Of a DNA stretch of 64,000 nucleotides, positions 1-64,000 are shown piece by piece. Position numbers and translations under genes: made by a program. How positions within the stretch are numbered: the first letter of the stretch is position 1; every line of letters begins with the position of its first letter. The DNA is from Thermococcus aggregans. Its GTDB lineage: Archaea > Methanobacteriota_B > Thermococci > Thermococcales > Thermococcaceae. The notes under the pieces were generated by a model, which ran no database searches, was not told the DNA's origin, and saw only the letters and a list, made by a program, of their open reading frames with translations. The stretch covers positions 1,601,054 through 1,665,053 of the forward strand of contig NZ_CP099582.1 in NCBI RefSeq assembly GCF_024022995.1. Direction: 5' to 3'.

Positions 1-541
1 TGGCGCTCGTGAATCCCCTTCCTATCATAGCTAGCTCGTAACCTATCCAGGTGGATATGAGCGCCATTCCCGCAATTGGTGCGGCTGTTGAATCGTCAAT
101 ATATGCAAGCATCTCCCTCGAAACTCTCGTTTTGTCGGTTATGGGCCTCATTGTGTTTCCTACGACTATCGTGTTAGTATAATCGTCAAAGAATACAAGG
201 ACGCCCAGAAGCCACCCAAGGAGTGAAGCACCCCTGCTACTTTTGACTCTCCTTGCTAGGGAAGCAGCAAGCGCGTGGACTGCGCCGGACTTGTAGACAA
301 GTCCAACACCTGCTCCGATTAGGAAGTCGAAGATGAGTATCCTTGCGTTCCAGTCGTCTGTTACACTCCCAACTATCCATTCCAAACTTTGAGTTGTACC
401 AGTTACCGGATTCCATCCTGCTACCATTACTCCACCAATCCACACTCCCGCAAACAGTGCTAGGATGACTCTCTTGGTCCATATAGCCAATCCAATAGCT
501 ACCAGAGGAGGTAGCAAAGACAGCGCCCCAAAGTCTGACAT
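1..541 (-). CDS. NhaC-family Na+/H+ antiporter, 3' end cut off by window edge
   Basis: The first 180 residues of an integral membrane protein are readable on the minus strand from an ATG at 541; the rest lies beyond base 1. Hydrophobic segments begin at about residue 10, and the sequence FFDDYTNTIVVGNTMRPITD followed by a STAAPIA motif is the signature of the NhaC family, which exchanges sodium for protons across the cytoplasmic membrane. An AGGTG sequence lies just upstream of the ATG, and a TATA-like TTTATAAAAG (minus strand) lies near 580. The window also carries Mrp and CPA2 antiporters, so sodium exchange is encoded redundantly. Family assignment is firm; ion specificity is not. Confidence 0.9.
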   Translation of the reverse strand, partial: MSDFGALSLLPPLVAIGLAIWTKRVILALFAGVWIGGVMVAGWNPVTGTTQSLEWIVGSVTDDWNARILIFDFLIGAGVGLVYKSGAVHALAASLARRVKSSRGASLLGWLLGVLVFFDDYTNTIVVGNTMRPITDKTRVSREMLAYIDDSTAAPIAGMALISTWIGYELAMIGRGFTSA

Positions 542-845
542 ATTTACACCTCCCTACACCTTCCTATGCCCCCAAATTTTTCGAGTCTTTTATAAATTTT
601 TCGTAGATATTATTGCATTTTTGAGAATCACCGAATTTTTTCGCATAGCTTTCCAAGTTTGCCAAAATAAATTCGAAAAAGGAATAGTGTAAATTTCTGT
701 CTCCTGTTGCATATAGATGGTGTATTAAGTTTAACATTATACAATACTGCACTTATGCCATAAATTTCCTAGACATTCATTTTTGATAATTCTTGAAAGC
801 CCTGCGAAAGTTAACAAAAAAGAATTCGAAATAAAAATTGCAAGC
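542..845. other. Intergenic AT-rich region
   Basis: This 304-base gap holds the minus-strand promoter of the NhaC gene (TATA-like sequence around 575-590) and otherwise AT-rich sequence downstream of the uracil-DNA glycosylase gene. I see no convincing reading frame, tRNA, C/D box pair or repeat in it. Confidence 0.6.
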
Positions 846-1433
846 CTAGGATAAGTTCTCTAACAAGTTTTTCAGCTTTTTGAAGTCTTTTTCAAGCTCT
901 TCCCTAAGCTGAGGTTTATAAAGGGCAACCGCCGGGTGGTACATTGGCACAATAATGATTTTTCCAAACAGGGTTCTGGCTTCAAATACCTTCCCATGAA
1001 TCTTGCTTATAGGCTCGGGCTCAAAACCAAACTTTTTAAGAATGTACGCCATCGAGTGCCTCCCTAATGGCACGATGATCCTTGGGCGGATTATGTCTAT
1101 TTGCTTGTCTAAATAGGGGGAGCAGGCATTAATTTCCTCTTCCGTTGGATCTCTGTTGTTGGGAGGGCGGCATTTTACGACATTGGTAATGTACACATCC
1201 TCGCGTTTAAGCCCAATGCTTGCTAATAGCTCATCCAGTACTTTTCCAGCCCTCCCAACAAAGGGTAAACCCTTTTGGTCTTCCCAATAGCCGGGAGCTT
1301 CCCCAACAAACATTATTTTAGCGTCATAGCTTCCAGAGCCCAGGACTGCGTTTGTTCTTAGTTCTCCCAATGGACACTTTTTACAGGTCTTTATTTTCTC
1401 TTCAAGCTTTTTCATAGCTTCATTCTTTTTCAT
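846..1433 (-). CDS. Family 4 uracil-DNA glycosylase
   Basis: This enzyme removes uracil from DNA, the product of cytosine deamination, as the first step of base excision repair. The 195-residue protein has the family 4 layout: an iron-sulfur ligand pair at Cys17 and Cys20, a second pair around KCRPP and NACSP, motif GEAPG with a downstream acidic residue (active site region), and a C-terminal MYHPA motif. The ATG at 1433 is preferred because GGTG lies six bases upstream; a GTG three codons earlier (1442) is possible. The start overlaps the end of the upstream gene by 14 bases, which suggests co-transcription. Confidence 0.93.
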   Translation of the reverse strand: MKKNEAMKKLEEKIKTCKKCPLGELRTNAVLGSGSYDAKIMFVGEAPGYWEDQKGLPFVGRAGKVLDELLASIGLKREDVYITNVVKCRPPNNRDPTEEEINACSPYLDKQIDIIRPRIIVPLGRHSMAYILKKFGFEPEPISKIHGKVFEARTLFGKIIIVPMYHPAVALYKPQLREELEKDFKKLKNLLENLS

Positions 1434-1788
1434 GCTTAACACCCAGCCTCTCCTGAGAGAGATAAGCCGTTAAAAGCTCTTTCCAAGCTGTGTAATACCC
1501 CTTTTCGTAGTCGTCTCTGAATTCATGCTGAAGTATGCTCTCAAAATGCTCAAGGAGTTTTTTGGCCTTTTCCTTGTCTGGATTTCTTATAAGCTGAACT
1601 ATCAGAGAATCAGTATCGTTGTCTTTCAATGCAGATAAAAAGCCGTTTATGGCTTTGCTGTAACCTCTTCCCCATTCATCATCTCCCACTATCTTTTCGA
1701 GTTTATCCAGATGAGATTTCGCCTTGGCGTAGTCTCCTCTCATCAGCGCTCTGAGGAACATTTCCATTCTCATCTCCCTTGCGGGCAT
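1420..1788 (-). CDS. Conserved hypothetical protein, all-helical
   Basis: This 122-residue protein is charged and predicted helical, without signal peptide or membrane segment. I do not recognise a named domain. The alternation of helices (for example DYAKAKSHLDKLEKI and KAKKLLEHFESIL) has a faint helical-repeat character. A GGTGGTGAAGA ribosome binding site precedes the ATG at 1788. It overlaps the uracil-DNA glycosylase start, so the two are probably translated from one message, and a role connected with DNA repair is only an inference from position. Confidence 0.7.
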   Translation of the reverse strand: MPAREMRMEMFLRALMRGDYAKAKSHLDKLEKIVGDDEWGRGYSKAINGFLSALKDNDTDSLIVQLIRNPDKEKAKKLLEHFESILQHEFRDDYEKGYYTAWKELLTAYLSQERLGVKHEKE

Positions 1789-1935
1789 TCTTCACCACCA
1801 CCTTATTTGGGATTCTTGGTGTTTTTAACACTTTTCAAAGACTCGCATATGTGAGGGAGTATCCATAAATACTTAAGGAGACAAAAAATATCAAATCTGT
1901 TGAAATACCTATGAAAGTAAATTTTCATATTTACG

Positions 1936-1950
1936 CAAAAGTTTTTATAC
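1936..1950 (+). promoter_or_regulatory. BRE/TATA promoter of the tetraether synthase gene
   Basis: The sequence CAAAAGTTTTTATAC matches the purine-rich BRE plus TATA box of Thermococcales. Its centre lies about 40 bases before the chosen ATG at 1986, leaving room for a leader of roughly a dozen bases that contains the GAGGTGG ribosome binding site. This argues against the upstream in-frame ATG at 1911. Confidence 0.6.
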
Positions 1951-1985
1951 CTTGTATTTGTAAAAAATTTGTAGAGGTGGTAGAA

Positions 1986-3743
1986 ATGGAAGAAATAGCC
2001 GAAGGGACACCAAGCGGGGAGAAAGAATTCGATGAACTGACTAAAAATGTTCGTGATTTGATTGAATACCCTGAAATAAGCGAGGAAGAATTTCAAGAAC
2101 TCCTCACAAAAGCCAGCAGAGGTTATGGTGATGATCTCCCCCATAAGACGTGGTCCCTCTGTCCCGAGACTAGAAAGGTTGTTCCCGCTGTGGTCTGGGA
2201 AAAAGATGGGAAGGTTTGGATAACAAAGAAATGTCCCGAAGGATTGATAACCGATGTTTATTATGAAGATGCGGAAATGTATAAGCGCTTTAAGGAATGG
2301 AAATACGATTTTAAGATAAAGAGCTATAACGTTGAAAACACCGGTGTAAACTGTCCTTTTGATTGTGGTCTTTGTCCGAGACACCGCTCACACACGAACC
2401 TTCTGAACATAGTTTTGACTAATCGCTGCAACCTGAGCTGTTGGTATTGCTTTTTCTATGCCAAAGAGGGCCAGCCAATTTACGAACCAACGCTTGAGCA
2501 AATACGCATGATGCTCCGCAATGCGAAAAAGGAACAGCCTATCGGAGCTAATGCGGTGCAGTTTACTGGAGGAGAGCCGACACTGAGAGATGACCTCATT
2601 GAGATTATAAAAATTGCAAAGGAAGAAGGATACGATCACGTTCAGCTCAATACCGACGGCATAAGGCTTGCTTTTGAGCCAGAACTCGTGAAAAAGATTA
2701 GAGAGGCTGGCGTCAATACCCTTTACCTAAGCTACGATGGAATGACACCTAAGACTAACTGGAAGAACCACTGGGAGATTCCTTTAATCTTCGAAAATGT
2801 GAGAAAAGCAGGTGGGCCTGGAATTGTCCTAGTGCCTACAACCATAAGGAACGTCAACGACCACGAGCTTGGAGCCATAATAAACTTTGGCCTTAACCAC
2901 CTTGACATCGTTAGAGGAGTTAACTTCCAACCCATCTCGCAGGTCGGTAGAGTCCCAAAGAAGGAGCGCCAGAGGTTCAGGATAACGATTCCTGGTGCGA
3001 TAAAGCGCATAGAGGAGCAGACCAATGGGGCCATTGCCAAGGACGACTGGTACCCAATCCCGATAGCTGGCCACATAGCGCGCTTCTTTGAGGCCTTCGC
3101 TGGAAAGCGTTACTACATGACCAGCCACTTCGCCTGTGGAGCGGCCACTTACGTCTTCCTCGACCGCGAGAACAAGCGCGTCGTCCCGATTCCGCGTTTC
3201 ATAGACGTTGAGGGCTTTGTCGAGTACCTTGAGACTAAAGCAGAGGAAATAGAGAAGTGGAAGAAACTTGGTAGGCTCCAGAAGCTCAAGCTCGGTGCGG
3301 AGATATTCATGAAGTTCAAGAGCTTCTACGACGAGAAGTACGCACCGAAGGGGCTGGACGTTCTCAGTCTCATAAAGAACGCCTTCGTTCACGGCACCTA
3401 CGACGCCCTCGGAAAGTTCCACGAGAACGCTCTCTTCCTCGGTATGATGCACTTCATGGACGAGTACAACTATGACGTCGAGAGGGTTGAGCGCTGTGTC
3501 ATCCACTACGCCATGCCGGATGGAAGAATAGTCCCGTTCTGTACCTTTAACGTGATCCCAGAGCTCTATAGAGACAAAGTCCAAGCACAGTTCAGCTATA
3601 CTTGGGAGGAGTGGAAGAAGCTCCATCCAGACTGGGAGTACCAGAAAGACAAGTATGTAAGAACCAAGGAGTTCATTGAAAAGATGAGGAAAAGTGAACT
3701 CTATAGAAAAACCTACATCGACATAAAGAACTACTTCGGGTGA
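1986..3743 (+). CDS. tes: Radical SAM tetraether lipid synthase (Tes-like)
   Basis: Tes enzymes join the tails of two archaeal phospholipids to make membrane-spanning tetraethers. The 585-residue protein carries the radical SAM CX3CX2C motif (CNLSCWYC), preceded by a cysteine cluster CPFDCGLC and an N-terminal Cys pair, matching the multi-cluster architecture of MJ0619-type proteins, and the SAM-binding GGEPT motif follows. The start was set at 1986 because GAGGTGG sits five bases upstream; an earlier in-frame ATG at 1911 lies upstream of the TATA box. From about 2900 to 3560 the base composition rises to roughly 50-65 percent GC, against about 36 percent on either side, so the gene looks mosaic. 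The function is inferred from family resemblance. Confidence 0.85.
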   Translation: MEEIAEGTPSGEKEFDELTKNVRDLIEYPEISEEEFQELLTKASRGYGDDLPHKTWSLCPETRKVVPAVVWEKDGKVWITKKCPEGLITDVYYEDAEMYKRFKEWKYDFKIKSYNVENTGVNCPFDCGLCPRHRSHTNLLNIVLTNRCNLSCWYCFFYAKEGQPIYEPTLEQIRMMLRNAKKEQPIGANAVQFTGGEPTLRDDLIEIIKIAKEEGYDHVQLNTDGIRLAFEPELVKKIREAGVNTLYLSYDGMTPKTNWKNHWEIPLIFENVRKAGGPGIVLVPTTIRNVNDHELGAIINFGLNHLDIVRGVNFQPISQVGRVPKKERQRFRITIPGAIKRIEEQTNGAIAKDDWYPIPIAGHIARFFEAFAGKRYYMTSHFACGAATYVFLDRENKRVVPIPRFIDVEGFVEYLETKAEEIEKWKKLGRLQKLKLGAEIFMKFKSFYDEKYAPKGLDVLSLIKNAFVHGTYDALGKFHENALFLGMMHFMDEYNYDVERVERCVIHYAMPDGRIVPFCTFNVIPELYRDKVQAQFSYTWEEWKKLHPDWEYQKDKYVRTKEFIEKMRKSELYRKTYIDIKNYFG

Positions 3744-4021
3744 TGGCAATGAGGAGGATAGATTTTAAATTCAACAAAATAACCCCTGACGAAGCCAGAG
3801 ATATGCAGTACAAACTTTCACTTGATTTAGCTGTCTACAGGGCTTTCATCAACGGATATTCCAAGACTGGCTACGTGGTATTCGATGAGACAAAGCTGCC
3901 GAAGGATAAGCTTTTGGAGATGCTTAAACCCTTTGAACCAGAGATTATCAGCGAAAGAGAACTAACTCCGCAAGAACTCATCGAAAGCAGTTTGAGCTGG
4001 AAAAATACAATAGAAGCCTAA
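3743..4021 (+). CDS. Small conserved hypothetical protein
   Basis: A soluble protein of 92 residues with no membrane segment or known motif. Its ATG at 3743 overlaps the stop codon of the tetraether synthase (TGATG), so the two are translationally coupled; a later ATG at 3749 is an alternative. The tight coupling hints at an accessory role for the lipid synthase, but nothing in the sequence shows a mechanism. Confidence 0.75.
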   Translation: MAMRRIDFKFNKITPDEARDMQYKLSLDLAVYRAFINGYSKTGYVVFDETKLPKDKLLEMLKPFEPEIISERELTPQELIESSLSWKNTIEA

Positions 4022-4068
4022 GTTTGTTTCTTTAGGCTTCCTTTAAAATTTTAAAAATCAAAAAAAGG

Positions 4069-5559
4069 CTAAAGGAGCTTTATCTTTATTTTTCCTGCAG
4101 TGTCCGGGTTTTCCAGCTTAAACGAGACTATGCCGCTGAAAGAAGACAGATCAATAATGTTCTTGCCACTTTTAATTCCAACAACATCTTCATAAGCCCC
4201 CTCAACTGGAAGGGAAAGGTCGTATTCGTATACCGTTAATTTGTTGTCCTTGCTTGAGTTTATTATCAACTCTGCCTCCTTGTACCCATCAAGAGGTATT
4301 CCTCCAAAGGCGTTCATTCCGAGGAACTTGCTTGCCTTTGCTAGGGAGGCAGTATTGATGGAGATGGTGAGAGCCGGAGGTCTTCTCTGGATGATGTCTT
4401 CATCAAGAACAAGTATATCCCTGTTGCCGGTATCAAAAGGCGTCGCTTCCAGGGCTCCGGTGTTGGGGGTGGTGTTTGTTCCAAGAAGTATCTTTCCGAA
4501 GGCTTTCTCTATGCTCGTTATTCTTGCCCCAAAAACACCAACTACCTTGACCATCGGAGGGGCTACATAGAGAAGCAAGGAGGGAGCGTTTATAGCGTTT
4601 GTAAATTCAGCCACTAATTTGGATTCCTCATCTAGCGGTCTGTATACTGCATCGTGATGGGCGTTGTAGGCTATCAATACCCCTCCACCCAGCGGAAGTG
4701 CGTTTGTTCTCATGGGCGCGTAGAAGTTTGGAAAGTCCAGCAGTCTGATGAATTTCATTTCTTCGTCGTTAAAGGGATTGCCAACGAACATTCCTCCCCT
4801 CACAAAGGCAAAGATCCTGTTGTATGCGCTCTCCATGTCTCCTAAAACTGGCCTTACTGGAGGATTTCCATCCACGGAGGGGCCGATGGGGAAGGTTTCC
4901 CATTTTCTGGTAATCAAGTCGAAAGCGTGGAATTCCCTTACTCCCCAATCAAAGTTCTTTCCAACTCCGAAAAACACGGTATCGTGAAGAAGTGCACCTT
5001 TAAGGCTGGGATTCTCGTTGAGGAGCTTTACCTCTCCGGTTTTTCTGTCAAGTTCATATATGCCGAGGTTAGCATGCCCGTCCTCCCTCGCTATAAGGAG
5101 CTTGTCTTCGTAGGGATCGTATATTATGTCGCTAACCTCTCCTGCCCATTCCGTTTCGTGGTGAATTGAGTCCTTCCATAGAAGCCGTATTTCGTCGTTT
5201 TCCGTGTCGTATTCGTGAACATGGGAGTATTTGTTGACAAAGCTTATTGTTGACTTCTCGTTCTTTCCTTCATAAACTGCTGGAGCGTGCACCCATCCGC
5301 CAAAGTAGATAAACTCGTCAACTGTCTCAACAGCATTATACGTGTCGCCACCGGAAGTCGGTTTTTCACCGACGAGCTCAAATTCGTATACTCTCTTTGA
5401 ATCGTCCCGTATAAAGTGAGCCCGGGCCTCAAACGCCAGTGTAAAGTATAGAACATCGTTGTGGTACCTTAAGCCAAATATTCCTCCGCTTCCCCATTCG
5501 GGGCCATAGCGAGGTGGAAATCTGCTCAAATGTTTTAGGATTTCCACGGATACCACCAT
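4069..5559 (-). CDS. DUF2139-like archaeal protein, probable beta-propeller
   Basis: A 496-residue protein without signal peptide or membrane helix. It has recurring stretches of the type hydrophobic strand, glycine turn, Trp or Tyr, for example around WGSGGIFGL, EFIYFGGWVH and KLLIAREDG, as expected for a bladed propeller. I believe it belongs to the archaeal DUF2139 family, from memory of the N-terminal RFPPRYGPEWGSGG pattern; no biochemical role is known to me. It is convergent with the Tes operon and divergent from the broken gene that follows. Confidence 0.65.
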   Translation of the reverse strand: MVVSVEILKHLSRFPPRYGPEWGSGGIFGLRYHNDVLYFTLAFEARAHFIRDDSKRVYEFELVGEKPTSGGDTYNAVETVDEFIYFGGWVHAPAVYEGKNEKSTISFVNKYSHVHEYDTENDEIRLLWKDSIHHETEWAGEVSDIIYDPYEDKLLIAREDGHANLGIYELDRKTGEVKLLNENPSLKGALLHDTVFFGVGKNFDWGVREFHAFDLITRKWETFPIGPSVDGNPPVRPVLGDMESAYNRIFAFVRGGMFVGNPFNDEEMKFIRLLDFPNFYAPMRTNALPLGGGVLIAYNAHHDAVYRPLDEESKLVAEFTNAINAPSLLLYVAPPMVKVVGVFGARITSIEKAFGKILLGTNTTPNTGALEATPFDTGNRDILVLDEDIIQRRPPALTISINTASLAKASKFLGMNAFGGIPLDGYKEAELIINSSKDNKLTVYEYDLSLPVEGAYEDVVGIKSGKNIIDLSSFSGIVSFKLENPDTAGKIKIKLL

Positions 5560-5685
5560 TAAAAATTTGTCTCGGGGAGATTTAAAACATTGTGCAAGCT
5601 GGGGGAGAATTTGTTGAGAGCATTAGGATTCTTGAGCAGCCACAAGCTTTTTATATCTGCTCTCGTAATTGAATTTGGGCCCACT

Positions 5686-6010
5686 ATGCTGGCGGAACTT
5701 GTAGCAGGCTTCCTTTTTATCCTGACATGGACAGGATTTTTTTGTGATCGTGGGAAACCAGAAGAGTATCTGGAAAACCACTTTGGGAGTGATCATGCTG
5801 TTCTTGACGATGATAGTTTTGAACTACGCGAAATACCACTTCGGTGAGCTTCTTGGCTGGTTCTTCGGTACTACACTCGGCTTCTTGTTTGGTATCTAGA
5901 TCATTCAGAGAATTAAACTAGAAAAGCCCACCGAGGAAAGTGCTATTGCGAGGTTCCTTTTTGGTCCACTCATCTTTGCGGCATTATTAGTTATCATTCT
6001 TTTTCTTTGA
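5686..6010 (+). pseudogene. Small membrane protein gene, frameshifted and stop-interrupted
   Basis: From the ATG at 5686 the frame reads a hydrophobic helix, then meets a run of seven T (5737-5743). Removing one T restores a continuous frame with further hydrophobic helices (IWKTTLGVIMLFLTMIVLN, LLGWFFGTTLGFLFGI), interrupted by one in-frame TAG at about 5898 and then continuing through ARFLFGPLIFAALLVIILFL to TGA at 6010. About 107 residues and three or four helices would result. A TATA-like TTTTTATAT lies near 5650. Two independent lesions argue for a decayed gene; I do not recognise the family. Confidence 0.65.
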
Positions 6011-6075
6011 GGCTCGAAAATTTTAAATACCTTGAGTTACTAAAATATAATGAAAGGTAGAGAGGAGGTGAGAAC

Positions 6076-6537
6076 ATGGCTGAGATGATAATACCCTACC
6101 CGCAGCTCAGAAGTATCTTGGAGAAGACCTGTGAGCTTGCAGTTGCCAAGCCGAGAGCAGAGGAAATGATGGACATAGTTGAGAAGAAACTTGCTGACCT
6201 CTTTGAGGTGGCTTACGAGAACGCCAAGGCCGAGAACTCAAGCACAATAAAGATGCGCCACATACCAATTACCAAGGGTTTCAGGAACAGCATGAACCTC
6301 TTCAGGGCTGTCATAAAGGAGGAGAACGTGGAAATTGAGCCCATTAGAAAGTACGTCCTCAAGAAGATACCAAGTGACATTCCATTAGAGGAAGAAGTCG
6401 TGAACGGGCTTCCGATTATTGCGGGAACTCTCTTCGTGCTCGTTGGAAGGGTCATTAAGGCCCTCCATCCAGAGATTAGGAACGTCTATCCCGAGCACAT
6501 TGAAGAGGCTGAAAAGGTTCTGAACTACACGCTCTGA
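6076..6537 (+). CDS. DUF1931 family histone-fold protein
   Basis: A 153-residue soluble protein resembling the DUF1931 family, whose known structures contain two histone folds in one chain. The N-terminal half (helix-strand-helix around [19 protein letters not shown] followed by a basic KMRHIP strand) looks like an archaeal histone fold, and the C-terminal half repeats the pattern. It may bind DNA or act as a structural nucleoid protein; that is inference. A GAGGAGGTGA ribosome binding site precedes the ATG and a TTTTAAATA box lies about 55 bases upstream. Confidence 0.75.
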
Positions 6538-6593
6538 ATGTTTAGCTCTTCAAACTCTTCTTTTCCATTAATTAGAAAAAGAGTGGAAAGAAA

Positions 6594-8492
6594 TTACTTC
6601 TTCAGCCACTTCTCCATCCACCCGACTATGAGCTCAAGCCTCCTGACGCGGTGCTTTGGCTTTCCGCTTCTGCTAAGGTCGTGGTTCTCTCCGGGGAAGA
6701 TCGCCAGCTCAACGGTCTTACCTAGGTATTTGAGCGCGGTGAAGAACTGGAGAGCCTCTGGGAGCCAGCAGCGGTAGTCCTCCATCGAGTGGATTATGAG
6801 GAGCGGTGTCTCCACGTTGGGGGCGTACTTAAGCGGGCTCTTCTCCCAGTAGCCGTCGAGGTTGTTCCACGGGTCGCTGCCTATCTGGTCGGGAGCAAAG
6901 TAGTAGCCGATGTCCGTCGTTCCGAAGAAGCTCACCCAGTTGGAAATGGAGCGCTGGGTAACGGCAGCCTTGAACCTGTTCGTGTGGCCGACTATCCAGT
7001 TTGTCATGAAGCCACCGTAGGAGCCGCCGGTAACACCGAGCCTCTCCGGGTCAATAAAGTCGAAACGCTTCAAAGCTTCGTCAACGACCTCCATGATGTC
7101 CTGATAATCGCGCTCTCCGTAGTGCTCCCTTATGTCCGCAAAGTCTTCACCGTAGCCGTCGCTGCCGCGCGGGTTGGAGAATATCACGACGAAGCCCTTG
7201 GCTGTGAGAACGTGGAACTCGTGCATGAAGGAATAGCCGTAAGCCGTCTTCGGCCCGCCGTGGATTTCAAGCACGGCTGGATACTTTTTGCCAGGCTCAA
7301 AATCAACGGGCTTCATTATCCATGCGTCTATCTCAACGCCGTCACTGGCCTTAACTTTGAAGTGCTCGGGCTTCGAGAGCTTGTAGTCATTAATCCAGCC
7401 GTTGAAGTCGGTTAGCTTCTTCTCCTTCCCGTCCTTGAATATGTAGAGCTCCGTTGGAGTTACCGCATCCTGGGCGGTGAAGGCTATGTAATCGCCGATG
7501 GCGAAACTCTCCACGCTCCTGTCGCCGCCGATGACTCTCTCAATCTGCCCCTCAAGGTTCACGCGGAAGAGATTAGCCCTCGGCCCATCAGTGGCGACGT
7601 AATAGATCCAGCCGTCCTTGAAGACCAGCTCGGCCCTTTGAGAGCCACGGACGTCGCAGTTGAGGGAGTTGTAGGCCGCGCGGTCGAGTCCGGCGGTGAG
7701 CTTCCTCATCTCGCCCATCTCTGGGTTGTAGTGGTAGATGTGCGTGTTCGTTGGGATTCCACGCTCGCGCGTGTTGGCCTTGAGGATGAAGGTTCCATCG
7801 TCGAGGGGTATGAAGTCCTGGACGCTCCACTTTCCGGGAGTTAACCTTTTCGCCTTCCTGCCTTCGAGGACGTAGAGGTCGCTGACCATCGGCTTCTTCT
7901 CGCGGTCTTCCTGGGCAATGAAGTACAGCCTGCCGTGGTGGAAGCGGATCTGCGAGACATCTAGATTTTTCGGCGTCAGACGCTTCTTCTTTCCGCTTTC
8001 GACGTCCACGAGATAGACGACGTTCCTCTTTCCGTAGACCCAGCCGACACCGTTGAACCAGAAGGGGAGCTCCTTGATGATGTGGACGTCGTCCTTGGGC
8101 TTCTTCTCGATGTCTATCGGCGTAACAACGGCTATGCTCTTTCCGTCCTCGGTGAAGCGAATGTTCTTGATTCCGTATTTGAACTTCGCCAGAAGCCTGG
8201 CCTCGCCGCCGTCCGTCGGGATTACGTACAGCTCGGCCTCCCTGCTCTCCTTATCGCGCTTTGAGGTGAAAGCAACGAGTTTTCCGTCAGGCGAGAAGCG
8301 CGGGTTTCCGTCCTTCTTGTCAGAGGTAAATGGCTTAACTTTTCTGCCATCGTAAAGGTAGAGCCTTGAGAAATAGTCGTCCTTCTCGACGCTTATCTCA
8401 GTCACCTGGAAAACCAGCTTTCTCCTGAACGCATCGATGTTTCCAACGAGTTTGAACTTTTCGAGGTCTTTAATACTCAGTCCCTTAGCCAT
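6594..8492 (-). CDS. S9 family acylaminoacyl peptidase
   Basis: A prolyl-oligopeptidase-type serine peptidase that releases N-acylated amino acids or trims short peptides in the cytoplasm. The N-terminal 380 residues form a propeller gate with several repeats; the C-terminal alpha/beta hydrolase carries the nucleophile motif GGSYGG, an acidic SMEDYR region and the catalytic histidine in GENHD. The ATG at 8492 is chosen because GGTGG lies ten bases upstream and a TATA box at 8520-8532 fits; the 50-codon extension upstream of it crosses that promoter. The coding region is near 57 percent GC, much higher than neighbours, suggesting import from a GC-rich Thermococcus. Confidence 0.9.
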   Translation of the reverse strand: MAKGLSIKDLEKFKLVGNIDAFRRKLVFQVTEISVEKDDYFSRLYLYDGRKVKPFTSDKKDGNPRFSPDGKLVAFTSKRDKESREAELYVIPTDGGEARLLAKFKYGIKNIRFTEDGKSIAVVTPIDIEKKPKDDVHIIKELPFWFNGVGWVYGKRNVVYLVDVESGKKKRLTPKNLDVSQIRFHHGRLYFIAQEDREKKPMVSDLYVLEGRKAKRLTPGKWSVQDFIPLDDGTFILKANTRERGIPTNTHIYHYNPEMGEMRKLTAGLDRAAYNSLNCDVRGSQRAELVFKDGWIYYVATDGPRANLFRVNLEGQIERVIGGDRSVESFAIGDYIAFTAQDAVTPTELYIFKDGKEKKLTDFNGWINDYKLSKPEHFKVKASDGVEIDAWIMKPVDFEPGKKYPAVLEIHGGPKTAYGYSFMHEFHVLTAKGFVVIFSNPRGSDGYGEDFADIREHYGERDYQDIMEVVDEALKRFDFIDPERLGVTGGSYGGFMTNWIVGHTNRFKAAVTQRSISNWVSFFGTTDIGYYFAPDQIGSDPWNNLDGYWEKSPLKYAPNVETPLLIIHSMEDYRCWLPEALQFFTALKYLGKTVELAIFPGENHDLSRSGKPKHRVRRLELIVGWMEKWLKK

Positions 8493-8519
8493 AGAAACCA
8501 CCAAATTATCATCGCCCTT

Positions 8520-8533
8520 TTCGTATAAAAACT
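8520..8533 (-). promoter_or_regulatory. TATA promoter of the S9 peptidase gene
   Basis: On the minus strand the sequence AGTTTTTATACG forms a Thermococcales TATA box. It lies about 35 bases before the ATG at 8492, with a GGTGG ribosome binding site between, and decides the start codon choice for the peptidase. Confidence 0.6.
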
Positions 8534-8657
8534 TAGCGTTTCGATGGTTATCGAGAAACTTTGACATCCGATTTGTGTCCCATATTTTTGCGTGGGGCTT
8601 TGAAGGAAAAGTATAGTTTTTTAAGCATGCCGTCTTTTTCATTTGTGGGGATGAAAA

Positions 8658-11099
8658 ATGACCGTGAAAGTGAGATTCGACAGGGAAGTGAGAGAGTACG
8701 CTAAAAGCGAGGGTGTTAAAGATTCAACGTTAAAGCTCACTGAAACGGCTCTCGCAGAGGCTATTGAGGAATTTCATAGAAGAATGATAGTTTTAGCCGG
8801 AGATACCATGAAAAAAGCAACCTTGGCTGGAATCCTCGGTGGGGCTGCTGCTAAAATAATCTCATCTATTCTTGAGGATCTTATGAAAAAGAAGCTTAGG
8901 GATGAAAGTGAAAACAAAGTTGAGGTTCTCTATGCCACGGATGCTCTCGGCCAAGAGACATTTGGAAGAAAGAGGTATGAGGAATTCAGGAAGCACTTTG
9001 ACGTTTTGGTAGGGGAGAACGTAAACGTTACGGCAGTTACCTTTAAATACACTCGGGAAATTCTTGGAAGGACTTACGACCTTCTTGTCCTCGATCTCAG
9101 CTATGATTTCTCCCCTAATGACCTTGGTAGGATAATAGAAACGGTTAGGGGAGGAGGACTAATATTTGTTCTTGCCAACCCCTTCGAGAAGTGGAAGAAT
9201 ATGTGGACTGGCTTCCACAAGAGCCTTGTTACTCCCCCCTACACCATAGATGACGTGAAGAAGAGATTTAACCGGAGACTGATTAGGAAGTTTGAAGAGC
9301 ATGAGGGGATTTACATCTTAAACGCCGAAAGCCAAAAAATCCTCAAAGGGCCGAAGAATGAGAAAACTCAAGCAAAGCTTCCCGAAAGAGAGAAGATTGA
9401 AATTCCAGACGATATAAAGTTCCCAAGAGAGCTCTATGAGCTCTGCCTTACGAACGGGCAGGTTGAGGTTCTTAAAGCCCTCGAAGAATTAATAGAAAAG
9501 GATGGAATGGTGGTTTTAACGGCTGACAGAGGAAGAGGAAAGAGCGTCAGCGTCGGTATAGGCTCAATTGGTCTCGCAGTGAGGGCAAAGAAAAAGCGCG
9601 TGAGGATAGTTGTTACGGCTCCAGAACTCGAAAACGTTCAGAGCCTCTTCCGCTTTGCGAAAAAAAGCCTCCAAAAGCTCGGTTACAAGCCGAAAGTTAT
9701 AATGGAAAACGGCCTCATAAAGGAAATATACGCCAAAGGGATAGGGTTGAGATATTACCCGCCAACCCAAGGGTATAAAATGAACGCAGATGTTTACATA
9801 ATTGACGAAGCCGCTGGAATCCACGTGCCGATACTCCATAAGTACCTCACCAAGCCCAAAGTGATTTATTCCTCCACAATTCACGGATACGAAGGAGCTG
9901 GAAGGGGGTTCTCGGTTAAGTTCCTAAAGAAGGCAAAGGAGAAGAGGGAGTTCAAGGAGATACACTTATCAGTGCCGATTAGATACGAAAGCAACGACCC
10001 CATTGAGAGGTGGCTCTTCAATGTCCTTCTACTGGATGCAGAGCCGGTAGAGCTTACCGAAGAGGACTACGAGCTTATTAGAAAGAAGGAAGTCTACTTC
10101 GAAAAGCCCGACCTTGATGATTGGTTTGAAAACGACAGAGAAGATTTGAGACACTTCGTTGGTATTTACGTCCTTGCCCACTACAGGAACAGACCGAGCG
10201 ATGTTGCCCTTCTAGCGGACGCTCCCCACCATGAAGCGAGAGTTTTGAGGCTTAAAAACGGAAAGATAGTCTGTGCCGTGCAGATAGCCAAGGAGGGCGG
10301 AATTCCGAAGAAGGACATAGATAGGATGGTAAAGGGCTACAAGCCCAGAGGAAACATAATCCCCGATATGATGGTCAAACATCACTACGCAAAGGAATTT
10401 GCAAAATTAAAGGGCTATAGAGTTGTGAGAATAGCCACTCACCCAGATGCAATGGATATGGGTCTTGGAAGTAAGGCGCTCGAGTTGCTTATTCAAGAAG
10501 CCGAGAGAGAAGGGTTTGATTGGGTAGGAAGCGGATTTGGAGCAAGTGAAGAGCTTATAAGGTTCTGGGTGAGAAATGGATTCGCAGTAGTTCACCTAAG
10601 CCCCTCAAGAAACCCCGTTAGTGGAGAATACACGGCGATAGTGATAAAGCCGATAAGCAAAAAAGCTCAAGAAATCGTCAAGAAAACCAATGACGAATTC
10701 AGAATCAGGCTTACGGAGTGGCTTGGGGACACGCATAGAGACTTGGAGCCGGAAATAGCAAGATGGCTCTTCGAGACGCCCTTTGGAGAGAGCGTCAATT
10801 ATCCAATACACCTCACAGACGTGCAGAAGAAGAGGCTTGAAATGTTTGTCGGCAAGGTTTTAACCTACGACACAGTTCTTGACGCGGTAAAACCGTTGGT
10901 AAAGCTATATTTCCTCGATGGCTGGATGAAGCCATATCTCGACGAAAGACAGATACACCTCCTCATCTACCGTGTTCTCCAGGCACACACATGGGAAGAG
11001 ACCGCTAAGTTCATCAACAGAAGCCCAATGTTCACGATGATAGAAGTGAGGGACATAATAAGGGGTCTCTGGTACTACTACAAGCACATAATTAAGTGA
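8658..11099 (+). CDS. tmcA: tRNA(Met)/RNA cytidine N4-acetyltransferase TmcA (Nat10/Kre33-like)
   Basis: An 813-residue ATP-dependent enzyme that acetylates cytidine in RNA; in Thermococcus the homologue modifies tRNA, rRNA and other RNAs and supports growth at high temperature. The order is: DUF1726-like N-terminal domain (to about 220), RNA-helicase-like module with P-loop ADRGRGKS near residue 295 and an acidic IIDEAAG motif near 380, a GNAT acetyltransferase domain around residues 530-660 (RIATHPDAMDMGLGSKAL contains the acetyl-CoA binding loop), and a C-terminal tRNA-binding part. The ATG at 8658 follows GTGGGG closely. It is divergent from the peptidase gene. Confidence 0.93.
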   Translation: MTVKVRFDREVREYAKSEGVKDSTLKLTETALAEAIEEFHRRMIVLAGDTMKKATLAGILGGAAAKIISSILEDLMKKKLRDESENKVEVLYATDALGQETFGRKRYEEFRKHFDVLVGENVNVTAVTFKYTREILGRTYDLLVLDLSYDFSPNDLGRIIETVRGGGLIFVLANPFEKWKNMWTGFHKSLVTPPYTIDDVKKRFNRRLIRKFEEHEGIYILNAESQKILKGPKNEKTQAKLPEREKIEIPDDIKFPRELYELCLTNGQVEVLKALEELIEKDGMVVLTADRGRGKSVSVGIGSIGLAVRAKKKRVRIVVTAPELENVQSLFRFAKKSLQKLGYKPKVIMENGLIKEIYAKGIGLRYYPPTQGYKMNADVYIIDEAAGIHVPILHKYLTKPKVIYSSTIHGYEGAGRGFSVKFLKKAKEKREFKEIHLSVPIRYESNDPIERWLFNVLLLDAEPVELTEEDYELIRKKEVYFEKPDLDDWFENDREDLRHFVGIYVLAHYRNRPSDVALLADAPHHEARVLRLKNGKIVCAVQIAKEGGIPKKDIDRMVKGYKPRGNIIPDMMVKHHYAKEFAKLKGYRVVRIATHPDAMDMGLGSKALELLIQEAEREGFDWVGSGFGASEELIRFWVRNGFAVVHLSPSRNPVSGEYTAIVIKPISKKAQEIVKKTNDEFRIRLTEWLGDTHRDLEPEIARWLFETPFGESVNYPIHLTDVQKKRLEMFVGKVLTYDTVLDAVKPLVKLYFLDGWMKPYLDERQIHLLIYRVLQAHTWEETAKFINRSPMFTMIEVRDIIRGLWYYYKHIIK

Positions 11100-11161
11100 G
11101 CTCGTCTTTGCTGTTCTTCTTTTAATTTCCGCTTTGAGTCAAAAATTAAAAGGGGCATTTA

Positions 11162-11224
11162 AAGGCTCAGCTTCGTCGATCCCGGGCATCAATTGCCCCA
11201 AAGGCCAATCTACATCATCGCCTT
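11162..11224 (-). ncRNA. Candidate C/D-box guide RNA downstream of queE
   Basis: Read on the minus strand, a 5-base terminal stem (AAGGC with GCCTT) encloses a box C with a UGAUG core, an internal C' with UGAUG about 25 bases later, and a box D CUGA directly before the closing stem. Length (63 bases), spacing and high GC for an intergenic region fit archaeal 2'-O-methylation guides. The D' box is degenerate. The probable D guide is the 12-14 bases before CUGA (GGGATCGACGAAG). The RNA begins six bases after the queE stop codon, so it may be processed from the queE transcript. The rRNA or tRNA target was not determined. Confidence 0.65.
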
Positions 11225-11229
11225 GTGAA

Positions 11230-11985
11230 CTAAAGCACGTTCAAATACTTGTGCACTTGGAAGCTCAAACCAACGTTGTCTCTTCCCATAACCTTCGCCG
11301 CGATGTTATAAAGCCTCATAAGCTGGGACTGGAAAATATCAATCGGTTCCTTGGGCTGTATGGCGAGAGGGGCTAAGCCCTTTAACAGCTCCGCATACCA
11401 CTTTACGTTTTCCTCTTTTGTATCTTTTGTAACCACGAGCTTTGCGTAAGTTTTCACCCCAGCTTTCTTGAGAATTCTAATGCTCTCCACTTCCTTGAGC
11501 ACCAGCTCCCTCCAGTTTTCAGTTGCACGGGCAGTCTCGTCTTTTATATCAACGCTTGCGTAGTCAACCAGCGGAGCAACCTCCTCAATGAGCTCTGGAA
11601 TTCCCCCGTGAGTTTCTAGGAAATTTGCAAAACCGAGTTCTTTCATCCTTTCCATAAGTGCTTTGAGCGATTTAACCTGAAGAGTAGGCTCGCCGCCAGT
11701 GTAGCTTATTGAGTGTATATCCCCTGTATCGAGCTTTAAAATGACATCAACAACTTCGTCAAGCTTTGCGGGGTTTGGTTTGTACTCAAATCTTCCCGTG
11801 AAGGGCTCCACTTCGTAGCGCCACTTCTTAACGCTTGGGGCAGAAATAAACGCCCTGGAATCACACCATATGCACCTCAGATCACAGCCAGCAAACCTAA
11901 CAAAAATCTGCCTTCTGCCAAATGCACTACCCTCTACGCTCCCGCCTTCCCCTTGCCAGCTGTTGAATATCTCTGCCAGAATCAT
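11230..11985 (-). CDS. queE: 7-carboxy-7-deazaguanine synthase QueE
   Basis: A radical SAM enzyme that converts carboxytetrahydropterin to 7-carboxy-7-deazaguanine, on the path to archaeosine in tRNA. The 251-residue protein has the N-terminal substrate motif FNSWQGEGGSVEG, the cluster-binding CDLRCIWC (CX3CX2C), and the SAM-binding TGGEPTLQ. It is the last gene of a minus-strand run with two small genes upstream (11994-12242 and 12254-12754), nine bases separating it from the first. Confidence 0.93.
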   Translation of the reverse strand: MILAEIFNSWQGEGGSVEGSAFGRRQIFVRFAGCDLRCIWCDSRAFISAPSVKKWRYEVEPFTGRFEYKPNPAKLDEVVDVILKLDTGDIHSISYTGGEPTLQVKSLKALMERMKELGFANFLETHGGIPELIEEVAPLVDYASVDIKDETARATENWRELVLKEVESIRILKKAGVKTYAKLVVTKDTKEENVKWYAELLKGLAPLAIQPKEPIDIFQSQLMRLYNIAAKVMGRDNVGLSFQVHKYLNVL

Positions 11986-11993
11986 GGAATCAC

Positions 11994-12242
11994 CTAAAGC
12001 TCTATCCCTTTCACTTTATCGCTCACGTATCCTTCGAGGATTTCTACTTTTACGCTCCGCTCTTCGCCGGTCAGATCAGCCATGAGTTCAACGCCTTTAG
12101 CGTAGTCCCAGAGCCTCCTTTTTGCGTCGTCATCAATCGCCTCACACATGATGATAATTTCCCTTGGGTCTTCCCTGCTCGCGATTTCTATAACTTTCAT
12201 GGCATCACTAACTGTAAAGAGGCCTTTTTTCTTAAAGAGCAT
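11994..12242 (-). CDS. Small hypothetical protein in the queE operon
   Basis: An 82-residue soluble alpha/beta protein with no recognised motif. The pattern SDAMKVIEIASREDPREIIIMCEAIDDD suggests a helix followed by a strand. It sits between a 166-residue unknown and queE with gaps of 8 to 11 bases, so co-transcription is very likely. Function is unknown. Confidence 0.7.
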   Translation of the reverse strand: MLFKKKGLFTVSDAMKVIEIASREDPREIIIMCEAIDDDAKRRLWDYAKGVELMADLTGEERSVKVEILEGYVSDKVKGIEL

Positions 12243-12253
12243 TTTTTCATCAC

Positions 12254-12754
12254 CTAAACGTACTTCATCAAAAGGGAAACGGCTTCTTCTAAGATGTGTC
12301 TGTCTTCAGCATCTACAACATTCTCCAGATAGTAAAGACCTTTTATGTTAAGAATGATGTAAGCCTCATCTCTATCTAGGCCAAGGTCATAAGCTTCGTA
12401 ATAAACCCTTTCCTCTCCCAAAGCTTCGTTGAGCATTTTAACGAAATAGTTTATTTCATCCGTTGTTAAGTCGTCCCATCTGCTCTCCATCTCGTCAAAG
12501 TATCTCTCAAGAGTTCTTAATGTTTCTAAGTCTACTTTAAGCGTTCCCTCCACATAGGGGAACTCGCCGACCCTGAATATCTTTACACCGTCCTCGTCCC
12601 TCACACCAACGTAATCCCAAAGGAGAACTCCTTCTATGACACTGACCCCATATCTGCTTGCAAGGTAAGTAAACCTCTCCATAACCTCTTCAATATCCTC
12701 CAAAAACTCCTCTTCATTGGTGAACCTAACTACCTTACTTATTGTTCCAGCCAT
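12254..12754 (-). CDS. Hypothetical acidic protein, first gene of the queE operon
   Basis: A 166-residue acidic, mostly helical protein without signal or membrane segment. No family recognised. The ATG at 12754 is preceded by AAGGTGTGAG, and the palindromic TATA site at 12781-12805 lies about 30 bases further upstream. Being first in the run with queE, it probably shares its regulation. Confidence 0.72.
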   Translation of the reverse strand: MAGTISKVVRFTNEEEFLEDIEEVMERFTYLASRYGVSVIEGVLLWDYVGVRDEDGVKIFRVGEFPYVEGTLKVDLETLRTLERYFDEMESRWDDLTTDEINYFVKMLNEALGEERVYYEAYDLGLDRDEAYIILNIKGLYYLENVVDAEDRHILEEAVSLLMKYV

Positions 12755-12780
12755 ATCTCACACCTTGAAGGTTCATCACT

Positions 12781-12805
12781 CCCTAAGGGTTATAAGCCTT
12801 TAGGG
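12781..12805. promoter_or_regulatory. Near-palindromic TATA site between divergent units
   Basis: CCCTAAGGG, TTATAA and GCCTTTAGGG form an inverted repeat centred on the TATA hexamer. Because TTATAA reads the same on both strands, it is placed to start the minus-strand operon (ATG at 12754) and, on the plus strand, a transcript beginning near 12818 where a GC-rich hairpin starts. The flanking repeat could also be an operator for a dimeric regulator. Confidence 0.5.
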
Positions 12806-12816
12806 TTAACCTCAAT

Positions 12817-12896
12817 TGCCCGAGGAGTACTGGGTTGCGATGACCTCGGGACCCCCAGGGGGGCGACATCTCCAATGCCCCCCTACTAAAGTTTTT
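12817..12896 (+). ncRNA. Candidate GC-rich structured RNA (two strong hairpins)
   Basis: In an AT-rich intergenic setting, two perfect stems follow each other: CCCGAGG (12819-12825) with CCTCGGG (12844-12850), and GGGGGGC (12858-12864) with GCCCCCC (12877-12883). A TATA sequence centred near 12793 predicts a plus-strand start close to 12818, right at the first stem, and a T-rich stretch (GTTTTT) follows at 12891. GC-rich islands in hyperthermophile genomes are often non-coding RNA. It lacks box D, ACA or tRNA features. The strand is inferred; an operator or attenuator role is not excluded. Confidence 0.45.
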
Positions 12897-12931
12897 AAAA
12901 CTTTTGTTGCATTAATAACTGGGGGTTATTT

Positions 12932-13492
12932 ATGGTTATCATTCCCAAGCCAATTGATCCAAGAGAGATAAAGAAGCTTAGGAAAGAACTTGGCATAACT
13001 CAGGAGGAGCTTGCCAAAAAAGCTGGGGTTACGCAGGCGTATATAGCAAAGCTCGAAAGCGGCAAAGTTGATCCCAGACTGTCTACTTTCAACCGAATTC
13101 TCCAAGCTTTAGCTGAATGCAAAAAGGCCCGATTTAGAGCGAAGGAAATAATGTCTTCCCCCATAATAAGTGTCAAACCCTATGAAACGGTTGAGAAGGT
13201 TGTTAAGCTTATGAGTGAGCACAACATTTCTCAAGTGCCTGTGATAGCCGGCAATAAGGTAGTCGGCTCTGTAACGGAAAAAACACTCATTAGAAAGAGC
13301 TTTGAGTACGAGGATCTTCTCTCAAAAAAGGTTATGGAAATTATGGACGAGCCTTTCCCAATAATAAATGAGGACGAGAGCATTGAAGTCGTAAAGTTCC
13401 TTCTTGAAGAACATCCAGCAGTTATAGTACAGAACAAGGAAGGCAAGCCTGTTGGAATAATAACCCGTTCAGACCTGTTCAAAATAAAATAA
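12932..13492 (+). CDS. Transcriptional regulator: HTH (XRE-type) plus two CBS domains
   Basis: A 186-residue cytoplasmic protein. Residues 10-60 are a Cro/C1-type helix-turn-helix (IKKLRKELGITQEELAKKAG, then TQAYIAKLESGK). Residues 70-186 are a pair of CBS domains (AKEIMSSPIISVKPYETVEKV; KVMEIMDEPFPIINEDESIE), which in other proteins bind adenosyl ligands such as AMP, ATP or SAM. The combination suggests a nucleotide-sensing regulator. A TATA-like TTTTTAAAACT lies about 40 bases upstream. The target genes are unknown; the adjacent structured RNA and palindromic TATA site are candidates. Confidence 0.88.
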   Translation: MVIIPKPIDPREIKKLRKELGITQEELAKKAGVTQAYIAKLESGKVDPRLSTFNRILQALAECKKARFRAKEIMSSPIISVKPYETVEKVVKLMSEHNISQVPVIAGNKVVGSVTEKTLIRKSFEYEDLLSKKVMEIMDEPFPIINEDESIEVVKFLLEEHPAVIVQNKEGKPVGIITRSDLFKIK

Positions 13493-13528
13493 TAGGCTAA
13501 AAACAAAACTAAAGGGATTAGGAAAGCG

Positions 13529-14728
13529 CTAGCCGTACATAACTTCGTGTGAAGCCATCTGGTGTGCCAGTCTCTCTTCCGAGCCGAGAACCTTTTCAAC
13601 TGCCTTTACGAAGTCCTCGTGAGTTACGTACTCCCTTCTTGCCCTAATGGCGAACATTCCTGCTTCGGTTACAATTGCCTTAAGGTCGGCACCGCTTGCT
13701 CCCTCGGTCATCTCCGCTATGGCTTTGAGGTCGACTCCCCTAAGGTTCATTCTCCTTGTGTGGACTTTGAGAATCTCCAGTCTTCCCTTGAAGTCCGGCA
13801 ATGGGACTTCTATCAGTCTATCAAACCTTCCAGGCCTAAGCAAAGCTGGATCGAGGATATCTGGTCTGTTTGTAGCGGCAATAACTTTAACGTTGCCCCT
13901 TGAGTCGAATCCGTCAAGTTCTGCTAGGAGCTGCATTAAAGTCCTGTTTACTTCTCTTTCTCCACCGGTAGTTTCGTCCAATCTCTTTGCACCTATTGCA
14001 TCGATCTCATCGATGAACACTATGGAAGGTGCTTTTTCCCTAGCCAGCTCAAAGAGCTCGCTTACCAATCTCGCACCCTCTCCGATGTACTTTCTCACAA
14101 GTTCGCTGCCAACGACTCTTATGAATGTTGCATTTACCTCATGAGCTAGTGCTTTTGCCATCAAAGTTTTTCCACATCCTGGTGGCCCATAGAGAAGTAC
14201 TCCCTTTGGCGGTTCAATTCCAACTTTTTCGAAGAGCTCCGGATGCTTAAGAGGCAACTCTATGGCTTCTCTCAACTCCATAAGCTGTTTTTTCAATCCG
14301 CCTATGTCCTTGTAGGTAACCTTGGGCTTCTCAATTACCTCGAAACCTAGCACAGATGGGTCCTTTTGAGACGGCAAAAGCTCTATGACTGCCATTGTCC
14401 TTTGGTCTAATGCAACTCTGGCACCGGGTTTTAGTTTTTCTCTCTCTACCCACGGCGCGATTCTCACAACGAACCTTGGTCCATTGTAGTTCTGGACAAT
14501 AGCTCTGTCTTCATCCAAAAGCTCAATTAAAGTTCCGGCAAAAGCAGGAGGTTGCCTTAGTCTAGACATTTCCATCCTTAAGCGTGAAAGCTCTCTCTCA
14601 AGTCTCTCTTTGTCTGCTTCCAGTGTTCTCACTTGAAGTTCGAGTTGCCTGATTCTACGCTTGAGATAGTAAACGTAATCGTCATATTCCTCTTCGTGTT
14701 TCATATTGACATCTTCAACATTGCTCAT
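13529..14728 (-). CDS. pan: Proteasome-activating nucleotidase PAN
   Basis: The AAA+ ATPase that unfolds proteins and feeds them into the archaeal 20S proteasome. The 399-residue chain has an N-terminal coiled coil (about 10-60), an OB domain, Walker A GPPGCGKT near 185, Walker [11 protein letters not shown] near 245, an arginine-finger region RPGRFD, and the C-terminal HbYX motif (MYG) that docks into the proteasome and opens its gate. An AGGAGGGG ribosome binding site precedes the ATG. The promoter TATA (GTTTATAAG, minus strand) lies near 14815, leaving a leader of roughly 60 bases with an inverted repeat. Confidence 0.96.
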
Positions 14729-14774
14729 ACTCTAAACCCCTCCTATATATGATTGTGCAGAAGAACCTTATTAA

Positions 14775-14800
14775 CCTACTCATCCTCACCAGTGAGTAGG
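14775..14800. promoter_or_regulatory. Inverted repeat at the pan transcription start
   Basis: CCTACTCA (14775-14782) and TGAGTAGG (14793-14800) are perfect complements with a 10-base spacer. They lie 15 to 40 bases downstream of the pan TATA box, that is at or just after the expected start of transcription, where archaeal repressors commonly bind. It could equally form an 8-base-pair hairpin at the 5' end of the pan message. Confidence 0.5.
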
Positions 14801-15000
14801 AATTCCAGAGGGCTTATAAACTTTTGGTTTGTGAATGCATTTTCAAAAAGTATAAGGCTTCCTTTATAGACAAACTGGCAGTTTTAACCTTGGTTTCGAT
14901 CAATCACACATTAAAAATGAAATCCCACAGTTGGATTGTTCGAAAGGTTTAAGTAATCTTTTGTTATTATTTGCATTTGGACGTTTAAGGGGGTGGTAAG

Positions 15001-15678
15001 ATGGTGAAGGTAAGGTTTCTGGGACATGCTGCATTCGAAATAGAGGGAGATGGAAAGAGGATACTCATAGACCCGTTCTTGACTGGAAATCCAAAAGCGG
15101 CAGCAAAACCTGAGGACTTTGATAAGGTTGATTTGATTCTCGTAACCCACGCCCACGGGGATCACCTTGGAGATGCAGTAAAAATCGCTCAGAGAACCGG
15201 AGCAAAAATAGTTGCTATGTATGATGTAGCCAACTATCTTGTAGAAAACAATAAGGACATAACAACAGTAGGTATGAACTACGGCCCAACTGAGGTCGAT
15301 GGGGTTAAAATAGTTCAGGTTCCTGCGTGGCACTCAAGCAGCGATGGCAAATACAGCATTGGAAATCCATGCGGATACATCATAGAGCTCGAAGGAAAGA
15401 AGATTTATCATGCCGGAGACACCTATGTTTTTAAGGACATGGAGCTCTTTGCCGAGCTTTACGGAATAGACCTTGCCTTGCTTCCAATAGGCGGACACTT
15501 TACAATGGGACCCAAAGAAGCCGCAAAGGCTGTTGAATTCCTTAAGCCTAAATACGTCATTCCAATGCACTATGGAACGTTCCCGCCAATAGCTAAGGAT
15601 CCAGAAGAGTTCAAGAAACTTGTTGAGGGCAAGGCAGAGGTTATTATACTAAAACCTGGAGAAGCTTTTGAGTTCTGA
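15001..15678 (+). CDS. UPF0173-type metal-dependent hydrolase (metallo-beta-lactamase fold)
   Basis: A 225-residue cytoplasmic protein of the metallo-beta-lactamase superfamily. The zinc ligands are visible in THAHGDH near residue 50, a later histidine in PAWHSS, the aspartate in HAGDTYVF and the last histidine in IPMHYGTF. This pattern matches the UPF0173 (YtkL-like) group, whose physiological substrate is unsettled. GGGGGTGG precedes the ATG at a good distance. Confidence 0.9.
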   Translation: MVKVRFLGHAAFEIEGDGKRILIDPFLTGNPKAAAKPEDFDKVDLILVTHAHGDHLGDAVKIAQRTGAKIVAMYDVANYLVENNKDITTVGMNYGPTEVDGVKIVQVPAWHSSSDGKYSIGNPCGYIIELEGKKIYHAGDTYVFKDMELFAELYGIDLALLPIGGHFTMGPKEAAKAVEFLKPKYVIPMHYGTFPPIAKDPEEFKKLVEGKAEVIILKPGEAFEF

Positions 15679-15711
15679 AAAACCTTTTAAACTTTCTTTT
15701 TTAGGTTCAAT

Positions 15712-16734
15712 GTGGTGAAGAGATTGAAGGCTAAGTATCTTGCACTAACAATCATTGCAGCTTTAATGTTTATGTATCTCATAGCGATTCCCATCTATGC
15801 TCAGCAGGAAGAAAACAGGCCTAAGTATGATTTGATAATAGTTAGAGACGATGATTTGATAGACTACATTACTGTTCTCCCCTATGCGAATCTTTTAAAA
15901 GTCCCCGTTCTTCCCGTCAATCCCCAAAAACTTGACGAAAAAACATGGGCACAATTATATTCGTATATCCAGATAGGATGGAAAAAAATCTTGATAGTTG
16001 GAAACTCAAATGCAGTTAGCAAGGAGGTTGAGGATGAACTCCTCAAGATGGGGTACAGCGTTACAAGAATAGGTGGGGACGTAAGAACTGAAACAGCGGA
16101 AAAATTAGCCGTTCATTTTTATCCTCAAGGCTCAAAAACGGTAGTCTTAGCAAGTGCTTTGGATTACGGCTCTGCCTTAGCCGCCTCGAGGTTTGCGATG
16201 GAGTATGACCTCCCACTGCTGCTAACTCTAGAAAATGATTTATCTGAACATGCAGTTGCGGGGCTAAAGCATCTACAGCCAGAGCTTGTTGTTCTGGTTG
16301 GAACGGGGTTGAATGAGACGATTGAAGCAAAGTTAAGAAGCATGGGGTATGAAACCTACTGGCTCGGCAAGAACGTAGAGAAGCCACCCGTCTCTCCTCC
16401 AGAAGAGCCATCTCCATATAGGTATTCCCTCATAGGTGCTATAGTATCACTCGCAATTGCAGTGCCCATAACCCTGTATTGGGCAAAGAAGAAATGGTAC
16501 TCCAATAAGATACCGGTAGAAGTGCTGACAGAGAAGGAAAGAATCGTTGTAAAAGCTCTAATAGAGCAGGGAGGGAAAGTAAAGCAAGAAGACCTTCCAG
16601 AACTTACTGGCTATTCGAGACCAACTGTGAGCAGGATAATCCAGGAGCTTGAGAAAAAACAGTTGATTGAAAGAGAAAAAGTTGGCAAAACATTCATTGT
16701 CAAGCTTGTAAAAGAGATAGACCTCAAAGAATAG
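15712..16734 (+). CDS. Membrane-spanning winged-helix regulator with extracellular cell-wall-binding-like domain
   Basis: A 340-residue protein with an N-terminal signal anchor (about 8-30), an exterior region of about 200 residues, a second membrane helix near 238-258 (YSLIGAIVSLAIAVPITLYW) and an interior winged helix-turn-helix (about 268-335; RPTVSRIIQELEKKQLI is the recognition region). The exterior part resembles the cell-wall-binding-repeat-2 fold: VVLASALDYGSALAASRFAM and VVLVGTGLNETIEAKLRSMGY are typical phrases. This is a one-component sensor that would carry an outside signal to DNA at the membrane. The GTG at 15712 is used; the next codon is also GTG. Ligand and targets are unknown. 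Confidence 0.8.
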   Translation: MVKRLKAKYLALTIIAALMFMYLIAIPIYAQQEENRPKYDLIIVRDDDLIDYITVLPYANLLKVPVLPVNPQKLDEKTWAQLYSYIQIGWKKILIVGNSNAVSKEVEDELLKMGYSVTRIGGDVRTETAEKLAVHFYPQGSKTVVLASALDYGSALAASRFAMEYDLPLLLTLENDLSEHAVAGLKHLQPELVVLVGTGLNETIEAKLRSMGYETYWLGKNVEKPPVSPPEEPSPYRYSLIGAIVSLAIAVPITLYWAKKKWYSNKIPVEVLTEKERIVVKALIEQGGKVKQEDLPELTGYSRPTVSRIIQELEKKQLIEREKVGKTFIVKLVKEIDLKE

Positions 16735-16767
16735 TTGACCTCCTATCAGTCCTAAAGGGCGAAGCTT
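16735..16767 (-). mobile_element. Relic of an IS200/IS605-type right end
   Basis: TTGACCTCC, then CCTAAAGGGCGAAGCTT, matches the reverse complement of the hairpin-bearing right end typical of IS200/IS605 (tnpB-carrying) elements. A second copy of the same pattern lies at 59619-59650 (TGACCTCC, CCTAAAGGGCGAGGCTTTC). No transposase frame is present here. The sequence directly abuts the stop codon of the preceding regulator. The assignment rests on remembered right-end sequences and on the two-copy match. Confidence 0.45.
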
Positions 16768-16778
16768 GAAAAAGAATA

Positions 16779-16833
16779 GGTCAGAAAGCCCTACCGCTCA
16801 TCACATCTCAGCGTCCTGACTTTTCTTCATCCC
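16779..16833 (-). ncRNA. Candidate C/D-box guide RNA downstream of the zinc-finger gene
   Basis: On the minus strand the order is box C ATGAAGA (one change from consensus), 12-base guide, box D' CTGA, 3-base spacer, box C' GTGATGA (perfect), 13-base guide GCGGTAGGGCTTT, box D CTGA, closed by a short GG/CC stem. Both guide lengths and all box distances fit archaeal C/D RNAs that direct 2'-O-methylation. It lies 21 bases after the stop codon of the zinc-finger gene on the same strand and may be processed from its 3' untranslated region. Targets not determined. Confidence 0.62.
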
Positions 16834-16854
16834 ACATATAAAGGGAAAATAAAA

Positions 16855-17001
16855 TCAAGCTTTCCTGAAAAGGTGTCTGTGAGATTTGTTTATGTGTCTA
16901 GTATAATCCTTGCTCCTTCTAAATACCATCCCACATCTTGGGCACCTAAAAAGAATCTCCCCGTCCCTGTCCTTGATTTTTATTGCTTTAAGCACTGCCA
17001 T
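16855..17001 (-). CDS. 48-residue C2H2 zinc-finger protein
   Basis: The frame from ATG 17001 encodes a basic protein of 48 residues whose core is a classical eukaryotic-style C2H2 finger: Cys-X2-Cys, twelve residues, His-X4-His (CPRCG to HINKSH). An aromatic Phe sits at the expected hydrophobic position. GGGGTGGGG precedes the start codon. Single C2H2 fingers occur in archaea and may bind nucleic acid. The gene is followed on the same strand by a probable guide RNA. The reading is strong despite the short length. Confidence 0.8.
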
Positions 17002-17052
17002 TCTCCCCACCCCATGCTCTAGTTTAGTGATGAATTTTTAAGCTTTATCCCA

Positions 17053-17865
17053 TTATTGAAGCCATATTCTGTTTCCCTTCACCTTCAAATAGCCAATCTT
17101 CTGCAGCTCTTTTAATATGTCTTCAACGGCTTCTTCGTCAAAATATATGTTTATCTTTTCTTTCTTCCCCTCCACGGTTAAGGGCTCATGCTCTAAGAGT
17201 GTTTCGATTAATTCCATTTTTTTGTCCTTCTTTTCGGCTATTGCCAGTATTGTATTTGCCAATACTGACTTTCCAATTCCCACAAACATTGCCTCAACTA
17301 AAGATTCTTCGGTAGCATATTCCTCCGCTATCTCTAAGGCTTTCTTTATTAGCTCTTCCTCTATTTCTAGAACCTCGACAAAATACCTTCTCATAAAGGA
17401 GAGTTCGGTTGTAAGAGTCGCATTAAGCTTCTCCTCTACTTCTTCCAGCACATCTTCAAGCTCATCGATATTAAACTTGAGCTCGATTTCGAGGTCATCA
17501 AGCTTGGGCTTTTTGATAAGCTTAAGTTTTTCTTCCCCCTCAACGTATCCGTTCTCTATCAAAGCAGTTAGGAGTGTCAGCTTGGAAATATTAACGTCAT
17601 CAAAGAGGTCTTTAAAGTCTTTCTCTTCTCCTACATTCCATTCTTCCATAAGAGCTTCGAAAGAAGCCTTTATCTCTTCGAGGGTATCTTCAATTATCGA
17701 TATCCCCTCGGATTTCCTAATAAGTTCACCAAACTTATCTCTGATCACAATGATATGGTAAATTTCCCAGCCAAGCTCTTCTCGGGTTTTGTTCATTATC
17801 CCCTCTTTGCTGAGCTCTTTTGAGAGTTCTACCATGTCCTCCTTACTAAGCACTTCAAATCTCAC
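17053..17865 (-). CDS. Hypothetical acidic helical protein with possible C-terminal winged helix
   Basis: A 270-residue, strongly acidic, largely helical protein; two Glu-rich helical stretches (about 140-200) may form coiled coils. The last 60 residues (DEEAVEDILKELQKIGYLKVKGNRIWLQ) read like a winged-helix end with its beta hairpin. No known family identified, no signal peptide or membrane helix. It is on the same strand as the NAD kinase-like gene upstream, separated by 48 bases. Confidence 0.7.
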   Translation of the reverse strand: MRFEVLSKEDMVELSKELSKEGIMNKTREELGWEIYHIIVIRDKFGELIRKSEGISIIEDTLEEIKASFEALMEEWNVGEEKDFKDLFDDVNISKLTLLTALIENGYVEGEEKLKLIKKPKLDDLEIELKFNIDELEDVLEEVEEKLNATLTTELSFMRRYFVEVLEIEEELIKKALEIAEEYATEESLVEAMFVGIGKSVLANTILAIAEKKDKKMELIETLLEHEPLTVEGKKEKINIYFDEEAVEDILKELQKIGYLKVKGNRIWLQ

Positions 17866-17913
17866 GTTTATTCACCAAAAATGTAAAAGGAGTTCTCAGT
17901 TATAAACCTTAAG

Positions 17914-19035
17914 TTAGATGACCCTCACAATTCTCTCTGCCCATGGAGATATTCTAACTTTTATATAGCCCTTAAACTTCTCATCTACTTCTTTGTCCCC
18001 GGTGTAAACTCTTATTGGCCCCTTAACTTTCGACGGGGTTGCCACAATGATGATATTTTCCTTTGGAATACTTCTCAAAACCTCTGGAGAAAACTGCTGA
18101 TTGCCCCTTCCAAAAAGAAAGTTCAAACCCCCGACAACCGTTACTATAATTTTTGGATTTCTGTGCAAGTATCTTAACAAATCCTTTTCCTGGGCGTCTT
18201 TTACGAGAAGCTTCGCTTTTCCGTTTTTTATCTCAACTATATCCACTCCCAGCAGTGTCCCATCTATCCCAAGTTTGTCTTTGATCTTCTTTATTGTTGA
18301 ACCAGCGCCCAAGAAGTAAACACCATCCTCAAGCTCCTCCACAATAGCTTCTGCTATTGCATCAAGCTCTTCTTCTTCATCAAGGGGAGTGGGCTCCTTT
18401 GCTCCCTGCACGAGGACTTCCACATAGGGCGTTAAAGCTTTTCCATATGGTTTTACCTTGACTTCATCATGCCTGTAGGCGTTTTCATCGAGGTCAAGGA
18501 TTTCTCGCTCCACAAGCTTTGCATTTCCCTTTGTGAACTCAACAAGAAGCCTCGCAGCGTCTTCTGGAGATGTTGCAAAAACTCCAGAGAACATTTTAAC
18601 CCCTGTTGGAATGCCAAGGATAGGTTTTTCTTTGTCTATTGCCTCATATATGTCTCTAGCCGTTCCATCTCCTCCCGCAAAGAGCAGTACGTCCACTTTG
18701 TCCTTCATTAACCTTGCAAGCACTTTCGTATCTTCCTTGGTAGTATCGGGGATTTTAACACCGAATACTTCCCTTTGCTCCACTTCTCTATGCTTAATAA
18801 CTTTGTATGGGAAATTGAATTCTTTAAGAGCGTCCTCCCCCAATCCATCGGGTCCTGTTAGAAATTCAACGTCGATGTCGTAATGAGAAAGCTCTCTTAA
18901 AAAGAGCTTTGTAAAATCAAGTGCCAAGGGCTTTGCTCCTCGTTTTATAGCTTCCTCAATAACTCCGTCGGTGCCTTTTAGAGCAACTCTACCTCCCATT
19001 CCAGCTATTGGATTGACTATTAAACCGACTATCAT
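17914..19035 (-). CDS. ATP-NAD kinase-like protein (COG3199 type)
   Basis: A 373-residue cytoplasmic protein. It begins with the kinase-type phosphate-binding phrase GLIVNPIAGMGG and carries the signature GGDGTARD near residue 110 shared by NAD kinases, diacylglycerol kinases and relatives, followed by GIPTGVKMFSGVFA. This is the larger archaeal ATP-NAD kinase group rather than classical NadK, so phosphorylation of NAD or a related small molecule is likely but not proven. ATG 19035 is preferred over a TTG 13 codons earlier, because the family motif starts immediately after it. The GGGTGAAG sequence upstream is the probable ribosome binding site and overlaps the end of the preceding gene's neighbourhood. 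Confidence 0.82.
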   Translation of the reverse strand: MIVGLIVNPIAGMGGRVALKGTDGVIEEAIKRGAKPLALDFTKLFLRELSHYDIDVEFLTGPDGLGEDALKEFNFPYKVIKHREVEQREVFGVKIPDTTKEDTKVLARLMKDKVDVLLFAGGDGTARDIYEAIDKEKPILGIPTGVKMFSGVFATSPEDAARLLVEFTKGNAKLVEREILDLDENAYRHDEVKVKPYGKALTPYVEVLVQGAKEPTPLDEEEELDAIAEAIVEELEDGVYFLGAGSTIKKIKDKLGIDGTLLGVDIVEIKNGKAKLLVKDAQEKDLLRYLHRNPKIIVTVVGGLNFLFGRGNQQFSPEVLRSIPKENIIIVATPSKVKGPIRVYTGDKEVDEKFKGYIKVRISPWAERIVRVI

Positions 19036-19051
19036 TTTCTTCACCCACTTT

Positions 19052-20563
19052 TCAGCGCATGTATTTCCTTGCAAAGACCGTTAGAAACACGGCCCACATG
19101 AACATTCCAAATATTGCTTCGAGGGAAGCAATAACTCTGCCGATCCCAATAGGGTGGAGATCGCCATATCCAAGGGTTGTCGCAGTCACTACACTAAAAT
19201 ACTCATAGTCGAGAAAACTCCTTAAAGGCACGCCTGGGCTTGTAACGCTTTTCGTGAGATAAAATATTGTTGGAAATACAAGATTGACCATAAATATCCA
19301 GATAAGGATAGGTCTTTTCCAGTCGGTTCCATATTTACATGTCAAATCAGCAAAAAACCACTCAAAAAAGCCCTCTAAAAGGCGAACATAGTGCTTTATT
19401 TTGGTTTTAATCCTGCCAGCAGGGAGGGATGGAAGTCTTATTTTGAGTCCAAGTTTGGGTAAATAGACCATATACCTCCCCATTTTTTGCTTTCTCCTGG
19501 CAAGCATCTCTAGGTAGTAATATTGATCCGCCTTTTCCTTGTCCCCGCTTTTTTCCCACGTGATCCTTGCCATACGGTAAAAGAATTCTTCCATCGTCGG
19601 GTTATTAAAGCTGCATTCCTCCAGAATGACGAATCCTTTTACGTTTAGTTCTGCCAGAAGATTTGGGAGTACGGTCAAGTTCCACGTTGTATCACCGTAA
19701 AATGTAACACCTCTAAAAACCAAATTATTATGAATGGTAGTGTGTACAAATTCAGGAACTTTTAACCTTCCTCCTCTTATTTCTACGTGTCCCAGAACTT
19801 CAAGGTTTTCAAGCTGGAGGACTCCATCAAAGTTTCTGATAAACAGCCTAACCTGCCTCTTAAACCTCGGGCTGGGGTCAAATTCTATATTCTTTATGAG
19901 GAAAATCTTTGCTTTTACATGCTTTCTTGACATCCCGGATAGTGTTATTCCATGTTCCTCCAAAATCTCTTTAAGCAAGGGATACATGGAATTTACTCCT
20001 ATTCTTCTGACGTTTTTGAGGTCTGAAAACTCTATCCTTCCGTATATTGTTTCTTTTTCTCCATATTCCTCTTCACCTGACCTTTCCTGCTTTGCATACT
20101 GAACAGAGTTTATCATCAAGTACCGAACCGTGCTGTTCTTTATGGAAATCGAGTTCTCAAATTTGATGTCAAGAATATTAAATCCAAAGAAGACTGAGTT
20201 TTTTACCCAGATTGTGGCTATAGACGATGCTAAGAGTATAACCCTATCAATTTCGCAGTTGAAAATGGACAGGCCTTTTAATTCGGAATTTTCAACAATA
20301 AGGGTCTTTATTTTCGAATTTTTAAACACAAGAGGCTTGTCACTTTTCAAATTTGAAACTTTGGCTTCATAAAGCTGGACACCTTCAAAATACCTAACTC
20401 CTCGCTCCAGCTTTCTTTTGAAAGCTCTTTCCTTAATTTCTCTTATTCTATCTCCATAAAGCAGTTCGCCCTCCTCAAAAGGGATGTGGAGTGAGCAGTA
20501 TTTCGAGCCTGATAGAGCCTTTGTTTTACACTCTTTCCCATTTTCAAAGACGTACTCGCACAT
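19052..20563 (-). CDS. Two-helix potassium-channel-like protein with large N-terminal repeat domain
   Basis: A 503-residue protein. The C-terminus has a first helix (about 417-437), a pore loop with the potassium selectivity filter TTLGYGD (462-468) and a second helix (about 475-500), as in two-transmembrane K+ channels. The N-terminal 25 residues contain a small Cys/His cluster (CEY, GKECK, KYCSLH) resembling a zinc knuckle. Between lie about 300 residues of short strands with regularly spaced hydrophobic residues (LIVENSELKGLSIFNCEIDRV and similar), suggesting a pentapeptide-like right-handed beta helix. The domain probably gates or localises the channel; that is inference. ATG at 20563. 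Confidence 0.82.
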   Translation of the reverse strand: MCEYVFENGKECKTKALSGSKYCSLHIPFEEGELLYGDRIREIKERAFKRKLERGVRYFEGVQLYEAKVSNLKSDKPLVFKNSKIKTLIVENSELKGLSIFNCEIDRVILLASSIATIWVKNSVFFGFNILDIKFENSISIKNSTVRYLMINSVQYAKQERSGEEEYGEKETIYGRIEFSDLKNVRRIGVNSMYPLLKEILEEHGITLSGMSRKHVKAKIFLIKNIEFDPSPRFKRQVRLFIRNFDGVLQLENLEVLGHVEIRGGRLKVPEFVHTTIHNNLVFRGVTFYGDTTWNLTVLPNLLAELNVKGFVILEECSFNNPTMEEFFYRMARITWEKSGDKEKADQYYYLEMLARRKQKMGRYMVYLPKLGLKIRLPSLPAGRIKTKIKHYVRLLEGFFEWFFADLTCKYGTDWKRPILIWIFMVNLVFPTIFYLTKSVTSPGVPLRSFLDYEYFSVVTATTLGYGDLHPIGIGRVIASLEAIFGMFMWAVFLTVFARKYMR

Positions 20564-20581
20564 ACAGTATCACCGGAAGGA

Positions 20582-20980
20582 TTACTCCTTAGCTATAACT
20601 ATATCATCCAGAGTTTTTAATCTTGCTCTTTTCGCAGCCTCCTCAATTTTTGTGGGGATTTCTCGAAGGGGTCTGAGGATTATTGTCTCAATTTGTGAAA
20701 AGCCCAGCTTTTTTCTGGCATACGCCCTATGATGCCCATCTAAGATGTAGTAGTTCCCTTTGTGCTCTAAAACTATAACAGGGGCATCGTAGCCGTGAAC
20801 TATTTCTTGAAGAACTACCAGCAGTTTCTTCTCATTTAGTTCCCATTGGGTAGGTATGAGCGCTTCAAGGGGGAGGTATTTGTGCTCCATATCAAATGGC
20901 ACGCCGTAAAGTGCTTCATTCTCCTTCTTTATTCTCTCTGCTCTTTCAAATGCCTCTTCCCTAGTGATAAGCCTAATCAC
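20582..20980 (-). CDS. ParB/sulfiredoxin-fold protein
   Basis: A 132-residue soluble protein with the ParB/Srx signature LDGHHRAYARKKLG near its middle, the nucleotide/phosphate-binding motif of this superfamily. Archaeal members include the free serine kinase SerK, which is larger; this one could be a small kinase, a nuclease-like protein or a DNA-binding partner. GTG at 20980 is chosen because GGGGAG lies six bases before it; a TTG six codons earlier is less likely. The start overlaps the end of the methyltransferase gene, so the two are coupled. Confidence 0.72.
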   Translation of the reverse strand: MIRLITREEAFERAERIKKENEALYGVPFDMEHKYLPLEALIPTQWELNEKKLLVVLQEIVHGYDAPVIVLEHKGNYYILDGHHRAYARKKLGFSQIETIILRPLREIPTKIEEAAKRARLKTLDDIVIAKE

Positions 20981-21650
20981 TTTTAACTCCCCTAACAACT
21001 ATAAATGCTCCAAAGTTCTTTAGCTTATCGCTGAACTTTTGGTCAAGCTTCTCAGCAAGCCCTAAAAAGGGGAAAAATGAAGGAAAGTATATAATCCCTC
21101 TGCTCTCAACGTCTTTAAAACCCGCTTTTTTCATAAGATCTTCGAGTTCCTTTGGCGTGTAAAACCTTGCATAGCGATAGGCGGTTTCCACAAAAAGGCT
21201 TTTCAAGCACTTAAACAGGAACCATAGGCTTCTTCCATTCATTGTACCAATCACTACTTCTCCTCCAGGTTTCAAAACCCGGTAAATTTCCTTGAGAGCT
21301 CTTTCGGGTTCGTGTATAAACTCAAACATTGTAACGCTCAGTACTAAATCAAATGTATTCTCCTCAAAAGGTAGTGAATAAGCATCTGCTCTAATGAACT
21401 TAACGTTTGGGAGCTTTTTTCTGGCTATCTTTAGCATTTCCTCGCTTATGTCTACGCCAACAACTTCAAATCCTCGCTTATAGAGCTCTAAAGTATAATT
21501 GCCAGTCCCACATCCAAGGTCGAGGGCCTTACCTCTCTTGGTTTTCATCATAGAAAACACTAACTTTTTCTCTGTTCTATCCACATAACGTCCGACCCTG
21601 GTTTTGTACCACTCATCGTAGCGGGGCGCTATTTTATTGAAGTACTCCAC
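20973..21650 (-). CDS. Class I SAM-dependent methyltransferase
   Basis: A 225-residue cytoplasmic protein with the Rossmann SAM-binding motif LDLGCGTGNYTLEL near residue 45, the acidic post-motif VVGVDISEEML, and the UbiE/COQ5-like motif LVLSVTMFEFIHEPERALKEI. The methyl acceptor cannot be read from the sequence. The start is set at a GTG preceded by GGGGGG; a TTG five codons upstream is possible. It overlaps the ParB-fold gene downstream by eight bases. Confidence 0.85.
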   Translation of the reverse strand: MEYFNKIAPRYDEWYKTRVGRYVDRTEKKLVFSMMKTKRGKALDLGCGTGNYTLELYKRGFEVVGVDISEEMLKIARKKLPNVKFIRADAYSLPFEENTFDLVLSVTMFEFIHEPERALKEIYRVLKPGGEVVIGTMNGRSLWFLFKCLKSLFVETAYRYARFYTPKELEDLMKKAGFKDVESRGIIYFPSFFPFLGLAEKLDQKFSDKLKNFGAFIVVRGVKSD

Positions 21651-21739
21651 AGCTATACCCCCCAATTGTTTTGAGTAGTCGCCAAGCTCTTAATGCTTTG
21701 CTACTCGATGTTTGACCTTAAGTTGACTTTGCTTTTTGT

Positions 21740-22414
21740 TTACCTGAACTCTTCTCTTTTCCTTTCTCTGTTCCATATGTAATCTAAAAGAGGCCTTATT
21801 CTCTCCCAGACTTCCTCAATCCCACCGTGCCCGTTTATCTGCACGTAAATGCCTTGCCCCTTGTAAAACTTGATGATCGGCTCCATATTGTTGATGTATA
21901 TGTCATATCTTCTGGAGACTATCTCTGGCTTGTCGTCTTCTCTCTGAACTACTTTGCCTCCACAGATATCACATTTGCCGGGAACTTTTGGTGGGTTGTA
22001 TTTTATATGATATACTGCTCCGCAGTTTTTGCATATTCTTCTCCCAGAGATTCTGGTTATGCTTTCTTCCTTTGAGATGAAAATATCAATTGCCAGGTCT
22101 ATTCTAATGCCGTGGTCGTAAAGGAAGTTCTCCAAGGCCAAAACCTGCTCAGCAGTTCTTGGGTATCCATCAATAATGAAGTTTTCCCTCTTTCTTCTCA
22201 GTCTTGAAAGCACGAGCGTGTTTATAACGGTATCTGGCAGAAGCTCCCCTCTTTCTATGTATTTCTTCATTTCCAAACCAAGAGTAGTCCCCCTGTTTAT
22301 CTCTGCCCGGATTATATCGCCAGAAGCTATGTATTCGAGGCCGTATTTCTCAACTATTCTCCTCGAATGTGTCGATTTTCCAGAGCCGGGAGACCCAAAG
22401 ATCAGAATGTTCAT
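21740..22414 (-). CDS. adk: Adenylate kinase with zinc-binding LID
   Basis: Converts ATP and AMP to two ADP. The 224-residue protein has the P-loop GSPGSGKST near the N-terminus, the AMP-binding SGDIIRAEI, the GYPRT motif, and a long-form LID with four cysteines (CKNC and CDIC) that would hold a structural zinc. This is the bacterial-like adenylate kinase rather than the short archaeal AK. The region upstream (22415-22470) is shared with the divergent DUF2258 gene and contains AATATATAT as a TATA candidate. Confidence 0.93.
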   Translation of the reverse strand: MNILIFGSPGSGKSTHSRRIVEKYGLEYIASGDIIRAEINRGTTLGLEMKKYIERGELLPDTVINTLVLSRLRRKRENFIIDGYPRTAEQVLALENFLYDHGIRIDLAIDIFISKEESITRISGRRICKNCGAVYHIKYNPPKVPGKCDICGGKVVQREDDKPEIVSRRYDIYINNMEPIIKFYKGQGIYVQINGHGGIEEVWERIRPLLDYIWNRERKREEFR

Positions 22415-22470
22415 TCAATCACCAATAGGAATATATATCCCAGCGCATTAAAGTATTATGGTGATGTTCA

Positions 22471-22920
22471 ATGCCCAAACTTTCAACTGGATTTGTTAGA
22501 GCGAGTGGATATGCCAACAAAGTTAGAAAAGTTCTCTTCGCATTAACTCGAGGTAAGCTTAATCCTGAAACAGTTGTAAGGGCATCAGCCGAGCTGAACC
22601 AGTATCTTTTCGATAAGCTCCAAGAGATGGGCGTGAAAAAGGAAGACGTTGTGAGAATTTCGATAGAATTCAACATTAAAAATGGAGAAATAGAGTGGAA
22701 TTACGATACCTTAAAAATTGAAGTCTACAAGAAGGAGGAAGAAGAGAAGCTTGCTGAGGCAATGAAAGAAGTTGAAGAGAGGGAGAAAGCTTTAGAGATC
22801 GCGATAGAAGAGCTGAGCAAACTTTCGGAGAAACTAAGAGAGCTCAGTGATGAAATTGCCCAAATTATCGAGAGACTCAAGCGGGAGCATACATCCCTAA
22901 AGCTTGAATTCGAAAAGTAA
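22471..22920 (+). CDS. DUF2258-type protein, possible ssDNA-binding protein related to ThermoDBP
   Basis: A 149-residue protein. The N-terminal 90 residues (KLSTGFVRASGYANKVRKVLFAL) match my memory of the DUF2258 family; the related ThermoDBP proteins of hyperthermophilic archaea bind single-stranded DNA. The C-terminal 55 residues are almost purely Glu/Lys/Leu and predict a long coiled coil for oligomerisation. The end of the gene meets the end of the NYN gene directly (stop at 22920, convergent stop at 22921). Confidence 0.7.
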   Translation: MPKLSTGFVRASGYANKVRKVLFALTRGKLNPETVVRASAELNQYLFDKLQEMGVKKEDVVRISIEFNIKNGEIEWNYDTLKIEVYKKEEEEKLAEAMKEVEEREKALEIAIEELSKLSEKLRELSDEIAQIIERLKREHTSLKLEFEK

Positions 22921-23445
22921 CTACTCCTCATACCCCTCGCTCTGACCGCTTTTTCCCTCCATTTTTATTACATAGTCCGCTGCATTCTGAAGTGCAATAC
23001 TAAATCCCGGTTCCACCCCTATGACCACGGTTTCCTTACCCTTTCTCTTTGCCTCGTTTATTATGGGGAGGAAGTCCGCATCCCTTGTAGCCAAAGCTAT
23101 TACCTCTATATCGCTGTTGTATATCAACTCCATGGCTTCAATGGCGATTCTTACATCAGTATCTCCGGCAACTATTATGGGCTCAAACCCTTGGTTAACA
23201 ACTGCTTCAATAAGCCCCTGAGGGGCATATTGATTCAGAACAACTTTTGCAACCCTGATTTTTCCAATTTTTTCCAGTGCTTCCTTTATATCTTCAAGCT
23301 TAATCCCGAATTCCTTCCTTAGTATGTTGGGTCCGTCTATTATCAGCCCTATGCTCTTTGATGGAACTTCAACTTTTTCTCGCTTCTCTTTTTCCTTAGG
23401 CTCTCTTTCTTCTCTTCTCAGTATTTTGAAGAATGCTGCTCTCAT
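22921..23445 (-). CDS. NYN-domain protein (LabA/DUF88 type) with complete acidic site
   Basis: A 174-residue protein of the PIN-like NYN superfamily, whose members are metal-dependent RNases. The expected acidic residues are all present: Asp37 in IDGPN, Asp95 and Asp97 in AGDTDVRI, Asp122 and Asp124 in ATRDADFLP. The basic and acidic N-terminal 30 residues are probably disordered. It overlaps the paralogous gene upstream (23396-23947) by 50 bases; both share phrases such as [14 protein letters not shown] and [11 protein letters not shown]. The GGGTGA ribosome binding site precedes the ATG. RNA substrate unknown. Confidence 0.88.
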
Positions 23446-23947
23446 TTACTTCACCCCTTTTAAGAGTTATCACGTAATCCGCAGCATGCTTTAAAGCGGC
23501 ACTAAACCCTGGTTCAATCCCAATTATCGCGGTTTCTTTTCCTTTTTCTTTTGCCTTCAAAATTATCGGAAGAAATTCCGCGTTTCTTGTGGCTAAGGCT
23601 ATAATATCTATATTTGGATTGTATATCTCCCTCATTGCTTCAACGGCCAGTTTTACCCCTGTCTCTCCGGCAACTATTATTGGCTCAAAGCCTTGATTTG
23701 CGACCGCTTCAATGAGCCCCTGAGGGGCGTATTGATTTAGAATAACTCTTGCAACCCTAATATTGCCAAGCTCTTCCAGTGCCGCAACAATGTCCTCAAG
23801 ATGCACATTGAATTCCTTTCTGAGAATATTCGGTCCATCTATAAGGAGGGCGATCTTTTTTCCTCGCTGGATTTTCTTTCTCATCATTGCAATACTCTTG
23901 ACTCCTTCCTTTGTCATGGAGACTATTTTCTCCCAATTACTGGGCAT
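23396..23947 (-). CDS. NYN-domain paralogue with substituted acidic residues
   Basis: A 183-residue paralogue of the neighbouring NYN gene, first in the pair. Over the shared domain the residue numbers coincide: Asp37 is kept (LLIDGPN), but Asp95 becomes Glu, Asp97 becomes Gly, Asp122 becomes Asn and Asp124 becomes Glu. The fold-determining motifs remain intact, so the protein is likely stable but weakly active or inactive as a nuclease, perhaps a regulatory or dimerising partner. ATG 23947 has GGTGAT upstream. The end overlaps the next gene by 50 bases, implying translational coupling. Divergent from the Mrp operon. Confidence 0.85.
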
Positions 23948-24063
23948 CGTTATCACCGCAATATATGAAAAACATGCATGGAAAAATATGTTTCAAAAGT
24001 ATAAAAAACTTAAGGAAACTGCCAGACGAAAGGATTATAATCAATGAAAGTCTAATAAAAAAC

Positions 24064-24669
24064 ATGAGCAGAGTGCCTTTCTATCTAAGGGAAAGACTCG
24101 ACGAGATAAGGCAGAGGGTATTGTTTGAAACTTATGAAGCTCAAAAACTCCCAAAATGTGAACAAATAATTCTTACCTGGATTGCACTCTTCTCCTTCTG
24201 GATAGTGATAAGCGGAAATACGAGGATTGAAAATTTATTCATTGGAGGAATAACAACACTGGTGATTTCTCTCCTCATGTATGAAATGCTCACCGATGAC
24301 ATAAGGCAGAGCGGTCATATTATAGAGAAAATTCTCTACATAGGTTTTTTTGCCATCCCACAGTATCTTTTTATCATGGCATTCCGGCTAATTGAAAGCA
24401 ATTTTAAAGTAGCGAAACATGCCCTGTTAATGGACATAAGCCCCGGGATTGTGAAGATAAAAACCGATCTGCACTCAGACACTGGAATAACAATTCTCGC
24501 AAACTCCATAACCCTTACTCCCGGAACATTAACTCTTGACGTTAACAAAAAGCTCGGTGAAACCTATCTTTACGTGCACTGGATAAATGTAGAAACCCTT
24601 AATAGAGAAGTTGCGGGTGAAAAAATCAAAGGAGATATTGAAAGATGGTTGAAGAAAATCTTCTGGTGA
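24064..24669 (+). CDS. mnhE: Mrp antiporter subunit E (MnhE/MbhA type)
   Basis: First gene of an eight-gene operon for a multisubunit Na+/H+ antiporter. The 201-residue protein has two closely spaced hydrophobic segments near residues 35-75 and 85-110, followed by the MnhE phrase SITLTPGTLTLDV and the hydrophilic tail YLYVHWINVETLN. ATG 24064 is selected because the family domain starts just after it; earlier in-frame codons upstream are not supported and a TATA-like AAGTATAAAAAAC lies near 24000. No strong ribosome binding site is seen. It overlaps the next gene by 25 bases. Confidence 0.88.
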   Translation: MSRVPFYLRERLDEIRQRVLFETYEAQKLPKCEQIILTWIALFSFWIVISGNTRIENLFIGGITTLVISLLMYEMLTDDIRQSGHIIEKILYIGFFAIPQYLFIMAFRLIESNFKVAKHALLMDISPGIVKIKTDLHSDTGITILANSITLTPGTLTLDVNKKLGETYLYVHWINVETLNREVAGEKIKGDIERWLKKIFW

Positions 24670-24920
24670 ATCCTTTTGGATGGGCTGCAATAATATTAGT
24701 GGCTACTTCTCTGATCCTATCTTATCGAGTACTATTTGGCCCGACTTTGGCCGATAGAATCGTCGGTATCAACACCGTAACAACGAAAACTGTTGTTATA
24801 TTGGCAATTTTCGGTTTCATTGCAAAGGAATACTTTTTCTTGGATCTTGCGATTGTACTCCTTATGGTAAATGCAGTAGGAGGGTTGATATTAGCAAAAT
24901 ACATGGAGGGAGCAAAATGA
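24645..24920 (+). CDS. mnhF: Mrp antiporter subunit F
   Basis: A 91-residue membrane protein with three predicted helices and the MnhF motif RVLFGPTLADRIVGINTV. It starts inside the end of mnhE, and its stop overlaps the start of mnhG by four bases (ATGA), so the subunits are translated in series. Small subunit of the Mrp-type complex in the cytoplasmic membrane. Confidence 0.9.
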   Translation: MVEENLLVNPFGWAAIILVATSLILSYRVLFGPTLADRIVGINTVTTKTVVILAIFGFIAKEYFFLDLAIVLLMVNAVGGLILAKYMEGAK

Positions 24921-25231
24921 TAGAGTATTTTCTCCTTCTCCTTGGGGAATCGATAATGGTATTTGGAACGCTCGGCATTCTCCGCTTTCCCGATGTTTAT
25001 ACAAGGCTCCATGCAGCAACGAAATGCGATACTGGCGGAGCGATGACCATACTAATTGCTTTGGCGATTGCTTCGGAAGCGCCATTGTTGATTAAGCTAA
25101 AATTTCTCGTCTTAGCGTTTTTAATAGCCCTAATAAACCCCATGGTCTCTCATGCGATTGCTAGGGGAGCGTACAAATATGGAATAAAGCCAGAAGTTGT
25201 GGTGGATATGTATGCATGGGATAATCCTTGA
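24917..25231 (+). CDS. mnhG: Mrp antiporter subunit G
   Basis: A 104-residue protein with three hydrophobic helices. The phrase GTLGILRFPDVYTRLHAATKCDTGG is diagnostic for MnhG/PhaG. It overlaps mnhF by four bases and the next gene by about 20. Needed for assembly or activity of Mrp complexes in other organisms. Confidence 0.92.
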   Translation: MIEYFLLLLGESIMVFGTLGILRFPDVYTRLHAATKCDTGGAMTILIALAIASEAPLLIKLKFLVLAFLIALINPMVSHAIARGAYKYGIKPEVVVDMYAWDNP

Positions 25232-25442
25232 CATACTGCTCTTAGCCATGATAGCCCTTTCAATTGCGGTAATAGAGGAGAAAAACTTGGTTAGTGCGGT
25301 TGTTAAATATGCCTTTCTCAGCTTAGCTTTTGTGCTGGTGTTGACTTTTTTGAGAGCTCCCGATGTTGCTCTTTCTGCCATTGTTGTAGGGGCGATTGTG
25401 ATAGGCGTGTTTCTCTTTACAATCCGGGAGGTGGAAAAGTGA
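25212..25442 (+). CDS. Mrp antiporter subunit, DUF4040 domain (MbhD type, MrpA C-terminal region)
   Basis: A 76-residue protein with about three helices and the phrase EKNLVSAVVKYAFLSLAFVLVLTFLRAPDVALS. This corresponds to the DUF4040 part of bacterial MrpA and to MbhD of Thermococcales membrane-bound hydrogenase, here a separate gene. ATG at 25212 is used; it lies inside the end of mnhG. The stop overlaps the next start (GTGA). Confidence 0.82.
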   Translation: MHGIILDILLLAMIALSIAVIEEKNLVSAVVKYAFLSLAFVLVLTFLRAPDVALSAIVVGAIVIGVFLFTIREVEK

Positions 25443-25684
25443 AGCGAGTAATTGCTGTACTTTTGCTTCTCTCGCTTGGATATGTTTTCGTAAATTTGGA
25501 CTACTCCCGAAGCGAAGGGGGAAGTTATGAGTATTATATCACCAACTGGGAAGAAGTTGGGATTCCAAACTTGGTCACAGCAATCTTGGCGGATTGGAGA
25601 GTATATGACAGCTTAGGGGAAGCGACACTTCTTTTCACAGCTATCGCTGGCTTTTACGTCCTTCTGGGAGGTAAGAAGAAATGA
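25439..25684 (+). CDS. Mrp antiporter small subunit (MbhE type)
   Basis: An 81-residue protein beginning with GTG, with an N-terminal hydrophobic helix, an exposed loop, and a C-terminal helix (EATLLFTAIAGFYVLLGG). The DSLGEATLLF motif is shared with the MrpA-tail or MbhE subunit group. Position between the DUF4040 subunit and MnhB matches the Mbh order. It overlaps both neighbours by four bases. Confidence 0.8.
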   Translation: MKRVIAVLLLLSLGYVFVNLDYSRSEGGSYEYYITNWEEVGIPNLVTAILADWRVYDSLGEATLLFTAIAGFYVLLGGKKK

Positions 25685-26103
25685 AGATGAGCTTAATAGT
25701 GCGAACAACAACAAAGCTCATAAGCCCATTTTTGGTGGCTTATTCTGCATACCTTATGATTTACGGACATCTAAGTCCCGGAGGAGGGTTTCAAGCGGGG
25801 GTTATTGTTGCAGTTAGTGTCATCCTCCTCATAACATCTCACGGATATAAAAGGGTCAGAAAAACTTTCAAATTTTGGGAGGTTCAGCTTATCGAAGGAG
25901 CCTCAGGAGGGTTTTTAGTTCTCTTGGCAACAGCTGGTGTATTCTTCGGAGGGTTTTTCTACAACTTTCTACGAAGGGGAGATTTCGGTTCTCTCCTAAG
26001 CGGTGGAATAATTCCCCTCTTTAACATAGGCGTTGCATTGAAGGTTGGAGCTGCATTTACGTTCATGTTTTATATTCTGCTGAGGTGGGTGGAGCGTGAT
26101 TAG
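25681..26103 (+). CDS. mnhB: Mrp antiporter subunit B (MnhB domain)
   Basis: A 140-residue membrane protein with four helices. The motif YGHLSPGGGFQAGVIVA is the hallmark of the MnhB domain. It starts four bases before the stop of the previous gene and overlaps mnhC by eight bases. Confidence 0.92.
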   Translation: MKMSLIVRTTTKLISPFLVAYSAYLMIYGHLSPGGGFQAGVIVAVSVILLITSHGYKRVRKTFKFWEVQLIEGASGGFLVLLATAGVFFGGFFYNFLRRGDFGSLLSGGIIPLFNIGVALKVGAAFTFMFYILLRWVERD

Positions 26104-26389
26104 TCCCGAACTTGTAGGGATCATGATAATCCTCATAGGGCTATACGGCCTCCTTACAAAAGAGAACCTGATCAAGATAGTTCTTTCCATAAACGTAATA
26201 TCAATCGGCCTTGTCCTGTTCTTTATTGGCGTTGGCTACGTCGAAGGAGCAGATGTTCCAATAATGCCAAGGGAGAAAGTCGTTGACCCTTTACCGGCTA
26301 CCCTTATGCTAACTACCCTTGTGGTCGACGTTGCCATAACGTCGCTTGCACTGGCTCTAATCTTAAGAATTAGGAGGGAGGAAGAGTGA
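26096..26389 (+). CDS. mnhC: Mrp antiporter subunit C (NuoK-like)
   Basis: A 97-residue protein with three helices related to NuoK/MnhC; the phrase DPLPATLMLTTLVVDVAITSLALAL is typical of MnhC and includes the conserved VVDVA segment. The start is GTG. It overlaps mnhB and, by four bases, mnhD. Confidence 0.92.
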   Translation: MISPELVGIMIILIGLYGLLTKENLIKIVLSINVISIGLVLFFIGVGYVEGADVPIMPREKVVDPLPATLMLTTLVVDVAITSLALALILRIRREEE

Positions 26390-27912
26390 TTCCTCTTATC
26401 GTTGCATTTCCCCTCATTATGGCATTTTTGACTTCCATTCTTCCAGCTTTAAGGAAGGAAAAGTTTTCCAAGTACATATTCCTTCTTGGTATGTTGTCCC
26501 CGTGGATTCTTCTGCCTCAAATAATCGAAAACCTCCCGTTTAACGAAATTGTTGGAAACTGGAACAGGATTTTGGGGATTGAAGTGGCTGCAGATAATTA
26601 CAACCTTCCCTTTATAATGGCAGAGCTAATTCTATCAGCTTTTGTCGCCCTCTATGTGTATGGCAACTACTACCCCAAGAAAATTGAAAACAAGGCCTAT
26701 GTGCTTCTCCTCCTTCTTCATGCAGGGCTTTTGGGGGCTTTTATAAGTAGAGACCTCTTTAATTACTACATTTACATGGAGATAGCATCGGTTGCAAGCT
26801 TTGCCCTTGTGGGAATTTCAAAGGAGAAGGGGGCAAGGAGGGCGGCATTCAAGTACGCTATCTTTTCCCTTTTAGCATCTTATATTTTCATCCTGGGAAT
26901 AGGCATAATTTACCTAAAGACCGGCTATCTAAACCTAGCCCTTATAAAAGAGAATCTAAGAATGTCAAGAGAAATTAACGCAGCTCTAGCTTTGGCTTTT
27001 ACATCTCTACTTCTAAAAAGCGGCATATTCCCCCTGCACTTTTGGCTTCCGGATGCCCATTCAAAGGCTGACGCCCCCATAAGTGCCCTGCTTTCTGGTT
27101 TGGTCGTTAAGGCTCCGGCTTACGGAATGATTCTCCTCACACTGACATTCCCAATTGGTATCTTTGTGCAGAGAACTTTACTTACTCTGGCATTTTTTTC
27201 CATGTTCTTTGGCATAGCAATGGCAATTTTGCAGAAAAACTCTGAGAGGCTTCTGGCTTATCACACAATCTCCCAAATGGGTTATGTTCTCCTGGGGATT
27301 GCTCTCCTGAACCCCTTAGGTGCTGCATATTATGCCTTAGCCCATGCCCTCTTCAAGGGAGGTCTCTTCCTCAGTGTTGGAACAATAGCTGAACATTATA
27401 ACACAAGAGACCTAGGAAAGCTTTCCTATAGATCAAGCAAGCCGCTGGCCATAGCAATCATACTTTTAAGCCTTGCAATAGGAGGCATAAGCCCATTCAT
27501 AGGAGCTTTTGGAAAGAGCAAGATTTCAGAAGGTTTACAGGGAGTCTTGGAGTATCTCTTTTATATTGGCGGGATAGGGACTCTGGTCTCATTTACAAAG
27601 CTCAATTATTACCTTTCAAAGAGAAAGGAAAAAGCCGAACTCCCCAGAAAAAAGGCAGTAATTCCCCTGCTGCTTGGAACTTTAACACTCGTTGGGGGCA
27701 TCTATCTCTACCCCCACCTTAACATTCTTAAAGACTTGAGCAGCATTGCAATGGCCTTCATTCTCTTTTACCTGCTTAAGAACTTGGGAGTCTTTGAAAT
27801 CTCTACTGAGGCTTTCATACCAGAGCAGTTCAGTAGCCTTGGCAAAGAAATAAATGCTTACATGTTCCTCTTCACTGCATTGTTGCTCTTATTTTTACTC
27901 AATTTCCTTTAG
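26386..27912 (+). CDS. mnhD: Mrp antiporter subunit D (NuoL/M/N-like proton channel)
   Basis: A 508-residue polytopic protein, the only large antiporter-like subunit in this operon. It has about 14 helices, a conserved Glu in YIYMEIASVASF (helix 5 region), a Lys in LLLKSGIFPLHFWLPDAH and the loop SKADAPISALLSGLVVK, all typical of NuoM/MrpD. Start is GTG overlapping mnhC. The last 18 bases overlap the end of the convergent ACT gene. There are no hydrogenase or dehydrogenase genes attached, so it presumably works as a stand-alone Na+/H+ exchanger. Confidence 0.93.
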   Translation: MIPLIVAFPLIMAFLTSILPALRKEKFSKYIFLLGMLSPWILLPQIIENLPFNEIVGNWNRILGIEVAADNYNLPFIMAELILSAFVALYVYGNYYPKKIENKAYVLLLLLHAGLLGAFISRDLFNYYIYMEIASVASFALVGISKEKGARRAAFKYAIFSLLASYIFILGIGIIYLKTGYLNLALIKENLRMSREINAALALAFTSLLLKSGIFPLHFWLPDAHSKADAPISALLSGLVVKAPAYGMILLTLTFPIGIFVQRTLLTLAFFSMFFGIAMAILQKNSERLLAYHTISQMGYVLLGIALLNPLGAAYYALAHALFKGGLFLSVGTIAEHYNTRDLGKLSYRSSKPLAIAIILLSLAIGGISPFIGAFGKSKISEGLQGVLEYLFYIGGIGTLVSFTKLNYYLSKRKEKAELPRKKAVIPLLLGTLTLVGGIYLYPHLNILKDLSSIAMAFILFYLLKNLGVFEISTEAFIPEQFSSLGKEINAYMFLFTALLLLFLLNFL

Positions 27913-28305
27913 CGAAACTTCCATGACTTCCTCAATATTTTGCAACTCTGCAACAAGTTCCTCTTTGCTTATGTCCATTCGACTTACATCCACAACTGCA
28001 ACTATGGCACCAAGGCCAATCTGCTCCATTTCCTCGGCCTCGCTGAATAGGATGTTGACCTTATGCTTTCCAAGAGTGCCGGTGATTTTAGCCAGAACTC
28101 CGGGCTTATCTTTTACCACAACAAGTTCAATCTCTACAAGCTCTTTTCCAGGAAGCGCTATTCTTTCCAGGTGAATTTCATTTAGGTCGGTATCAATTTC
28201 CACAAGAAAATAGGCGTCCTTAACGAGTCCAACCTCATACGCCCATTCCAAAGGTACTTCTATCTTTCCGTTCTCTCTAATTCTCAAAATCTCGTAGTGC
28301 CTCAT
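27895..28305 (-). CDS. ACT-domain regulatory protein
   Basis: A 136-residue soluble protein. The C-terminal part (from about residue 60, LVEIELVVVKDKPGVLAKITGTLGKHKVNI) is an ACT domain, a fold that binds amino acids or other small ligands. The N-terminal 55 residues (RENGKIEVPLEWAYEVGLV) resemble a short swapped-hairpin-like segment. ATG 28305 is chosen because the minus-strand TATA (AGGTTTTTATTTT) around 28328-28338 would start transcription within a few bases of it, implying a leaderless message. Ligand unknown. Confidence 0.78.
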   Translation of the reverse strand: MRHYEILRIRENGKIEVPLEWAYEVGLVKDAYFLVEIDTDLNEIHLERIALPGKELVEIELVVVKDKPGVLAKITGTLGKHKVNILFSEAEEMEQIGLGAIVAVVDVSRMDISKEELVAELQNIEEVMEVSLKEIE

Positions 28306-28396
28306 AAAGGTAGTTAACATTTCGCAAAATAAAAACCTTCCTTTTTTAGAAACTTTTTTAATAAAGTGAAGCACCAAAGAAGGTGGAGGTGCAGCT

Positions 28397-29530
28397 GTGG
28401 AAATTGGTATGATCGGTTATGTGTTTATTATAATTGCAGTTGCAAGGCTTTTTGCTGAGGTATTCGAACGATTAGGATATCCGGGCTTTCTTGGAGAGAT
28501 TTCAGCAGGCTTATTGTTGGGGAGCTTCCTTGTTTCAATGCCCAGAGAGGAGTTAAATCTTCTTGCAGAGCTTGGCATATTTTTCCTAATGATGTATGCT
28601 GGATTGGAGCTTACGCCTGAAGAAGTCCATTTAGGTGGTAAAAAGAGTCTTCCCCTTTACATAGTAACCTACGCCTTGATGACATTTATAACTATTCCCT
28701 TCACGGATTATACAATCTCCCATGAAAACCTCATAGTCGGGTCAATACTTTCCGTGGCATCTGCGCCCATAGTTCTCAGATTGTCCAGATTTTTTGGAGG
28801 GGATTTTTTACATATTGCTTTATCGTATGCAGTAATAAGTGAAATTGGGGCTCTCCTTAGTCTGTATCTTTTAGTTAATTTTGAGATTTATCATTTAACC
28901 TATTTTGACCTACTTCTTGAGTTGCTGAAAGATGGGCTGTTCCTAGGAGTTCTTTTTGGAATAAACTACATCCTAAATGTTAAGCATAAAGTATTGATTA
29001 TACGAGCGCTCAGGAATTTAAAAAGCGACGAAGCAGTTTTTGGCTTGGTGATGATCCTCGCAACTTCGATAGCCCTTGCCAGCGAAATGATAGGGCTCCA
29101 CTTTAGCCTTGGGGCTTTCATCGTTGGACTTTTACTTCACAGCGATTTAATGGGAACCAAGCAGTATAAGAGGGTGTACACGATAATATCTGGAATAACC
29201 TATGGTATTTTCGCTCCAATTTTCTTTGCATGGCGTGGAATAAACTTTGAAACTGAATTTTCAGTGGAAGTTGTTTATTTCTTTATCTTAGCCTATATCC
29301 TTAGAATTCTCTTAACAATGGCGTTTACATGGAATGGAGAAATCAGAAAAACAATAGTAAGGGCAAGCGGAGTTGCAAGTTTCGGAGTTCTTGGACTGCT
29401 CGTGGGTGAGTTGGGATATGAGTATGGAGTCCTAAGCCAGCACCTTTATGCAATAGCATCGTTAGCTAGTGTTTTGGGAATGTTTGTTTCCACTACAATT
29501 GGAAAGCTCTTCTCGGCCGAAAATTCCTAA
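28397..29530 (+). CDS. CPA2-family cation:proton antiporter (NapA/KefB type)
   Basis: A 377-residue membrane protein with about 12 helices. The N-terminal phrase RLGYPGFLGEISAGLLLGSF and the later ASEMIGLHFSLGAFIVGLLL match the Na+/H+ exchanger domain of CPA2. It lacks the C-terminal TrkA-N or TrkA-C domains of KefB. Start GTG has GGAGGTG eight bases upstream. Its location beside the Mrp operon suggests a regional focus on sodium homeostasis, but it has its own promoter region. Confidence 0.88.
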   Translation: MEIGMIGYVFIIIAVARLFAEVFERLGYPGFLGEISAGLLLGSFLVSMPREELNLLAELGIFFLMMYAGLELTPEEVHLGGKKSLPLYIVTYALMTFITIPFTDYTISHENLIVGSILSVASAPIVLRLSRFFGGDFLHIALSYAVISEIGALLSLYLLVNFEIYHLTYFDLLLELLKDGLFLGVLFGINYILNVKHKVLIIRALRNLKSDEAVFGLVMILATSIALASEMIGLHFSLGAFIVGLLLHSDLMGTKQYKRVYTIISGITYGIFAPIFFAWRGINFETEFSVEVVYFFILAYILRILLTMAFTWNGEIRKTIVRASGVASFGVLGLLVGELGYEYGVLSQHLYAIASLASVLGMFVSTTIGKLFSAENS

Positions 29531-29552
29531 AATTTCCTTCCTTCTTTTTAGT

Positions 29553-29578
29553 TTTAGACCTTTCTGGAGTGGTCTAAA
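29553..29578. repeat. Inverted repeat after the CPA2 gene
   Basis: TTTAGACC (29553-29560) and GGTCTAAA (29571-29578) are perfect complements with a 10-base spacer, lying after a T-rich stretch that probably terminates the CPA2 transcript, and about 15 bases before the arginine decarboxylase promoter. It may be an operator or a hairpin; the T-rich run precedes rather than follows it, which argues against an intrinsic terminator. Confidence 0.4.
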
Positions 29579-29593
29579 TTGATAGGGGCATAA

Positions 29594-29611
29594 GGCGAAA
29601 GGTTTATAAGC
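29594..29611 (+). promoter_or_regulatory. BRE/TATA promoter of the polyamine genes
   Basis: GGCGAAAGGTTTATAAGC is a textbook Thermococcales BRE plus TATA. Transcription would start near 29630, giving a leader of about 80 bases before the arginine decarboxylase ATG, long for this group. Confidence 0.7.
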
Positions 29612-29713
29612 AAGGCTATGCGTAAAAGCAAACTGACAATGAAATTCTTAATTAAATAAGCTTAAAATCATGATTAACCTGAGAATAGATGAAAAAGAAG
29701 GAGGTAAACACTT

Positions 29714-30190
29714 ATGAGCTGGACAACTCCAAAAAAAGCCATTTTACTCGCTACAAGCGCGGAGGGGGGTACAAAATTAAACGCATTTGACAACGCTTTA
29801 CTCAAAATGGGCATCGGAAACGTCAACTTAGTAAAGCTCAGCAGCGTCATTCCAGCACACATAGAGTGGATTGACGAGCTTCCGAAGAATATTCCAATTG
29901 GAATGCTCCTTCCAACGGTTTACGCCCACATAGAAAGCGACGAGCCAGGTTCGACAATTAGCGCCGCCCTTGGTGTCGGAATTAGCGAGGACAATACTGG
30001 AGGACTAATATACGAGTACAGCGGCTACTGCACCAAGGAAGAAGCAGAGAAAATGGTAAAGAAAATGGTGGAAGAAGGCTTTAGAGTTAGAGGCTGGAAG
30101 CTCAAGGAATTTAAGGCTGCTGTTGCCGAGATAACAGTTAAAGATAAGCCCGCTGCTGCTGTTGCTGCCGTTGTTATGCTGCCTTATTAG
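29714..30190 (+). CDS. pdaD: Pyruvoyl-dependent arginine decarboxylase
   Basis: Converts arginine to agmatine, the first step of polyamine synthesis in Thermococcales. The 158-residue proenzyme cleaves itself between the two serines of KLSSVIP (Ser43 and Ser44), leaving a pyruvoyl group on the new N-terminus of the large chain. The GVGISED and YEYSGYCTKEEAE phrases are conserved in the family. The GGAGGT ribosome binding site sits at a standard distance. It is followed by AdoMet decarboxylase and aminopropyltransferase genes. Confidence 0.95.
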   Translation: MSWTTPKKAILLATSAEGGTKLNAFDNALLKMGIGNVNLVKLSSVIPAHIEWIDELPKNIPIGMLLPTVYAHIESDEPGSTISAALGVGISEDNTGGLIYEYSGYCTKEEAEKMVKKMVEEGFRVRGWKLKEFKAAVAEITVKDKPAAAVAAVVMLPY

Positions 30191-30264
30191 TATTTTAATT
30201 TTTCAATTTCAAAAAGTACAAAGAAAGTATAAGGAGGTGTTGAGAATGGAAGGAGGTGATGGCG

Positions 30265-30636
30265 ATGGCTCAAGTAATCGAAACCCCACTAGGGATGCAT
30301 GTCGTGTTGGATCTTTACGACTGCGATCCCAAGATACTCGACGACATAGAGAAAATAGAAGAAATACTTACCAAAGCCGCTGAAGTGGCAAATGCAACTA
30401 TTATTGATAAGCGCTTCCATAAGTTTTCTCCTCAAGGCGTTTCTGGTGTTGTTGTCGTTTCTGAGAGTCACATCGCAATTCACACATGGCCCGAGCATGG
30501 TTATGCTGCCGTTGATGTTTATACCTGTGGAGATCATACAATGCCCCTCAAAGCGAGTGAGTATATTATCAAGGAGTTAAAATGCAAAAAGCCGAGTGTT
30601 GTGAAACTTGATAGGGGGCTTCTCTTTAAGGAGTGA
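30265..30636 (+). CDS. speH: S-adenosylmethionine decarboxylase proenzyme
   Basis: Provides the aminopropyl donor for polyamine synthesis. The 123-residue chain is cleaved before Ser68 in SESHIAIHTWPE, creating the pyruvoyl cofactor; the conserved YTCG follows. Three in-frame start codons (GTG 30256, ATG 30259, ATG 30265) lie together; ATG 30265 is preferred because GGAGGTG ends six bases before it. The gene is 75 bases downstream of pdaD and probably in the same message or driven by a weak promoter in the gap. Confidence 0.95.
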   Translation: MAQVIETPLGMHVVLDLYDCDPKILDDIEKIEEILTKAAEVANATIIDKRFHKFSPQGVSGVVVVSESHIAIHTWPEHGYAAVDVYTCGDHTMPLKASEYIIKELKCKKPSVVKLDRGLLFKE

Positions 30637-30745
30637 TCTTTTTTCCTTTATTGCCCTCCTTAAATCAAAATTTTTGTCAAATATTGGCCAGTCAAAAGCA
30701 AAAGTTTAAAAAACATTGGATAAGCTTTCAACCAAGGTGAAGGTG

Positions 30746-31591
30746 ATGGAGTTCATTGAGTGGTACCCAAGGGGTTATGGTGTGGGATTCAAGGTCATTT
30801 CAAAAATAATTGACGTAGAGAGCAAATATCAGAAGATAGAGCTTTATGAGACTGAAGGGTTTGGAAAGCTTCTTGTAATCGACGGCACTGTTCAGCTTGT
30901 GGAGGAGAGTGAGAGAAGTTACCATGAGCCATTAGTTCACCCTGCTATGCTTGCCCATCCAAATCCAAAAAAGGTTCTCGTAATTGGTGGAGGTGACGGA
31001 GGAACTCTAAGGGAAGTTCTCAAGCACAAGACCGTTGAAAAGGCAGTTATGGTGGAAATAGACGAGAAAGTTGTTGAAGTATCAATGAAATACCTAAAAA
31101 TTGATGGGGGACTCCTTGAGAGAACCATTAAAGGAGAAGAACCAAGGGCAGAGCTCATTATAGGGGACGGAGTTGAATACATGAAGAAGCACAAAGATCA
31201 CTTTGACGTCATAATAGTGGATTCAACAGATCCAGTTGGCCCTGCAAAGCTCCTATTCAGTGAGGAATTCTACAGAGATGCATATGAAGCTTTAGGGGAG
31301 AAGGGGCTATACATTACTCAAGCAGGCAGCGTTTACCTCTTCACAGATGAGTTGCTTGGCGCTTACAAGAACATGAAAAAGGTCTTCGATAGGGTTTATT
31401 GCTTTAGCTTCCCGGTAATTGGCTACGCGTCTCCTTGGAGCTTTCTGGTTGGAGTTAAGGGAGAGATAGATTTCACAAAGGTTGACCTAGCTAGGGCAAA
31501 GGACCTCAACCTGCAGTACTACGACCCCGAAAGGCACGAAACACTATTCCAGATGCCCAAGTACGTGAGAGAGCTCTTGGAAAAGAGTTAG
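30746..31591 (+). CDS. speE: Aminopropyltransferase (SpeE, spermidine-synthase family)
   Basis: Transfers the aminopropyl group from decarboxylated AdoMet; in Thermococcales the physiological acceptor is often agmatine. The 281-residue protein has the family motifs [19 protein letters not shown], the nucleotide-binding [18 protein letters not shown], and the acidic catalytic region [13 protein letters not shown] 30746 follows AAGGTGAAGGTG; an in-frame ATG ten codons upstream lacks a binding site. The end overlaps the convergent regulator by four bases. Confidence 0.94.
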
Positions 31592-31911
31592 AGTATTTTG
31601 TTCGCTTCCTTCTCCATGCTTCTTATGATTTCCTCCATTTTAGAAAGCAAAACTTTCAAGGCTTCTCTTGGTGCCTTTGCCCAGTAAATATACCCAATCC
31701 AGCCCCTATTGACAAGCTTTCTTTCAACAAGCCCAAGTTCGAGAAGATGTCTGAGCTTCTCCCTAACGATTCTCTCAGAGAGTCCAAGCCTTTTTGCTAT
31801 TTGCCTTGCTGTTAGCTGTTCATCTAAAAGGAGGGAGTATATCCTAATTTCAGAGTTTGTAAGCTCAAACTTCTTAAGCACATTCGTGAAAATGTTTAGC
31901 AGCTCCTCCAT
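31588..31911 (-). CDS. Winged-helix transcriptional regulator (TrmB/ArsR-like)
   Basis: A 107-residue protein, mostly a winged helix: [19 protein letters not shown], then [21 protein letters not shown] (recognition helix) and a wing [10 protein letters not shown]. The C-terminus predicts a helix that could dimerise. ATG 31911 is chosen because a palindromic TTATAA at 31967-31972 predicts a minus-strand transcript starting near 31943; a GTG at 31950 lies upstream of that. It shares this promoter region with the divergent prenyltransferase and may regulate it. Confidence 0.75.
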
Positions 31912-32002
31912 AGGGATCACGTCTGAAGATTTTTGTTCATACCTAATCACACTTTGGTGAAAAGGTTTATAAGTCTTGCTCCAACACTCAACGAGGGGTA
32001 AA

Positions 32003-32809
32003 ATGTTGCGAGCAGTTATAAAAAACGTGAGGATACTGGACGGAAGGGCTTACATAGGAATTGGTATCCTGGGAATCTTAACTAGCTTTGGGGATAACCC
32101 CGATGTTACTAAAGCCCTGATGTTTGCTCTTTCACTTGTACTGTATGTCGCCTATGCATTTGCCATAAACAACTGTTTCGATTCCGACACGGATGTTCTA
32201 AATCCTCGAAAAAGAAATAAAAATCCAATAGCAAGCGGCGAGCTTAGCTTTAGGGTAGGGGTTCTCTTATCTTTCGCCTTGATATTGATGGGTATGATTA
32301 TCTCATTCCTTTCAAGCAGGGATGCGTTTATTGTCTATGCAACAATGACAGCCTTGGCAACTTTTTATTCCGCTCCTCCTAGGCTTAAGGCCAGACCGAT
32401 AGCTGATGTAGTCTCACATGGGCTGTTTTTCGGCACGATGCCTTTTATATATGGAGCCTATTTTGACGGGAACATAAGTCGATATGAGGTCTTGATAGGG
32501 TTAGCCTTGTTTTTGTATTCCATGGCTATGGAGCTAAGAAACCACCTTGAGGACTACGAAAGCGACCTGAAAGCAGGTCTAAAAACAACCCCAATACTTA
32601 TCGGCAAAGGAACCTCAGAGAAATTAGTTCTCGTGTTTTCGCTCTTATCTCTTGCAATCCTATTGGGGTCCCTTTTTTATCCCTTTGCATTAACTGGGGT
32701 GTTAAGCTTAATAGGAACTAAAAGGGAAGTAAAAATAAGTTACAAACTCTTAGACTGGAGTGTGGCTTTGCTTTTAGTATTTCACGCATTAACACACAGT
32801 GGTGTATAA
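32003..32809 (+). CDS. UbiA-family prenyltransferase
   Basis: A 268-residue polytopic membrane protein with the two acidic motifs of the UbiA family: NNCFDSDTD near residue 60 and DYESDLKAG near 185. The stretch NPRKRNKNPIASG after the first motif recalls the branch that includes decaprenylphosphoryl-phosphoribose synthases rather than archaeal lipid (DGGGP) synthases, which read differently there. Genes for a flippase-like protein and a glycosyltransferase follow immediately, so a lipid-linked sugar is a plausible product. ATG 32003 has GAGGGG upstream and a TATA (GGTTTATAAG) at 31964-31973. Confidence 0.8.
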   Translation: MLRAVIKNVRILDGRAYIGIGILGILTSFGDNPDVTKALMFALSLVLYVAYAFAINNCFDSDTDVLNPRKRNKNPIASGELSFRVGVLLSFALILMGMIISFLSSRDAFIVYATMTALATFYSAPPRLKARPIADVVSHGLFFGTMPFIYGAYFDGNISRYEVLIGLALFLYSMAMELRNHLEDYESDLKAGLKTTPILIGKGTSEKLVLVFSLLSLAILLGSLFYPFALTGVLSLIGTKREVKISYKLLDWSVALLLVFHALTHSGV

Positions 32810-32810
32810 C

Positions 32811-33734
32811 ATGAGGAAGACAACTTTAAGAAAGCTCTTTAGTGCATTGGCTTTTTTAATCTCTCTTGCCTATCTCTACAAAAGCGTCGATTTTAAAGAG
32901 CTTGCCTTAGCGATAAGTGAAGCAAATTATGGCTACTTGCTTCTCGCCCTTGTTCTGTCAGTTTTTACTCTTTTACTCGGCGCGTTGAGGTGGTACTTAA
33001 TCTTAAGGAAAGTTCAAAAAGCCAGCTTTAGAAAGACTCTCCAAGCCTTTGTAAGTGGCTATTACCTCATGGCAATCCTTCCTCCGACCTTGGGACATAT
33101 GGCAAAAGTCAAACTTGTTGGAGGGGACTACTTTGCAGCCCTTTCTTCTCTTGCTCTTGGAATGGCCGCAGAAGTTGTTATTCTCATTTCTTTTGGTTTG
33201 ATATTTCTGGGATTCACAAAACTGGGTCTTCTTGGGATAGCCATAATACTCGTTGCCTTTATTTATGATAAGGCTTTTCACCGGGTCGCGCTTACCTTTT
33301 TCAAAGTTTGGGAAGGCTTAGGTGCCAGAAAAATTTCAACGAGACTCAAAGAATGGTGGCACCGTGGCTACTTGGGTTGGAAAAAGGCAAAAGAAAGTAA
33401 AACCAGCTTTGCCACTGCGTTTTTATTATCATTTGCCGTGATATTCCTCCAAGTTTTCGGCTTAGTCCTCGTGGGAAAAGCATTTTCTCTGGATATCTCA
33501 CTAAAAGGTGCATTTTACGCCTTTCTTATGAGCATTATCTTCGCTTCTCTCAGCGGGATACCTTCTGGGCTTGGAGCCAATGAGTTCGGCATTCTTGTGG
33601 GCATCGGCCCATCGACAAAAGGCGCTCTTACGGCATTCCTTTATAAGTTCCTGTTTCAGTATCAGTACTCAATAGTTGGTGCATTTGTATTTTACAAGCT
33701 TTTGGGTGGTGGACATGAAGATAGCCCTAGTTAG
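32811..33734 (+). CDS. Flippase-like membrane protein (UPF0104/AglD C-terminal type)
   Basis: A 307-residue protein with about eight helices of the lysylphosphatidylglycerol-synthase transmembrane family, also found in archaeal AglD. Key phrases are LGALRWYLIL and PSGLGANEFGILVGIG. Such domains are thought to move or anchor lipid-linked substrates across the membrane. The ATG directly follows the prenyltransferase stop, and the last 20 bases overlap the glycosyltransferase start. Confidence 0.82.
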   Translation: MRKTTLRKLFSALAFLISLAYLYKSVDFKELALAISEANYGYLLLALVLSVFTLLLGALRWYLILRKVQKASFRKTLQAFVSGYYLMAILPPTLGHMAKVKLVGGDYFAALSSLALGMAAEVVILISFGLIFLGFTKLGLLGIAIILVAFIYDKAFHRVALTFFKVWEGLGARKISTRLKEWWHRGYLGWKKAKESKTSFATAFLLSFAVIFLQVFGLVLVGKAFSLDISLKGAFYAFLMSIIFASLSGIPSGLGANEFGILVGIGPSTKGALTAFLYKFLFQYQYSIVGAFVFYKLLGGGHEDSPS

Positions 33735-34851
33735 CGACTGGTATTACCCGAAAATAGGTGGAGTTGCGTCTCACATGCACCACCTAGCTATAAAGCTCAA
33801 AGAACGAGGGCACGAGGTAGCGATAGTCACAAACAACCGAACCACTGGAAAAGAAGAAGAGTTAGAAAAGCTGGGAATAGAACTTATAAAAATTCCAGGG
33901 ATCATAAGCCCCTTTTTGGACGTAAACCTAACCTATGGGTTGAAATCTTCAGAGGAACTCAATGAATTCCTAAAAGACTTTGATGTAATACATTCCCATC
34001 ATGCATTCACACCTCTCGCTTTGAAAGCCGTTAAGGCTGGAAGAATCATGGGGAAGGCGACCCTCCTTACAACGCACAGCATATCCTTTGCCCATGAATC
34101 GAAGCTCTGGGAAGCCTTGGGGTTTACACTCTCCCTTTTCACCGACTATTTAAATTACCCCCACCAAATAATAGCAGTTAGTAAGGCTGCAAAGGCATTT
34201 ATAGAACATTTTACGGATGTCCCTATTTCGGTAATTCCAAATGGAGTTGAGGACAAGCGCTTTTCACCCGCTAGGGAAAAAGATAAAATAAAAGCTAAGT
34301 TTGGGATTGAAGGAAACGTCGTTCTTTATGTAAGCAGAATGAGCTACCGGAAAGGGCCTCACGTGCTATTGAATGCTTTCTCGAAGATAGAAGATGCTAC
34401 TCTTGTAATGGTAGGAACTGGAGAAATACTCTCCTTTTTAAAGGCTCAGGCCAAGTTCCTCGGAATAGAGGATAAGGTCGTTTTCATGGGATATGTGTCG
34501 GACGATGTACTTCCAGAGATTTTCAGAATGGCAGATGTTTTTGTGCTACCATCAATCTCTGCTGAGGCATTTGGGATTGTAGTACTTGAAGCTATGGCGT
34601 CTGGGGTTCCCGTTATAGCTACAAACGTTGGCGGAATACCTGAAGTTCTAAAAGAAAACGAGGCGGGCATCTTAGTTCCTCCCGGAAATGAGCTTGAGCT
34701 CAGAAAGGCCATTCAAAAGCTTTTGGAGGATGAGGAGCTGAGAAGATGGTATGGAAACAATGGAAGAAAAGCCGTCGAAGAGAAGTATTCATGGGACAAG
34801 GTTGTAGTGGGAATAGAAAAGGTTTATGAGGAAATCATTTCAAATATCTAA
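33715..34851 (+). CDS. Family 4 glycosyltransferase
   Basis: A 378-residue GT-B-type enzyme. The N-terminal domain begins KIALVSDWYYPKIGGVASHMH; the C-terminal donor-binding domain contains YVSRMSYRKGPHVLL and the EX7E motif in SAEAFGIVVLEAMASGVPV. It would transfer a sugar from a nucleotide donor, probably to a lipid carrier at the inner membrane face. ATG 33715 has GGGTGGTGG upstream and lies in the end of the flippase-like gene, so all three genes form one operon. Confidence 0.9.
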   Translation: MKIALVSDWYYPKIGGVASHMHHLAIKLKERGHEVAIVTNNRTTGKEEELEKLGIELIKIPGIISPFLDVNLTYGLKSSEELNEFLKDFDVIHSHHAFTPLALKAVKAGRIMGKATLLTTHSISFAHESKLWEALGFTLSLFTDYLNYPHQIIAVSKAAKAFIEHFTDVPISVIPNGVEDKRFSPAREKDKIKAKFGIEGNVVLYVSRMSYRKGPHVLLNAFSKIEDATLVMVGTGEILSFLKAQAKFLGIEDKVVFMGYVSDDVLPEIFRMADVFVLPSISAEAFGIVVLEAMASGVPVIATNVGGIPEVLKENEAGILVPPGNELELRKAIQKLLEDEELRRWYGNNGRKAVEEKYSWDKVVVGIEKVYEEIISNI

Positions 34852-34861
34852 GGGGAAACAG

Positions 34862-35575
34862 ATGAGGATGGAAGAGCTGACGTGGGAGGAATTTGAAAAG
34901 ATAAAAGCTAAGGTATCTGCTGTTTTGCTCCCTGTAGGCAGTGTTGAAGCTCACGGAAGACATCTGCCTTTAGGCACTGACGTTTTTGCTCCTCTTGAGA
35001 TCTCAAAAAGGGTCGAAAAAAAGCTAAAAGAGAAGGGGATAGAAATTCTCATAGCGCCTCCGATCTGGTATGGACACAGCTTTGTGCTTAACGTTTATCC
35101 AGGAACGATAAACGTGAAAGCAGACAGCCTGCGCAGATATGTTAGGGACGTATTAAGGGAATTCGCAGAAGAAAGTTTTAGCAAGATAGTTATTCTAAAT
35201 GGCCATGGAGGAAACGTGTATCCACTCATAGAAGCAAGTGAAGAAGTCGCCGAAAGTCATGACGTTGAGATTATTCTCATAAACTGGTGGATAGACTTCA
35301 GGGAAGAAATACTCAAGATATGCTCCTCCCAAGGACATGCAGGAGAAGACGAGACTTCAGTAATGCTTGCGATAGCTCCAGAGCTTGTTAGAACGGAGAA
35401 AGCAAAGGGAGAAAAGAGAAGCTCTCCAGTCAGAGTAATAAGGAGGGACATAGGGCTTGAGCTTTTCCCGAACGGAGTCAACGATGACCCTCAAGGAGCG
35501 ACAAAAGAAAAAGGAGAGAGGATCCTTGAAGTGGTTAGTGAGAGAATAGCAACACTTCTGGAAGGATTGCTATGA
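34862..35575 (+). CDS. Creatininase-family amidohydrolase
   Basis: A 237-residue metal-dependent amidohydrolase of the creatininase fold. Metal ligands are expected in PVGSVEAHGRHLPLGTDVF (Glu, His, Asp) and ILNGHGGN, with a late glutamate in GHAGEDETS. Archaeal members include ArfB of the riboflavin/F420 pathway; the exact substrate cannot be told. It starts ten bases after the glycosyltransferase stop and overlaps the next gene by four bases. Confidence 0.85.
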   Translation: MRMEELTWEEFEKIKAKVSAVLLPVGSVEAHGRHLPLGTDVFAPLEISKRVEKKLKEKGIEILIAPPIWYGHSFVLNVYPGTINVKADSLRRYVRDVLREFAEESFSKIVILNGHGGNVYPLIEASEEVAESHDVEIILINWWIDFREEILKICSSQGHAGEDETSVMLAIAPELVRTEKAKGEKRSSPVRVIRRDIGLELFPNGVNDDPQGATKEKGERILEVVSERIATLLEGLL

Positions 35576-36228
35576 GAGATGTGCTGAAAGAGGTTGACAA
35601 AAGGATAAGGAGACTCGAAGCAGAAATAGAGTTAGCGGAAAACAGGTTGGAATTTCTAAATAAAATAGGGGCAAGTTCCAAGTATAAGCTACTCGAAAAA
35701 AATCAAGGAATTAGTGAGATTTACATAGCCTTTTTCATGCTCTGGGGCTTCATAGGTTTAGTTCTCCTTTTGTACCTCAAATATAGGTATGGCGAGATGC
35801 TGCCGTTCTCGCTAACTCCTTATATTATTTTGATGGTGTTCTTCATTCTTCTTCCCGTCGTATACTATGTGCTTCCTTCCAGAAAATCCGAAGAAGAAAC
35901 TCCGATTGATTACCTCATAAAGAGGGAGCGAATGGCACGTTTGCTTATAAACCGCTTTTACAAACCTTTAAGAGATGCTCTCGAAAAGGACGACAAAGAT
36001 AGATTAAAAGGACTGGCGGACGAGATAAGCATGGGAGAACTCGCTAGAGCGGCTGAGGAACTCAACGAGGGTAATCCCAAGGTCATGGCTTACGCCCTCT
36101 ACCTGTACGCCGCTAGAGACAGTGCAAGCCAGGAAGAAATCCAAGAAGCACTGACGCTTATAAAAAACAAGCCGCTAAAGCTGCTGCTTTCAACACTTCT
36201 CAAAGAAAGCCCAAATTCAGAACAATGA
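35572..36228 (+). CDS. Hypothetical membrane protein with N-terminal coiled coil
   Basis: A 218-residue protein: residues 1-35 form a coiled coil (EVDKRIRRLEAEIELAENRLE), two helices follow at about 45-65 and 80-103, and the C-terminal 110 residues are soluble and helical. I do not recognise the family. It overlaps the creatininase gene (ATGA) and ends the operon that began with the prenyltransferase. Confidence 0.72.
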   Translation: MRDVLKEVDKRIRRLEAEIELAENRLEFLNKIGASSKYKLLEKNQGISEIYIAFFMLWGFIGLVLLLYLKYRYGEMLPFSLTPYIILMVFFILLPVVYYVLPSRKSEEETPIDYLIKRERMARLLINRFYKPLRDALEKDDKDRLKGLADEISMGELARAAEELNEGNPKVMAYALYLYAARDSASQEEIQEALTLIKNKPLKLLLSTLLKESPNSEQ

Positions 36229-36261
36229 AAGGTTTTTAAACCAAGGGGAAAAAGAAAGAAT

Positions 36262-36323
36262 GACCGATGATGGCAACAGGGTAGCTACCGAATTTGATGT
36301 GGAAGCCGTTCCAGTCTGAGGTT
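36262..36323 (+). ncRNA. C/D-box guide RNA with its own promoter
   Basis: A 4-base terminal stem (GACC with GGTT) encloses box C with core UGAUG, a 15-base guide (GCAACAGGGTAGCTA), box D' CCGA, box C' UGAUG, a second guide GGAAGCCGTTCCAGT, and box D CTGA. All distances fit archaeal C/D RNAs guiding 2'-O-methylation. The palindrome-like TATA GGTTTTTAAACC centred near 36235 predicts transcription from about 36261, exactly at the stem. Its 3' end overlaps the stop codon of the convergent universal stress gene by two bases. Targets were not assigned. Confidence 0.78.
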
Positions 36324-37164
36324 ATTCACATGGTACTAAGAGGATTGGAAGCTTTGAATCTCTCACGACTCTTTCTGCCGTGCTTCCAAGCAGGAGGTCT
36401 TTTATAACACTCCTGCCTTTCTTGCCTATGACTATAAGTGAAGAACCCTTAGCCAGTGCAGTGCCTAGTATTGAGTGGGACGCTATTCCGGTAAGCACTT
36501 CAGTCTTTACCGGAACGTTAAACATCTTTGCGAATTCTTCCAGCTTTGTTTTTGCGTTTTCAATGTTCTTCTCGAGTTCTTCTGGCTTTCCGTAATCGAC
36601 CACGTGGATAAGCGTGGCTTCCTCGATGAGCTCTTCAAACTTCTTTGCAGCATTTACAACTTTTTCAGAGCATGGAGAGAAGTCTAATGCTATTAGTGGT
36701 CTCTTGAAGATCTCCCTACAGTCTGATAAACATTTAATTTTCTTCTCTTTCTCATCCCATTCATACTTCACAACCAGTACGGGTTTTTTGGTTGCTCTGA
36801 CAAGATTTGAAGCGGTGCTCCCAAGAAGCATTTGCCTGAGAATATTCTCGCCTTTAGAGGGTACAACAATTAAATCCACGTCGTTCTCTTGAGCTATCTC
36901 GGCTATTTCAAGCGACGGTATTCCAACTTTCACTATTGGCTCGACATCAATTCCCTTTGCCCTTATTTCTTCGGCAAGCTTATTTAGCTCTTCCTCATCT
37001 ATTTTCATGAGCTCTATGGCTTCTATGTCGGTGGCGGTTATGTCCACTATATGGACTAGGTAGAGTTTCTTGGCACCTATTTCAAACAGCTGGGGTATGC
37101 ACTCCCTAAGCGCATGCATAGACACTTCAGAGAAGTCCGTCGGGAAAAGTACTTTTTCAAACAT
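36322..37164 (-). CDS. Universal stress protein, two UspA domains
   Basis: A 280-residue cytoplasmic protein with two tandem Usp domains of about 140 residues. The first ends with VVPSKGENILRQMLLGSTASNLVRATKKPVLVV and the second with VIGKKGRSVIKDLLLGSTAERVVRDSKLPILLV; both show the G-X2-G-X9-G(S/T) ATP-binding pattern in part (LLGSTA). The exact stress role is unknown. The stop codon overlaps the end of the guide RNA on the opposite strand. Confidence 0.9.
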   Translation of the reverse strand: MFEKVLFPTDFSEVSMHALRECIPQLFEIGAKKLYLVHIVDITATDIEAIELMKIDEEELNKLAEEIRAKGIDVEPIVKVGIPSLEIAEIAQENDVDLIVVPSKGENILRQMLLGSTASNLVRATKKPVLVVKYEWDEKEKKIKCLSDCREIFKRPLIALDFSPCSEKVVNAAKKFEELIEEATLIHVVDYGKPEELEKNIENAKTKLEEFAKMFNVPVKTEVLTGIASHSILGTALAKGSSLIVIGKKGRSVIKDLLLGSTAERVVRDSKLPILLVPCE

Positions 37165-37258
37165 GCAACCACCTGATATATATCATCATGAAGGTATTTA
37201 GGTCTTTAGGAAGGAAAACATTATATTTAGAATGGAATACATCATAAATGGTGATACT

Positions 37259-38452
37259 ATGAAGAGGGTGCACATTTTTGACTGGCACAAAGAGCATGCA
37301 AAAAAAGTTGAAGAATTTGCAGGCTGGGAAATGCCCATCTGGTACTCAAGTATAAAGGAGGAACACCTTGCAGTAAGAAACGGCGTTGGAATCTTTGATG
37401 TTTCACATATGGGTGAAATCTTCTTCAGAGGGAAAGACGCCCTCAAGTTCCTTCAATATACCACAACCAATGACATCTCCAAACCACCGGCAATAAGCGG
37501 AACTTACACCCTAGTCCTCAACGAGAGAGGAGCTGTGAAAGATGAGACCCTTGTGTTTAACATGGGCAACGATACATACATGATGGTGTGCGACAGCGAT
37601 GCATTCGAAAAGCTTTACGCGTGGTTTACCTCAATTAAAGGAGCAATTGAACAATACACCAAACTCGACCTTGAGATTGAAAATAAGACCTATGATTATG
37701 TAATGTTCTCAATTCAAGGTCCCAAGGCAAGAGACCTTGCAATGGATCTCTTTGGAATTGACATTAACCAGCTCTGGTGGTTCCAAGCAAAGGAAGTTGA
37801 GCTCGACGGCATAAAGATGCTTCTCTCAAGGAGCGGTTACACCGGTGAGAACGGCTTTGAGGTTTACTTTGAAGATGCTAACCCCTATCATCCTGACCCA
37901 GAAAAGAGAGGAAAACCCGAGAAAGCCCTCTACGTGTGGGAAAAGATCCTTGAGGCTGGACAAAAATACGGCATAAAGCCTGCCGGACTTGGTGCGAGAG
38001 ATACCTTGAGGCTTGAAGCGGGATACACGCTCTACGGCAATGAAACAAAAGAGCTCCAACTCCTGAGCACTGATGTTGACGAAGTAACCCCCTTGCAGGC
38101 AAACCTCGAGTTTGCGGTCTTCTGGGACAAGGAGTTCATTGGAAAAGAGGCACTTCTAAAGCAGAAGGAGAGGGGGCTCTCGAGCAAGATGGTGCACTTC
38201 AAGATGGTTGACAAAGGAGTACCAAGGGCAGGATACAAGATATACGCAGAAGGAAAAGAAATTGGAGAAGTAACAAGTGGAACGCTCTCACCCCTGCTGG
38301 GAATTGGCATAGGCATAGGATTCGTTAAGCCAGAATACGCCAAACCAGGCGTGGAGATAGAAATTGAGATAAGGGGACAAAAGAAGAAAGCCGTAACAGT
38401 CACTCCACCCTTCTACGACCCCAAGAAGTACGGAGCATTTAGGGAGGAGTGA
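37259..38452 (+). CDS. gcvT: Aminomethyltransferase (glycine cleavage T protein)
   Basis: The tetrahydrofolate-dependent T protein of the glycine cleavage system. The 397-residue chain has the N-terminal signature [12 protein letters not shown], the folate-site [15 protein letters not shown] and the C-terminal beta-barrel with [15 protein letters not shown] 37259 is chosen over an earlier ATG; a TATA-like ATTATATTTAG lies about 40 bases upstream. In Thermococcales the pterin may be a modified tetrahydromethanopterin-like carrier. Other gcv genes are not in the window. Confidence 0.94.
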
Positions 38453-38455
38453 TTT

Positions 38456-39058
38456 CTACTCTTCTTCTTTTATTATTGCAAAAGCCCTAACTGGACTGCC
38501 CGAGCCGTTTTTGATTTTCAACGGTACCCCAAAGAACGTGAATTCCTTTCCTATGAGCTTTTGTAGATTGGTAAGGTTTTCGAAAATAACAACTTCATTA
38601 GACAGCAGGACTTTGTGAGTGCTGGAATCACCTATAGTGGGGGCATCGATTCCCACAACCTTAACACCAAGCTCAACCAAGTATTTTGCCCCTTCCTCAG
38701 AGAGATATACCTCTCTCCCACCGGTGTAGAAAAGCACGACTTCGGCACTTTTCGTGATATCTTGCGGCTTTATGTTCTCATTTAGAGAGGATACATCCAG
38801 AACTACGCCTTTTCCAATGAATCTCTCAAGGGGTATCTCATCTATCGTCTTTCCGCCCGGAATGAAGTGTGCTGGAGCATCTACATGTGTCCCGCTGTGC
38901 TCTCCGAGGAAGAGGGCGTTCGTATAATAACCGTCTTTTTCAATTGCAGTCCATTTTCTTATTTCAACTCTTGGATCGCCGGGATAAACAGTGGTTTCTT
39001 CGCTGAGCTCAAGGGTTAAATCCACTATCACTAAACTATCTCCGAGTACAATCCTCAT
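38456..39058 (-). CDS. Cyclase-family metal-dependent hydrolase
   Basis: A 200-residue protein of the kynurenine-formamidase/cyclase family. The metal-binding motif [12 protein letters not shown] near residue 50 is diagnostic (His-X3-His-X-Asp pattern). The YPGDPRVE stretch precedes it. Substrate is not predictable; many archaeal members are uncharacterised. ATG 39058 has GGTG six bases upstream. Convergent with gcvT with only three bases between. Confidence 0.87.
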
Positions 39059-39125
39059 TACCGACACCTATTGTCTGGATAATCACCTTTTTAACTTCTT
39101 AGCATTACCTCAAAAGGGTGATGGT

Positions 39126-40391
39126 ATGGACTGCACAAAAGATTACTGTGTAAAGGACATTAATTTGGCACCCGAAGGAGAGAAGAAAATAGACTGGGTC
39201 TCTCGCTTTATGCCTGTTCTCCAGCACATAAGAAGGGATTTTGAAAAAAGAAAGCCCTTTAAAGGAGTTAGAATTGCCGCAACGTTGCACCTTGAGATGA
39301 AAACCGCTTTCTTGCTTTTAACTTTAAAAGCCGCCGGAGCTGAAGTTTCGGCAGCAGCGAGCAATCCCTTAAGCACTCAGGATGACGTTGTTGCCGCTTT
39401 AGCCAAAAACGGAGTAAAAGTTTATGCCATAAGGGGGGAAAGTAGGGAAGAATATTACGAGTTCATGCACAAAGCTCTCGACATAAGGCCGAACATAATC
39501 ATAGACGACGGTGCGGATATGGTCTCGACGGTTTTAAAAGAGAGGCAAGAGCTTATTCCAGAAATATGGGGAGCGAGTGAAGAAACTACGACGGGTGTGA
39601 TAAGATTAAGGGCGATGGAAAAGGAAGGGGTGCTTAAGTTCCCAATCATAGCGGTAAACGACAGCTATACAAAATACCTCTTTGACAACCGCTATGGAAC
39701 GGGACAATCAACTTGGGACGGAATAATTAGGAGCACAAATCTGCTCGTTGCTGGTAAAAACGTCGTAGTTGTCGGTTACGGATGGTGCGGAAGAGGAATA
39801 GCTATGAGGGCTAGGGGATTGGGAGCTACGGTAATAGTGGTCGAGGTAGACCCAATAAAGGCTTTAGAGGCTAGAATGGATGGATTCTTGGTTATGCAAA
39901 TGAAGGAAGCCGCAAAAGTAGGAGACATCTTTGTTACTTCAACCGGAAACATAAACTGCATCCGCAGGGAGCACTTCGAGCTCATGAAAGATGGGGCGAT
40001 TTTAGCCAATGCTGGGCATTTTGACGTTGAGATAAGCAAGCCAGATTTAGAAAGCTTAGCCGTTGAGATAAGCAATCCAAGACCCAATATTACGGAGTAC
40101 AAGCTCAAAGATGGAAGAAGGTTATACCTCCTTGCGGAAGGAAGGTTAGTGAATTTAGCGGCAGCAGATGGTCATCCGGCTGAGATCATGGACATGAGTT
40201 TTGCTTTACAAGCAAAGGCAGCGGAGTACATCAAGGACAACCACGAGAAGCTTGAGCCCAAAGTTTACGTTTTGCCAAGGGAAATTGACGAAATGGTGGC
40301 TAGGATTAAGCTCGAATCCATGGGCATCGAGATTGAGCAGCTAACTGAAGAGCAGAGGAAATACTTGGAAAGCTGGGAGCACGGGACTTAA
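39126..40391 (+). CDS. ahcY: Adenosylhomocysteinase
   Basis: Hydrolyses S-adenosylhomocysteine to homocysteine and adenosine, removing the by-product of methyl transfers. The 421-residue enzyme has the substrate domain phrases [10 protein letters not shown] and [16 protein letters not shown], the cofactor phrase [12 protein letters not shown], and an NAD-binding Rossmann motif [13 protein letters not shown] near residue 220. ATG 39126 follows GGGTGATG closely; there is an upstream open frame of 45 codons without a binding site. Length matches hyperthermophile homologues. Confidence 0.95.
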
Positions 40392-40406
40392 CTTCTCTTT
40401 TTAATT

Positions 40407-40587
40407 TCAATCATCTAAACGGCCAGCGTTTACATACTCCCAAAGGAGACCTATCACTCCTGCTGCGGTAAGTACAATCCCACAGTACCTAATCAAAAAT
40501 TTGTTCCATTCGAGATAAAATGAGGAAAACATTAAAAGAAGGCCTGACAAAAAAAACCAAACGTCTAATATATTTGAGGGACTTCAC
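40407..40587 (-). pseudogene. Small membrane protein gene with a frameshift at a T8 run
   Basis: On the minus strand AGGAGGTG precedes GTG at 40587. The frame starts KSLKYIRRLVF and reaches a run of eight T (plus-strand A run at about 40549-40556). With seven T the frame would continue as a hydrophobic protein of 59 residues (LSGLLLMFSSFYLEWN, CGIVLTAAGVIGLLWEYV) ending at TGA 40407; as written it stops early at about residue 32. A sequencing or assembly error in the homopolymer, transcriptional slippage, or a real null allele are all possible. It is 12 bases downstream of the next membrane-protein gene in the same direction. Confidence 0.6.
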
Positions 40588-40599
40588 GTTTCCACCTCC

Positions 40600-40941
40600 T
40601 TAGTGCCCGAGAAACAGCATTCTTTGCCCTATTCTATTTCTATTCTTCCAAACCATTTTGATGTACATGCCAATTAAGCCCAGTTCAAATGCTACTAAAA
40701 GCACCGTTAATGCAGGGAGATTTTTGACACTTTCGGCTGCCAGATACGTTAAAGGAACACTCAAGAGGACTCCAACCGTGCTGATAGGCATGTTCTTCTT
40801 CACGATTGCAGACAGCGTGATCAGAAAGAGCACAAGGTAAAGCATGTAGAATGAGTGTTTAACGTGTCCCGTTATTCCCGCTATTCCCAGAAGAATGGCA
40901 AAAACAGAAGCAAAAATTAAGGAAATGTCGGACTTTCTCAT
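40600..40941 (-). CDS. Hypothetical four-helix membrane protein
   Basis: A 113-residue protein with four predicted hydrophobic helices and a short basic C-terminus (KNRNRIGQR). No recognised family. GGGGGAATGCAAA lies before the ATG. It is co-directional with the lipoprotein gene upstream (21 bases away) and the frameshifted gene downstream, suggesting one operon. Confidence 0.72.
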   Translation of the reverse strand: MRKSDISLIFASVFAILLGIAGITGHVKHSFYMLYLVLFLITLSAIVKKNMPISTVGVLLSVPLTYLAAESVKNLPALTVLLVAFELGLIGMYIKMVWKNRNRIGQRMLFLGH

Positions 40942-40962
40942 TTTGCATTCCCCCTCAAATAA

Positions 40963-41874
40963 TTATGGATTTGCACTGCAAGGCTCTGTAATTCTGATAT
41001 ACGAGAACGGAGGGCCGGAGATTATCATATCCTTTTCTCCAATGCACAGAGTTATTTTGGGCTTGAAGTAGAGAGCCTGAATGTCTTTATCTAAGTAAAT
41101 GTAAGCCACAAGTATGCCCTTTTCATGGGGTAAAAGAACCCTCTTGAGATTCTTAGGAGGTGTTGTGGGGACTTGTGAGGCATCACTTGCGCTAAGAATT
41201 CCAAAGTTTAGTACTGAGATGTTGTACTGGGGAATAATCACTGTATTCACATATGATACGTTTAAAATTTCGACTGGCTGCTCTGTTGGATTTCTAATTT
41301 CCACTGCATAGACAACCACTTCCTTGTCCTTTGTGAAAGATACTTCTTCTGGATTGTAGTGGCCAAATTCAATTGGGACATCTTCTGACGTAATATTGGC
41401 TATCTGAATAGTGAGATCTACAAAGACTGAGCTTTCATTTACCTCAGTTCCTCCTACTAACAACGTCGTCTTTGCGTATACTCCAAAATTGTACTGGTAG
41501 TTAGGTCTGCTAAAGTTCATAGTTATGGATAATGGAATGTACCCTAGGAGGGTTCTATTTATGCTTTTCAGCCTTTCATAGTTGTAGATCTCATGAAACC
41601 TTGAGAAAGAAACGACCACATTCGTTGAACTGTCGAGGTTCTCCTTGGGATAGCACCAATAGAACGTTAATGTTATGGGCTCGTTTAGATAAACATGAGC
41701 ATATCCAACATAGCTCGGAATCAGTTGGTGCATGTTGTCGGATACGTTGCCTATAGCAGTGTTTTCTTCGGCAGTTTTGTAGGTGGAAGTAGTTTGATTT
41801 CCCCCGAGACATCCTAGGAATAATGTAGAAAGCAAGATTACTTCGAGTATCAGGCTATAAACTGTTTTTTTCAT
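40963..41874 (-). CDS. Secreted lipoprotein of unknown function
   Basis: A 303-residue protein with a signal peptide and lipobox (LFLGCLGG; Cys at about residue 22), followed by a Thr/Ser-rich linker and several predicted beta-strands with many Asn-X-Thr/Ser sites (for example NQTT, NRTL, NESS), as usual for glycosylated archaeal surface proteins. ATG 41874 is preceded by GAGGGGAGAAG. No enzymatic motif seen. The tail contains two further cysteines. Confidence 0.78.
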   Translation of the reverse strand: MKKTVYSLILEVILLSTLFLGCLGGNQTTSTYKTAEENTAIGNVSDNMHQLIPSYVGYAHVYLNEPITLTFYWCYPKENLDSSTNVVVSFSRFHEIYNYERLKSINRTLLGYIPLSITMNFSRPNYQYNFGVYAKTTLLVGGTEVNESSVFVDLTIQIANITSEDVPIEFGHYNPEEVSFTKDKEVVVYAVEIRNPTEQPVEILNVSYVNTVIIPQYNISVLNFGILSASDASQVPTTPPKNLKRVLLPHEKGILVAYIYLDKDIQALYFKPKITLCIGEKDMIISGPPFSYIRITEPCSANP

Positions 41875-42025
41875 ACTTCTCCCCTCTTGGTGTATTACTC
41901 CCCAAAAATATGTTCTCAATTATTTTTCATTTGAACTTCTCATCATAATGATACCACACCTCAAATTATATAAAGATTGTTCTGTAGCAACATAAGAAAA
42001 ATCAGACATTTAGTGGTGAAGTGTA

Positions 42026-43342
42026 CTATTTTTTCTTTCGCAAGTATAAGAGAAATGCTATTATTGCCAAAGCCGCTCCTCCAAAGTAGAACTCCCGAGG
42101 GTTCTCTTTTGTGTTCAACGTAGGTTCTTGAAGAGATATCTGTGAATCCTTATCATCCGTAGAACTGAGAGCAAAGGGCTGTGCATTTGAACAATTTTGG
42201 CTGTAATATAGGAATTCTCCATGGACGATTAATGGGGCAAAACTAATGGAGGCGTTTTCTACAGTAATTGAAAAATTCTGCAACTTAAATTTTGTTGGGA
42301 GGAGTTTAGGAGATACTGCTAAAAAAGTAACTTGGGCTTCCCTTCCAATGGCGTCGGAACCGTTTATTGGAAATGCGAGAAGCACATTCTTAGCTGATAC
42401 AGCTAGAGAATCAGTTAATGCAACGCCATTACTTGAAAAGCTTTTTGCCCATAAGAGATTTCCGTCCTCATCGAGAAGGAAAGTTATAAAGTTGCCACCA
42501 ATAAGGCATTTTCCTTCTGAATTGCAATCTATGTCGTTTATTTTAAGTGACCAGAAAATATCTGTGCTTATTTCTTCTGGCAGAGCTATTGGCAAAATTT
42601 CACGCCCCCAGAGAACATTACCTTTTTTGTTTAGTTTTACGATAAAGTATTCTCCAATCCAAGGAGCGTGTTGGGAGCCAGCAACCCCCTCCAATATTGC
42701 GGAGTTATTGATTACATAAGCCCCTTCAATCAGTTCATCGTATCCTAAGTCAAGGCTTTTCTGCCATATTATATTCCCCTCAAAGTCAAAAGAGCCAATC
42801 CAACCGTTATAATCATTGTTACCCTCTGGAACAAAGAAGTATCCAACGACCAGAATTCCATTGTCGCCTGTTGCAACGTTAGAGAATCTCAAGAAACCTT
42901 GATTTGGTTCAACAACCGATTTAGCCCACTTAATTTGGCCCTCTGGAGTTAGACTTGCTAGAACATTTTCAAAAACAAATATCACGTCTCCATTAGGAGC
43001 CACAGCAACATCTGTCACATTTAATTTTTTCATCCATAGGGGGTTTCCGTTCTGGTCAAACTTTGCAATAAAATCATGCCCAGCTACTATTAATTCTTTC
43101 TTCGGAGTGAAAACGACTTTATGGGCTTCAAGATCTCTGTGCACTGTTGTCATTGCTTGTAATGGCTTCCCCTGAAGATCAGTGCTCAAAAAAGCACTCC
43201 CTACTGCGAAAACTCTGCCTTCAGAGGTTACAAGTACATCTTCAAAGCTTTCTCCATAGTCAACTATCCAGCAACTTGCAATTGAGTTCTTTGGAAAGAA
43301 GAACAATGAGAGAAAAACCAGAACAACAAACAGTCGTTTCAT
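42026..43342 (-). CDS. Secreted propeller-like protein with C-terminal membrane anchor
   Basis: A 438-residue protein: signal peptide 1-22, a repeat region of about 370 residues in which motifs of the type GNxLWxKxLN and GDxIFVFExxLASLTPEGQIKWAKS recur (five or more times, as in PQQ/beta-propeller sheets), then a Ser/Thr-rich linker and a C-terminal helix with basic tail (AALAIIAFLLYLRKKK). It would be displayed on the cell surface. Ligand or enzyme activity unknown. GAGGAGGATGAG precedes the ATG. Confidence 0.8.
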   Translation of the reverse strand: MKRLFVVLVFLSLFFFPKNSIASCWIVDYGESFEDVLVTSEGRVFAVGSAFLSTDLQGKPLQAMTTVHRDLEAHKVVFTPKKELIVAGHDFIAKFDQNGNPLWMKKLNVTDVAVAPNGDVIFVFENVLASLTPEGQIKWAKSVVEPNQGFLRFSNVATGDNGILVVGYFFVPEGNNDYNGWIGSFDFEGNIIWQKSLDLGYDELIEGAYVINNSAILEGVAGSQHAPWIGEYFIVKLNKKGNVLWGREILPIALPEEISTDIFWSLKINDIDCNSEGKCLIGGNFITFLLDEDGNLLWAKSFSSNGVALTDSLAVSAKNVLLAFPINGSDAIGREAQVTFLAVSPKLLPTKFKLQNFSITVENASISFAPLIVHGEFLYYSQNCSNAQPFALSSTDDKDSQISLQEPTLNTKENPREFYFGGAALAIIAFLLYLRKKK

Positions 43343-43418
43343 AACTCATCCTCCTCGTTATCTCTTAACAAGCACACACTTATAATAGACATTCAAAACA
43401 TATAAAAGTTGCTTCAAA

Positions 43419-43467
43419 CTTCTGCAACTCACTCAAGGGCAGCTTCCATTACCCTTTACAGCAGAAG
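43419..43467. repeat. Nested inverted repeat in the intergenic region
   Basis: CTTCTGC (43419-43425) pairs with GCAGAAG (43461-43467), and inside it AAGGG (43435-43439) pairs with CCCTT (43452-43456). A TATA-like CATATAAAAG lies at about 43399. The structure could be a short RNA, a 5' leader element or an operator; no C/D or ACA boxes are present. Confidence 0.35.
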
Positions 43468-43540
43468 ATTGTCAAAAGTTCGAAGCTAACTTTCCAGAAG
43501 AGATTTAAGTTTTCGTTTCCATTTATCTAAGGTGCTGGGC

Positions 43541-44383
43541 ATGATATACAGAGCCAAGTTCGGAACACCTGAAAGAGGATGGGTAATTCTGGTTCATGGA
43601 CTTGGAGAGCATAGCGGAAGGTATGGAAAGCTTATAAAGATGTTAAATGAGCAAGGCTTTGCCGTCTACACCTTTGATTGGCCTGGACACGGAAAAAGCG
43701 GGGGCAAGAGGGGGCATGCAACCATAGAGCAGGCTATGGAAATAATAGATGACATCATTGAAGAGATTGGAGAAAAGCCCTTCCTCTTTGGCCACAGCCT
43801 TGGAGGTCTTACTGTTTTGAGATACGCCGAGACGAGACCCGAGAATATCAAAGGTGTCGTAGCTTCTTCACCTGCTTTGGCTAAAAGTCCTAGGACGCCA
43901 AGCTTTATGGTGTCTCTTGCCAAGGTGCTGGGGACTTTAATTCCCACCGTAACTCTTAGCAATGGACTAGACCCGAAGTTCCTTTCAAGAAACAGAGAAG
44001 CCGTTAAGAAATATGTGGAAGATGAGCTCGTTCACGACAGAATTTCTGCAGCACTTGGAAAAAGTATTTTTGAGAACATGGAAAGGGCACACAAGGAAGC
44101 TGAAAGAATAAAAGTTCCCGTTTTGTTCCTTATTGGAACTGCAGACATAATAACTCCCCCAGAAGGTGCAATAAAGTTTTTTAAACGGCTCAAAGTTGAA
44201 GACAAAATACTCAAAAAATTTGATGGCGCATACCACGAAATATTCGAAGACCCTGAGTGGGGAGAGGAGTTCCGCAGAACGATAATCGAATGGCTTGTCC
44301 AACGTGCGGGAAAGCGTGATGCAATTCAAGCCCGTAGCCAATGTAAGGAAGGTTCGCCAGCTTCGTCGCTAGTAGAACATTGA
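43541..44383 (+). CDS. Alpha/beta hydrolase, monoacylglycerol lipase/lysophospholipase type
   Basis: A 280-residue serine hydrolase with the nucleophile elbow GHSLGG near residue 88, an oxyanion HG pair in LVHGLGEHSGR, Asp in GTADIITPP and the catalytic His in GAYHEIF. The core ends near residue 255; the last 25 residues are basic and Ser/Gln-rich and do not look like the family, as if the original stop was lost. ATG 43541 has AGGTGC upstream and a TTTAAG box about 30 bases before. Confidence 0.85.
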   Translation: MIYRAKFGTPERGWVILVHGLGEHSGRYGKLIKMLNEQGFAVYTFDWPGHGKSGGKRGHATIEQAMEIIDDIIEEIGEKPFLFGHSLGGLTVLRYAETRPENIKGVVASSPALAKSPRTPSFMVSLAKVLGTLIPTVTLSNGLDPKFLSRNREAVKKYVEDELVHDRISAALGKSIFENMERAHKEAERIKVPVLFLIGTADIITPPEGAIKFFKRLKVEDKILKKFDGAYHEIFEDPEWGEEFRRTIIEWLVQRAGKRDAIQARSQCKEGSPASSLVEH

Positions 44384-44467
44384 AAAACCTCGCGAGAATA
44401 TTAATCGCTAGAAGAGATTGCAACAATGGAAAAGAAGTAGTTAAAAGAAAATCTTGGAGTTCCTTCA

Positions 44468-45487
44468 CTAAATATTTTCCCTTAAGTCAATTATGTGCCC
44501 AAGCTCGGGCCCTGTCTTTATGAGAGCCACTGGCACTCCAACCCTCTCTTCTATTTCTTCAATGAACTCCTTTGCCTTCTTTGGAAGCTTGTCAAAATCA
44601 GTAACACCAAAAGCCTCTTTGTCGTATTTGTCGAGCATCGTCACTGCCAGCATTGTCGCACCATTGACCCTCGCGGAGTACCTTGCAAACTCAAAGTCGA
44701 ACCATCCTACCCTTCTCCTTCTTCCCGTAACTGTGCCGTATTCAACAAGCCCCAATCTATCCGCCTCTTCCTCGCTCATCTCTGTTGGGAACGGTCCTGC
44801 ACCAACTCTCGTTGGGAAGCTCTTGAAGACAACTATAACGTCATCAACCCTCGTTGGCCCTATTCCAACGTCGCTTGCTATTGCCGATGCTGAAGTGTCT
44901 TTGGATGTAACGTAGGGATAAGTGCCAAAGTAAAGGCTTAAACCGAATCCTTGGGTTCCCTCAACTAAAACGAGCTTTCCTTCATCGAGGGCGTCGTTAA
45001 CTTCCTCCGCAACGTCAGTTAAGAACGGCTCAAGTTCTTTGATGTCTTTTGCTTGCTTGGCTTTCCTTAGTGCCCTATCAGCATTAGCTGGCCCACAGCC
45101 AGAACCGGTAGTCCCTATCTTTCCGTGGAGGTAACCATTGGTCCGGTCAAGCTCTTTGTGTTTCGGCTCTATTATCGCACAACGGTAGTCAATTCCAACT
45201 CTATCTCTGACGTTGAAGTCTTTCAGGTGCTCAAGTTCGTAGAAAAACACTTCAGGATCAACTAGAACTCCAGCTCCAACGAGAAGCCTTGCCTCTTTGT
45301 TCATAAAGCCTGTGGGAAGTTGTCTTACTGCATATTTTTTTCCGTTTATAAAAACGCTGTGTCCTGCGTTCGTCCCAACGCCTCCGCGTGCTATGACCTC
45401 TGGCTTGTCGTGCATCGCAAGATAAGCGATTATTGACCCTTTCCCTTCATCTCCCCATTGACCGCCAACAACTATGTAGCTTGGCAT
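44468..45487 (-). CDS. purA: Adenylosuccinate synthetase, short archaeal form
   Basis: Joins IMP and aspartate with GTP to form adenylosuccinate, toward AMP. The 339-residue protein has the N-terminal P-loop [10 protein letters not shown], the conserved VVDPEVF, and the IMP-binding [14 protein letters not shown]. It is about 100 residues shorter than bacterial PurA, as usual in Thermococcales. Convergent with the lipase gene. Confidence 0.95.
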
Positions 45488-45621
45488 GGCTCCTTACCCA
45501 TAGTTAACAAACTAACATCTTTAAAACAGTTTTGGCGAAAAACTAAAAAGCAGATTGACAAATAAATGTCAAAACAACACAGGCATTCTTATAAAAATCA
45601 CGAAACTATGGTTGAGAGGAC

Positions 45622-46209
45622 ATGATCGCCGCGGTGCTTGCTGGGGGGAAAGCAAGGCGTTTTGGAGGAGAAAAATTACTTTACAAGGTTAGCGGAAAGC
45701 CCTTAATACTCCACACCATCGGGAGGGTTCTACGAGCTGAGAAAATAGAGGAAGTCGTAATAGTGACTTCAAGGGGCAAACAAGAAATCTTTGAAAAACT
45801 TGGCTTTAGAGTCATTACTGACGAGCTCGAAGTAGGCCCAGCTGGAGGGGTTTACGCAGCTCTTCATAAGCTGGGGGATGCTTTTGTAATTGCCGGAGAT
45901 ATGCCCCTTGTACAACCGGAGTTTGTGGACTATATTGTGGAAAAGTTCCATAAGCTTAAGCCCCATGTTTGTGTCCCAAAGTGGGAGAACGGCTACTTAG
46001 AGCCTCTCCACGCTGCGTATTCGAAAAGTTTCCTGGAAATACTGGAGAAACAGATAGCCAAAGGCAGATACATGCTTAATGAGGCAATAAGGCTCTCTAA
46101 ACCTTGCTACATCAAAATAGAGACCCTTCCAGAAGCTTGGCGAGAGAGCTTTTTTAACGTAAACACTAAAAGCGACTTAAAAAAGATTAAAGGCTTTTCG
46201 CGAGTATAA
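45622..46209 (+). CDS. mobA: Molybdenum cofactor guanylyltransferase MobA
   Basis: Attaches GMP to molybdopterin or tungstopterin. The 195-residue protein has the signature LAGGKARRFGGEKLL, the DELEVGPAGGVYAAL phrase and the GDMPLV aspartate motif. The 5' region has a TATA (CTTATAAAAATC) only about 30 bases before the ATG, so the leader is very short. The last 23 bases overlap the convergent GNAT gene. Tungsten enzymes are common in this order, so tungstopterin is a likely substrate. Confidence 0.9.
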   Translation: MIAAVLAGGKARRFGGEKLLYKVSGKPLILHTIGRVLRAEKIEEVVIVTSRGKQEIFEKLGFRVITDELEVGPAGGVYAALHKLGDAFVIAGDMPLVQPEFVDYIVEKFHKLKPHVCVPKWENGYLEPLHAAYSKSFLEILEKQIAKGRYMLNEAIRLSKPCYIKIETLPEAWRESFFNVNTKSDLKKIKGFSRV

Positions 46210-47080
46210 TAATTCTCTCAATTACCTTGGGCTTGAACTTCTCCATTAAGTCTTTTTCGATGATTGTACGGAGCTTTTTGAAGCCAAGCTCCCTCGCTCT
46301 GCTGAGCAAAAGTGGAAAATCTTCTTTCCTTCCCCAAAGATAGCCTGTAACGATAGAACCCCTGTAATAGACCTCTTCGAGGACGTAATAAGATTCCCCA
46401 ATCTTTCCACTTTCGAAGTAAATTCTATCATCTATTCCAGCTATTTTATCTTTAAACGCCATGAACCAGTGGTGGTATGAGCTCTGAAACTTTCCTGCGA
46501 CCATCTCTAAGTTTTTAACATCATCCCAAGAAAACTCAAAGACCTTTGGTTTGGTTTTCGTGAGTGGGAAAGAGCTTAGATCAAACTCAACAAAGCTGAC
46601 ATCATGAAGGACATCTCTCATCCCCAACTTTTCATAGAAGCCGATCGCTGATTTTTCAGGTGTTGCGGTAACCAGCTCACAGCCTTTCTCTCGGGCTAGC
46701 TCTTCAATAAACTCCACAATGCTTTTTCCCACTCCCCTGCCCCTAAAGTTTTTGTGTACCTCAAGAACGTCTATATGGGCAATCCGCTTAATCTTCCCTT
46801 TTATGGGCTCTTCACTTATCAAAACTTCCGCATTCCCCATTATTTTCCCGTTTTCTTCCGCAACAATTGGAAATTGGCCCTCTAAAAGAAGGCTGTTTAG
46901 ATGAACTGCACATGTCTCGATGCTCATCCAAGGGCCGCCGTGAAGGTAGCGTTCCTCTATGCTAAGCTCCTCATAACTGGCTTCTCTCCCCTCGCTTTTC
47001 TTTATCCATCTCTCAACCCCAGAGCAGTGAACTTGGACTATGCCCTTGCAGTCCTCAAGCTTTGCAACCCTGACTTCCAT
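46187..47080 (-). CDS. GNAT acetyltransferase, two-domain
   Basis: A 297-residue protein. The N-terminal 155 residues form a GNAT domain with the acetyl-CoA loop NFRGRGVGKSIVEFI and a C-terminal AIGFYEKLGM. The following 140 residues are of uncertain fold, possibly a second degenerate GNAT domain. ATG 47080 has GGTGGTC before it. Acceptor unknown. It ends overlapping mobA convergently. Confidence 0.82.
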   Translation of the reverse strand: MEVRVAKLEDCKGIVQVHCSGVERWIKKSEGREASYEELSIEERYLHGGPWMSIETCAVHLNSLLLEGQFPIVAEENGKIMGNAEVLISEEPIKGKIKRIAHIDVLEVHKNFRGRGVGKSIVEFIEELAREKGCELVTATPEKSAIGFYEKLGMRDVLHDVSFVEFDLSSFPLTKTKPKVFEFSWDDVKNLEMVAGKFQSSYHHWFMAFKDKIAGIDDRIYFESGKIGESYYVLEEVYYRGSIVTGYLWGRKEDFPLLLSRARELGFKKLRTIIEKDLMEKFKPKVIERIIILAKSL

Positions 47081-47110
47081 AAAGACCACCAAAAAGTAAA
47101 AATCTAAAAG

Positions 47111-48067
47111 TCAAAGCTCCGCTTCGCTTAGGAACTCAAGAAGGTCTAAAAGCCTTCTGTTCTTTATTTTGGTTATGTACTCACTAACTTCTTCTCTCCC
47201 TACTTTGCCGTCTTTGTACAGAGCTACCGCCTTCACTCCCTCAAAGAACTCCTTCATTTCTGGAAATGCCCTAGCAAACATGTCCATGTTGTTGTAGATA
47301 TCTTCAAATCTGTCCTCGAGCATCATCTGCCACAGTACATCTATCAAGGCATCAAACCCAACATCAAAGTACTCGCTATCTCTTCCGTAGAGCATTGCAT
47401 AGAGGCACTCATGAAGTGCGGCCTCGTAGTTATCTTTATCTTCAAACATTTCCTCGAAAACAAGGTGTATCTGAGACTTCATCCTATTGTCTAGATTCTC
47501 TGAAAGAAGTTCCGCGAGCTCAGCCTTTGCCTCTGCAATTTTTCCCATTTCAAAGGTTATGTAAGCTTTGTAAATCCTTATCTGCTTTATCTCCTCTTCC
47601 TTTCCAAGTTCTTCTAGGGCTTTTTCTGCCTTTTCCATAAGTTCCAGCGCTTTCTCATACTCCAAGAGTTCCTCGTGAATCAGCCCCATGTTGTAGTAAA
47701 TCTTTGCAATGTTCTCTAAGTTTCCTTTTTCTGTCTCCTTCTCAAGAAGACCTCTGTAGAGGTCAAGTGCCTTTTCCAATTCGCCTATAAGATAGTACAA
47801 ATCGGCAAGGTGATATTTAGCCTCGAAACTATCTTCTTTTTCAGCTATCTTCTCAAACTCTTCAATCTTGTCGATGTTTAAGAATTCGAGGAAGTAATAC
47901 ACAACAAGCTTATACAGCTCATAGTCTTTACACTCAAGGGCCAGTTTTTCGGCCTTCTCAAGAACCTCTTTTAGGTCATCTTCACTCAGCTCATCCACCT
48001 TGTAATAGAGCAAACTTGCCAGTCTTTTGCAGTCTTTCTCCTGAATTGCTTTAAGGATTTCCTCCAT
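47111..48067 (-). CDS. TPR-repeat protein
   Basis: A 318-residue acidic protein with multiple tetratricopeptide repeats. The central part (about 90-200) has typical units such as YHLADLYYLIGELEKALDLY, IYYNMGLIHEELLEYEKALEL and IRIYKAYITFEMGKIAEAKAEL. Such superhelical scaffolds bind peptide or protein partners; none is indicated. It is soluble and lies 30 bases upstream of the GNAT gene on the same strand. Confidence 0.82.
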   Translation of the reverse strand: MEEILKAIQEKDCKRLASLLYYKVDELSEDDLKEVLEKAEKLALECKDYELYKLVVYYFLEFLNIDKIEEFEKIAEKEDSFEAKYHLADLYYLIGELEKALDLYRGLLEKETEKGNLENIAKIYYNMGLIHEELLEYEKALELMEKAEKALEELGKEEEIKQIRIYKAYITFEMGKIAEAKAELAELLSENLDNRMKSQIHLVFEEMFEDKDNYEAALHECLYAMLYGRDSEYFDVGFDALIDVLWQMMLEDRFEDIYNNMDMFARAFPEMKEFFEGVKAVALYKDGKVGREEVSEYITKIKNRRLLDLLEFLSEAEL

Positions 48068-48178
48068 TTACCGCACCTCAAAAAATTTAGGCAAGATAAC
48101 ATTTTAACCTTATGCATAAGCTTATTAAAATATACTTGCTAATAGTAATTTAGACAACTGCCATTGGTGGGGATAGGT

Positions 48179-49165
48179 ATGAAAAATGTCGCGTTGCTGA
48201 CCCTCTTATTCCTTGCCCCATTTACCTCTGCCTACACGTTCAACTTCTCTTCCGATGTTTACACCCTGATAAGAGACCCCACCTTCGCATGGGCAGATTT
48301 CGGCAGTACAACCTTCGAATGGAGGGGATACGAGTTAAACACGACCGAATACCTATATTGGGCAGGCATACTTCTTTCTGGAATAGGAAACTGTACATTG
48401 AGCAGTGACATCAAGCTAAGGGACAAAAAAGGAGAGTACTTTTATATGTCCTATGGAACCTCGGGAAGAATGGACGGGGTTTCTTATCTGCCAATTTTCG
48501 AGCCAGATTTATATTCACATCACCATGATCTGGACCGCGGGCCTTATGTTCTTGACATCAGCCTAAAAGTTAGGGAATGCGAAGTCACAATAAAAGAATT
48601 TACGTTTATAACGTCAAAAATTAAGCCAAATGAGCTCCCTTTACTTCTTATACCATCCAGTTCGTGTTCTGTGGAAGAACCAAAGGTCGGTGCATTAGAG
48701 TTTGCAAACAAAAGCTACTGGAGAGAATTTGAGTTGAACTTCACATTTCTCTACGATGGTAGCGATGTTGATCTTGTAAACGGGTGGAAAAGTGAACCCT
48801 GCCCTATATTGAGCATACATAATGGAAAGGTATGTCTAGCCGAGGATTACTGCACCAGCTATTGCTCAGCTAATATCTCTCCCGGGATTTACAACGCAAA
48901 ATTAAAGCTACAAGAGGGTAATTTGTCTGTCAAACTATTTAAAAATGGAATAGCGTTTGAAAAAACTGTCCAAGTTAGACATCCCTTTTATTTGGCATCT
49001 CTAGGCGCTCCATGTTCTCACGCATGCATATACAACGTTACCTTTTATGGTGTTGAAGGAGACCCATCGGAAACTTTTTACACAAAGGAAGAAACGTATG
49101 GAGGGTTTATTCTCGCCATAGCAGTCTTGATTGCACTTATAATAGGAATCAAAATGAGGAAGTAA
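48179..49165 (+). CDS. Exported protein of unknown function with C-terminal anchor
   Basis: A 328-residue protein: signal peptide 1-19 (cleavage near TSAYT), a body with at least ten cysteines (SSSCS, EPCPIL, KVCLAEDYCTSYCS, GAPCSHACIY) likely disulfide-paired outside the cell, and a C-terminal helix with a basic end (GGFILAIAVLIALIIGIKMRK). ATG 48179 follows GGGATAGGT. No known domain. Confidence 0.75.
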   Translation: MKNVALLTLLFLAPFTSAYTFNFSSDVYTLIRDPTFAWADFGSTTFEWRGYELNTTEYLYWAGILLSGIGNCTLSSDIKLRDKKGEYFYMSYGTSGRMDGVSYLPIFEPDLYSHHHDLDRGPYVLDISLKVRECEVTIKEFTFITSKIKPNELPLLLIPSSSCSVEEPKVGALEFANKSYWREFELNFTFLYDGSDVDLVNGWKSEPCPILSIHNGKVCLAEDYCTSYCSANISPGIYNAKLKLQEGNLSVKLFKNGIAFEKTVQVRHPFYLASLGAPCSHACIYNVTFYGVEGDPSETFYTKEETYGGFILAIAVLIALIIGIKMRK

Positions 49166-49329
49166 AGGTTTACACTTGTCCCCTTATTCCGCAGATATGA
49201 AGAAAGTGTGAAGGCTAAAACCATTATTTACTGAACAGTTTCGGGACAATGCCAAGGTTATCTTGCCAGTATCTCGAAAGAGAGAAAATTTTTTTAAACG
49301 ATAAAGTAAAAAAACAAGAGGGGATTTTT

Positions 49330-50357
49330 ATGAAAACTTCAGAAATAAAGCCCCATAAAGCTGCAATATTTTTGTTTCTTATCGTTATTCTCATTCAGGT
49401 CCCCCCAGTAGAGGCGCTTGATCGTGTAAAACTTCTTCAAGGAAACTTCAGCAATCCCCTTCATCTGGTAATTCATCCGAGCTATGAGGCTGATTGGATC
49501 GAGTTTGTCTTCACAACAAAACTGAAAAAGTAGTTGAGTACCAAGGGGAAGGGGGTGTAACTAGAACTCCTCCATTGGAGTTAGTTTTCAATGGTTCAGG
49601 GAAGCTCTTGGGAATCGATGCGCGTCTTTACAAATACAGCGGGAAAGAAGTTTCAGGCACGTTAAGATGGGAAAATGGGAGCAAAAATTTCACAGTTCCA
49701 GTAAAAGATGGGCGAATATGGATTCCGGGGGGAGATATCAGCGGGGAAGTAACTCTTCATCTAAATCTTCCGCCCAACGCTTCTACAATTGCAGTAGCTT
49801 ACTATATTAATGAAAGAAAGCCGATAAATGAAGATCTTCTCATAAATCGGGAGAACCGCACATACTTTAACTTCCCATTTGGAGGGAGATTATGGGACAC
49901 TGCTCACATCGACGCGTGGTTTGAGCTGGCTGATGAAGGGGACATATTGATTTTCGATTTTGGCAACGAAAAAACATCAAGAATATTCGTAAAGGACAAC
50001 GATATATGTGTTGAGCTGCATACGCCATATTACGGTAAAAAGAAGGAATGTTCTATACTTCCGCAAAAAAGAATTCATCGCCTGCAACTGTCCCTAACAA
50101 GAATTCCCAATGGGGAACGAACCTTGACAATCTGGATTGACGATGAAAGCCCATTTGAGGAAAAAGTAAACTCCCCAGTTAGGTTCTGGTATTTTGGGAA
50201 TACAGTCTCTTTACTAAGCCTTGAGGCCTCTGTTCATAGAAATCCTGATTATTACATCGTCCCTCCCGATGATAGAAAAGCAGACATTGCCATTGGCATT
50301 TCAATCTTGGCGTTAATCCTCAGTGTTATTCTGTGGGTACACGAGAAGAGGAAATAA
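49330..50357 (+). pseudogene. Exported, C-terminally anchored protein gene with a single-base frameshift
   Basis: The first frame starts at ATG 49330 (GAGGGG upstream) with a clear signal peptide and runs to a stop at 49533. A second frame, overlapping it from about 49494, continues with a long strand-rich domain (EKVVEYQG to WVHEKRK) and a C-terminal membrane helix, but has no start or signal of its own. Adding one base in the AAAA run near 49514-49518 would join them into one protein of about 342 residues. Either a recent inactivating mutation or a sequence error; the layout (signal peptide, domain, anchor) matches the neighbour at 48179-49165. Confidence 0.7.
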
Positions 50358-50402
50358 TCCACAAAGGAAATACCTTTTAAGTTTTTGTGTAGATTTTAGA
50401 CC

Positions 50403-51323
50403 ATGCTTGAAGTGATTTTCCTTGGGACCGGGGGAATAATGCCAAACAAAGAGAGGAATGTCCCTGCCGTAGCCTTAAAATACGAAGGAGAGGTAATTCT
50501 GTGGGACGTGGGGGAGGGGACTCTGAGGCAGCTCAGCATAGCCAAGATAAGCCCGATGAAAGTAGAGAAGATTTTCATAACACATTTTCATGGGGATCAC
50601 TACCTCGGCTTGATGAGCCTCATCCAGACGATGACCCTGTGGAACAGAGAAAAGCCCCTCCACATCTACGGGCCAAAGTACACCTTTGAATTTATCCAAA
50701 ACTACCTAAAAAGCGGGTTTTTCAGGCCGAGCTTTGAGATACATGTTCACGAGCTTGGAGAGGCAAGGTTGAAGTTCAAAAATTACGAAATATGGAGCTT
50801 CAAAGTTGAGCACGGTGTTCCGGCGTTAGGCTACGTTTTCAAAGAGAAAGACAAAAGAGGGAGTTTTGACTTAAATAAAATTAGGGAACTCGGCTTAAAA
50901 CCCGGTCCCTGGATGAAGGAGCTTGAAACCAAAGGTAAAATTGAAATTAACGGCAAAGTTATCCACCTTGAAGACGTAACTGGGAAGCCAAAGAAGGGAG
51001 TGAAAATTGTTTATACCGGTGATACCGAGCCCTGTGAGAGAGTAAAGCTCTTTTCTGAAAGGGCAGATGTGCTGATCCACGAAGCAACTTACCTAAACGA
51101 AGAAGACAGGGGTGAAAGCTACCACTCAACAGTCATGGAGGCTTGCGACATTGCGGAAAAAGCGAAAGTTAAACTTTTAGTTCTATTCCACAGAGCCCCT
51201 AGATACACGTATGAAGAGTACAAAAGAGAAGCTGAGAGGCTCTGCGGGCATAAATTTATAATTCCCAGAGATTTTGATGTGCTTAGGATCGGTGAGGAAT
51301 ATGAGCTATCTTCGCTACGTTAA
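50403..51323 (+). CDS. rnz: Ribonuclease Z
   Basis: Endonuclease that trims the 3' trailer from tRNA precursors. The 306-residue protein has the metallo-beta-lactamase zinc site ITHFHGDHYLGL near residue 60, the PXKVEKIFI context, a later YTGDTEPC aspartate and LFHRAPRY near the C-terminus, typical of the archaeal/bacterial short form. It overlaps the TraB gene by 23 bases. A TATA-like TTTTAAGTTT sits about 25 bases before the ATG. Confidence 0.94.
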   Translation: MLEVIFLGTGGIMPNKERNVPAVALKYEGEVILWDVGEGTLRQLSIAKISPMKVEKIFITHFHGDHYLGLMSLIQTMTLWNREKPLHIYGPKYTFEFIQNYLKSGFFRPSFEIHVHELGEARLKFKNYEIWSFKVEHGVPALGYVFKEKDKRGSFDLNKIRELGLKPGPWMKELETKGKIEINGKVIHLEDVTGKPKKGVKIVYTGDTEPCERVKLFSERADVLIHEATYLNEEDRGESYHSTVMEACDIAEKAKVKLLVLFHRAPRYTYEEYKREAERLCGHKFIIPRDFDVLRIGEEYELSSLR

Positions 51324-52008
51324 AATAATTGGCACAATGCACGTATCTCCAAAAAGCAGAAGTGAAGTGAGGGAGCTTATACTAAAGGAGAAACCTGACG
51401 CGGTTGCTATTGAACTCGACATGGGAAGGTTCTACGCACTCCAGTCCCCGAAAAGGATGACATTCCAGGAAGCGCTGAAGCTTGGAAGGAAGGCACTTTT
51501 GGGGTATCTGCTCATGAAAGTTGAGGAAAAAATTGGGGAAGAATTTGGAATGAAGCCGGGAGAGGAAATGCTGGAAGCAATCCATACGGCCTCTCTTCTT
51601 GGGGTACCTCTTTATCTAATTGATGAGGACATCCAGAGCATTATGGGAAAGCTCCTTAAGGCACCTCTGAGAGAGAAAATACTTCTCCTGCTTGAGAGCT
51701 CCCTTGTTTTTCTTCCAATTGCGCCTGAGGGAGAAAGCCCGGAGGATATAATGGAGAGTTACAAACTAATGATGCATAGATTTAGGCTCCGTTATCCTTA
51801 CCTCTTCAAAGTCCTTGTGGAAGATAGGAATAAGACAATGGCGAGGAATTTAAAGGCAATTGTTGACGGACTAAAGATGAAAGGCGTTAAGAAGCCCAAA
51901 GTGATAGCGGTAGTGGGGCTTGGTCACAAAAAGGGCATAGAAAGGCTTTTGAATTCCTACAAGGAAGACAAGGCTTTTATACAACAAGAACAAAATAACG
52001 ACCGGTGA
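51301..52008 (+). CDS. TraB/PrgY family protein
   Basis: A 235-residue protein of the TraB family, with the metal-binding GTMHVSPKS motif near the N-terminus, EKPDAVAIELDMGRF after it, and the C-terminal VVGLGHKKGIERL. Members are proposed to be proteases or regulators; the bacterial PrgY degrades or inhibits pheromone peptides. This one ends without the membrane part seen in some members. The start overlaps the RNase Z gene and GGTGAGG precedes it. Confidence 0.84.
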   Translation: MSYLRYVKIIGTMHVSPKSRSEVRELILKEKPDAVAIELDMGRFYALQSPKRMTFQEALKLGRKALLGYLLMKVEEKIGEEFGMKPGEEMLEAIHTASLLGVPLYLIDEDIQSIMGKLLKAPLREKILLLLESSLVFLPIAPEGESPEDIMESYKLMMHRFRLRYPYLFKVLVEDRNKTMARNLKAIVDGLKMKGVKKPKVIAVVGLGHKKGIERLLNSYKEDKAFIQQEQNNDR

Positions 52009-52013
52009 TACAA

Positions 52014-52190
52014 ATGGAAAGACAACACCTAAAATGTCCGCTATGTGGAGGAACGAGCTTTAAGGTTGAGGAAGGCAAGCTGGACAGCAAGTGGGGTTTC
52101 ACGGCACACAAAGTGAAAATCGTAATATGCGAAACCTGCGGGTATGTGATGATGTTCTACAAAGGAAGAACGATATGGGACTTCGACTAG
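52014..52190 (+). CDS. Small zinc-ribbon protein
   Basis: A 58-residue protein with two cysteine pairs, CPLCGG and CETCG, which would bind one zinc. GGTGAT lies just upstream. A TATA-like CTTTTATACAAC at about 51973-51984 lies inside the end of the TraB gene. It is likely a nucleic-acid- or protein-binding ribbon; function unknown. Confidence 0.75.
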   Translation: MERQHLKCPLCGGTSFKVEEGKLDSKWGFTAHKVKIVICETCGYVMMFYKGRTIWDFD

Positions 52191-52235
52191 CCTAAACTTT
52201 ATATTCCCTCCTTACAATTTTTCATGGGGTTGGAA

Positions 52236-52415
52236 ATGAGGGAAGAACTGAAGCGCATGCTTAAGGTTGAGATTCTTGACGTCGAGTACGAAGGAGACAA
52301 GATAATCGTTTATGTCCCCAAGGATCAAGTTAGGATAGCTGTAGGCAGCGGAGGAAGTGCTGTAAAATCAGCGGAGCTTGTTCTTGGGAAGAAAATCGAG
52401 ATTAGAGGTAGATGA
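52236..52415 (+). CDS. Small KH-domain protein
   Basis: A 59-residue protein with the RNA-binding GXXG loop in IAVGSGGSAVKSAEL, preceded and followed by the strand pattern of a KH domain (KVEILDVEYEGDKIIVYV and KKIEIRGR). It is close to a single KH domain in size. ATG 52236 follows GGGGTTGG; an ATG 12 bases upstream is possible. It is four bases from the M50 gene. Confidence 0.78.
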   Translation: MREELKRMLKVEILDVEYEGDKIIVYVPKDQVRIAVGSGGSAVKSAELVLGKKIEIRGR

Positions 52416-52418
52416 TCA

Positions 52419-53000
52419 ATGGTGCTTGGCCTTAGGAAACAGGAGCTCGAGGACTTGGCAATATCTTTCATCGTGCTTACACTCGTCTTTTCCAATTTTG
52501 AATTAACTGCAATCCCCTATGTTGCCTTTGGCATCTTTACGGCATTCGTGTTCCATGAGATTGCACATAGGCAGGTTGCCAGAAGATATGGGTACTATGC
52601 CATCTATAGGAGATGGGACACCGGAATTATGCTGGCTTTGCTGGTGGGGATGTTAAATAAGCTTCTTGGACTTAGATTCCCTTTTGCCGCAGTTGGAGCA
52701 GTCCAAGTTTATTCTCTCTACGCAGACTGGGAGGATAGAGAGATTTATGGAAAGATAAGCCTAGCTGGGCCAGTGACAAACATACTCATAGGAACTTTTG
52801 CCCTGATTTTGTTGCTCCTAGGAAAATTTTCCGGCATTTTATGGGCTTCTCTGTACTACACAGCCTTTATAAATCTGTGGTTGGCATTCTTTAACCTTCT
52901 CCCGATTCCTCCATTAGATGGCTACAAAGTCTTGAGATGGAATCCTGGCTACTGGGGAGTTACAATAGGAATAGCTTTCCTCCTTCAGTCCCTCTTTTAG
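52419..53000 (+). CDS. Site-2-protease-type M50 metallopeptidase
   Basis: A 193-residue membrane protein with about five helices. The zinc-binding HEIAHRQVARRYG (HEXXH) near residue 47 and the second motif LLPIPPLDGYK near residue 165 are the two signature elements of M50 intramembrane proteases. It would cleave membrane-bound substrates; the identity is unknown. It is the last gene in a tight series RNase Z, TraB, zinc ribbon, KH, M50. Confidence 0.85.
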   Translation: MVLGLRKQELEDLAISFIVLTLVFSNFELTAIPYVAFGIFTAFVFHEIAHRQVARRYGYYAIYRRWDTGIMLALLVGMLNKLLGLRFPFAAVGAVQVYSLYADWEDREIYGKISLAGPVTNILIGTFALILLLLGKFSGILWASLYYTAFINLWLAFFNLLPIPPLDGYKVLRWNPGYWGVTIGIAFLLQSLF

Positions 53001-53017
53001 TTTCACTCTTAGTGATA
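53001..53017 (+). promoter_or_regulatory. Thermococcales glycolytic motif (TGM) upstream of pgi
   Basis: TTTCAC, five bases, GTGATA matches the Thermococcales glycolytic motif TATCAC-N5-GTGATA with one mismatch. It lies upstream of the pgi TATA (GATTAAAATAC, about 53030-53040), the position at which the regulator TrmBL1/Tgr acts as activator. This predicts higher expression under gluconeogenic conditions or dual control. The regulator is not in the window. Confidence 0.7.
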
Positions 53018-53072
53018 CATAAGGGGAAAGATTAAAATACAAGGAGCCCAATTATCTGACGGGGTGAAAAAA

Positions 53073-53645
53073 ATGAAGTATAAAGAGCCCTTTGGTGTTA
53101 AGCTTGATTTTGAAACAGGAATTATTGAAAATGCAAAGAAAAGTGTCAGAAGACTCAGCGACATGAAAGGCTACTTTGTCGATGAAGAAGCATGGGAAAA
53201 AATGGTGAACGAAGAGAACCCAGTGGTTTATGAGGTCTATGCAATAGAACAAGAGGAGAAGGAGGGAGATCTAAACTTTGCAACCACCATTTTGTACCCG
53301 GGCAAAGTTGGGAACGAGTTCTTCATGACCAAAGGGCACTATCATGCAAAAGTGGACAGGGCAGAGGTTTATCTAGCTATCAAAGGTAAAGGAGGAATGC
53401 TACTCCAAACTCCCGAAGGGGAGGCAAGGTTCATCGAAATGGAGCCGAGCACAATAGTCTATGTTCCCCCACACTGGGCCCACAGGACAATAAACACAGG
53501 TGATGAGCCCTTCATATTCCTCGCAATATACCCAGCGGATGCAGGCCACGATTATGGGACGATTGCAGAGAAGGGATTTTCAAAGATAGTGGTTGAAGAG
53601 AACGGAAAAGTAGTCGTTAAGGACAATCCAAAGTGGAAAGAGTAA
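53073..53645 (+). CDS. pgiA: Cupin-type phosphoglucose isomerase
   Basis: Interconverts glucose 6-phosphate and fructose 6-phosphate in the modified Embden-Meyerhof pathway. The 190-residue protein is a cupin with the metal ligands HYHAK, then EVYLAIKG (Glu) and a later His in WAHRTIN. The N-terminus KYKEPFGVKLDFETG matches Thermococcus and Pyrococcus enzymes. ATG 53073 follows GGGGTG; an ATG three codons upstream is less likely. It has its own promoter with the TGM site. Confidence 0.96.
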   Translation: MKYKEPFGVKLDFETGIIENAKKSVRRLSDMKGYFVDEEAWEKMVNEENPVVYEVYAIEQEEKEGDLNFATTILYPGKVGNEFFMTKGHYHAKVDRAEVYLAIKGKGGMLLQTPEGEARFIEMEPSTIVYVPPHWAHRTINTGDEPFIFLAIYPADAGHDYGTIAEKGFSKIVVEENGKVVVKDNPKWKE

Positions 53646-53763
53646 CTTTTCTTTTCTCCTGATTTTTTAAGATTACTGGATAAAATGTCCAATAGAAAGT
53701 AAAGCCTTTGAGTATGTAAAAGATTTTTATAGGCTTAAAACATATCTCCTTAGGGTGGTGTTA

Positions 53764-55449
53764 ATGACTTTCGATAAAAAGAAGATTGAAGAGATTAAGA
53801 AAGCAGAACAAGAGTGGGAAGAAAAGACTGTAAAGCCGTTCATCCAAAAAAGACCCGAAAGGAAAGAAAAATTCATGACAGATGACGGTTTTGAGATTAA
53901 AAGGGTTTACACGCCAGCAGACCTTGAAAACTGGGATTATTTGGAAAAGCTCAACTTCCCCGGTCAATACCCGTTCACCAGGGGCGTTTATGCCACTATG
54001 TATAGAGGGAAGCTCTGGACAATGAGACAGTACGCTGGTTATGCAACAGCCGAAGAGTCAAACAAGCGTTACAAATATCTTCTCGAGCAAGGGCAGACCG
54101 GTTTGAGCGTTGCTTTTGATTTACCAACCCAGCTCGGTTACGATTCTGATCACCCTATGGCTGAAGGAGAAGTAGGAAAAGTTGGTGTGGCAATAGACTC
54201 CCTCTGGGACATGGAGATACTTTTCGACGGAATTCCCCTTGATAAGGTTTCAACTTCAATGACAATCAACGCCACAGCCGCAAACCTTTTAGCCATGTAC
54301 ATCTTGGTTGGGCAAAAGCAAGGCGTTCCCCAAGAGCAGCTTAGGGGTACAGTTCAAAACGACATCCTCAAGGAATACATTGCCAGAGGTACTTACATCT
54401 TTCCACCGAAGCCAAGTATGAGGCTAACGACTGATATCATAATGTACTGTGCTGAACACGTTCCAAAATGGAACTCCATAAGCATAAGCGGTTACCACAT
54501 CAGAGAAGCGGGAGCAAATGCAGTCCAAGAGGTAGCGTTCACACTAGCAGACGGTATTGAATACGTTAAGGCCGTCCTTGAGAGAGGCATGGATGTCGAT
54601 AAGTTCGCCCCAAGATTGAGCTTCTTCTTTGCAGCTCACAACAACTTCCTTGAAGAGATTGCCAAGTTCAGAGCCGCAAGAAGATTATGGGCAAAGATAA
54701 TGAAGGAGAAGTTCAACGCCAAAGACCCAAGATCAATGCTCCTCAGGTTCCACACCCAGACAGCTGGTTCAACTCTAACAGCCCAACAGCCCGAGAACAA
54801 CATAGTAAGAGTTGCCATTCAAGCTTTGGCAGCCGTTTTGGGTGGAACCCAATCTTTACACACCAACAGTTATGACGAAGCTCTTTCACTCCCAACAGAG
54901 AAGAGCGTTAGAATAGCATTAAGGACACAGCAGATCATAGCTTATGAGAGCGGCGTTGTGGATACAATTGATCCACTTGGCGGTGCCTACTACATTGAGT
55001 GGCTTACCGACCACATAGAGGAGGAAGCTATGAAGTACATAGAGAAAATCGAGGCAATGGGCGGCATGATGAAGGCTATCGAGCGCGGCTACATCCAGAA
55101 GGAGATCGCAGACTCAGCCTACAAGTACCAGAAAGAAATCGAGGAGAAGAAGCGCATCATCGTCGGTGTGAACGAGTTTGTCGTTGACGAGCCAATTGAG
55201 GTCGAGATCCTCAAGGTAGACCCAAGCATTAGGGACAAGCAGATTGAGAGACTTAAGAAGCTGAGAAGCGTAAGAGACAGCAAGAAAGTCGAAGAGTCAT
55301 TGGATAAGCTCAGAAAAGCTGCAGAAAAAGAGGATGAAAACCTAATGCCCTACATCATCGAAGCACACAAGCACTTGGCGACGCTTGGTGAGGTTACGGA
55401 CGTCCTAAGAGAAGTCTGGGGCGAATACAGGGCACCGCTTATCTTCTGA
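53764..55449 (+). CDS. mcmA1: Methylmalonyl-CoA mutase, large (catalytic) subunit
   Basis: The CoA-binding TIM-barrel part of the B12-dependent mutase that interconverts methylmalonyl-CoA and succinyl-CoA. The 561-residue protein has the substrate region [28 protein letters not shown] and the tunnel phrase [10 protein letters not shown]. The B12-binding domain is absent, as usual in archaea, and must be encoded separately outside this window. ATG 53764 follows GGTGG. A local stretch at 55080-55200 has somewhat higher GC. Confidence 0.95.
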
Positions 55450-55455
55450 TACCCT

Positions 55456-57609
55456 CTACCCTATTTTCTTTTCTAGGTACACCACCAAAGCAAGGAGAGC
55501 CATCAGTGCCGCCACTATAAGGTATACTTCCTTTGACTTTAATTCGCCAACCTCGACTCCTCTACCTGCTTTCTCAAAGTTTAGAGTTACGTTTCCTTCT
55601 CCAATAACCGCCACAGCTATGAAGTCTTCGTAGCTCCTTATGCCAAGTTCTCCTTCAATAGCCTTCCCTCTACCTCTAAAGACTCCCTTGAAGTTCGTGG
55701 ACAAGGGATCGAAGTTCTCCTTCTCGTTGTTCAATGTGAAATAGTACACCTTTAGCTCCACATCCCTATCCGAAGAGAGGGAAAACCTCAGCTTTTGTCC
55801 TCTAAGCGAAGTGGCATTTATTATGAAAGTCCTCAATCCCTCACCGAATTCCCTCTTTTTAAGTTCAAAGCTGAGGTTTTTCAGTTCGTTGATGTAATCA
55901 GAAACCAGAAGGATCCCCTCGAAATACCCCTCTCCCTCAACCATTATCATAAATTCGCTCTCGTTGAATACTAGGTAATCACTTCTTCCTCTCTCCTGAG
56001 TTGAAGAATCAATAATCTTCCCTGAACGGTCTAGGAGGTGAATCCTCAAATCCTTTCCCTGTCTGATATATCTTCCGTATAGGATGGCAATTTTCTCTCC
56101 TTCCCATGGCTCGAAGGCAAAGGGAGGAGTTATCCCATTCCCAAATACCCTGTAAGGTAAGTCTACGTGGTGGTATTCGCTTGTATAATTGACCTTGGCA
56201 AGCCAGTTGTCTCCATAAACCGGTAGTATTCCAACCCCACTAACTTCAAGCTTTAAGGGGATCTCTATGTCATTGACCATCACGTTAAAGTCAATCGGCT
56301 CGTTCAAGACAAAGCCCTGCGGTAAGTTTGGAAGCTTTAAAACAAGAGTTACCTGGGCATTTTGAACTACGTCGAGCTCCTTAACTTGAGTATCCCCATA
56401 ATAGAAGTAGGCTTTTATAGAGTCTGGCAGTCCGCTAATGCCAAACTCCACCTTTCCATTGCCAACAATGGCTATCACGTAGCTCACAGTTCCCCCAAGT
56501 ACTCCCTTAGCGTAGGAATTAACCGCTTTTGCGGTCAGTTCTGCTTTCAAGGAGATAGGGAAGGTGGCAGAGTAAGAACTCGATGTAACCATAACGGTTA
56601 AAATCTGTGTATCTTCAGGAACTTTAAACTCGAGATAAACTTCTTCGTTAGGTTTTATGGTAACGTCAATAAAATAAGGTTCGCCCACGAGGACGGAGTT
56701 CTGGTAGACTGATACTTTGCCGGAGAACCCTACCTTTCCATCGTTTCTCAGCCATATCTTTAGCTTCTCGTTTTCTTTCTCAGCCCTCACTAAAGACACC
56801 TTCGGCATTTCGAAGTAAAAGCTCTCCTGCTTTATTACTCCATAGTCCAGCAGAATCGTGCCTTGAGTAATATCACTGTCAAAAACAACTTCCGTCTCTT
56901 CCTTTGAGTTGAGGAAAACTTCTTTCTTATCAAAGGTCATCCCACTAACCAGAAGCTTGAGAGTTACATTAACAGGATCTCCATGGTTTCTTAGAAGAAC
57001 ATGGAGCTTCCCATCTTTCCAGATACGCTCAATTGTCACAAGCTCCTCAAGAGAAGCCACTGTTATGCTCTTCGACAGCTTGGCATTCCTTAGCATAAAG
57101 GTCAGCTGGTTGTAAGCGGGGGAAATCTTTAAGGTCAAGCTCTCTCCCGGCTTAAGGTCAATGTCCCTTTCCTCTATCTCTACTCCCTGGGCAGAAACCA
57201 CTAGCGTATCGTTGATCTCGTAATAGCCGGTGTTCTTTATCTTTACTTTTACGTAGGCATCAAAAGACTCTACAAGGGAAACTTCGAAGTCCCTCTTTTT
57301 TAAAACCTTAAAGGTGGAGTAGTTGCCGGACAGATGAAGCTTGAGGGTAAGGGTATTCAAATCCAAGCTCCCGACAGTATAGTTTACCCCCTCAAAGAGA
57401 ACGCTCTCGCCAAAGTGCAGCCCCTTAGCTAGGCTCGAATTTTCACCATCCAGAAATAGAAAAACAAGGTTGGGGTTGTTTTGGGGGACATCAAAGGTTA
57501 CGGTGGTGTTATCCACTATTAAAACCTCATCTATTCCGAGCTCAACCGACGCAGCGAGGGCATTCCCGGCAAAAAGGAGAAGCACGAAAAGCGGTAATAT
57601 CTTTCTCAT
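55456..57609 (-). CDS. Large exported surface protein linked to the ABC transporter
   Basis: A 717-residue protein: signal peptide 1-19 (cleavage near ALAAS), a long chain of strand-rich domains with repeated phrases of the type NxxPVNVTLKLLVSG and NDGKVGFSGKVSVYQNS that resemble CARDB/NPCBM-like immunoglobulin folds, and a C-terminal membrane helix (LIVAALMALLALVVYLEKK). Asn-X-Ser/Thr sites suggest glycosylation. It starts three bases after the permease stop, so it is part of the transporter operon and may recruit a substrate or act on the cell wall. Confidence 0.78.
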   Translation of the reverse strand: MRKILPLFVLLLFAGNALAASVELGIDEVLIVDNTTVTFDVPQNNPNLVFLFLDGENSSLAKGLHFGESVLFEGVNYTVGSLDLNTLTLKLHLSGNYSTFKVLKKRDFEVSLVESFDAYVKVKIKNTGYYEINDTLVVSAQGVEIEERDIDLKPGESLTLKISPAYNQLTFMLRNAKLSKSITVASLEELVTIERIWKDGKLHVLLRNHGDPVNVTLKLLVSGMTFDKKEVFLNSKEETEVVFDSDITQGTILLDYGVIKQESFYFEMPKVSLVRAEKENEKLKIWLRNDGKVGFSGKVSVYQNSVLVGEPYFIDVTIKPNEEVYLEFKVPEDTQILTVMVTSSSYSATFPISLKAELTAKAVNSYAKGVLGGTVSYVIAIVGNGKVEFGISGLPDSIKAYFYYGDTQVKELDVVQNAQVTLVLKLPNLPQGFVLNEPIDFNVMVNDIEIPLKLEVSGVGILPVYGDNWLAKVNYTSEYHHVDLPYRVFGNGITPPFAFEPWEGEKIAILYGRYIRQGKDLRIHLLDRSGKIIDSSTQERGRSDYLVFNESEFMIMVEGEGYFEGILLVSDYINELKNLSFELKKREFGEGLRTFIINATSLRGQKLRFSLSSDRDVELKVYYFTLNNEKENFDPLSTNFKGVFRGRGKAIEGELGIRSYEDFIAVAVIGEGNVTLNFEKAGRGVEVGELKSKEVYLIVAALMALLALVVYLEKKIG

Positions 57610-57612
57610 GGC

Positions 57613-58410
57613 TCATCCCTCATACTCCTTTCTGTATAATCCCAAGAGAGTAAAGATCAGGCTTAGCAGGATAACACTAATAAAAAACAGTGCGCTCATA
57701 GTTGGGTCTCCTTTGTAAGTGTCCAATCCGGTGTGAAGCGTAAAGCCCCTCTTTAAGAGCACCCCTATCTGGTAGCTCAAGTTAAAGCGCTCAGGGTTGT
57801 CAAAGAATGGCAGTTGTGGAAGTATGAACTGGGCAGTGAACACCAGCCCAAAGCTTGCAAGGGACGCATAGAGCGGCCTTGAAAGAACTACCGAGAGAAG
57901 CATTGAAACTGCTCCGAGGCTCCCAAGGACGAGAACTGTAACTCCGAGGGCAAACAGGAAGTCATCAAACGTTGCCCTAAACCCCTCAAAGCCCGATTTG
58001 TAGAGAAGAACCATGTAAACCTGCATCACAAAGTAGGGTATGCCAAAGATAACGAGCACAGCAGTAATTCCGGAAAAGAACTTGCCGAAAACTATTTCGC
58101 TTTTCTTTATCGGCTTTGTTAGGAGGAGCCTTATCGTTCCTCTGTCAATTTCACTTGCAAGCAAATCGCTCATGACGATTATAACGACCAGCTGGCCTAT
58201 CACGCTTGCCCAGAAGTTTATTAAAAACTGGGAGACGTTTATCTGGAATGAAATCTCCAAGGCTTTTGCGCTGTATTCGGTTATCTCTTCGTGTGTGAAG
58301 AAGTAAACTACAACGGGGAGAAGCATTAAAACAAGCATCACTTTTAGCCTTCTCGACTTTAAAAGCCTATACACTTCGTTTTGGTAGAGAACGCTAATCA
58401 CTTTCCTCAC
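57613..58410 (-). CDS. ABC transporter permease, ABC-2 type
   Basis: A 265-residue membrane protein with six helices and the ABC-2 phrase EIDRGTIRLLLTKPIKKSEIVFGKF near residue 90. It overlaps the ATPase gene upstream by 17 bases and is separated from the surface protein by three. Together they form an ABC exporter or membrane-remodelling complex; the substrate is not identifiable. Confidence 0.88.
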   Translation of the reverse strand: MRKVISVLYQNEVYRLLKSRRLKVMLVLMLLPVVVYFFTHEEITEYSAKALEISFQINVSQFLINFWASVIGQLVVIIVMSDLLASEIDRGTIRLLLTKPIKKSEIVFGKFFSGITAVLVIFGIPYFVMQVYMVLLYKSGFEGFRATFDDFLFALGVTVLVLGSLGAVSMLLSVVLSRPLYASLASFGLVFTAQFILPQLPFFDNPERFNLSYQIGVLLKRGFTLHTGLDTYKGDPTMSALFFISVILLSLIFTLLGLYRKEYEG

Positions 58411-59332
58411 CTATGCTGAACTTTTCCATGAGGATTCTCTCAAGCGGGCTTGTGTGGGGCTTGAAAAGCTTTAAACGAATGCCGTTGGAGACTAAATACT
58501 TCGGGAACTGCAGGAAAAACTCGTCCAGGAATCTCGGGTCAACCTTAACCCTTATTATGTTCTCTTCTTCCCATACCTCTCTGACATAGGGCTTCTCCCT
58601 TAAGAACTGCAGTGCTACTTTGTTGTCCGAGGTAGAAACGTCGTAATCGTTTTCCTCTATCTCCGTTAGCTCACTTATCTTTCCCTGAGCTATTAAACGC
58701 CCCTGGTTTATAAGCCCCACATAGTTGCACATCTTCTCTACTTCGCTGACTATATGAGAGCTTACGAAGATTGTTTTCCCTTCCTTTGCCAATGAGAGAA
58801 TTTTTCCTATGAATTCTATTCTCCCCAAGGGATCAAGGTTTGCAGTGGGTTCATCAAGGATCAAAAGCTCTGGATCCCCAATTAAAGCCGATGCAAAGGT
58901 TACTCTCTGCTTTTGACCTGAAGAAAGCTCCTTTATTTTATTCAAGGCTAATCTGCCGACCCCGACGTATCGCATGAGCTTCTTTGCCTGCTCTCTCGCC
59001 TCTTCTCTTTTTAAACCTGAAAGCCTGCCCATATAGGTTAGGAATTCAAAGATAGTCATATCCTCGTAGGCTATTGGTGTTTCTGGCATATAGCCGACGT
59101 TTTTCATTATTTCAACTCTTTTCTGGGGCATTTCAAGCCCGAAAATTCTAATTTCTCCGTAGGTGGGCCTCAAAGCTGCCGTAAGCATTTTGATAGTGGT
59201 CGTCTTACCCGCACCATTGGGGCCCAAAAAGCCGTAGACAACTCCTTTAGGAACCTTAAGATTTAGGTGATAGACTATGTTTCTCTTTCCGAAAAATTTC
59301 GTGAGGTCTTTAGTTTCAATTACATGTTCCAT
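58394..59332 (-). CDS. ABC transporter ATP-binding protein
   Basis: A 312-residue ATPase: Walker A GPNGAGKTT near 40, signature LSSGQKQRVTFASAL near 140, Walker B LLILDEPTANLDP near 160, and H-loop SSHIVSEVEK. The C-terminal 90 residues are an accessory domain typical of ABC-2 systems. ATG 59332 has GGTG six bases upstream; a second ATG lies five codons further upstream. First gene of a three-gene operon. Confidence 0.92.
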   Translation of the reverse strand: MEHVIETKDLTKFFGKRNIVYHLNLKVPKGVVYGFLGPNGAGKTTTIKMLTAALRPTYGEIRIFGLEMPQKRVEIMKNVGYMPETPIAYEDMTIFEFLTYMGRLSGLKREEAREQAKKLMRYVGVGRLALNKIKELSSGQKQRVTFASALIGDPELLILDEPTANLDPLGRIEFIGKILSLAKEGKTIFVSSHIVSEVEKMCNYVGLINQGRLIAQGKISELTEIEENDYDVSTSDNKVALQFLREKPYVREVWEEENIIRVKVDPRFLDEFFLQFPKYLVSNGIRLKLFKPHTSPLERILMEKFSIGEESD

Positions 59333-59347
59333 ACTCAACACCATCAA

Positions 59348-59501
59348 CGTAAATGTTCATTTCAACTAACAAATGATAATCTAAAAGATACTTAAATATC
59401 TTTTGATAACGCTTCTAGAATTTCTATCCTTATAAATAATGAGCATTTTTGATCGATATACCCTTGTAGTTTGAGCATTCTATTATTAATTGGTGAGACG
59501 A
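59348..59501. other. Intergenic region with TATA of the small split gene
   Basis: This gap between the ABC ATPase start and the small gene at 59502 is AT-rich. CTTATAAATAATG near 59429-59440 is a TATA candidate for the split gene, and GGTGAGACGA before 59502 is its binding site. Nothing else is apparent. Confidence 0.5.
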
Positions 59502-59843
59502 ATGATAAGTTTCAAGAATCTAAGAGGATTTTGGGGAAAAGAAAGAAAGCCTGAGGTTCAGAGAGAGTACGCAAAATACGAAGCAATGAATTCCAAAAAA
59601 TGGTCTGCCAATTCATAAACTGACCTCCCCCCACCCTAAAGGGCGAGGCTTTCAAAAGAAAAATGTAAAAGATAACTTGATGGTGGGCCTCCAAGAGCGA
59701 AGGGCCTAAAACAATGGTTATATAAATATTTTGACTTTTTCTTTTCCAACTCTTATGCTTTAGAAGAAGATCAGCAATATCAAACAAGAGTTATAGAAAA
59801 ACTTAAGGAAAACAATCTTCTACTGATGTTGGGGGATTCATAA
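59502..59843 (+). pseudogene. Small gene split by an IS200/IS605-type relic, upstream of thrC
   Basis: The 5' part (ATG 59502 with GGTGAG upstream, to TAA 59616-59618) encodes 38 residues ending KKWSANS. After the inserted relic the frame resumes near 59757 as NSYALEEDQQYQTRVIEKLKENN and stops at TAA 59841-59843, whose last A is the first base of the thrC ATG (TAATG). Removing the insert gives one protein of about 67 residues with a coil-like C-terminus. The reading is supported by the overlap with thrC. I do not recognise the family. Confidence 0.5.
59619..59757 (-). mobile_element. IS200/IS605-type right-end relic (about 139 bases)
   Basis: TGACCTCC followed by CCACCCTAAAGGGCGAGGCTTTCAAAAG is the reverse complement of an IS200/IS605 right end. 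Minus-strand translation just inside it shows a short stretch resembling the tail of TnpB (GPSLLEAH and KASPFRVGGG), but no transposase remains. A TATA (GGTTATATAAATA) near 59725 lies within the insert and may now drive thrC. A second copy of the right end is at 16735-16767. The right boundary is approximate. Confidence 0.5.
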
Positions 59844-61054
59844 TGAGAAACTCTTCACATCTGGAAAAATTAGTATGCAGTAAATGTGGTAAGGAATTCT
59901 CTCCTGATGAACCACAAACAATATGTGAAAAATGCAACGCTCCACTTTTGCCAATTTACGATTTGGAGAGTGTGAAAAATGCCTTAAGCAAAGAAGATCT
60001 AAAGGGCAGAAGAGCGGATATGTGGCGCTACAGGGAATTGCTTCCAATAAAAGATGAGAGAAACATTGTATCCCTCGGAGAGGGATTTACACCAGTACTT
60101 AAATTAGAGAAGCTTGGAGAAAAGCTAGGAATTAAAAACCTGTACATAAAGGACGATGGACTCATCCCCACAGGCACTTTCAAGGCTCGTGGTCTGGCAA
60201 TGGCTGTCTCAAAAGCTAAAGAACTTGGTTTGAAAAAGCTTGCTATGCCAACAGCTGGAAATGCCGGAGCCGCCCTTGCAGCGTATGCGGCAAAAGCTGG
60301 AATAGAAGCTTATGTTGTCATGCCCGAGGATGCTCCATTAACGTGCAAGCTTGAATGTTATATTTTTGGCGCTAGAGTTTACTTGGTAAGAGGCCTTATT
60401 TCAGATGCCGGGAGAATTGTCAGCGAAGGAAAAAGGAAGTTTGGCTGGTTTGATGTTTCAACAATGAAAGAACCCTATCGAGTAGAAGGAAAAAAGACAA
60501 TGGGTCTAGAGATTGCTGAACAGTTTAACTGGGAAGTACCTGACGTAATATTGTACCCCACGGGAGGAGGAACAGGGATTATAGGAATGTGGAAGGCCTT
60601 TAATGAGCTTAAAGAGCTTGGGTGGATAGACGAGAAAATGCCTCGAATGATTTCAGTTCAATCTGAAGGTTGTGCACCCATAGTAAAAGCTTTCAAAGAA
60701 AAGAAAAAAGAAAGTGAATTCTGGGAAGACGCAAAGACCATTGCAGCCGGAATAAGAGTTCCAAAAGCTTTTGCTGACTTCTTGATACTGAGGGTCCTCT
60801 ATGAGAGTGGAGGTGGCGCCGTGGCAGTGAGCGATAAGGAAATCCTCGAAGCTTCAAAAGAACTTGCGAGAGAAGGTGTGTTTGTGTGCCCAGAAGGTGC
60901 TGCAACCTTAGCAGGATTAAAACAAGTGGTTGAGGAGGGGGATATTGATAAGGACGAAAAGATACTCCTTTACAATACTGGTTCTGGAATTAAGTACACT
61001 GAAGTTTACTCAAAAAAACCTCAAATTGGAGTTACCGCTTATTACCTCCATTAA
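59843..61054 (+). CDS. thrC: Threonine synthase
   Basis: PLP enzyme that makes threonine from O-phosphohomoserine. The 403-residue protein has an N-terminal zinc ribbon (CSKCGKEF, later CEKC), the PLP lysine in TGTFKARG (Lys114), and the phosphate-binding glycine loop PTGGGTGIIG. The start overlaps the stop of the disrupted gene (TAATG), and GGGGGAT lies upstream. It is isolated from other threonine genes in this window. Confidence 0.94.
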   Translation: MRNSSHLEKLVCSKCGKEFSPDEPQTICEKCNAPLLPIYDLESVKNALSKEDLKGRRADMWRYRELLPIKDERNIVSLGEGFTPVLKLEKLGEKLGIKNLYIKDDGLIPTGTFKARGLAMAVSKAKELGLKKLAMPTAGNAGAALAAYAAKAGIEAYVVMPEDAPLTCKLECYIFGARVYLVRGLISDAGRIVSEGKRKFGWFDVSTMKEPYRVEGKKTMGLEIAEQFNWEVPDVILYPTGGGTGIIGMWKAFNELKELGWIDEKMPRMISVQSEGCAPIVKAFKEKKKESEFWEDAKTIAAGIRVPKAFADFLILRVLYESGGGAVAVSDKEILEASKELAREGVFVCPEGAATLAGLKQVVEEGDIDKDEKILLYNTGSGIKYTEVYSKKPQIGVTAYYLH

Positions 61055-61205
61055 TGACATGATAACTTAGACAATGTACTTACACCAAAAAGCATCGCCT
61101 TTAAGGTGGAAGGAGGAGTCAGATCAAAGACCTAAGTCCATCAATATCCTGCTCAGAAGAGGCCTCTTTGGGGAGGGAGACGTTATGAGTTTTACAAAAT
61201 CGTTG

Positions 61206-61283
61206 TGGTGGGCCCGCGGGGATTCGAACCCCGGACCTTCGCCGTGTGAGGGCGACGTCATAACCAGGCTAGACCACGGGCCC
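61206..61283 (-). tRNA. tRNA-Val (CAC)
   Basis: The minus strand folds as a complete tRNA: acceptor stem GGGCCCG with CGGGCCC, D arm, anticodon loop with CAC, variable loop AGGTC and a perfect T arm GGGGTTCGAATCCCC. The CCA end is encoded (61206-61208). No intron. The extent without CCA is 61209-61283. Confidence 0.97.
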
Positions 61284-61398
61284 TTAGCCACACATATCTC
61301 TTAGGGTTTTGCTTATAAATTTTTCTTAGCTAAGCTACCGTGGGCTGGTTCACACATACATTTAAATACCCCTGAGGTTAGCTCTTCTCGGTGAGAAC

Positions 61399-61782
61399 AT
61401 GTTAAACACGATAGTTTTGATAAGGACGGACAGCTTCGACAAAGCACTGGTAGCATTGGCAGACCTTATAAGATACGGAGGAATGGAAATTAGGGGCAAG
61501 CCTAGAATAATCCCTCCCGCTCTTTCTGATTGGGCGTTTGAGAAAATTGTGGGAGAAAAGCCCAAGAAAAAGTATCGCGCTCATGTTGTGGCGCAGATAG
61601 ACTTACCCCCTGCGAAGGCAATAGGTAGGTTGAGAGAGATTCACCCACCTGCTCACATAGTAGTCATCCCACCGGGATCAAACGTCCACAGGGAGCTTCT
61701 AAGAATGTGGGGAACTTTTGAAGTATTGAAAGGATTTCACCGCCCCAGGAAATCTGTAAAAGGAGTAGAAAACGAGGAGTGA
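61399..61782 (+). CDS. Conserved archaeal protein (DUF356-like)
   Basis: A 127-residue soluble basic protein. I associate it with DUF356 by memory of the size and the phrase PALSDWAFEKIVG near residue 40, without certainty. It has a conserved-looking REIHPPAHIVVIPPGS segment near residue 80. It is convergent with the MBF1 gene, ends abutting (61782 and 61783). Confidence 0.6.
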   Translation: MLNTIVLIRTDSFDKALVALADLIRYGGMEIRGKPRIIPPALSDWAFEKIVGEKPKKKYRAHVVAQIDLPPAKAIGRLREIHPPAHIVVIPPGSNVHRELLRMWGTFEVLKGFHRPRKSVKGVENEE

Positions 61783-62316
61783 TCACTTCTTTTTCTTCTT
61801 CCTGATCCTTATGTGTGCGATGTCGCCCAGCGTAGGTTCGTAGTCCTTAGGTATCTTTACTTTCTCCTGCATGTTTTCCTCTATTTTTTCGATGAGTGTT
61901 ATTTTGAAGTATTTTTCGAGCCTTCTTGCTTCCTCTATGGTTGGCATGTACTCCCCATGGGCTATCCTCCTAAGGAGGTTGGTTGAAAGTCCCACTTTAT
62001 GGGAAAGTTCCTCATAACTTAGACCGCTCTTTTGAATTGCTTCCCTGACTCTTTCGGCGTAATCTTCGACAATATCCTCTGTGTAAAGAGGTCTCTGCAT
62101 TCTTGGAGCTGGCTTTGGCTTTGGTCTTGCTTCATAGTGCCTTCTTGGCTCTCTTCCTGTGGGCATTGGGCTCCAAGTGCCGGGCTTTTTCCTGCCGTAC
62201 TTTTGGTAACATTTGCTACAAACTAAAAGCTCCGCACCCTCTATTTTTACCGTGTGGCCCTGTCCTCTAATCTCTGCTCCACAGACTTCACAAATTCTTG
62301 GCTTGGCCTTTGCCAT
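61783..62316 (-). CDS. Archaeal multiprotein bridging factor 1 (aMBF1)
   Basis: A 177-residue protein with an N-terminal zinc ribbon (CEVCGAEI, CSKCYQKYG), a Pro/Arg-rich linker (about 45-75), and a Cro-type helix-turn-helix (YEELSHKVGLSTNLLRRIAHGEYMP) followed by a basic tail. aMBF1 is conserved in Archaea and binds the ribosome. ATG 62316 is chosen; an ATG three codons upstream is possible. Binding site GAAGGTG. Confidence 0.9.
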   Translation of the reverse strand: MAKAKPRICEVCGAEIRGQGHTVKIEGAELLVCSKCYQKYGRKKPGTWSPMPTGREPRRHYEARPKPKPAPRMQRPLYTEDIVEDYAERVREAIQKSGLSYEELSHKVGLSTNLLRRIAHGEYMPTIEEARRLEKYFKITLIEKIEENMQEKVKIPKDYEPTLGDIAHIRIRKKKKK

Positions 62317-62390
62317 TAAAATCACCTTCGTCGCTCTCTACTCTCAGTTGAGGATTAGATTTTATAAATCCATCTGAAAATTTAACACCG

Positions 62391-62885
62391 ATGGATATGT
62401 CGAATGAAATCAAAATAGAGAAGCTAAAGAAACTAGATCAAGAAACCCTCGAAACTCTTGTTGGAATATACATGCGGGGCTATGAAAACCTACGGGAATA
62501 CGGCGGTGAAGGAGAAAGCTACGCGAAGAGATACATCCGCTGGTGCTGGAGCAAAGCTAGCGATGGGTTTTTTGTGGCAAAAGATGAAGATAGGATAGTA
62601 GGTTTCATTGTATGCGATAACGACTGGCACAGCAGATATGAAAACAGAGTAGTAGGAGCTATACACGAGTTCGTAATTGATAAAGACTATCAAGGAAAGA
62701 GCGTTGGCAAAAAACTCATGGAAAAAGCCTTGGAGTATTTGAGCAAATACAACGATAAAATAGAGCTCTGGGTCGGAGAGAAAAACACCAAGGCAATCGA
62801 GTTCTATAAAAAATATGGGTTTAAAGTAGCTGGGAAAAGCGGCATATGGGTAAGAATGGTAAAGGATTTAAAAGAGGAAAAATAA
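62391..62885 (+). CDS. GNAT acetyltransferase
   Basis: A 164-residue cytoplasmic protein with the acetyl-CoA-binding pattern DKDYQGKSVGKKLMEKAL and the C-terminal NTKAIEFYKKYGF. A TATA-like TTTTATAAATCC at about 62361-62372 places the transcription start close to the ATG, so it is probably leaderless. Acceptor unknown. Confidence 0.86.
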   Translation: MDMSNEIKIEKLKKLDQETLETLVGIYMRGYENLREYGGEGESYAKRYIRWCWSKASDGFFVAKDEDRIVGFIVCDNDWHSRYENRVVGAIHEFVIDKDYQGKSVGKKLMEKALEYLSKYNDKIELWVGEKNTKAIEFYKKYGFKVAGKSGIWVRMVKDLKEEK

Positions 62886-62886
62886 G

Positions 62887-63294
62887 TCACTTTATCGGAG
62901 GTCTGAACTTGTAGCCGTAGAGGATTATTCCGTCTTCTTCGAACTCTCTGATCTTTCTTGTGACCATTTCAACTTCCATTCCAAAGTCTATTTCTTCCGG
63001 ATCAACGTCTGTGAGCTGAGCCAAAACCACTGGCCCCTCTTCAAGCTCAACTAGGGCTATTGGATAGGGCTTGTAGTACTCATAACCGCTCGGTGGGTTT
63101 CTCACTATGGTCCAGCTAACAACTTTACCTTTCCCGCTGAACTGGAAGTCCTCTATCTCCTGGCTTCCACATTCGGGACATACAGGCCTCTTCGGGAAGT
63201 GAACGTGACCACAGCTCTTACATTTGCCTCCGATGAGGCGGTACTTTTCTTTAAAGTGCCTCCAATACCTTGCAACCTGCATGGGCCTTCCCAT
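62887..63294 (-). CDS. Zinc-ribbon OB-fold protein (DUF35), thiolase partner
   Basis: A 135-residue protein with a rubredoxin-like zinc ribbon (CKSCGH, CPECGS) and an OB fold. In archaea DUF35 proteins bridge thiolase and HMG-CoA synthase in a complex that starts the mevalonate pathway for isoprenoid lipids. ATG 63294 is preferred over a TTG at 63300; GGAGGG lies upstream in the thiolase coding sequence, so the genes are coupled. It ends two bases from the GNAT gene. Confidence 0.9.
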   Translation of the reverse strand: MGRPMQVARYWRHFKEKYRLIGGKCKSCGHVHFPKRPVCPECGSQEIEDFQFSGKGKVVSWTIVRNPPSGYEYYKPYPIALVELEEGPVVLAQLTDVDPEEIDFGMEVEMVTRKIREFEEDGIILYGYKFRPPIK

Positions 63295-63296
63295 CT

Positions 63297-64000
63297 TCAA
63301 ACCCTCCTCAATATGGTTACAGTTATGTTTGAACCCGTTCCACCGATGTTTTGGGTCAAGCCAATCTCCGCATCGGGCACTTGGTTCGGGGCTTCTCCTC
63401 TAAGCTGCCAAACTGCTTCAACAGTTTGATAAACTCCAGTTGCTCCTACTGGATGCCCTCTCGCCTTCAATCCACCCAAAGTTTGGATTGGATAGTCTCC
63501 ATCTATGGCTATCTGCCCTTCTTTTGCGAGCATTGCACCTTTTCCTCTTTCGGCTACTCCTATTGATTCTAAACTTAATGCAGCCATAATAGTGAATGCA
63601 TCGTGAACCTCAAAGAAGTCTATGTCATCAACACTAACTCCCGCCATCTTGTATGCTCTCTCAGCGGCAACCTTTGCGGCCTTGAGGAATAAGAGGTCTT
63701 TCCTATTTGCTAAGTTTATTGTGTCTATTGCCCTTCCCATTCCGGCAACTTCGACCATCTTTGCCTTATCCACGAACTCCTTGGCTTTTTCTTCGGTGGT
63801 TATTATTACCGCAGCGGCTCCATCTGCTATTGGGGAGGCATCAAAGAGCTTCAGTGGATTCGCTACATATGGGCTCTTCATAACGGTCTCAACTGTTATC
63901 GGCTTTTTGAACATTGCATAGGGGTTCTTAGCGCCGTTTGCGTGGGCGTTAACTGCAAAGAGCGCCAAATCCTCTTCGGTGTAGCCGTATTCCTTCATGT
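63297..64000 (-). CDS. Thiolase (acetyl-CoA acetyltransferase), C-terminal part
   Basis: The 234 C-terminal residues of a thiolase whose start lies beyond 64000. It has the conserved FEVHDAFTIMAALSLE and LGGLKARGHPVGATGVYQ (active-site His and glycine loop) segments. With DUF35 downstream and, by precedent, HMG-CoA synthase upstream, it would make acetoacetyl-CoA for the mevalonate pathway. Truncated by the window end. Confidence 0.9.
   Translation of the reverse strand, partial: MKEYGYTEEDLALFAVNAHANGAKNPYAMFKKPITVETVMKSPYVANPLKLFDASPIADGAAAVIITTEEKAKEFVDKAKMVEVAGMGRAIDTINLANRKDLLFLKAAKVAAERAYKMAGVSVDDIDFFEVHDAFTIMAALSLESIGVAERGKGAMLAKEGQIAIDGDYPIQTLGGLKARGHPVGATGVYQTVEAVWQLRGEAPNQVPDAEIGLTQNIGGTGSNITVTILRRV

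Follow-up and report, generated by a model that had tools for sequence, protein, structure and literature searches.

A pair of GC hairpins in the genome of Thermococcus aggregans is almost certainly the orthologue of sRk28, a small RNA already published from two relatives, and hence does not represent a new type of RNA. The reading that we favour, with a probability of roughly 0.7, is that sRk28 is free-standing, is transcribed from a shared promoter and acts in trans, and is not the leader of a downstream gene. The window, that is, the whole stretch of DNA analysed, comprises 64,000 nucleotides of this archaeon.

Identity of the RNA and layout of its locus

The RNA lies in an intergenic gap of 177 bases (12755-12931) flanked by a minus-strand operon on one side and a plus-strand gene for a regulator with HTH and CBS domains (HTH-CBS) on the other (Table 1). 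The operon runs from an orphan gene encoding 166 amino acids (c0) through an 82-amino-acid gene (c1) to a queE-like gene, whose top NCBIfam matches are QueE models, every one under its cut-off. An earlier note, made from the letters of the window, had named the queE operon as one flank of the hairpins; the operon does adjoin them, although their immediate neighbour is the orphan c0 and queE stands third.

Table 1. Features of the sRk28 locus, in window coordinates
Feature	Positions	Strand	Remarks
Imperfect inverted repeat	12781..12805		TTATAA (12790-12795) between two BRE-like flanks; taken as a single TATA box for two divergent promoters
sRk28 small RNA gene	12817..12884	+	~68 nt in T. aggregans; covariance-model match 12818-12883, 96.4 bits
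Hairpin 1	12819..12850	+	Stem 12819-12825/12844-12850, 7/7 bp
Loop 1, near invariant	12826..12843	+	AGUA, then GGGUUGCGAUGA at 12832-12843; column counts, 75 sequences
Putative pseudoknot	12832..12854	+	GGGU 12832-12835 with ACCC 12851-12854
Hairpin 2	12858..12883	+	Stem 12858-12864/12877-12883; 8 bp with one additional A-T pair in one listing
AAAGTTTTTAAAA	12888..12900	+	Probable BRE/TATA of the HTH-CBS gene; holds the T-rich stretch 12891-12895
HTH-CBS regulator	12932..13492	+	Pfam HTH_3 + CBS; downstream neighbour, judged outside the RNA unit
c0, divergent 166-aa orphan gene	12254..12754	-	Heads the operon leading to queE; TATA box in common with sRk28
queE-like radical SAM gene	11230..11985	-	Third in the divergent operon; Pfam Radical_SAM

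Genome G004, which we take to be that of Pyrococcus abyssi GE5, matches the window gap by BLAST at 527719-527823 and the covariance model at 527730-527797 (86.6 bits), both on the minus strand. The P. abyssi sRk28 entry, in the available part of the published report, gives 527697-527833 on the minus strand, a 5' end at 527798 and sizes of 70/100 nt (PMC3124441), and the model match falls inside these coordinates. That 5' end is one base ahead of the conserved GCCCG(A) and corresponds by alignment to T12817 of the window. Because both the match coordinates and the 5' end agree with the entry, we identify the window RNA as sRk28.

According to the available parts of the two original reports, a species of ~70 nt was detected in P. 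abyssi (Phok et al. 2011, PMC3124441) and T. kodakarensis (Jager et al. 2014, PMC4247193), Northern and RNA-seq data exist for the orthologues in these two relatives, and the level of the RNA depends on growth phase in both. In T. kodakarensis it is an orphan, free-standing transcript (PMC4247193). The P. abyssi entry places sRk28 between PAB1992 and PAB1991 and gives its conservation as 'All except Tsi' (PMC3124441, available part). The 70-nt P. abyssi form would be exactly both hairpins and, given the same 5' end, the 100-nt form would end in a T-run just ahead of the PAB1992 start. In Pyrococcus (L098, and the same in other loci), a conserved CCGCCGGCGG palindrome and, after it, a T-run immediately precede the PP-loop start codon (ATG) and look like a terminator or operator.

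The window RNA resembles the published sRk28 in sequence and structure, but its context differs: it lies upstream of the HTH-CBS gene instead of adjoining PAB1992 and, unlike the published case, has a TATA box in common with the divergent c0-queE operon. Rfam 15 holds no sRk28 family, and we found no archaeal literature naming sRk28 beyond the two reports, judged by titles; the available part of the T. onnurineus transcriptome paper has nothing on it (PMC5316973).

With an E threshold of 10, a search of the neighbourhood and of the RNA alone against 4227 Rfam families returned no riboswitch or guide-family match; a CPEB3 match on the other strand (9.1 bits, against a gathering score of 35) was treated as chance. 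No tRNA or tmRNA was found by a dedicated search, and an H/ACA reading was set aside, as by eye no consistent ACA follows stem 2. Generic C/D and H/ACA box motifs were judged by eye. The earlier proposal of an unassigned RNA type gives way to sRk28.

Structure and covariation

Both 7-bp GC stems that had been described are present, with stem 1 pairing at 7/7 positions. The 116-nt segment folds with a z-score of -2.92, a value as low as which was reached by 1 of 200 shuffles, and the 68-nt RNA alone with a z-score of -1.13 (28 of 200). Folding energy alone is weak evidence; it is conservation that puts the RNA above chance, because 75 of 94 Thermococcales carry the core and compensatory changes occur in both stems.

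The 75 cores comprise 59 distinct sequences, on which the covariance model was built. Its alignment has 99.6% of cells paired, and an unfitted MAFFT alignment, with 98.0% paired, agrees with this structure-fitted one. Among the 59 distinct sequences, the stem 1 pair 12824-12845 is C-G in 43, G-C in 14 and U-A in 2, and the stem 2 pair 12863-12878 is G-C in 32, C-G in 25, another combination in 1 and a gap in 1; both stems thus covary, at one pair each, and the check across Thermococcales that the earlier note had put forward comes out in favour of an RNA. The covariation score is attained by none of 500 shuffles, and sliding the register gives nothing close to it, in an alignment that was itself fitted to the structure. 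A tree of c0, for which the RNA was not used, covers 65 of the 75 loci (2 of them lacking a stem 2 label) and has many poorly supported branches; on it, the covarying pairs changed at least 6 times in stem 1 and at least 11 times in stem 2. The G-U exchanges are compatible with the plus strand only. Exceptions in stem 1 are L092 and L104, which break the last pair, and L096, which breaks the first; L104 also lacks 2 bases of stem 2.

Over the 75 sequences, 42 of 66 positions are invariant, and the near-invariant loops read AGUA, GGGUUGCGAUGA, ACCCCCA and GACA. GGGU and ACCC are able to pair in 59/59 distinct sequences. A pseudoknot between them is plausible rather than proven, because the G-U exchanges seen in 3 sequences are one-sided and there is no double-sided change. 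When single sequences were folded at 85 °C, 8 of 9 favoured a hairpin using the same GGGU and ACCC; as this alternative would compete for both elements, the models make a two-state RNA possible.

A TATA box probably shared by two transcription units

The inverted repeat reported around TTATAA is real: its arms, at 12781-12789 and 12797-12805, differ by one mismatch, and it is unique in the window, where shuffling yields an expectation of 0 at up to 3 mismatches. The claim of a structured small RNA with a TATA box at the expected start distance also stands, the box lying ~26 nt before the 5' end; nearly all loci outside Pyrococcus have it 27 to 30 bases ahead of the conserved G. The P. abyssi TATA-like box ahead of sRk28 is weak in our analysis, and the available part of the Phok et al. 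report gives no promoter for it (PMC3124441).

TTATAA occurs in 39 of 39 loci in which a divergent c0 starts no more than 80 nt from the RNA, with AA upstream and TTT downstream symmetrically conserved. Where a divergent c0 lies farther off, it is found in 3 of 25 loci, the rest having a non-palindromic T-rich box or TTATTA, and it is found in 1 of the remaining 11, of which 10 have no c0 in the stretch and 1 has a c0 that is not divergent. The association of TTATAA with c0 distance gives a Fisher p of 3e-14 with kinship ignored; independent contrasts on the tree all run in one direction, 4 of them on well-supported branches (p 0.125). This split between near and far loci, the concordant contrasts and the existence of a precedent argue that TTATAA is very probably one TATA box common to sRk28 and the divergent c0-c1-queE operon.

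The precedent is the BRE-TATA-BRE bidirectional promoter of P. furiosus, for which the available part of the source describes two starts ~50 bp apart (PMC6640164). The window box is alike in its nearly symmetric TATA, flanked on each side by BRE-like A/T tracts, and its predicted starts, at 12817/12818 for the RNA and near 12766 for the operon, would similarly be ~51 bp apart. The P. furiosus motif, as that part of the source presents it, was investigated for the antisense transcripts to which it gives rise (PMC6640164), whereas the motif in the window appears to serve two conserved genes. With a TATA box common to both, the RNA and the c0-c1-queE operon would be co-expressed. On comparison of the loci, the palindrome is most likely a shared TATA box and not an operator, and a regulator-binding role, though conceivable, is not needed.

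The T-rich stretch that the earlier note had placed after the stems is likewise present, but it looks like the TATA element of the HTH-CBS gene. We read it so because a TATA-like box of that gene survives in three loci whose RNA is decayed or gone (L107, L109 and L111).

Distribution, neighbours and mode of action

We searched 115 genomes of the phylum, 94 Thermococcales and 21 others, with the covariance model of the core (12818-12883). Intact sRk28, at 74 to 98 bits and always in single copy, is present in 75 of the 94 Thermococcales; 3 more have degenerate copies (G079, 36.5 bits; G053, 26.3; G084, 25.7), 16 have no match, and none of the 21 other genomes has one. BLAST of the gap against the 94 genomes finds the core at other loci, with all six genera represented. 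An exact 25-base pattern was found in 14 genome contigs, all Thermococcales, in a scan that seems not to include isolate genomes, and in 0 viral contigs. In many genomes of genus g4 (L044, L050-L065 and others), the RNA has just 3' of it a hairpin element from a small interchangeable set, for example AAACTTCG..CGAAGTTTGA or AGCCCTTGC..GCAAGCGCTGG; the set may be a family of dispersed repeats or of terminators.

The failing copies show several kinds of decay: pairing is disrupted in G079 and G084, 15 internal bases are deleted in G053, and the copy in G060 is decayed and runs off the end of the stretch examined. Inspection by eye showed TTATAA kept at c0 with no RNA after it in G047, G051, G055 and G056, TTATAA kept with an RNA remnant only in G075, and no RNA at that place in G078, G083 and G003. 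Six genomes of the genus of T. aggregans lack intact sRk28 (G075, G078, G079, G082, G083 and G084). Because it has decayed or vanished in several lineages, sRk28 is, from these comparisons, dispensable and is missing from more than one lineage, although draft assemblies may in places simply lack the sequence. As c0 is kept where the RNA is gone, c0 is independent of it. This gene occurs in 87 of the 94 Thermococcales and in 0 of the 21 other genomes, and belongs to no Pfam or NCBIfam family; its AlphaFold model is confident (pLDDT 93.8), with no clear relative in the PDB and no clear structural match (best Foldseek E 0.07, VIA-align Z 5.9).

The genes downstream of sRk28 are varied. Across the 75 loci, the first same-strand gene is L37Ae-like in 25, topoisomerase I in 13, family c24 in 10, a PP-loop ATPase of the PAB1992 family in 8, HTH-CBS in 7, c94 in 3, c161 in 2 and one of six others once each, with none in the stretch in 1; these counts are ORF-based, size-filtered and approximate, and the labels L37Ae-like and topoisomerase I come from reading the sequences, not from family searches. 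The seven HTH-CBS neighbours are all in the genus of T. aggregans, while matches to the regulator itself with E below 1e-79 occur in 90 of 94 genomes, some of which lack the RNA; this speaks against the suggestion that sRk28 is an RNA partner of this regulator. The CBS-domain frame matched by the HTH-CBS query contains one in-frame TAG in G074, G077 and G081 (same genus) and in G029, where the alignment may reach past the true start.

The PAB1992-family neighbours are those of all 8 Pyrococcus loci, in which the RNA lies just ahead on the same strand. We read 12 upstream regions of PP-loop genes by eye. Where the gene stands without the RNA in Thermococcus, most have a T-rich TATA-like box ~30 bases ahead of the start, as in Pyrococcus, and most of the loci read have a leaderless-looking start; L141 and L148 are unclear for the box and L146 is different. 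Co-occurrence of PAB1992 with sRk28 was considered and is unsupported: at E 1e-30, genomes that have the RNA and no PAB1992 include G001, G050, G057 and G093, and those with PAB1992 and no intact RNA include G047, G055, G056 and G060. At the same threshold, the six genomes of one genus listed above lack a PAB1992-type PP-loop gene as well as intact sRk28.

Phok et al., in the available part of their report, likened sRk28 to the preQ1 riboswitch and proposed that it derives from a leader (PMC3124441). It does resemble the bacterial preQ1 riboswitches in its small hairpin, putative pseudoknot and nearby deazaguanine gene, and the invariant loops, the dependence on growth phase in two species, the PP-loop gene behind every Pyrococcus copy and the divergent queE operon in other genera could all be accommodated by a leader whose pseudoknot binds preQ1 or preQ0 and controls the gene downstream. 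We nevertheless consider such a cis riboswitch unlikely. Downstream genes vary among loci, queE is on the opposite strand in the window, no Rfam riboswitch model matches, and the transcript is free-standing; nor does sRk28 sit in the leader of a same-strand deazaguanine gene, as HTH-CBS is downstream and queE divergent. PAB1992 matches the QueC family PF06508 weakly and scores 29.4 bits against an NCBIfam QueC cut-off of 150, and its relatives in most Thermococcus loci read have a similar TATA box without the RNA. We found no literature on a preQ0 or preQ1 riboswitch in archaea or Thermococcus. A cis switch fits poorly because downstream genes differ and have their own promoters where inspected; the ligand switch for the neighbouring gene envisaged in the earlier note thus finds little footing in cis, with at least six downstream families and, for the two contexts inspected, a separate promoter ahead of the downstream gene.

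Ligand sensing might instead operate in trans, through an aptamer without an expression platform that is co-expressed with the queE operon and feeds back on deazaguanine synthesis. The promoter in common with that operon, the rigid fold with its many invariant positions and the free-standing T. kodakarensis transcript suit this idea, which is doubtful all the same, since the RNA persists unlinked from the operon and has been lost where c0 stays. That a riboswitch-like aptamer acting in trans is wired to the archaeosine precursor pathway via the TATA box shared with queE likewise strikes us as rather improbable. Far less credible is the notion that there is no RNA of its own here, only a regulator-bound DNA palindrome beside incidental GC hairpins: the palindrome is genuine and unique in the window, and the folding energy of the 68-nt segment is unexceptional, but compensatory changes in both stems, invariant loops and the published transcripts of orthologues all oppose it.

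We return to a free-standing sRk28 that probably acts in trans, an argument resting on the differing downstream genes, the PP-loop promoter that exists without the RNA and the orphan transcript of T. kodakarensis. By sequence comparison the molecule is a compact, single-copy RNA of ~68 nt with two GC hairpins, near-invariant loops and a possible pseudoknot, and it would present the invariant loops to a protein or RNA partner. On the other side, conserved loops would suit an aptamer as well as contact with a protein or target, and sRk28 precedes the same gene in 8/8 Pyrococcus loci, in keeping with the leader origin proposed in the available part of the Phok et al. report. No conserved target was found by the two approaches used: the sole perfect antisense copy of the invariant 12-mer in the T. 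aggregans genome is the sRk28 gene itself, and complementarity between the loops and 16S or 23S rRNA (two rRNA loci including flanks) did not rise above shuffles.

An apparently new RNA has thus been reassigned to a family that is published yet unexplained. For this family the comparisons provide an alignment and a covariance model spanning the order, evidence of covariation, a promoter architecture, and a survey of genomic contexts and natural losses. Because the RNA has been lost in places and its context varies, the riboswitch suggestion becomes testable, and both observations count against its cis form. As sRk28 is dispensable, it should be possible to delete it in T. kodakarensis.

Follow-up and report, generated by a model that had tools for sequence, protein, structure and literature searches.

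The window, by which is meant the whole stretch of 64,000 nucleotides of Thermococcus aggregans DNA analysed here, carries on its reverse strand a gene for a two-transmembrane (2-TM) channel protein, closely followed by a gene for an NAD-kinase-like protein (Table 1). The channel reading frame runs from an ATG at 20563 to a stop codon ending at 19052, exactly as the preliminary description of this DNA had placed it. ParB-like, methyltransferase and adenylate-kinase-like genes make up the rest of the neighbourhood.

Table 1. The channel gene, the parts of its product and the neighbouring gene, in window coordinates (residue numbers refer to the channel protein).
Feature	Residues	Position	Strand	Basis
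Channel gene, 503 aa		19052..20563	-	ORF; Thermococcaceae orthologs with 51-92% identity; dN/dS 0.03-0.07
Shine-Dalgarno-like GGTGAT		20569..20574	-	sequence; 5 nt before the channel ATG
Cys/His knuckle (C2, C12, C23, H26)	1-27	20483..20563	-	conservation and weak profile matches
Two short helices, knuckle to beta-helix	29-53	20405..20479	-	AlphaFold2 models
Degenerate pentapeptide-like right-handed beta-helix	~58-320	19604..20392	-	model, fold matches, periodicity
Helical linker, conserved WEKSGDKEKADxYYYxEMxARRK	322-411	19331..19600	-	models; common to pentapeptide-channel paralogs
YGTDWKR motif, before TM1	411-417	19313..19333	-	conserved in orthologs and paralogs
Outer helix TM1	416-437	19253..19318	-	model and hydropathy
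Pore helix and filter (TTLGYGD, 462-468)	453-468	19160..19207	-	orthologs, Ion_trans_2
Inner helix TM2, very C-terminus	474-502	19058..19144	-	model; almost invariant
NAD-kinase-like gene, 373 aa		17914..19035	-	16 nt downstream of channel; PF01513 E 8.8e-21, PF20143 E 1.8e-14

A conserved gene pair

The channel gene is near-universal, syntenic and mostly single-copy in the Thermococcaceae. A match was found in 49 of the 61 genomes searched (T. aggregans included), and those from Thermococcaceae are mostly full-length orthologs. The dN/dS ratio of 0.03-0.07 holds over the full length and stays comparably low in every domain that allowed an estimate, so that the entire protein is under constraint; the N-terminal 320 residues, which contain invariant positions throughout, give 0.04-0.08. 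The gene is the sole Ion_trans_2 match in the T. aggregans genome. It has been lost naturally in one genome (G030), where the last 19 codons survive (C1:732767-732823) at 4 nt from an intact NAD-kinase-like gene, and its reading frame is broken in G008 (L026) and in the L007 MAG.

The NAD-kinase-like gene is the probable operon partner of the channel, which lies directly upstream of it in about 75 of the 78 genomes holding both. In the first genome set, 30 of 32 genomes have the two side by side in the same orientation, 4-60 nt apart. They are also adjacent in 45 of 46 further genomes, for which the ortholog-type channel match was paired by hand; this figure counts as adjacent one truncated match (G117) that starts at kinase residue 53, the uncorrected count being 44 of 46. 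Conservation of the ParB-like and methyltransferase genes that lie upstream stops at the genus, and the channel/kinase pair has thus outlived the surrounding gene order.

What, then, is this partner? Its product has an invariant FAGGDGTARD motif, and shares the GGDGT core and the PF01513/PF20143 domains with the canonical archaeal NAD kinase, as in Pyrococcus horikoshii (Sakuraba et al., 2005, as cited in PMC4518329). Since a canonical NAD kinase is encoded elsewhere in the genome (G000:C1:546615), to which it aligns weakly and over a short stretch (E 1e-4), the protein encoded next to the channel is a divergent paralog. Two NAD kinase paralogs are also described in Haloferax, their energy source being left undecided (PMC8305020). 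Among solved structures no close relative of the protein was found, the best match being DgkB (E 0.068). Almost all Thermococcaceae and members of sister groups encode the NAD-kinase-like protein. It is also present in archaea that lack an adjoining channel gene, and so has a channel-independent role; conservation of the operon does not by itself imply gating of one product by the other.

Two other loci in the window deserve mention. At 22921-23956 on the reverse strand, two tandem similar genes, the result of a recent-looking duplication, encode small proteins that we take to be NYN-like. At 15712-16734 on the forward strand, a CWB2 (cell-wall-binding repeat 2) region and a membrane segment precede a MarR-type winged helix (DUF7343) at the C-terminus, making the predicted product an odd membrane-tethered regulator.

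Architecture of the channel protein

The pore scores 49.6 bits with Ion_trans_2 (PF07885; E 3.7e-13), for which the cut-off is 22.5, and all 28 orthologs match this family too. The filter T462-T463-L464-G465-Y466-G467-D468 is invariant in 28/28. The model places a pore helix (453-463) between TM1 and TM2, in agreement with hydropathy peaks near residues 428 and 487. Confidence here is lower (56-77, against a mean pLDDT of 81 for the full-length AlphaFold2 model) as expected when a monomer of a presumed tetramer is modelled. Both the tetramer and selectivity for K+ are inferred from the filter. Like KcsA, MthK and Kirbac, with which it aligns in phmmer searches (E 1e-6 to 1e-4), the protein has a 2-TM pore with a TxGYGD-type filter, but its C-terminus bears none of the RCK, Kir or helical-bundle domains. 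It terminates in RKYMR, the last turn of TM2, with no residues beyond, and neither Pfam nor NCBIfam gave a match to RCK (TrkA_N/TrkA_C), cNMP-binding or HTH domains anywhere in the channel. Any gating module must therefore be N-terminal, unlike that of MthK-type channels, and regulation must come via TM1. The YGTDWKR motif just before this helix is probably an interfacial "slide" segment.

Between the N-terminus and the linker lies a long ladder of strands. Modelled alone, residues 1-355 reach a mean pLDDT of 90.6, with regular strands of high confidence from about 58 to 320, except for an acidic loop (160-171) of low confidence. In residues 57-156, the averaged hydrophobicity recurs every 5 and every 10 residues exactly (P = 0.004 each, 1000 shuffles), no other tested period being significant; residues 176-320 show no such periodicity, the register being lost after about 156. 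The window protein reaches 16 bits with Pentapeptide_3, below its cut-off of 27, while 12 of the 28 orthologs match this family weakly and four match Pentapeptide_4 (best E 2.4e-5). VIA-align superposes the domain model on the pentapeptide protein HetL (Z 15.1, rmsd 3.2, 221 residues), yet several three-sided beta-helix enzymes score comparably (up to Z 16.6), values too close to discriminate the beta-helix subtype. The top matches, at Z 15-16.6, might suggest that the domain acts as a pectate lyase, tailspike or polygalacturonase, but this was rejected because they reflect common beta-helix geometry. It is the periodicity, the weak ortholog matches, the pentapeptide paralogs described below, the profile comparison with them and the fold matches that justify the label "degenerate pentapeptide-like": the repeat domain is a degenerate beta-helix, probably descended from pentapeptide repeats. 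HetL, Qnr and MfpA have a right-handed beta-helix as well, but are soluble, carry clear A(D/N)LxX repeats and are at most 10% identical to the channel.

The protein opens with a small module whose pattern, C-x9-C-x10-C-x2-H, has its four Cys/His residues invariant in 28/28 orthologs. The C-C-C-x2-H arrangement begins 40 of 43 family members and did not occur once in 8000 shuffles. zf-C3Hc3H matches all 28 orthologs weakly; for the window channel itself the scores stay below the curated Pfam cut-offs (zf-C3Hc3H 18.4 against 27 bits, zf-TRM13_CCCH 14.3 against 20.9). The invariant Cys/His set suggests that the knuckle probably binds zinc, and this family-wide module is new here.

Much of what the preliminary description had read from the letters is borne out by these results: a pore with the TTLGYGD filter, a knuckle-like N-terminus, the lack of an RCK or cyclic-nucleotide domain, and some 300 residues of repetitive strands. 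Its "short repeats" are indeed repetitive, but are better described as beta-helix coils that drift out of the 5/10 register after about residue 156.

Pentapeptide channels and the resemblance to HalA

The same description had set this domain order apart from that of known archaeal channels. That the order is without precedent is not supported: proteins combining a pentapeptide beta-helix with a 2-TM pore are widespread in archaea, and the best fold match of the full-length model is the bacterial channel HalA, of solved structure. In these and related archaea there are paralogs that join classical pentapeptide repeats, with E values as low as 1.9e-75, to Ion_trans_2, and profile comparison of orthologs with paralogs by hhalign gives E 1.8e-48 over residues 319-503, that is, linker and pore. 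They occur patchily, a genome having between 0 and 7 matches, and their repeat number is hugely variable while linker and pore stay constant. Halorubrum sp. PV6 WP_168654377.1 and the paralogs L047, L049, L056 and L043 have the order of the window channel, with a Cys/His start, repeats, a linker, YG(T/E)xxxR and a C-terminal TLGYG-type pore; the window channel differs in its fixed operon partner and in repeats so decayed that they no longer reach the Pfam pentapeptide threshold. A haloarchaeal plasmid protein of this order is annotated merely as "pentapeptide repeat-containing protein," and a literature search for pentapeptide-channel fusions found none.

Several of these loci are unusual in themselves. 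Two paralogs with very different repeat types lie head to tail in G007, their reading frames almost overlapping (L043:1366-4285, reverse strand); the shorter has the start module of the window protein and matches the HalA model discussed below with E 4.6e-8. A 955-aa frame in G030 (L053:1092-3956, reverse strand) adds beta-propeller-like repeats (VVAGYTxSFG...) to a pentapeptide-plus-channel module. On a plasmid of Haloarcula sp. SYNS111 (L089:2084-3285, forward strand), a pentapeptide protein and a potassium channel protein are annotated side by side, as if the fusion were split. A viral origin was rejected: phage records gave no match, a scan of viral contigs with the paralog profile yielded five loci (IMG/VR L083-L087) with distant relatives of the pentapeptide-channel pore, and PHROG 15350 (494 positions) matches the pore only.

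The top solved match of the full-length model in Foldseek is HalA with oligodeoxyadenylate (PDB 9nyi; E 2.7e-3, probability 1.00), a borderline match between a predicted and a solved structure, with TM scores of 0.29/0.39 and 10% identity. HalA, the channel of the Hailong anti-phage system, is reportedly gated by a DNA oligomer at its N-terminal domain. This crown domain binds oligo-dA, whereas for the window channel there is a resemblance of fold alone. In both proteins an N-terminal regulatory domain (putative here) precedes a 2-TM channel at the C-terminus. They differ in that the window channel has a much longer beta-helix region and no HalB nucleotidyltransferase partner, none adjoining its gene in the window; we know of no Cys/His knuckle in HalA. 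When residues 1-355 are folded alone, HalA is not among the best 50 matches listed, so that the resemblance rests on overall domain order and pore; this absence is not evidence against relatedness. The NCBIfam HalA model (NF051894) gives the window protein 11.6 bits against a cut-off of 250, and matches 18 of 28 orthologs weakly (best E 0.0014). Seven of nine scanned paralogs are matched over linker and pore (E 1.5e-12 to 1e-4), two of these matches already starting in the repeats. Weak matches to TIGR04172 and MapA were dismissed as chance. The window channel is therefore not a HalA. New here are the group of degenerate orthologs, the connection with HalA and the pairing with an NAD kinase paralog.

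Proposed gating from the outer helix

A gating principle different from that of known archaeal channels, as first proposed, is plausible. HalA provides a precedent for an N-terminal domain gating a 2-TM channel from the TM1 side, and by analogy the window channel may work in this way. We lean, with modest confidence, towards a K+ channel whose gating signal is linked to the kinase-like partner and acts through the N-terminal beta-helix. The protein would be a tetrameric, K+-selective 2-TM channel, the sole cytosolic domain of which is the beta-helix with its Cys/His cap. A conserved helical hairpin and the YGTxWxR segment link this domain with the outer helix; opening would thus be controlled from the TM1 side. 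The order is that of HalA, where an N-terminal domain binding a nucleotide ligand gates the pore. The signal would come from, or be sensed with, the adjacent NAD-kinase-like protein: it may be a (di)nucleotide used or made by it, or the kinase-like protein itself binding the beta-helix. The more specific proposal that NADP(H), NAD(H) or another nucleotide product of the enzyme acts on the beta-helix is, taken by itself, unlikely.

Pentapeptide proteins of the MfpA/Qnr type bind protein partners. The beta-helix could accordingly be a docking scaffold, with gating or localisation of the channel left to a protein instead of a small molecule, and its fold matches (HetL, MfpA, AlbG, Qnr) and the regular, period 5/10 face of its first half are what such a scaffold might show; with no protein partner known, and with an oligonucleotide reportedly gating the closest full-length match, we regard this as a serious but minority possibility. 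A housekeeping K+ channel that is constitutive, or gated physically by temperature, pH or K+, with an N-terminal domain that only assembles and stabilises the tetramer, would suit a single Ion_trans_2 protein conserved vertically, mostly in one copy and under strong purifying selection. It is quite unlikely, however, given that the N-terminal 320 residues are constrained like a functional domain and that paralogs vary hugely in repeat number above an unchanged linker and pore, as a sensor slot would. Least probable is a defence effector, a HalA-like channel held shut until virus infection triggers its release, which would kill or arrest the cell: the HalA resemblance in fold and profile and the patchy paralogs speak for it, but the gene is near-universal and syntenic rather than part of a variable island, lacks defence partners, falls far short of the HalA cut-off and has no PADLOC match.

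If a nucleotide bound on the beta-helix, such as a product of the adjacent enzyme, did gate the channel, archaea would have a housekeeping counterpart to the Hailong logic of enzyme plus channel, in which K+ flux is coupled to the nucleotide or redox state of the cell with no need of an RCK domain. Regulation of channels by a beta-helix acting from the N-terminus and outer helix only is barely characterised, HalA being the sole solved relative found here; the Thermococcaceae offer a conserved, presumably thermostable version whose fixed enzyme partner suggests tests. The gating domain of Hailong-type channels may derive from, or share its origin with, ordinary archaeal K+ channels, and the pairing gives a first functional lead for a widespread, uncharacterised archaeal NAD-kinase paralog.

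Follow-up and report, generated by a model that had tools for sequence, protein, structure and literature searches.

A conserved pair of NYN paralogues in Thermococcales, one with a full active-site acid set and one without

What becomes of a nuclease-like protein whose active-site acids have been replaced, when an intact paralogue is encoded directly beside it? In the window, by which we mean the whole 64,000-nucleotide stretch of the Thermococcus aggregans genome that was analysed, this question is raised by two adjacent genes on the minus strand, which we call UP (upstream) and DN (downstream). In what follows we examine the acids that differ between them, their history and constraint across Thermococcales, and the genes that accompany them, and we weigh a heteromeric nuclease against four other explanations.

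Two overlapping NYN paralogues and their acids

UP (23396-23947, minus strand) encodes 183 amino acids from its ATG, with an alternative in-frame GTG at 23956 that would add three residues, and DN (22921-23445, minus strand) encodes 174. Their reading frames are coupled through a 50-base overlap (23396-23445, minus strand) that contains the UP stop and the DN start. The two proteins align without gaps, with 95 of 134 residues identical (71%, E 3e-70), and the original prediction of adjacent paralogues that overlap by 50 bases and share most of their sequence is borne out, as is its residue numbering. Both match Pfam NYN (PF01936) and exceed the TIGR00288 cut-off of 178.45 (DN 221.7 bits, UP 212.1 bits), and they are the only two TIGR00288 copies in the genome.

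The six acidic sites of DN are D37, D95, D97, E103, D122, and D124, and at the same sites UP carries D37, E95, G97, E103, N122, and E124. UP therefore differs from DN by D95E, D97G, D122N, and D124E and retains D37 and E103. An earlier count of four acids replaced out of five holds for the four changes themselves and slightly overstates the loss, because two of them are conservative and the sixth acid, E103, is kept. UP has also kept the invariant non-catalytic residues (D37, G38-N40, R43, K44, E80, N84, R121, K133, G136, S149, and D157).

AF2 models of the two proteins have core pLDDT values above 90 in both cases, and the top solved Foldseek matches of both are 2qip and the NYN domain of MARF1, which places the models in the NYN/PIN-like fold. 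MARF1 NYN (6fdl, 5yaa) is the best match of known activity, with a TMt of 0.70-0.76 to both models at ~14% identity; it is a proven endoribonuclease, and alanine at two of its active-site aspartates strongly cuts activity (PMC6294520). Matches to Gfo-type dehydrogenase folds were set aside as generic Rossmann similarity (TM < 0.45). In a profile alignment to 2qip, D95 and D97 fall on GDWDV, E103 on LDA, and D122 and D124 on SGDGDF. Judged by this acidic cluster, DN is predicted to be the active member and UP a pseudonuclease, with D97G and D122N universal in UP alongside D95E and D124E. UP might still be a nuclease with a rearranged site built from D37, E95, E103, and E124, possibly with another metal or substrate preference; these four carboxylates, two of them reached by D-to-E changes, are all invariant. 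We nevertheless regard this as very improbable, as the counterparts of the 2qip acids in GDWDV and SGDGDF, D97 and D122, are glycine and asparagine in all UP sequences.

The reading that we prefer, and to which we give about an even chance, is that the two proteins together make up a single heteromeric NYN ribonuclease of Thermococcales, with UP as its pseudonuclease and DN as its nuclease subunit, and that this enzyme serves the maturation or quality control of RNA (tRNA or rRNA).

Conservation, constraint, and origin of the pair

The pair was found in 89 of 94 Thermococcales genomes. One of the other five, G076, is well assembled, but its contig stops exactly at the locus and the neighbouring gene is missing too, so the absence of the pair there is an assembly artefact and a true absence is ruled out; the remaining four are 73-82% complete. 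Wherever both ORFs are readable, UP and DN are adjacent and on the same strand. UP is interrupted in a single genome, G030, by one extra base soon after the DGPN motif, with the downstream sequence intact; the extra base reflects a true frameshift or an error in sequencing.

The acid differences recur throughout the order. Sites 37, 95, 97, 103, 122, and 124 read D-E-G-E-N-E in 83 of 83 distinct UP sequences that cover all six, and D-D-D-E-D-D throughout DN, bar one fragment and one E103V. The substitutions are thus not peculiar to this genome but fixed across Thermococcales. Over 84 non-redundant genome pairs, UP and DN are fixed for different residues at 12 of 133 core sites, and four of the six active-site acids are among those 12, which exceeds chance (hypergeometric p ~5e-4).

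Both proteins are strongly constrained, with a mean core identity of 0.86 for UP and 0.89 for DN (84 non-redundant genome pairs) and a median dN/dS of 0.027 and 0.024, respectively. A dN/dS of 0.027 together with invariant replacements means that UP is not decaying, and a degenerating pseudogene is ruled out. The dead copy is conserved with nearly the same strictness as the live one and is therefore probably a partner with a function, not a decaying duplicate.

Selection for a stable, non-catalytic partner had been proposed for UP, with toxin-antitoxin modules and regulatory heterodimers as models. The core of that proposal stands: UP is under selection, looks non-catalytic, stays with DN, and is fixed order-wide. 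The toxin-antitoxin part, with UP as the antitoxin, does not. Two small overlapping ORFs, one of them nuclease-like, do resemble such a module, yet the pair is universal across Thermococcales, behaves as core genes (dN/dS ~0.025), and has single-copy relatives without a partner in sister families. The LabA-like NYN model of PADLOC matches DN weakly and UP not at all. No relatives of the pair were found in phage and viral collections, and plasmid matches are distant NYN proteins with less than 40% identity. Presence in 89 of 94 genomes and in none of the phage or viral contigs is the opposite of the patchy, mobile-associated distribution of type II systems. We find this explanation scarcely credible and reject it because of how the pair is distributed, how constrained it is, and its absence from the viral collections.

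In the phylogenetic tree, UP and DN each form one clade (100/99), the two clades are sisters (96/82), and single-copy members from the same class come next; other families of that class have a single intact TIGR00288 copy. As UP and DN form separate clades, the tandem copies have not been mixed by gene conversion. The tree indicates one duplication of a TIGR00288 protein in the Thermococcales stem, before the order diversified, and marks the four acid changes as derived in UP. DN has derived changes of its own, K131E and E134R, at sites where UP retains the ancestral K131 and E134. The result is a charge swap in DN, but both sites sit on a single helix and may contact each other inside one chain, which weakens the swap as a sign of a heteromer. 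The N-terminal segment of UP is closer than that of DN to single-copy relatives, although the signal is weak (median 4.2 bits, shuffled -0.6), and the basic N-terminal extension of UP probably resembles theirs. This pattern fits a duplication with division of labour.

Thermococcales are not alone in carrying a degenerate form. In Korarchaeia (16 loci), the sole TIGR00288 copy has K95, E97, S122, and A124, with D37 kept and the domain otherwise conserved. These copies form one clade (100/97) far from UP, and on this placement Korarchaeia lost the same acids independently. Acids have also been lost in a few other Thermoproteota copies (L058, L167, L168, and L169), and the set is intact in the sampled copies from DPANN and Micrarchaeota and in one from a haloarchaeon. 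About 20 residues beyond the central acids are invariant in all degenerate forms. From these independent losses, comparison of sequences points to a non-catalytic TIGR00288 form that was retained more than once, and the loss in Korarchaeia suggests a conserved role of the family beyond cutting. A third, methanogen-like TIGR00288 gene with several adjoining transposase-like ORFs, on a small contig (G091:C77) of a Thermococcus assembly, is probably contamination.

The Korarchaeia copy has no partner; a pseudonuclease from this family can thus function by itself, which counts against a heteromer. A lone non-catalytic form is evidently of use in the family, and UP could likewise be an independent, non-catalytic RNA-binding protein that serves the same RNA class as DN without forming a complex, their overlap reflecting operon compaction. 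The isoelectric points are in keeping with separate roles, with UP basic (pI 9.5) and DN acidic (pI 5.2). We consider this rather unlikely, given that UP and DN never separate, even after relocation to new contexts.

Linkage of the pair and its RNA-related neighbours

In almost all genomes the end of UP runs past the start of DN, with overlaps that range from 4 to 125 bases: 4 in most Thermococcus, at least 50 in the window's genus and a T. barophilus-like group, and 59-125 in a Pyrococcus-like group. UP and DN are linked in three genomic contexts, the two genes having moved together in the window's genus and in one other (g3). Translational coupling and three shared contexts make a heteromer plausible.

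Order of translation bears on a further explanation, in which UP restrains DN as an inhibitory heterodimer partner or a decoy that binds substrate, and does not activate it. UP is translated first, as is often the case for nuclease inhibitors, and a substrate pocket that is conserved but lacks the central acids would be well suited to a competitor. Sister families, however, use an intact single copy without any inhibitor, and UP is as widespread as DN; a purely restraining UP therefore seems to us distinctly unlikely.

The common neighbour of the pair is tmcA, the gene for a Nat10-type RNA cytidine acetyltransferase, identified by NF041296 at 519.9 bits, below the model's cut-off of 700, which is haloarchaeal. 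It lies upstream of the pair on the same strand in 67 of 67 genomes of four genera (g2, g4, g5, and g6) and directly adjoins it in all of these bar one g2 genome, in which two genes intervene; the pair thus comes immediately after tmcA in four of six genera. In G001, tmcA and the pair are separated by two genes on the same strand, one for an Lhr-type helicase (PRK13767) and a small one that is phosphoesterase-like. In the window, tmcA (8658-11099, plus strand) is 12 kb from the pair. T. kodakarensis needs its TmcA (TK0754) both to make ac4C and to grow at high temperature (PMC6393311).

Single TIGR00288 copies elsewhere also have RNA-related genes beside them. In one family of the same class (f3) they neighbour uppS, thpR, and the gene for the archaeal CCA enzyme (cca); in DPANN they adjoin aRF1, and in Natrinema a gene for a TRAM protein. 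We count the RNA-related neighbours (tmcA, and elsewhere ThpR, the CCA enzyme, aRF1, and the TRAM protein) in favour of a heteromer that processes RNA.

The immediate flanks in the window are different. On one side lies a divergent MnhE-type antiporter gene, whose start probably lies at ~24064 on the basis of a PRK08382 match that begins at residue 52 of the long ORF, leaving a divergent intergenic region at 23957-24063. On the other lies, convergent and tail to tail, a gene for a ThermoDBP-RP_arch protein (PF10015). The original prediction had named both neighbours correctly, but its stress on Mrp and a single-stranded DNA-binding protein carries little weight, because this neighbourhood is confined to the window's genus; ThermoDBP-RP is located elsewhere in G002, G009, and G020. 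We reject a functional link of the pair to either, given this lack of conservation. An Rfam search around the pair found no RNA gene or riboswitch.

Two further genes of the window are described here for their own sake. At 20582-20998 (minus strand) lies a stand-alone ParB/SerK-like protein of 138 amino acids with a DGHHR motif, no Pfam match, and only weak NCBIfam matches. At 19052-20563 (minus strand), a protein of 503 amino acids, judged by eye, combines a cysteine motif in its N-terminal part with a long central region and a C-terminal stretch (TTLGYGD) resembling a potassium-channel pore.

A candidate heteromeric ribonuclease

The nearest parallel in arrangement comes from eukaryotic nonsense-mediated decay (NMD), where SMG5, an inactive PIN paralogue, completes the active site and RNA path of the active SMG6 (PMC12923823). 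UP and DN, as predicted here, resemble SMG5 and SMG6 in being inactive and active PIN-like paralogues that co-occur and of which the inactive member is conserved. The systems differ in that SMG5 and SMG6 are eukaryotic, carry PIN and not NYN domains, and are separate large proteins recruited by UPF1, whereas the UP-DN complex is only a proposal; the likeness is one of arrangement, and we claim no orthology. MARF1 NYN differs from the pair in another way: it is a single active domain within a large protein and is monomeric in solution (PMC6294520). Dimerisation is thus no rule of the NYN fold, which counts against a heteromer.

In the heteromer that we propose, a single TIGR00288 protein duplicated in the Thermococcales stem, after which DN kept the metal-binding acids and would supply catalysis, and UP lost the central acids D97 and D122 but retained the fold and the invariant non-catalytic residues. 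The overlapping frames would lead to balanced synthesis, with UP and DN made in equal amounts. By analogy with SMG5 and SMG6, UP may then position the RNA, complete the DN site, or both, and the substrate would be structured RNA, handled during the maturation or surveillance of tRNA or rRNA. A stronger form of this proposal is a composite NYN nuclease in a prokaryote: UP and DN would form an obligate heterodimer, UP would complete or direct DN, and the complex would work with TmcA when tRNA or rRNA matures or is surveyed, as an archaeal counterpart in principle of SMG5-SMG6. We put this form forward tentatively, as somewhat unlikely.

The NYN family and its fold are already known. UP and DN both belong to TIGR00288, with its fold and its invariant residues; elsewhere in the class the family occurs as one intact copy, and in Thermococcales as a fixed intact/degenerate pair. 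Such an order-wide pair appears to be undescribed in the literature searched, which was largely non-subscription; within the same partial coverage we found no mention of TIGR00288 or of T. kodakarensis TK0755/TK0756, the locus numbers that follow tmcA. The linkage to tmcA is a first functional lead for this widespread and uncharacterised archaeal family. A nuclease and pseudonuclease pair that is strictly conserved across an entire order offers a clean natural case in which to ask what a dead nuclease is for. If UP does complete DN, archaea too would have paralogous PIN-like nucleases that divide the labour between them, as eukaryotic NMD does.
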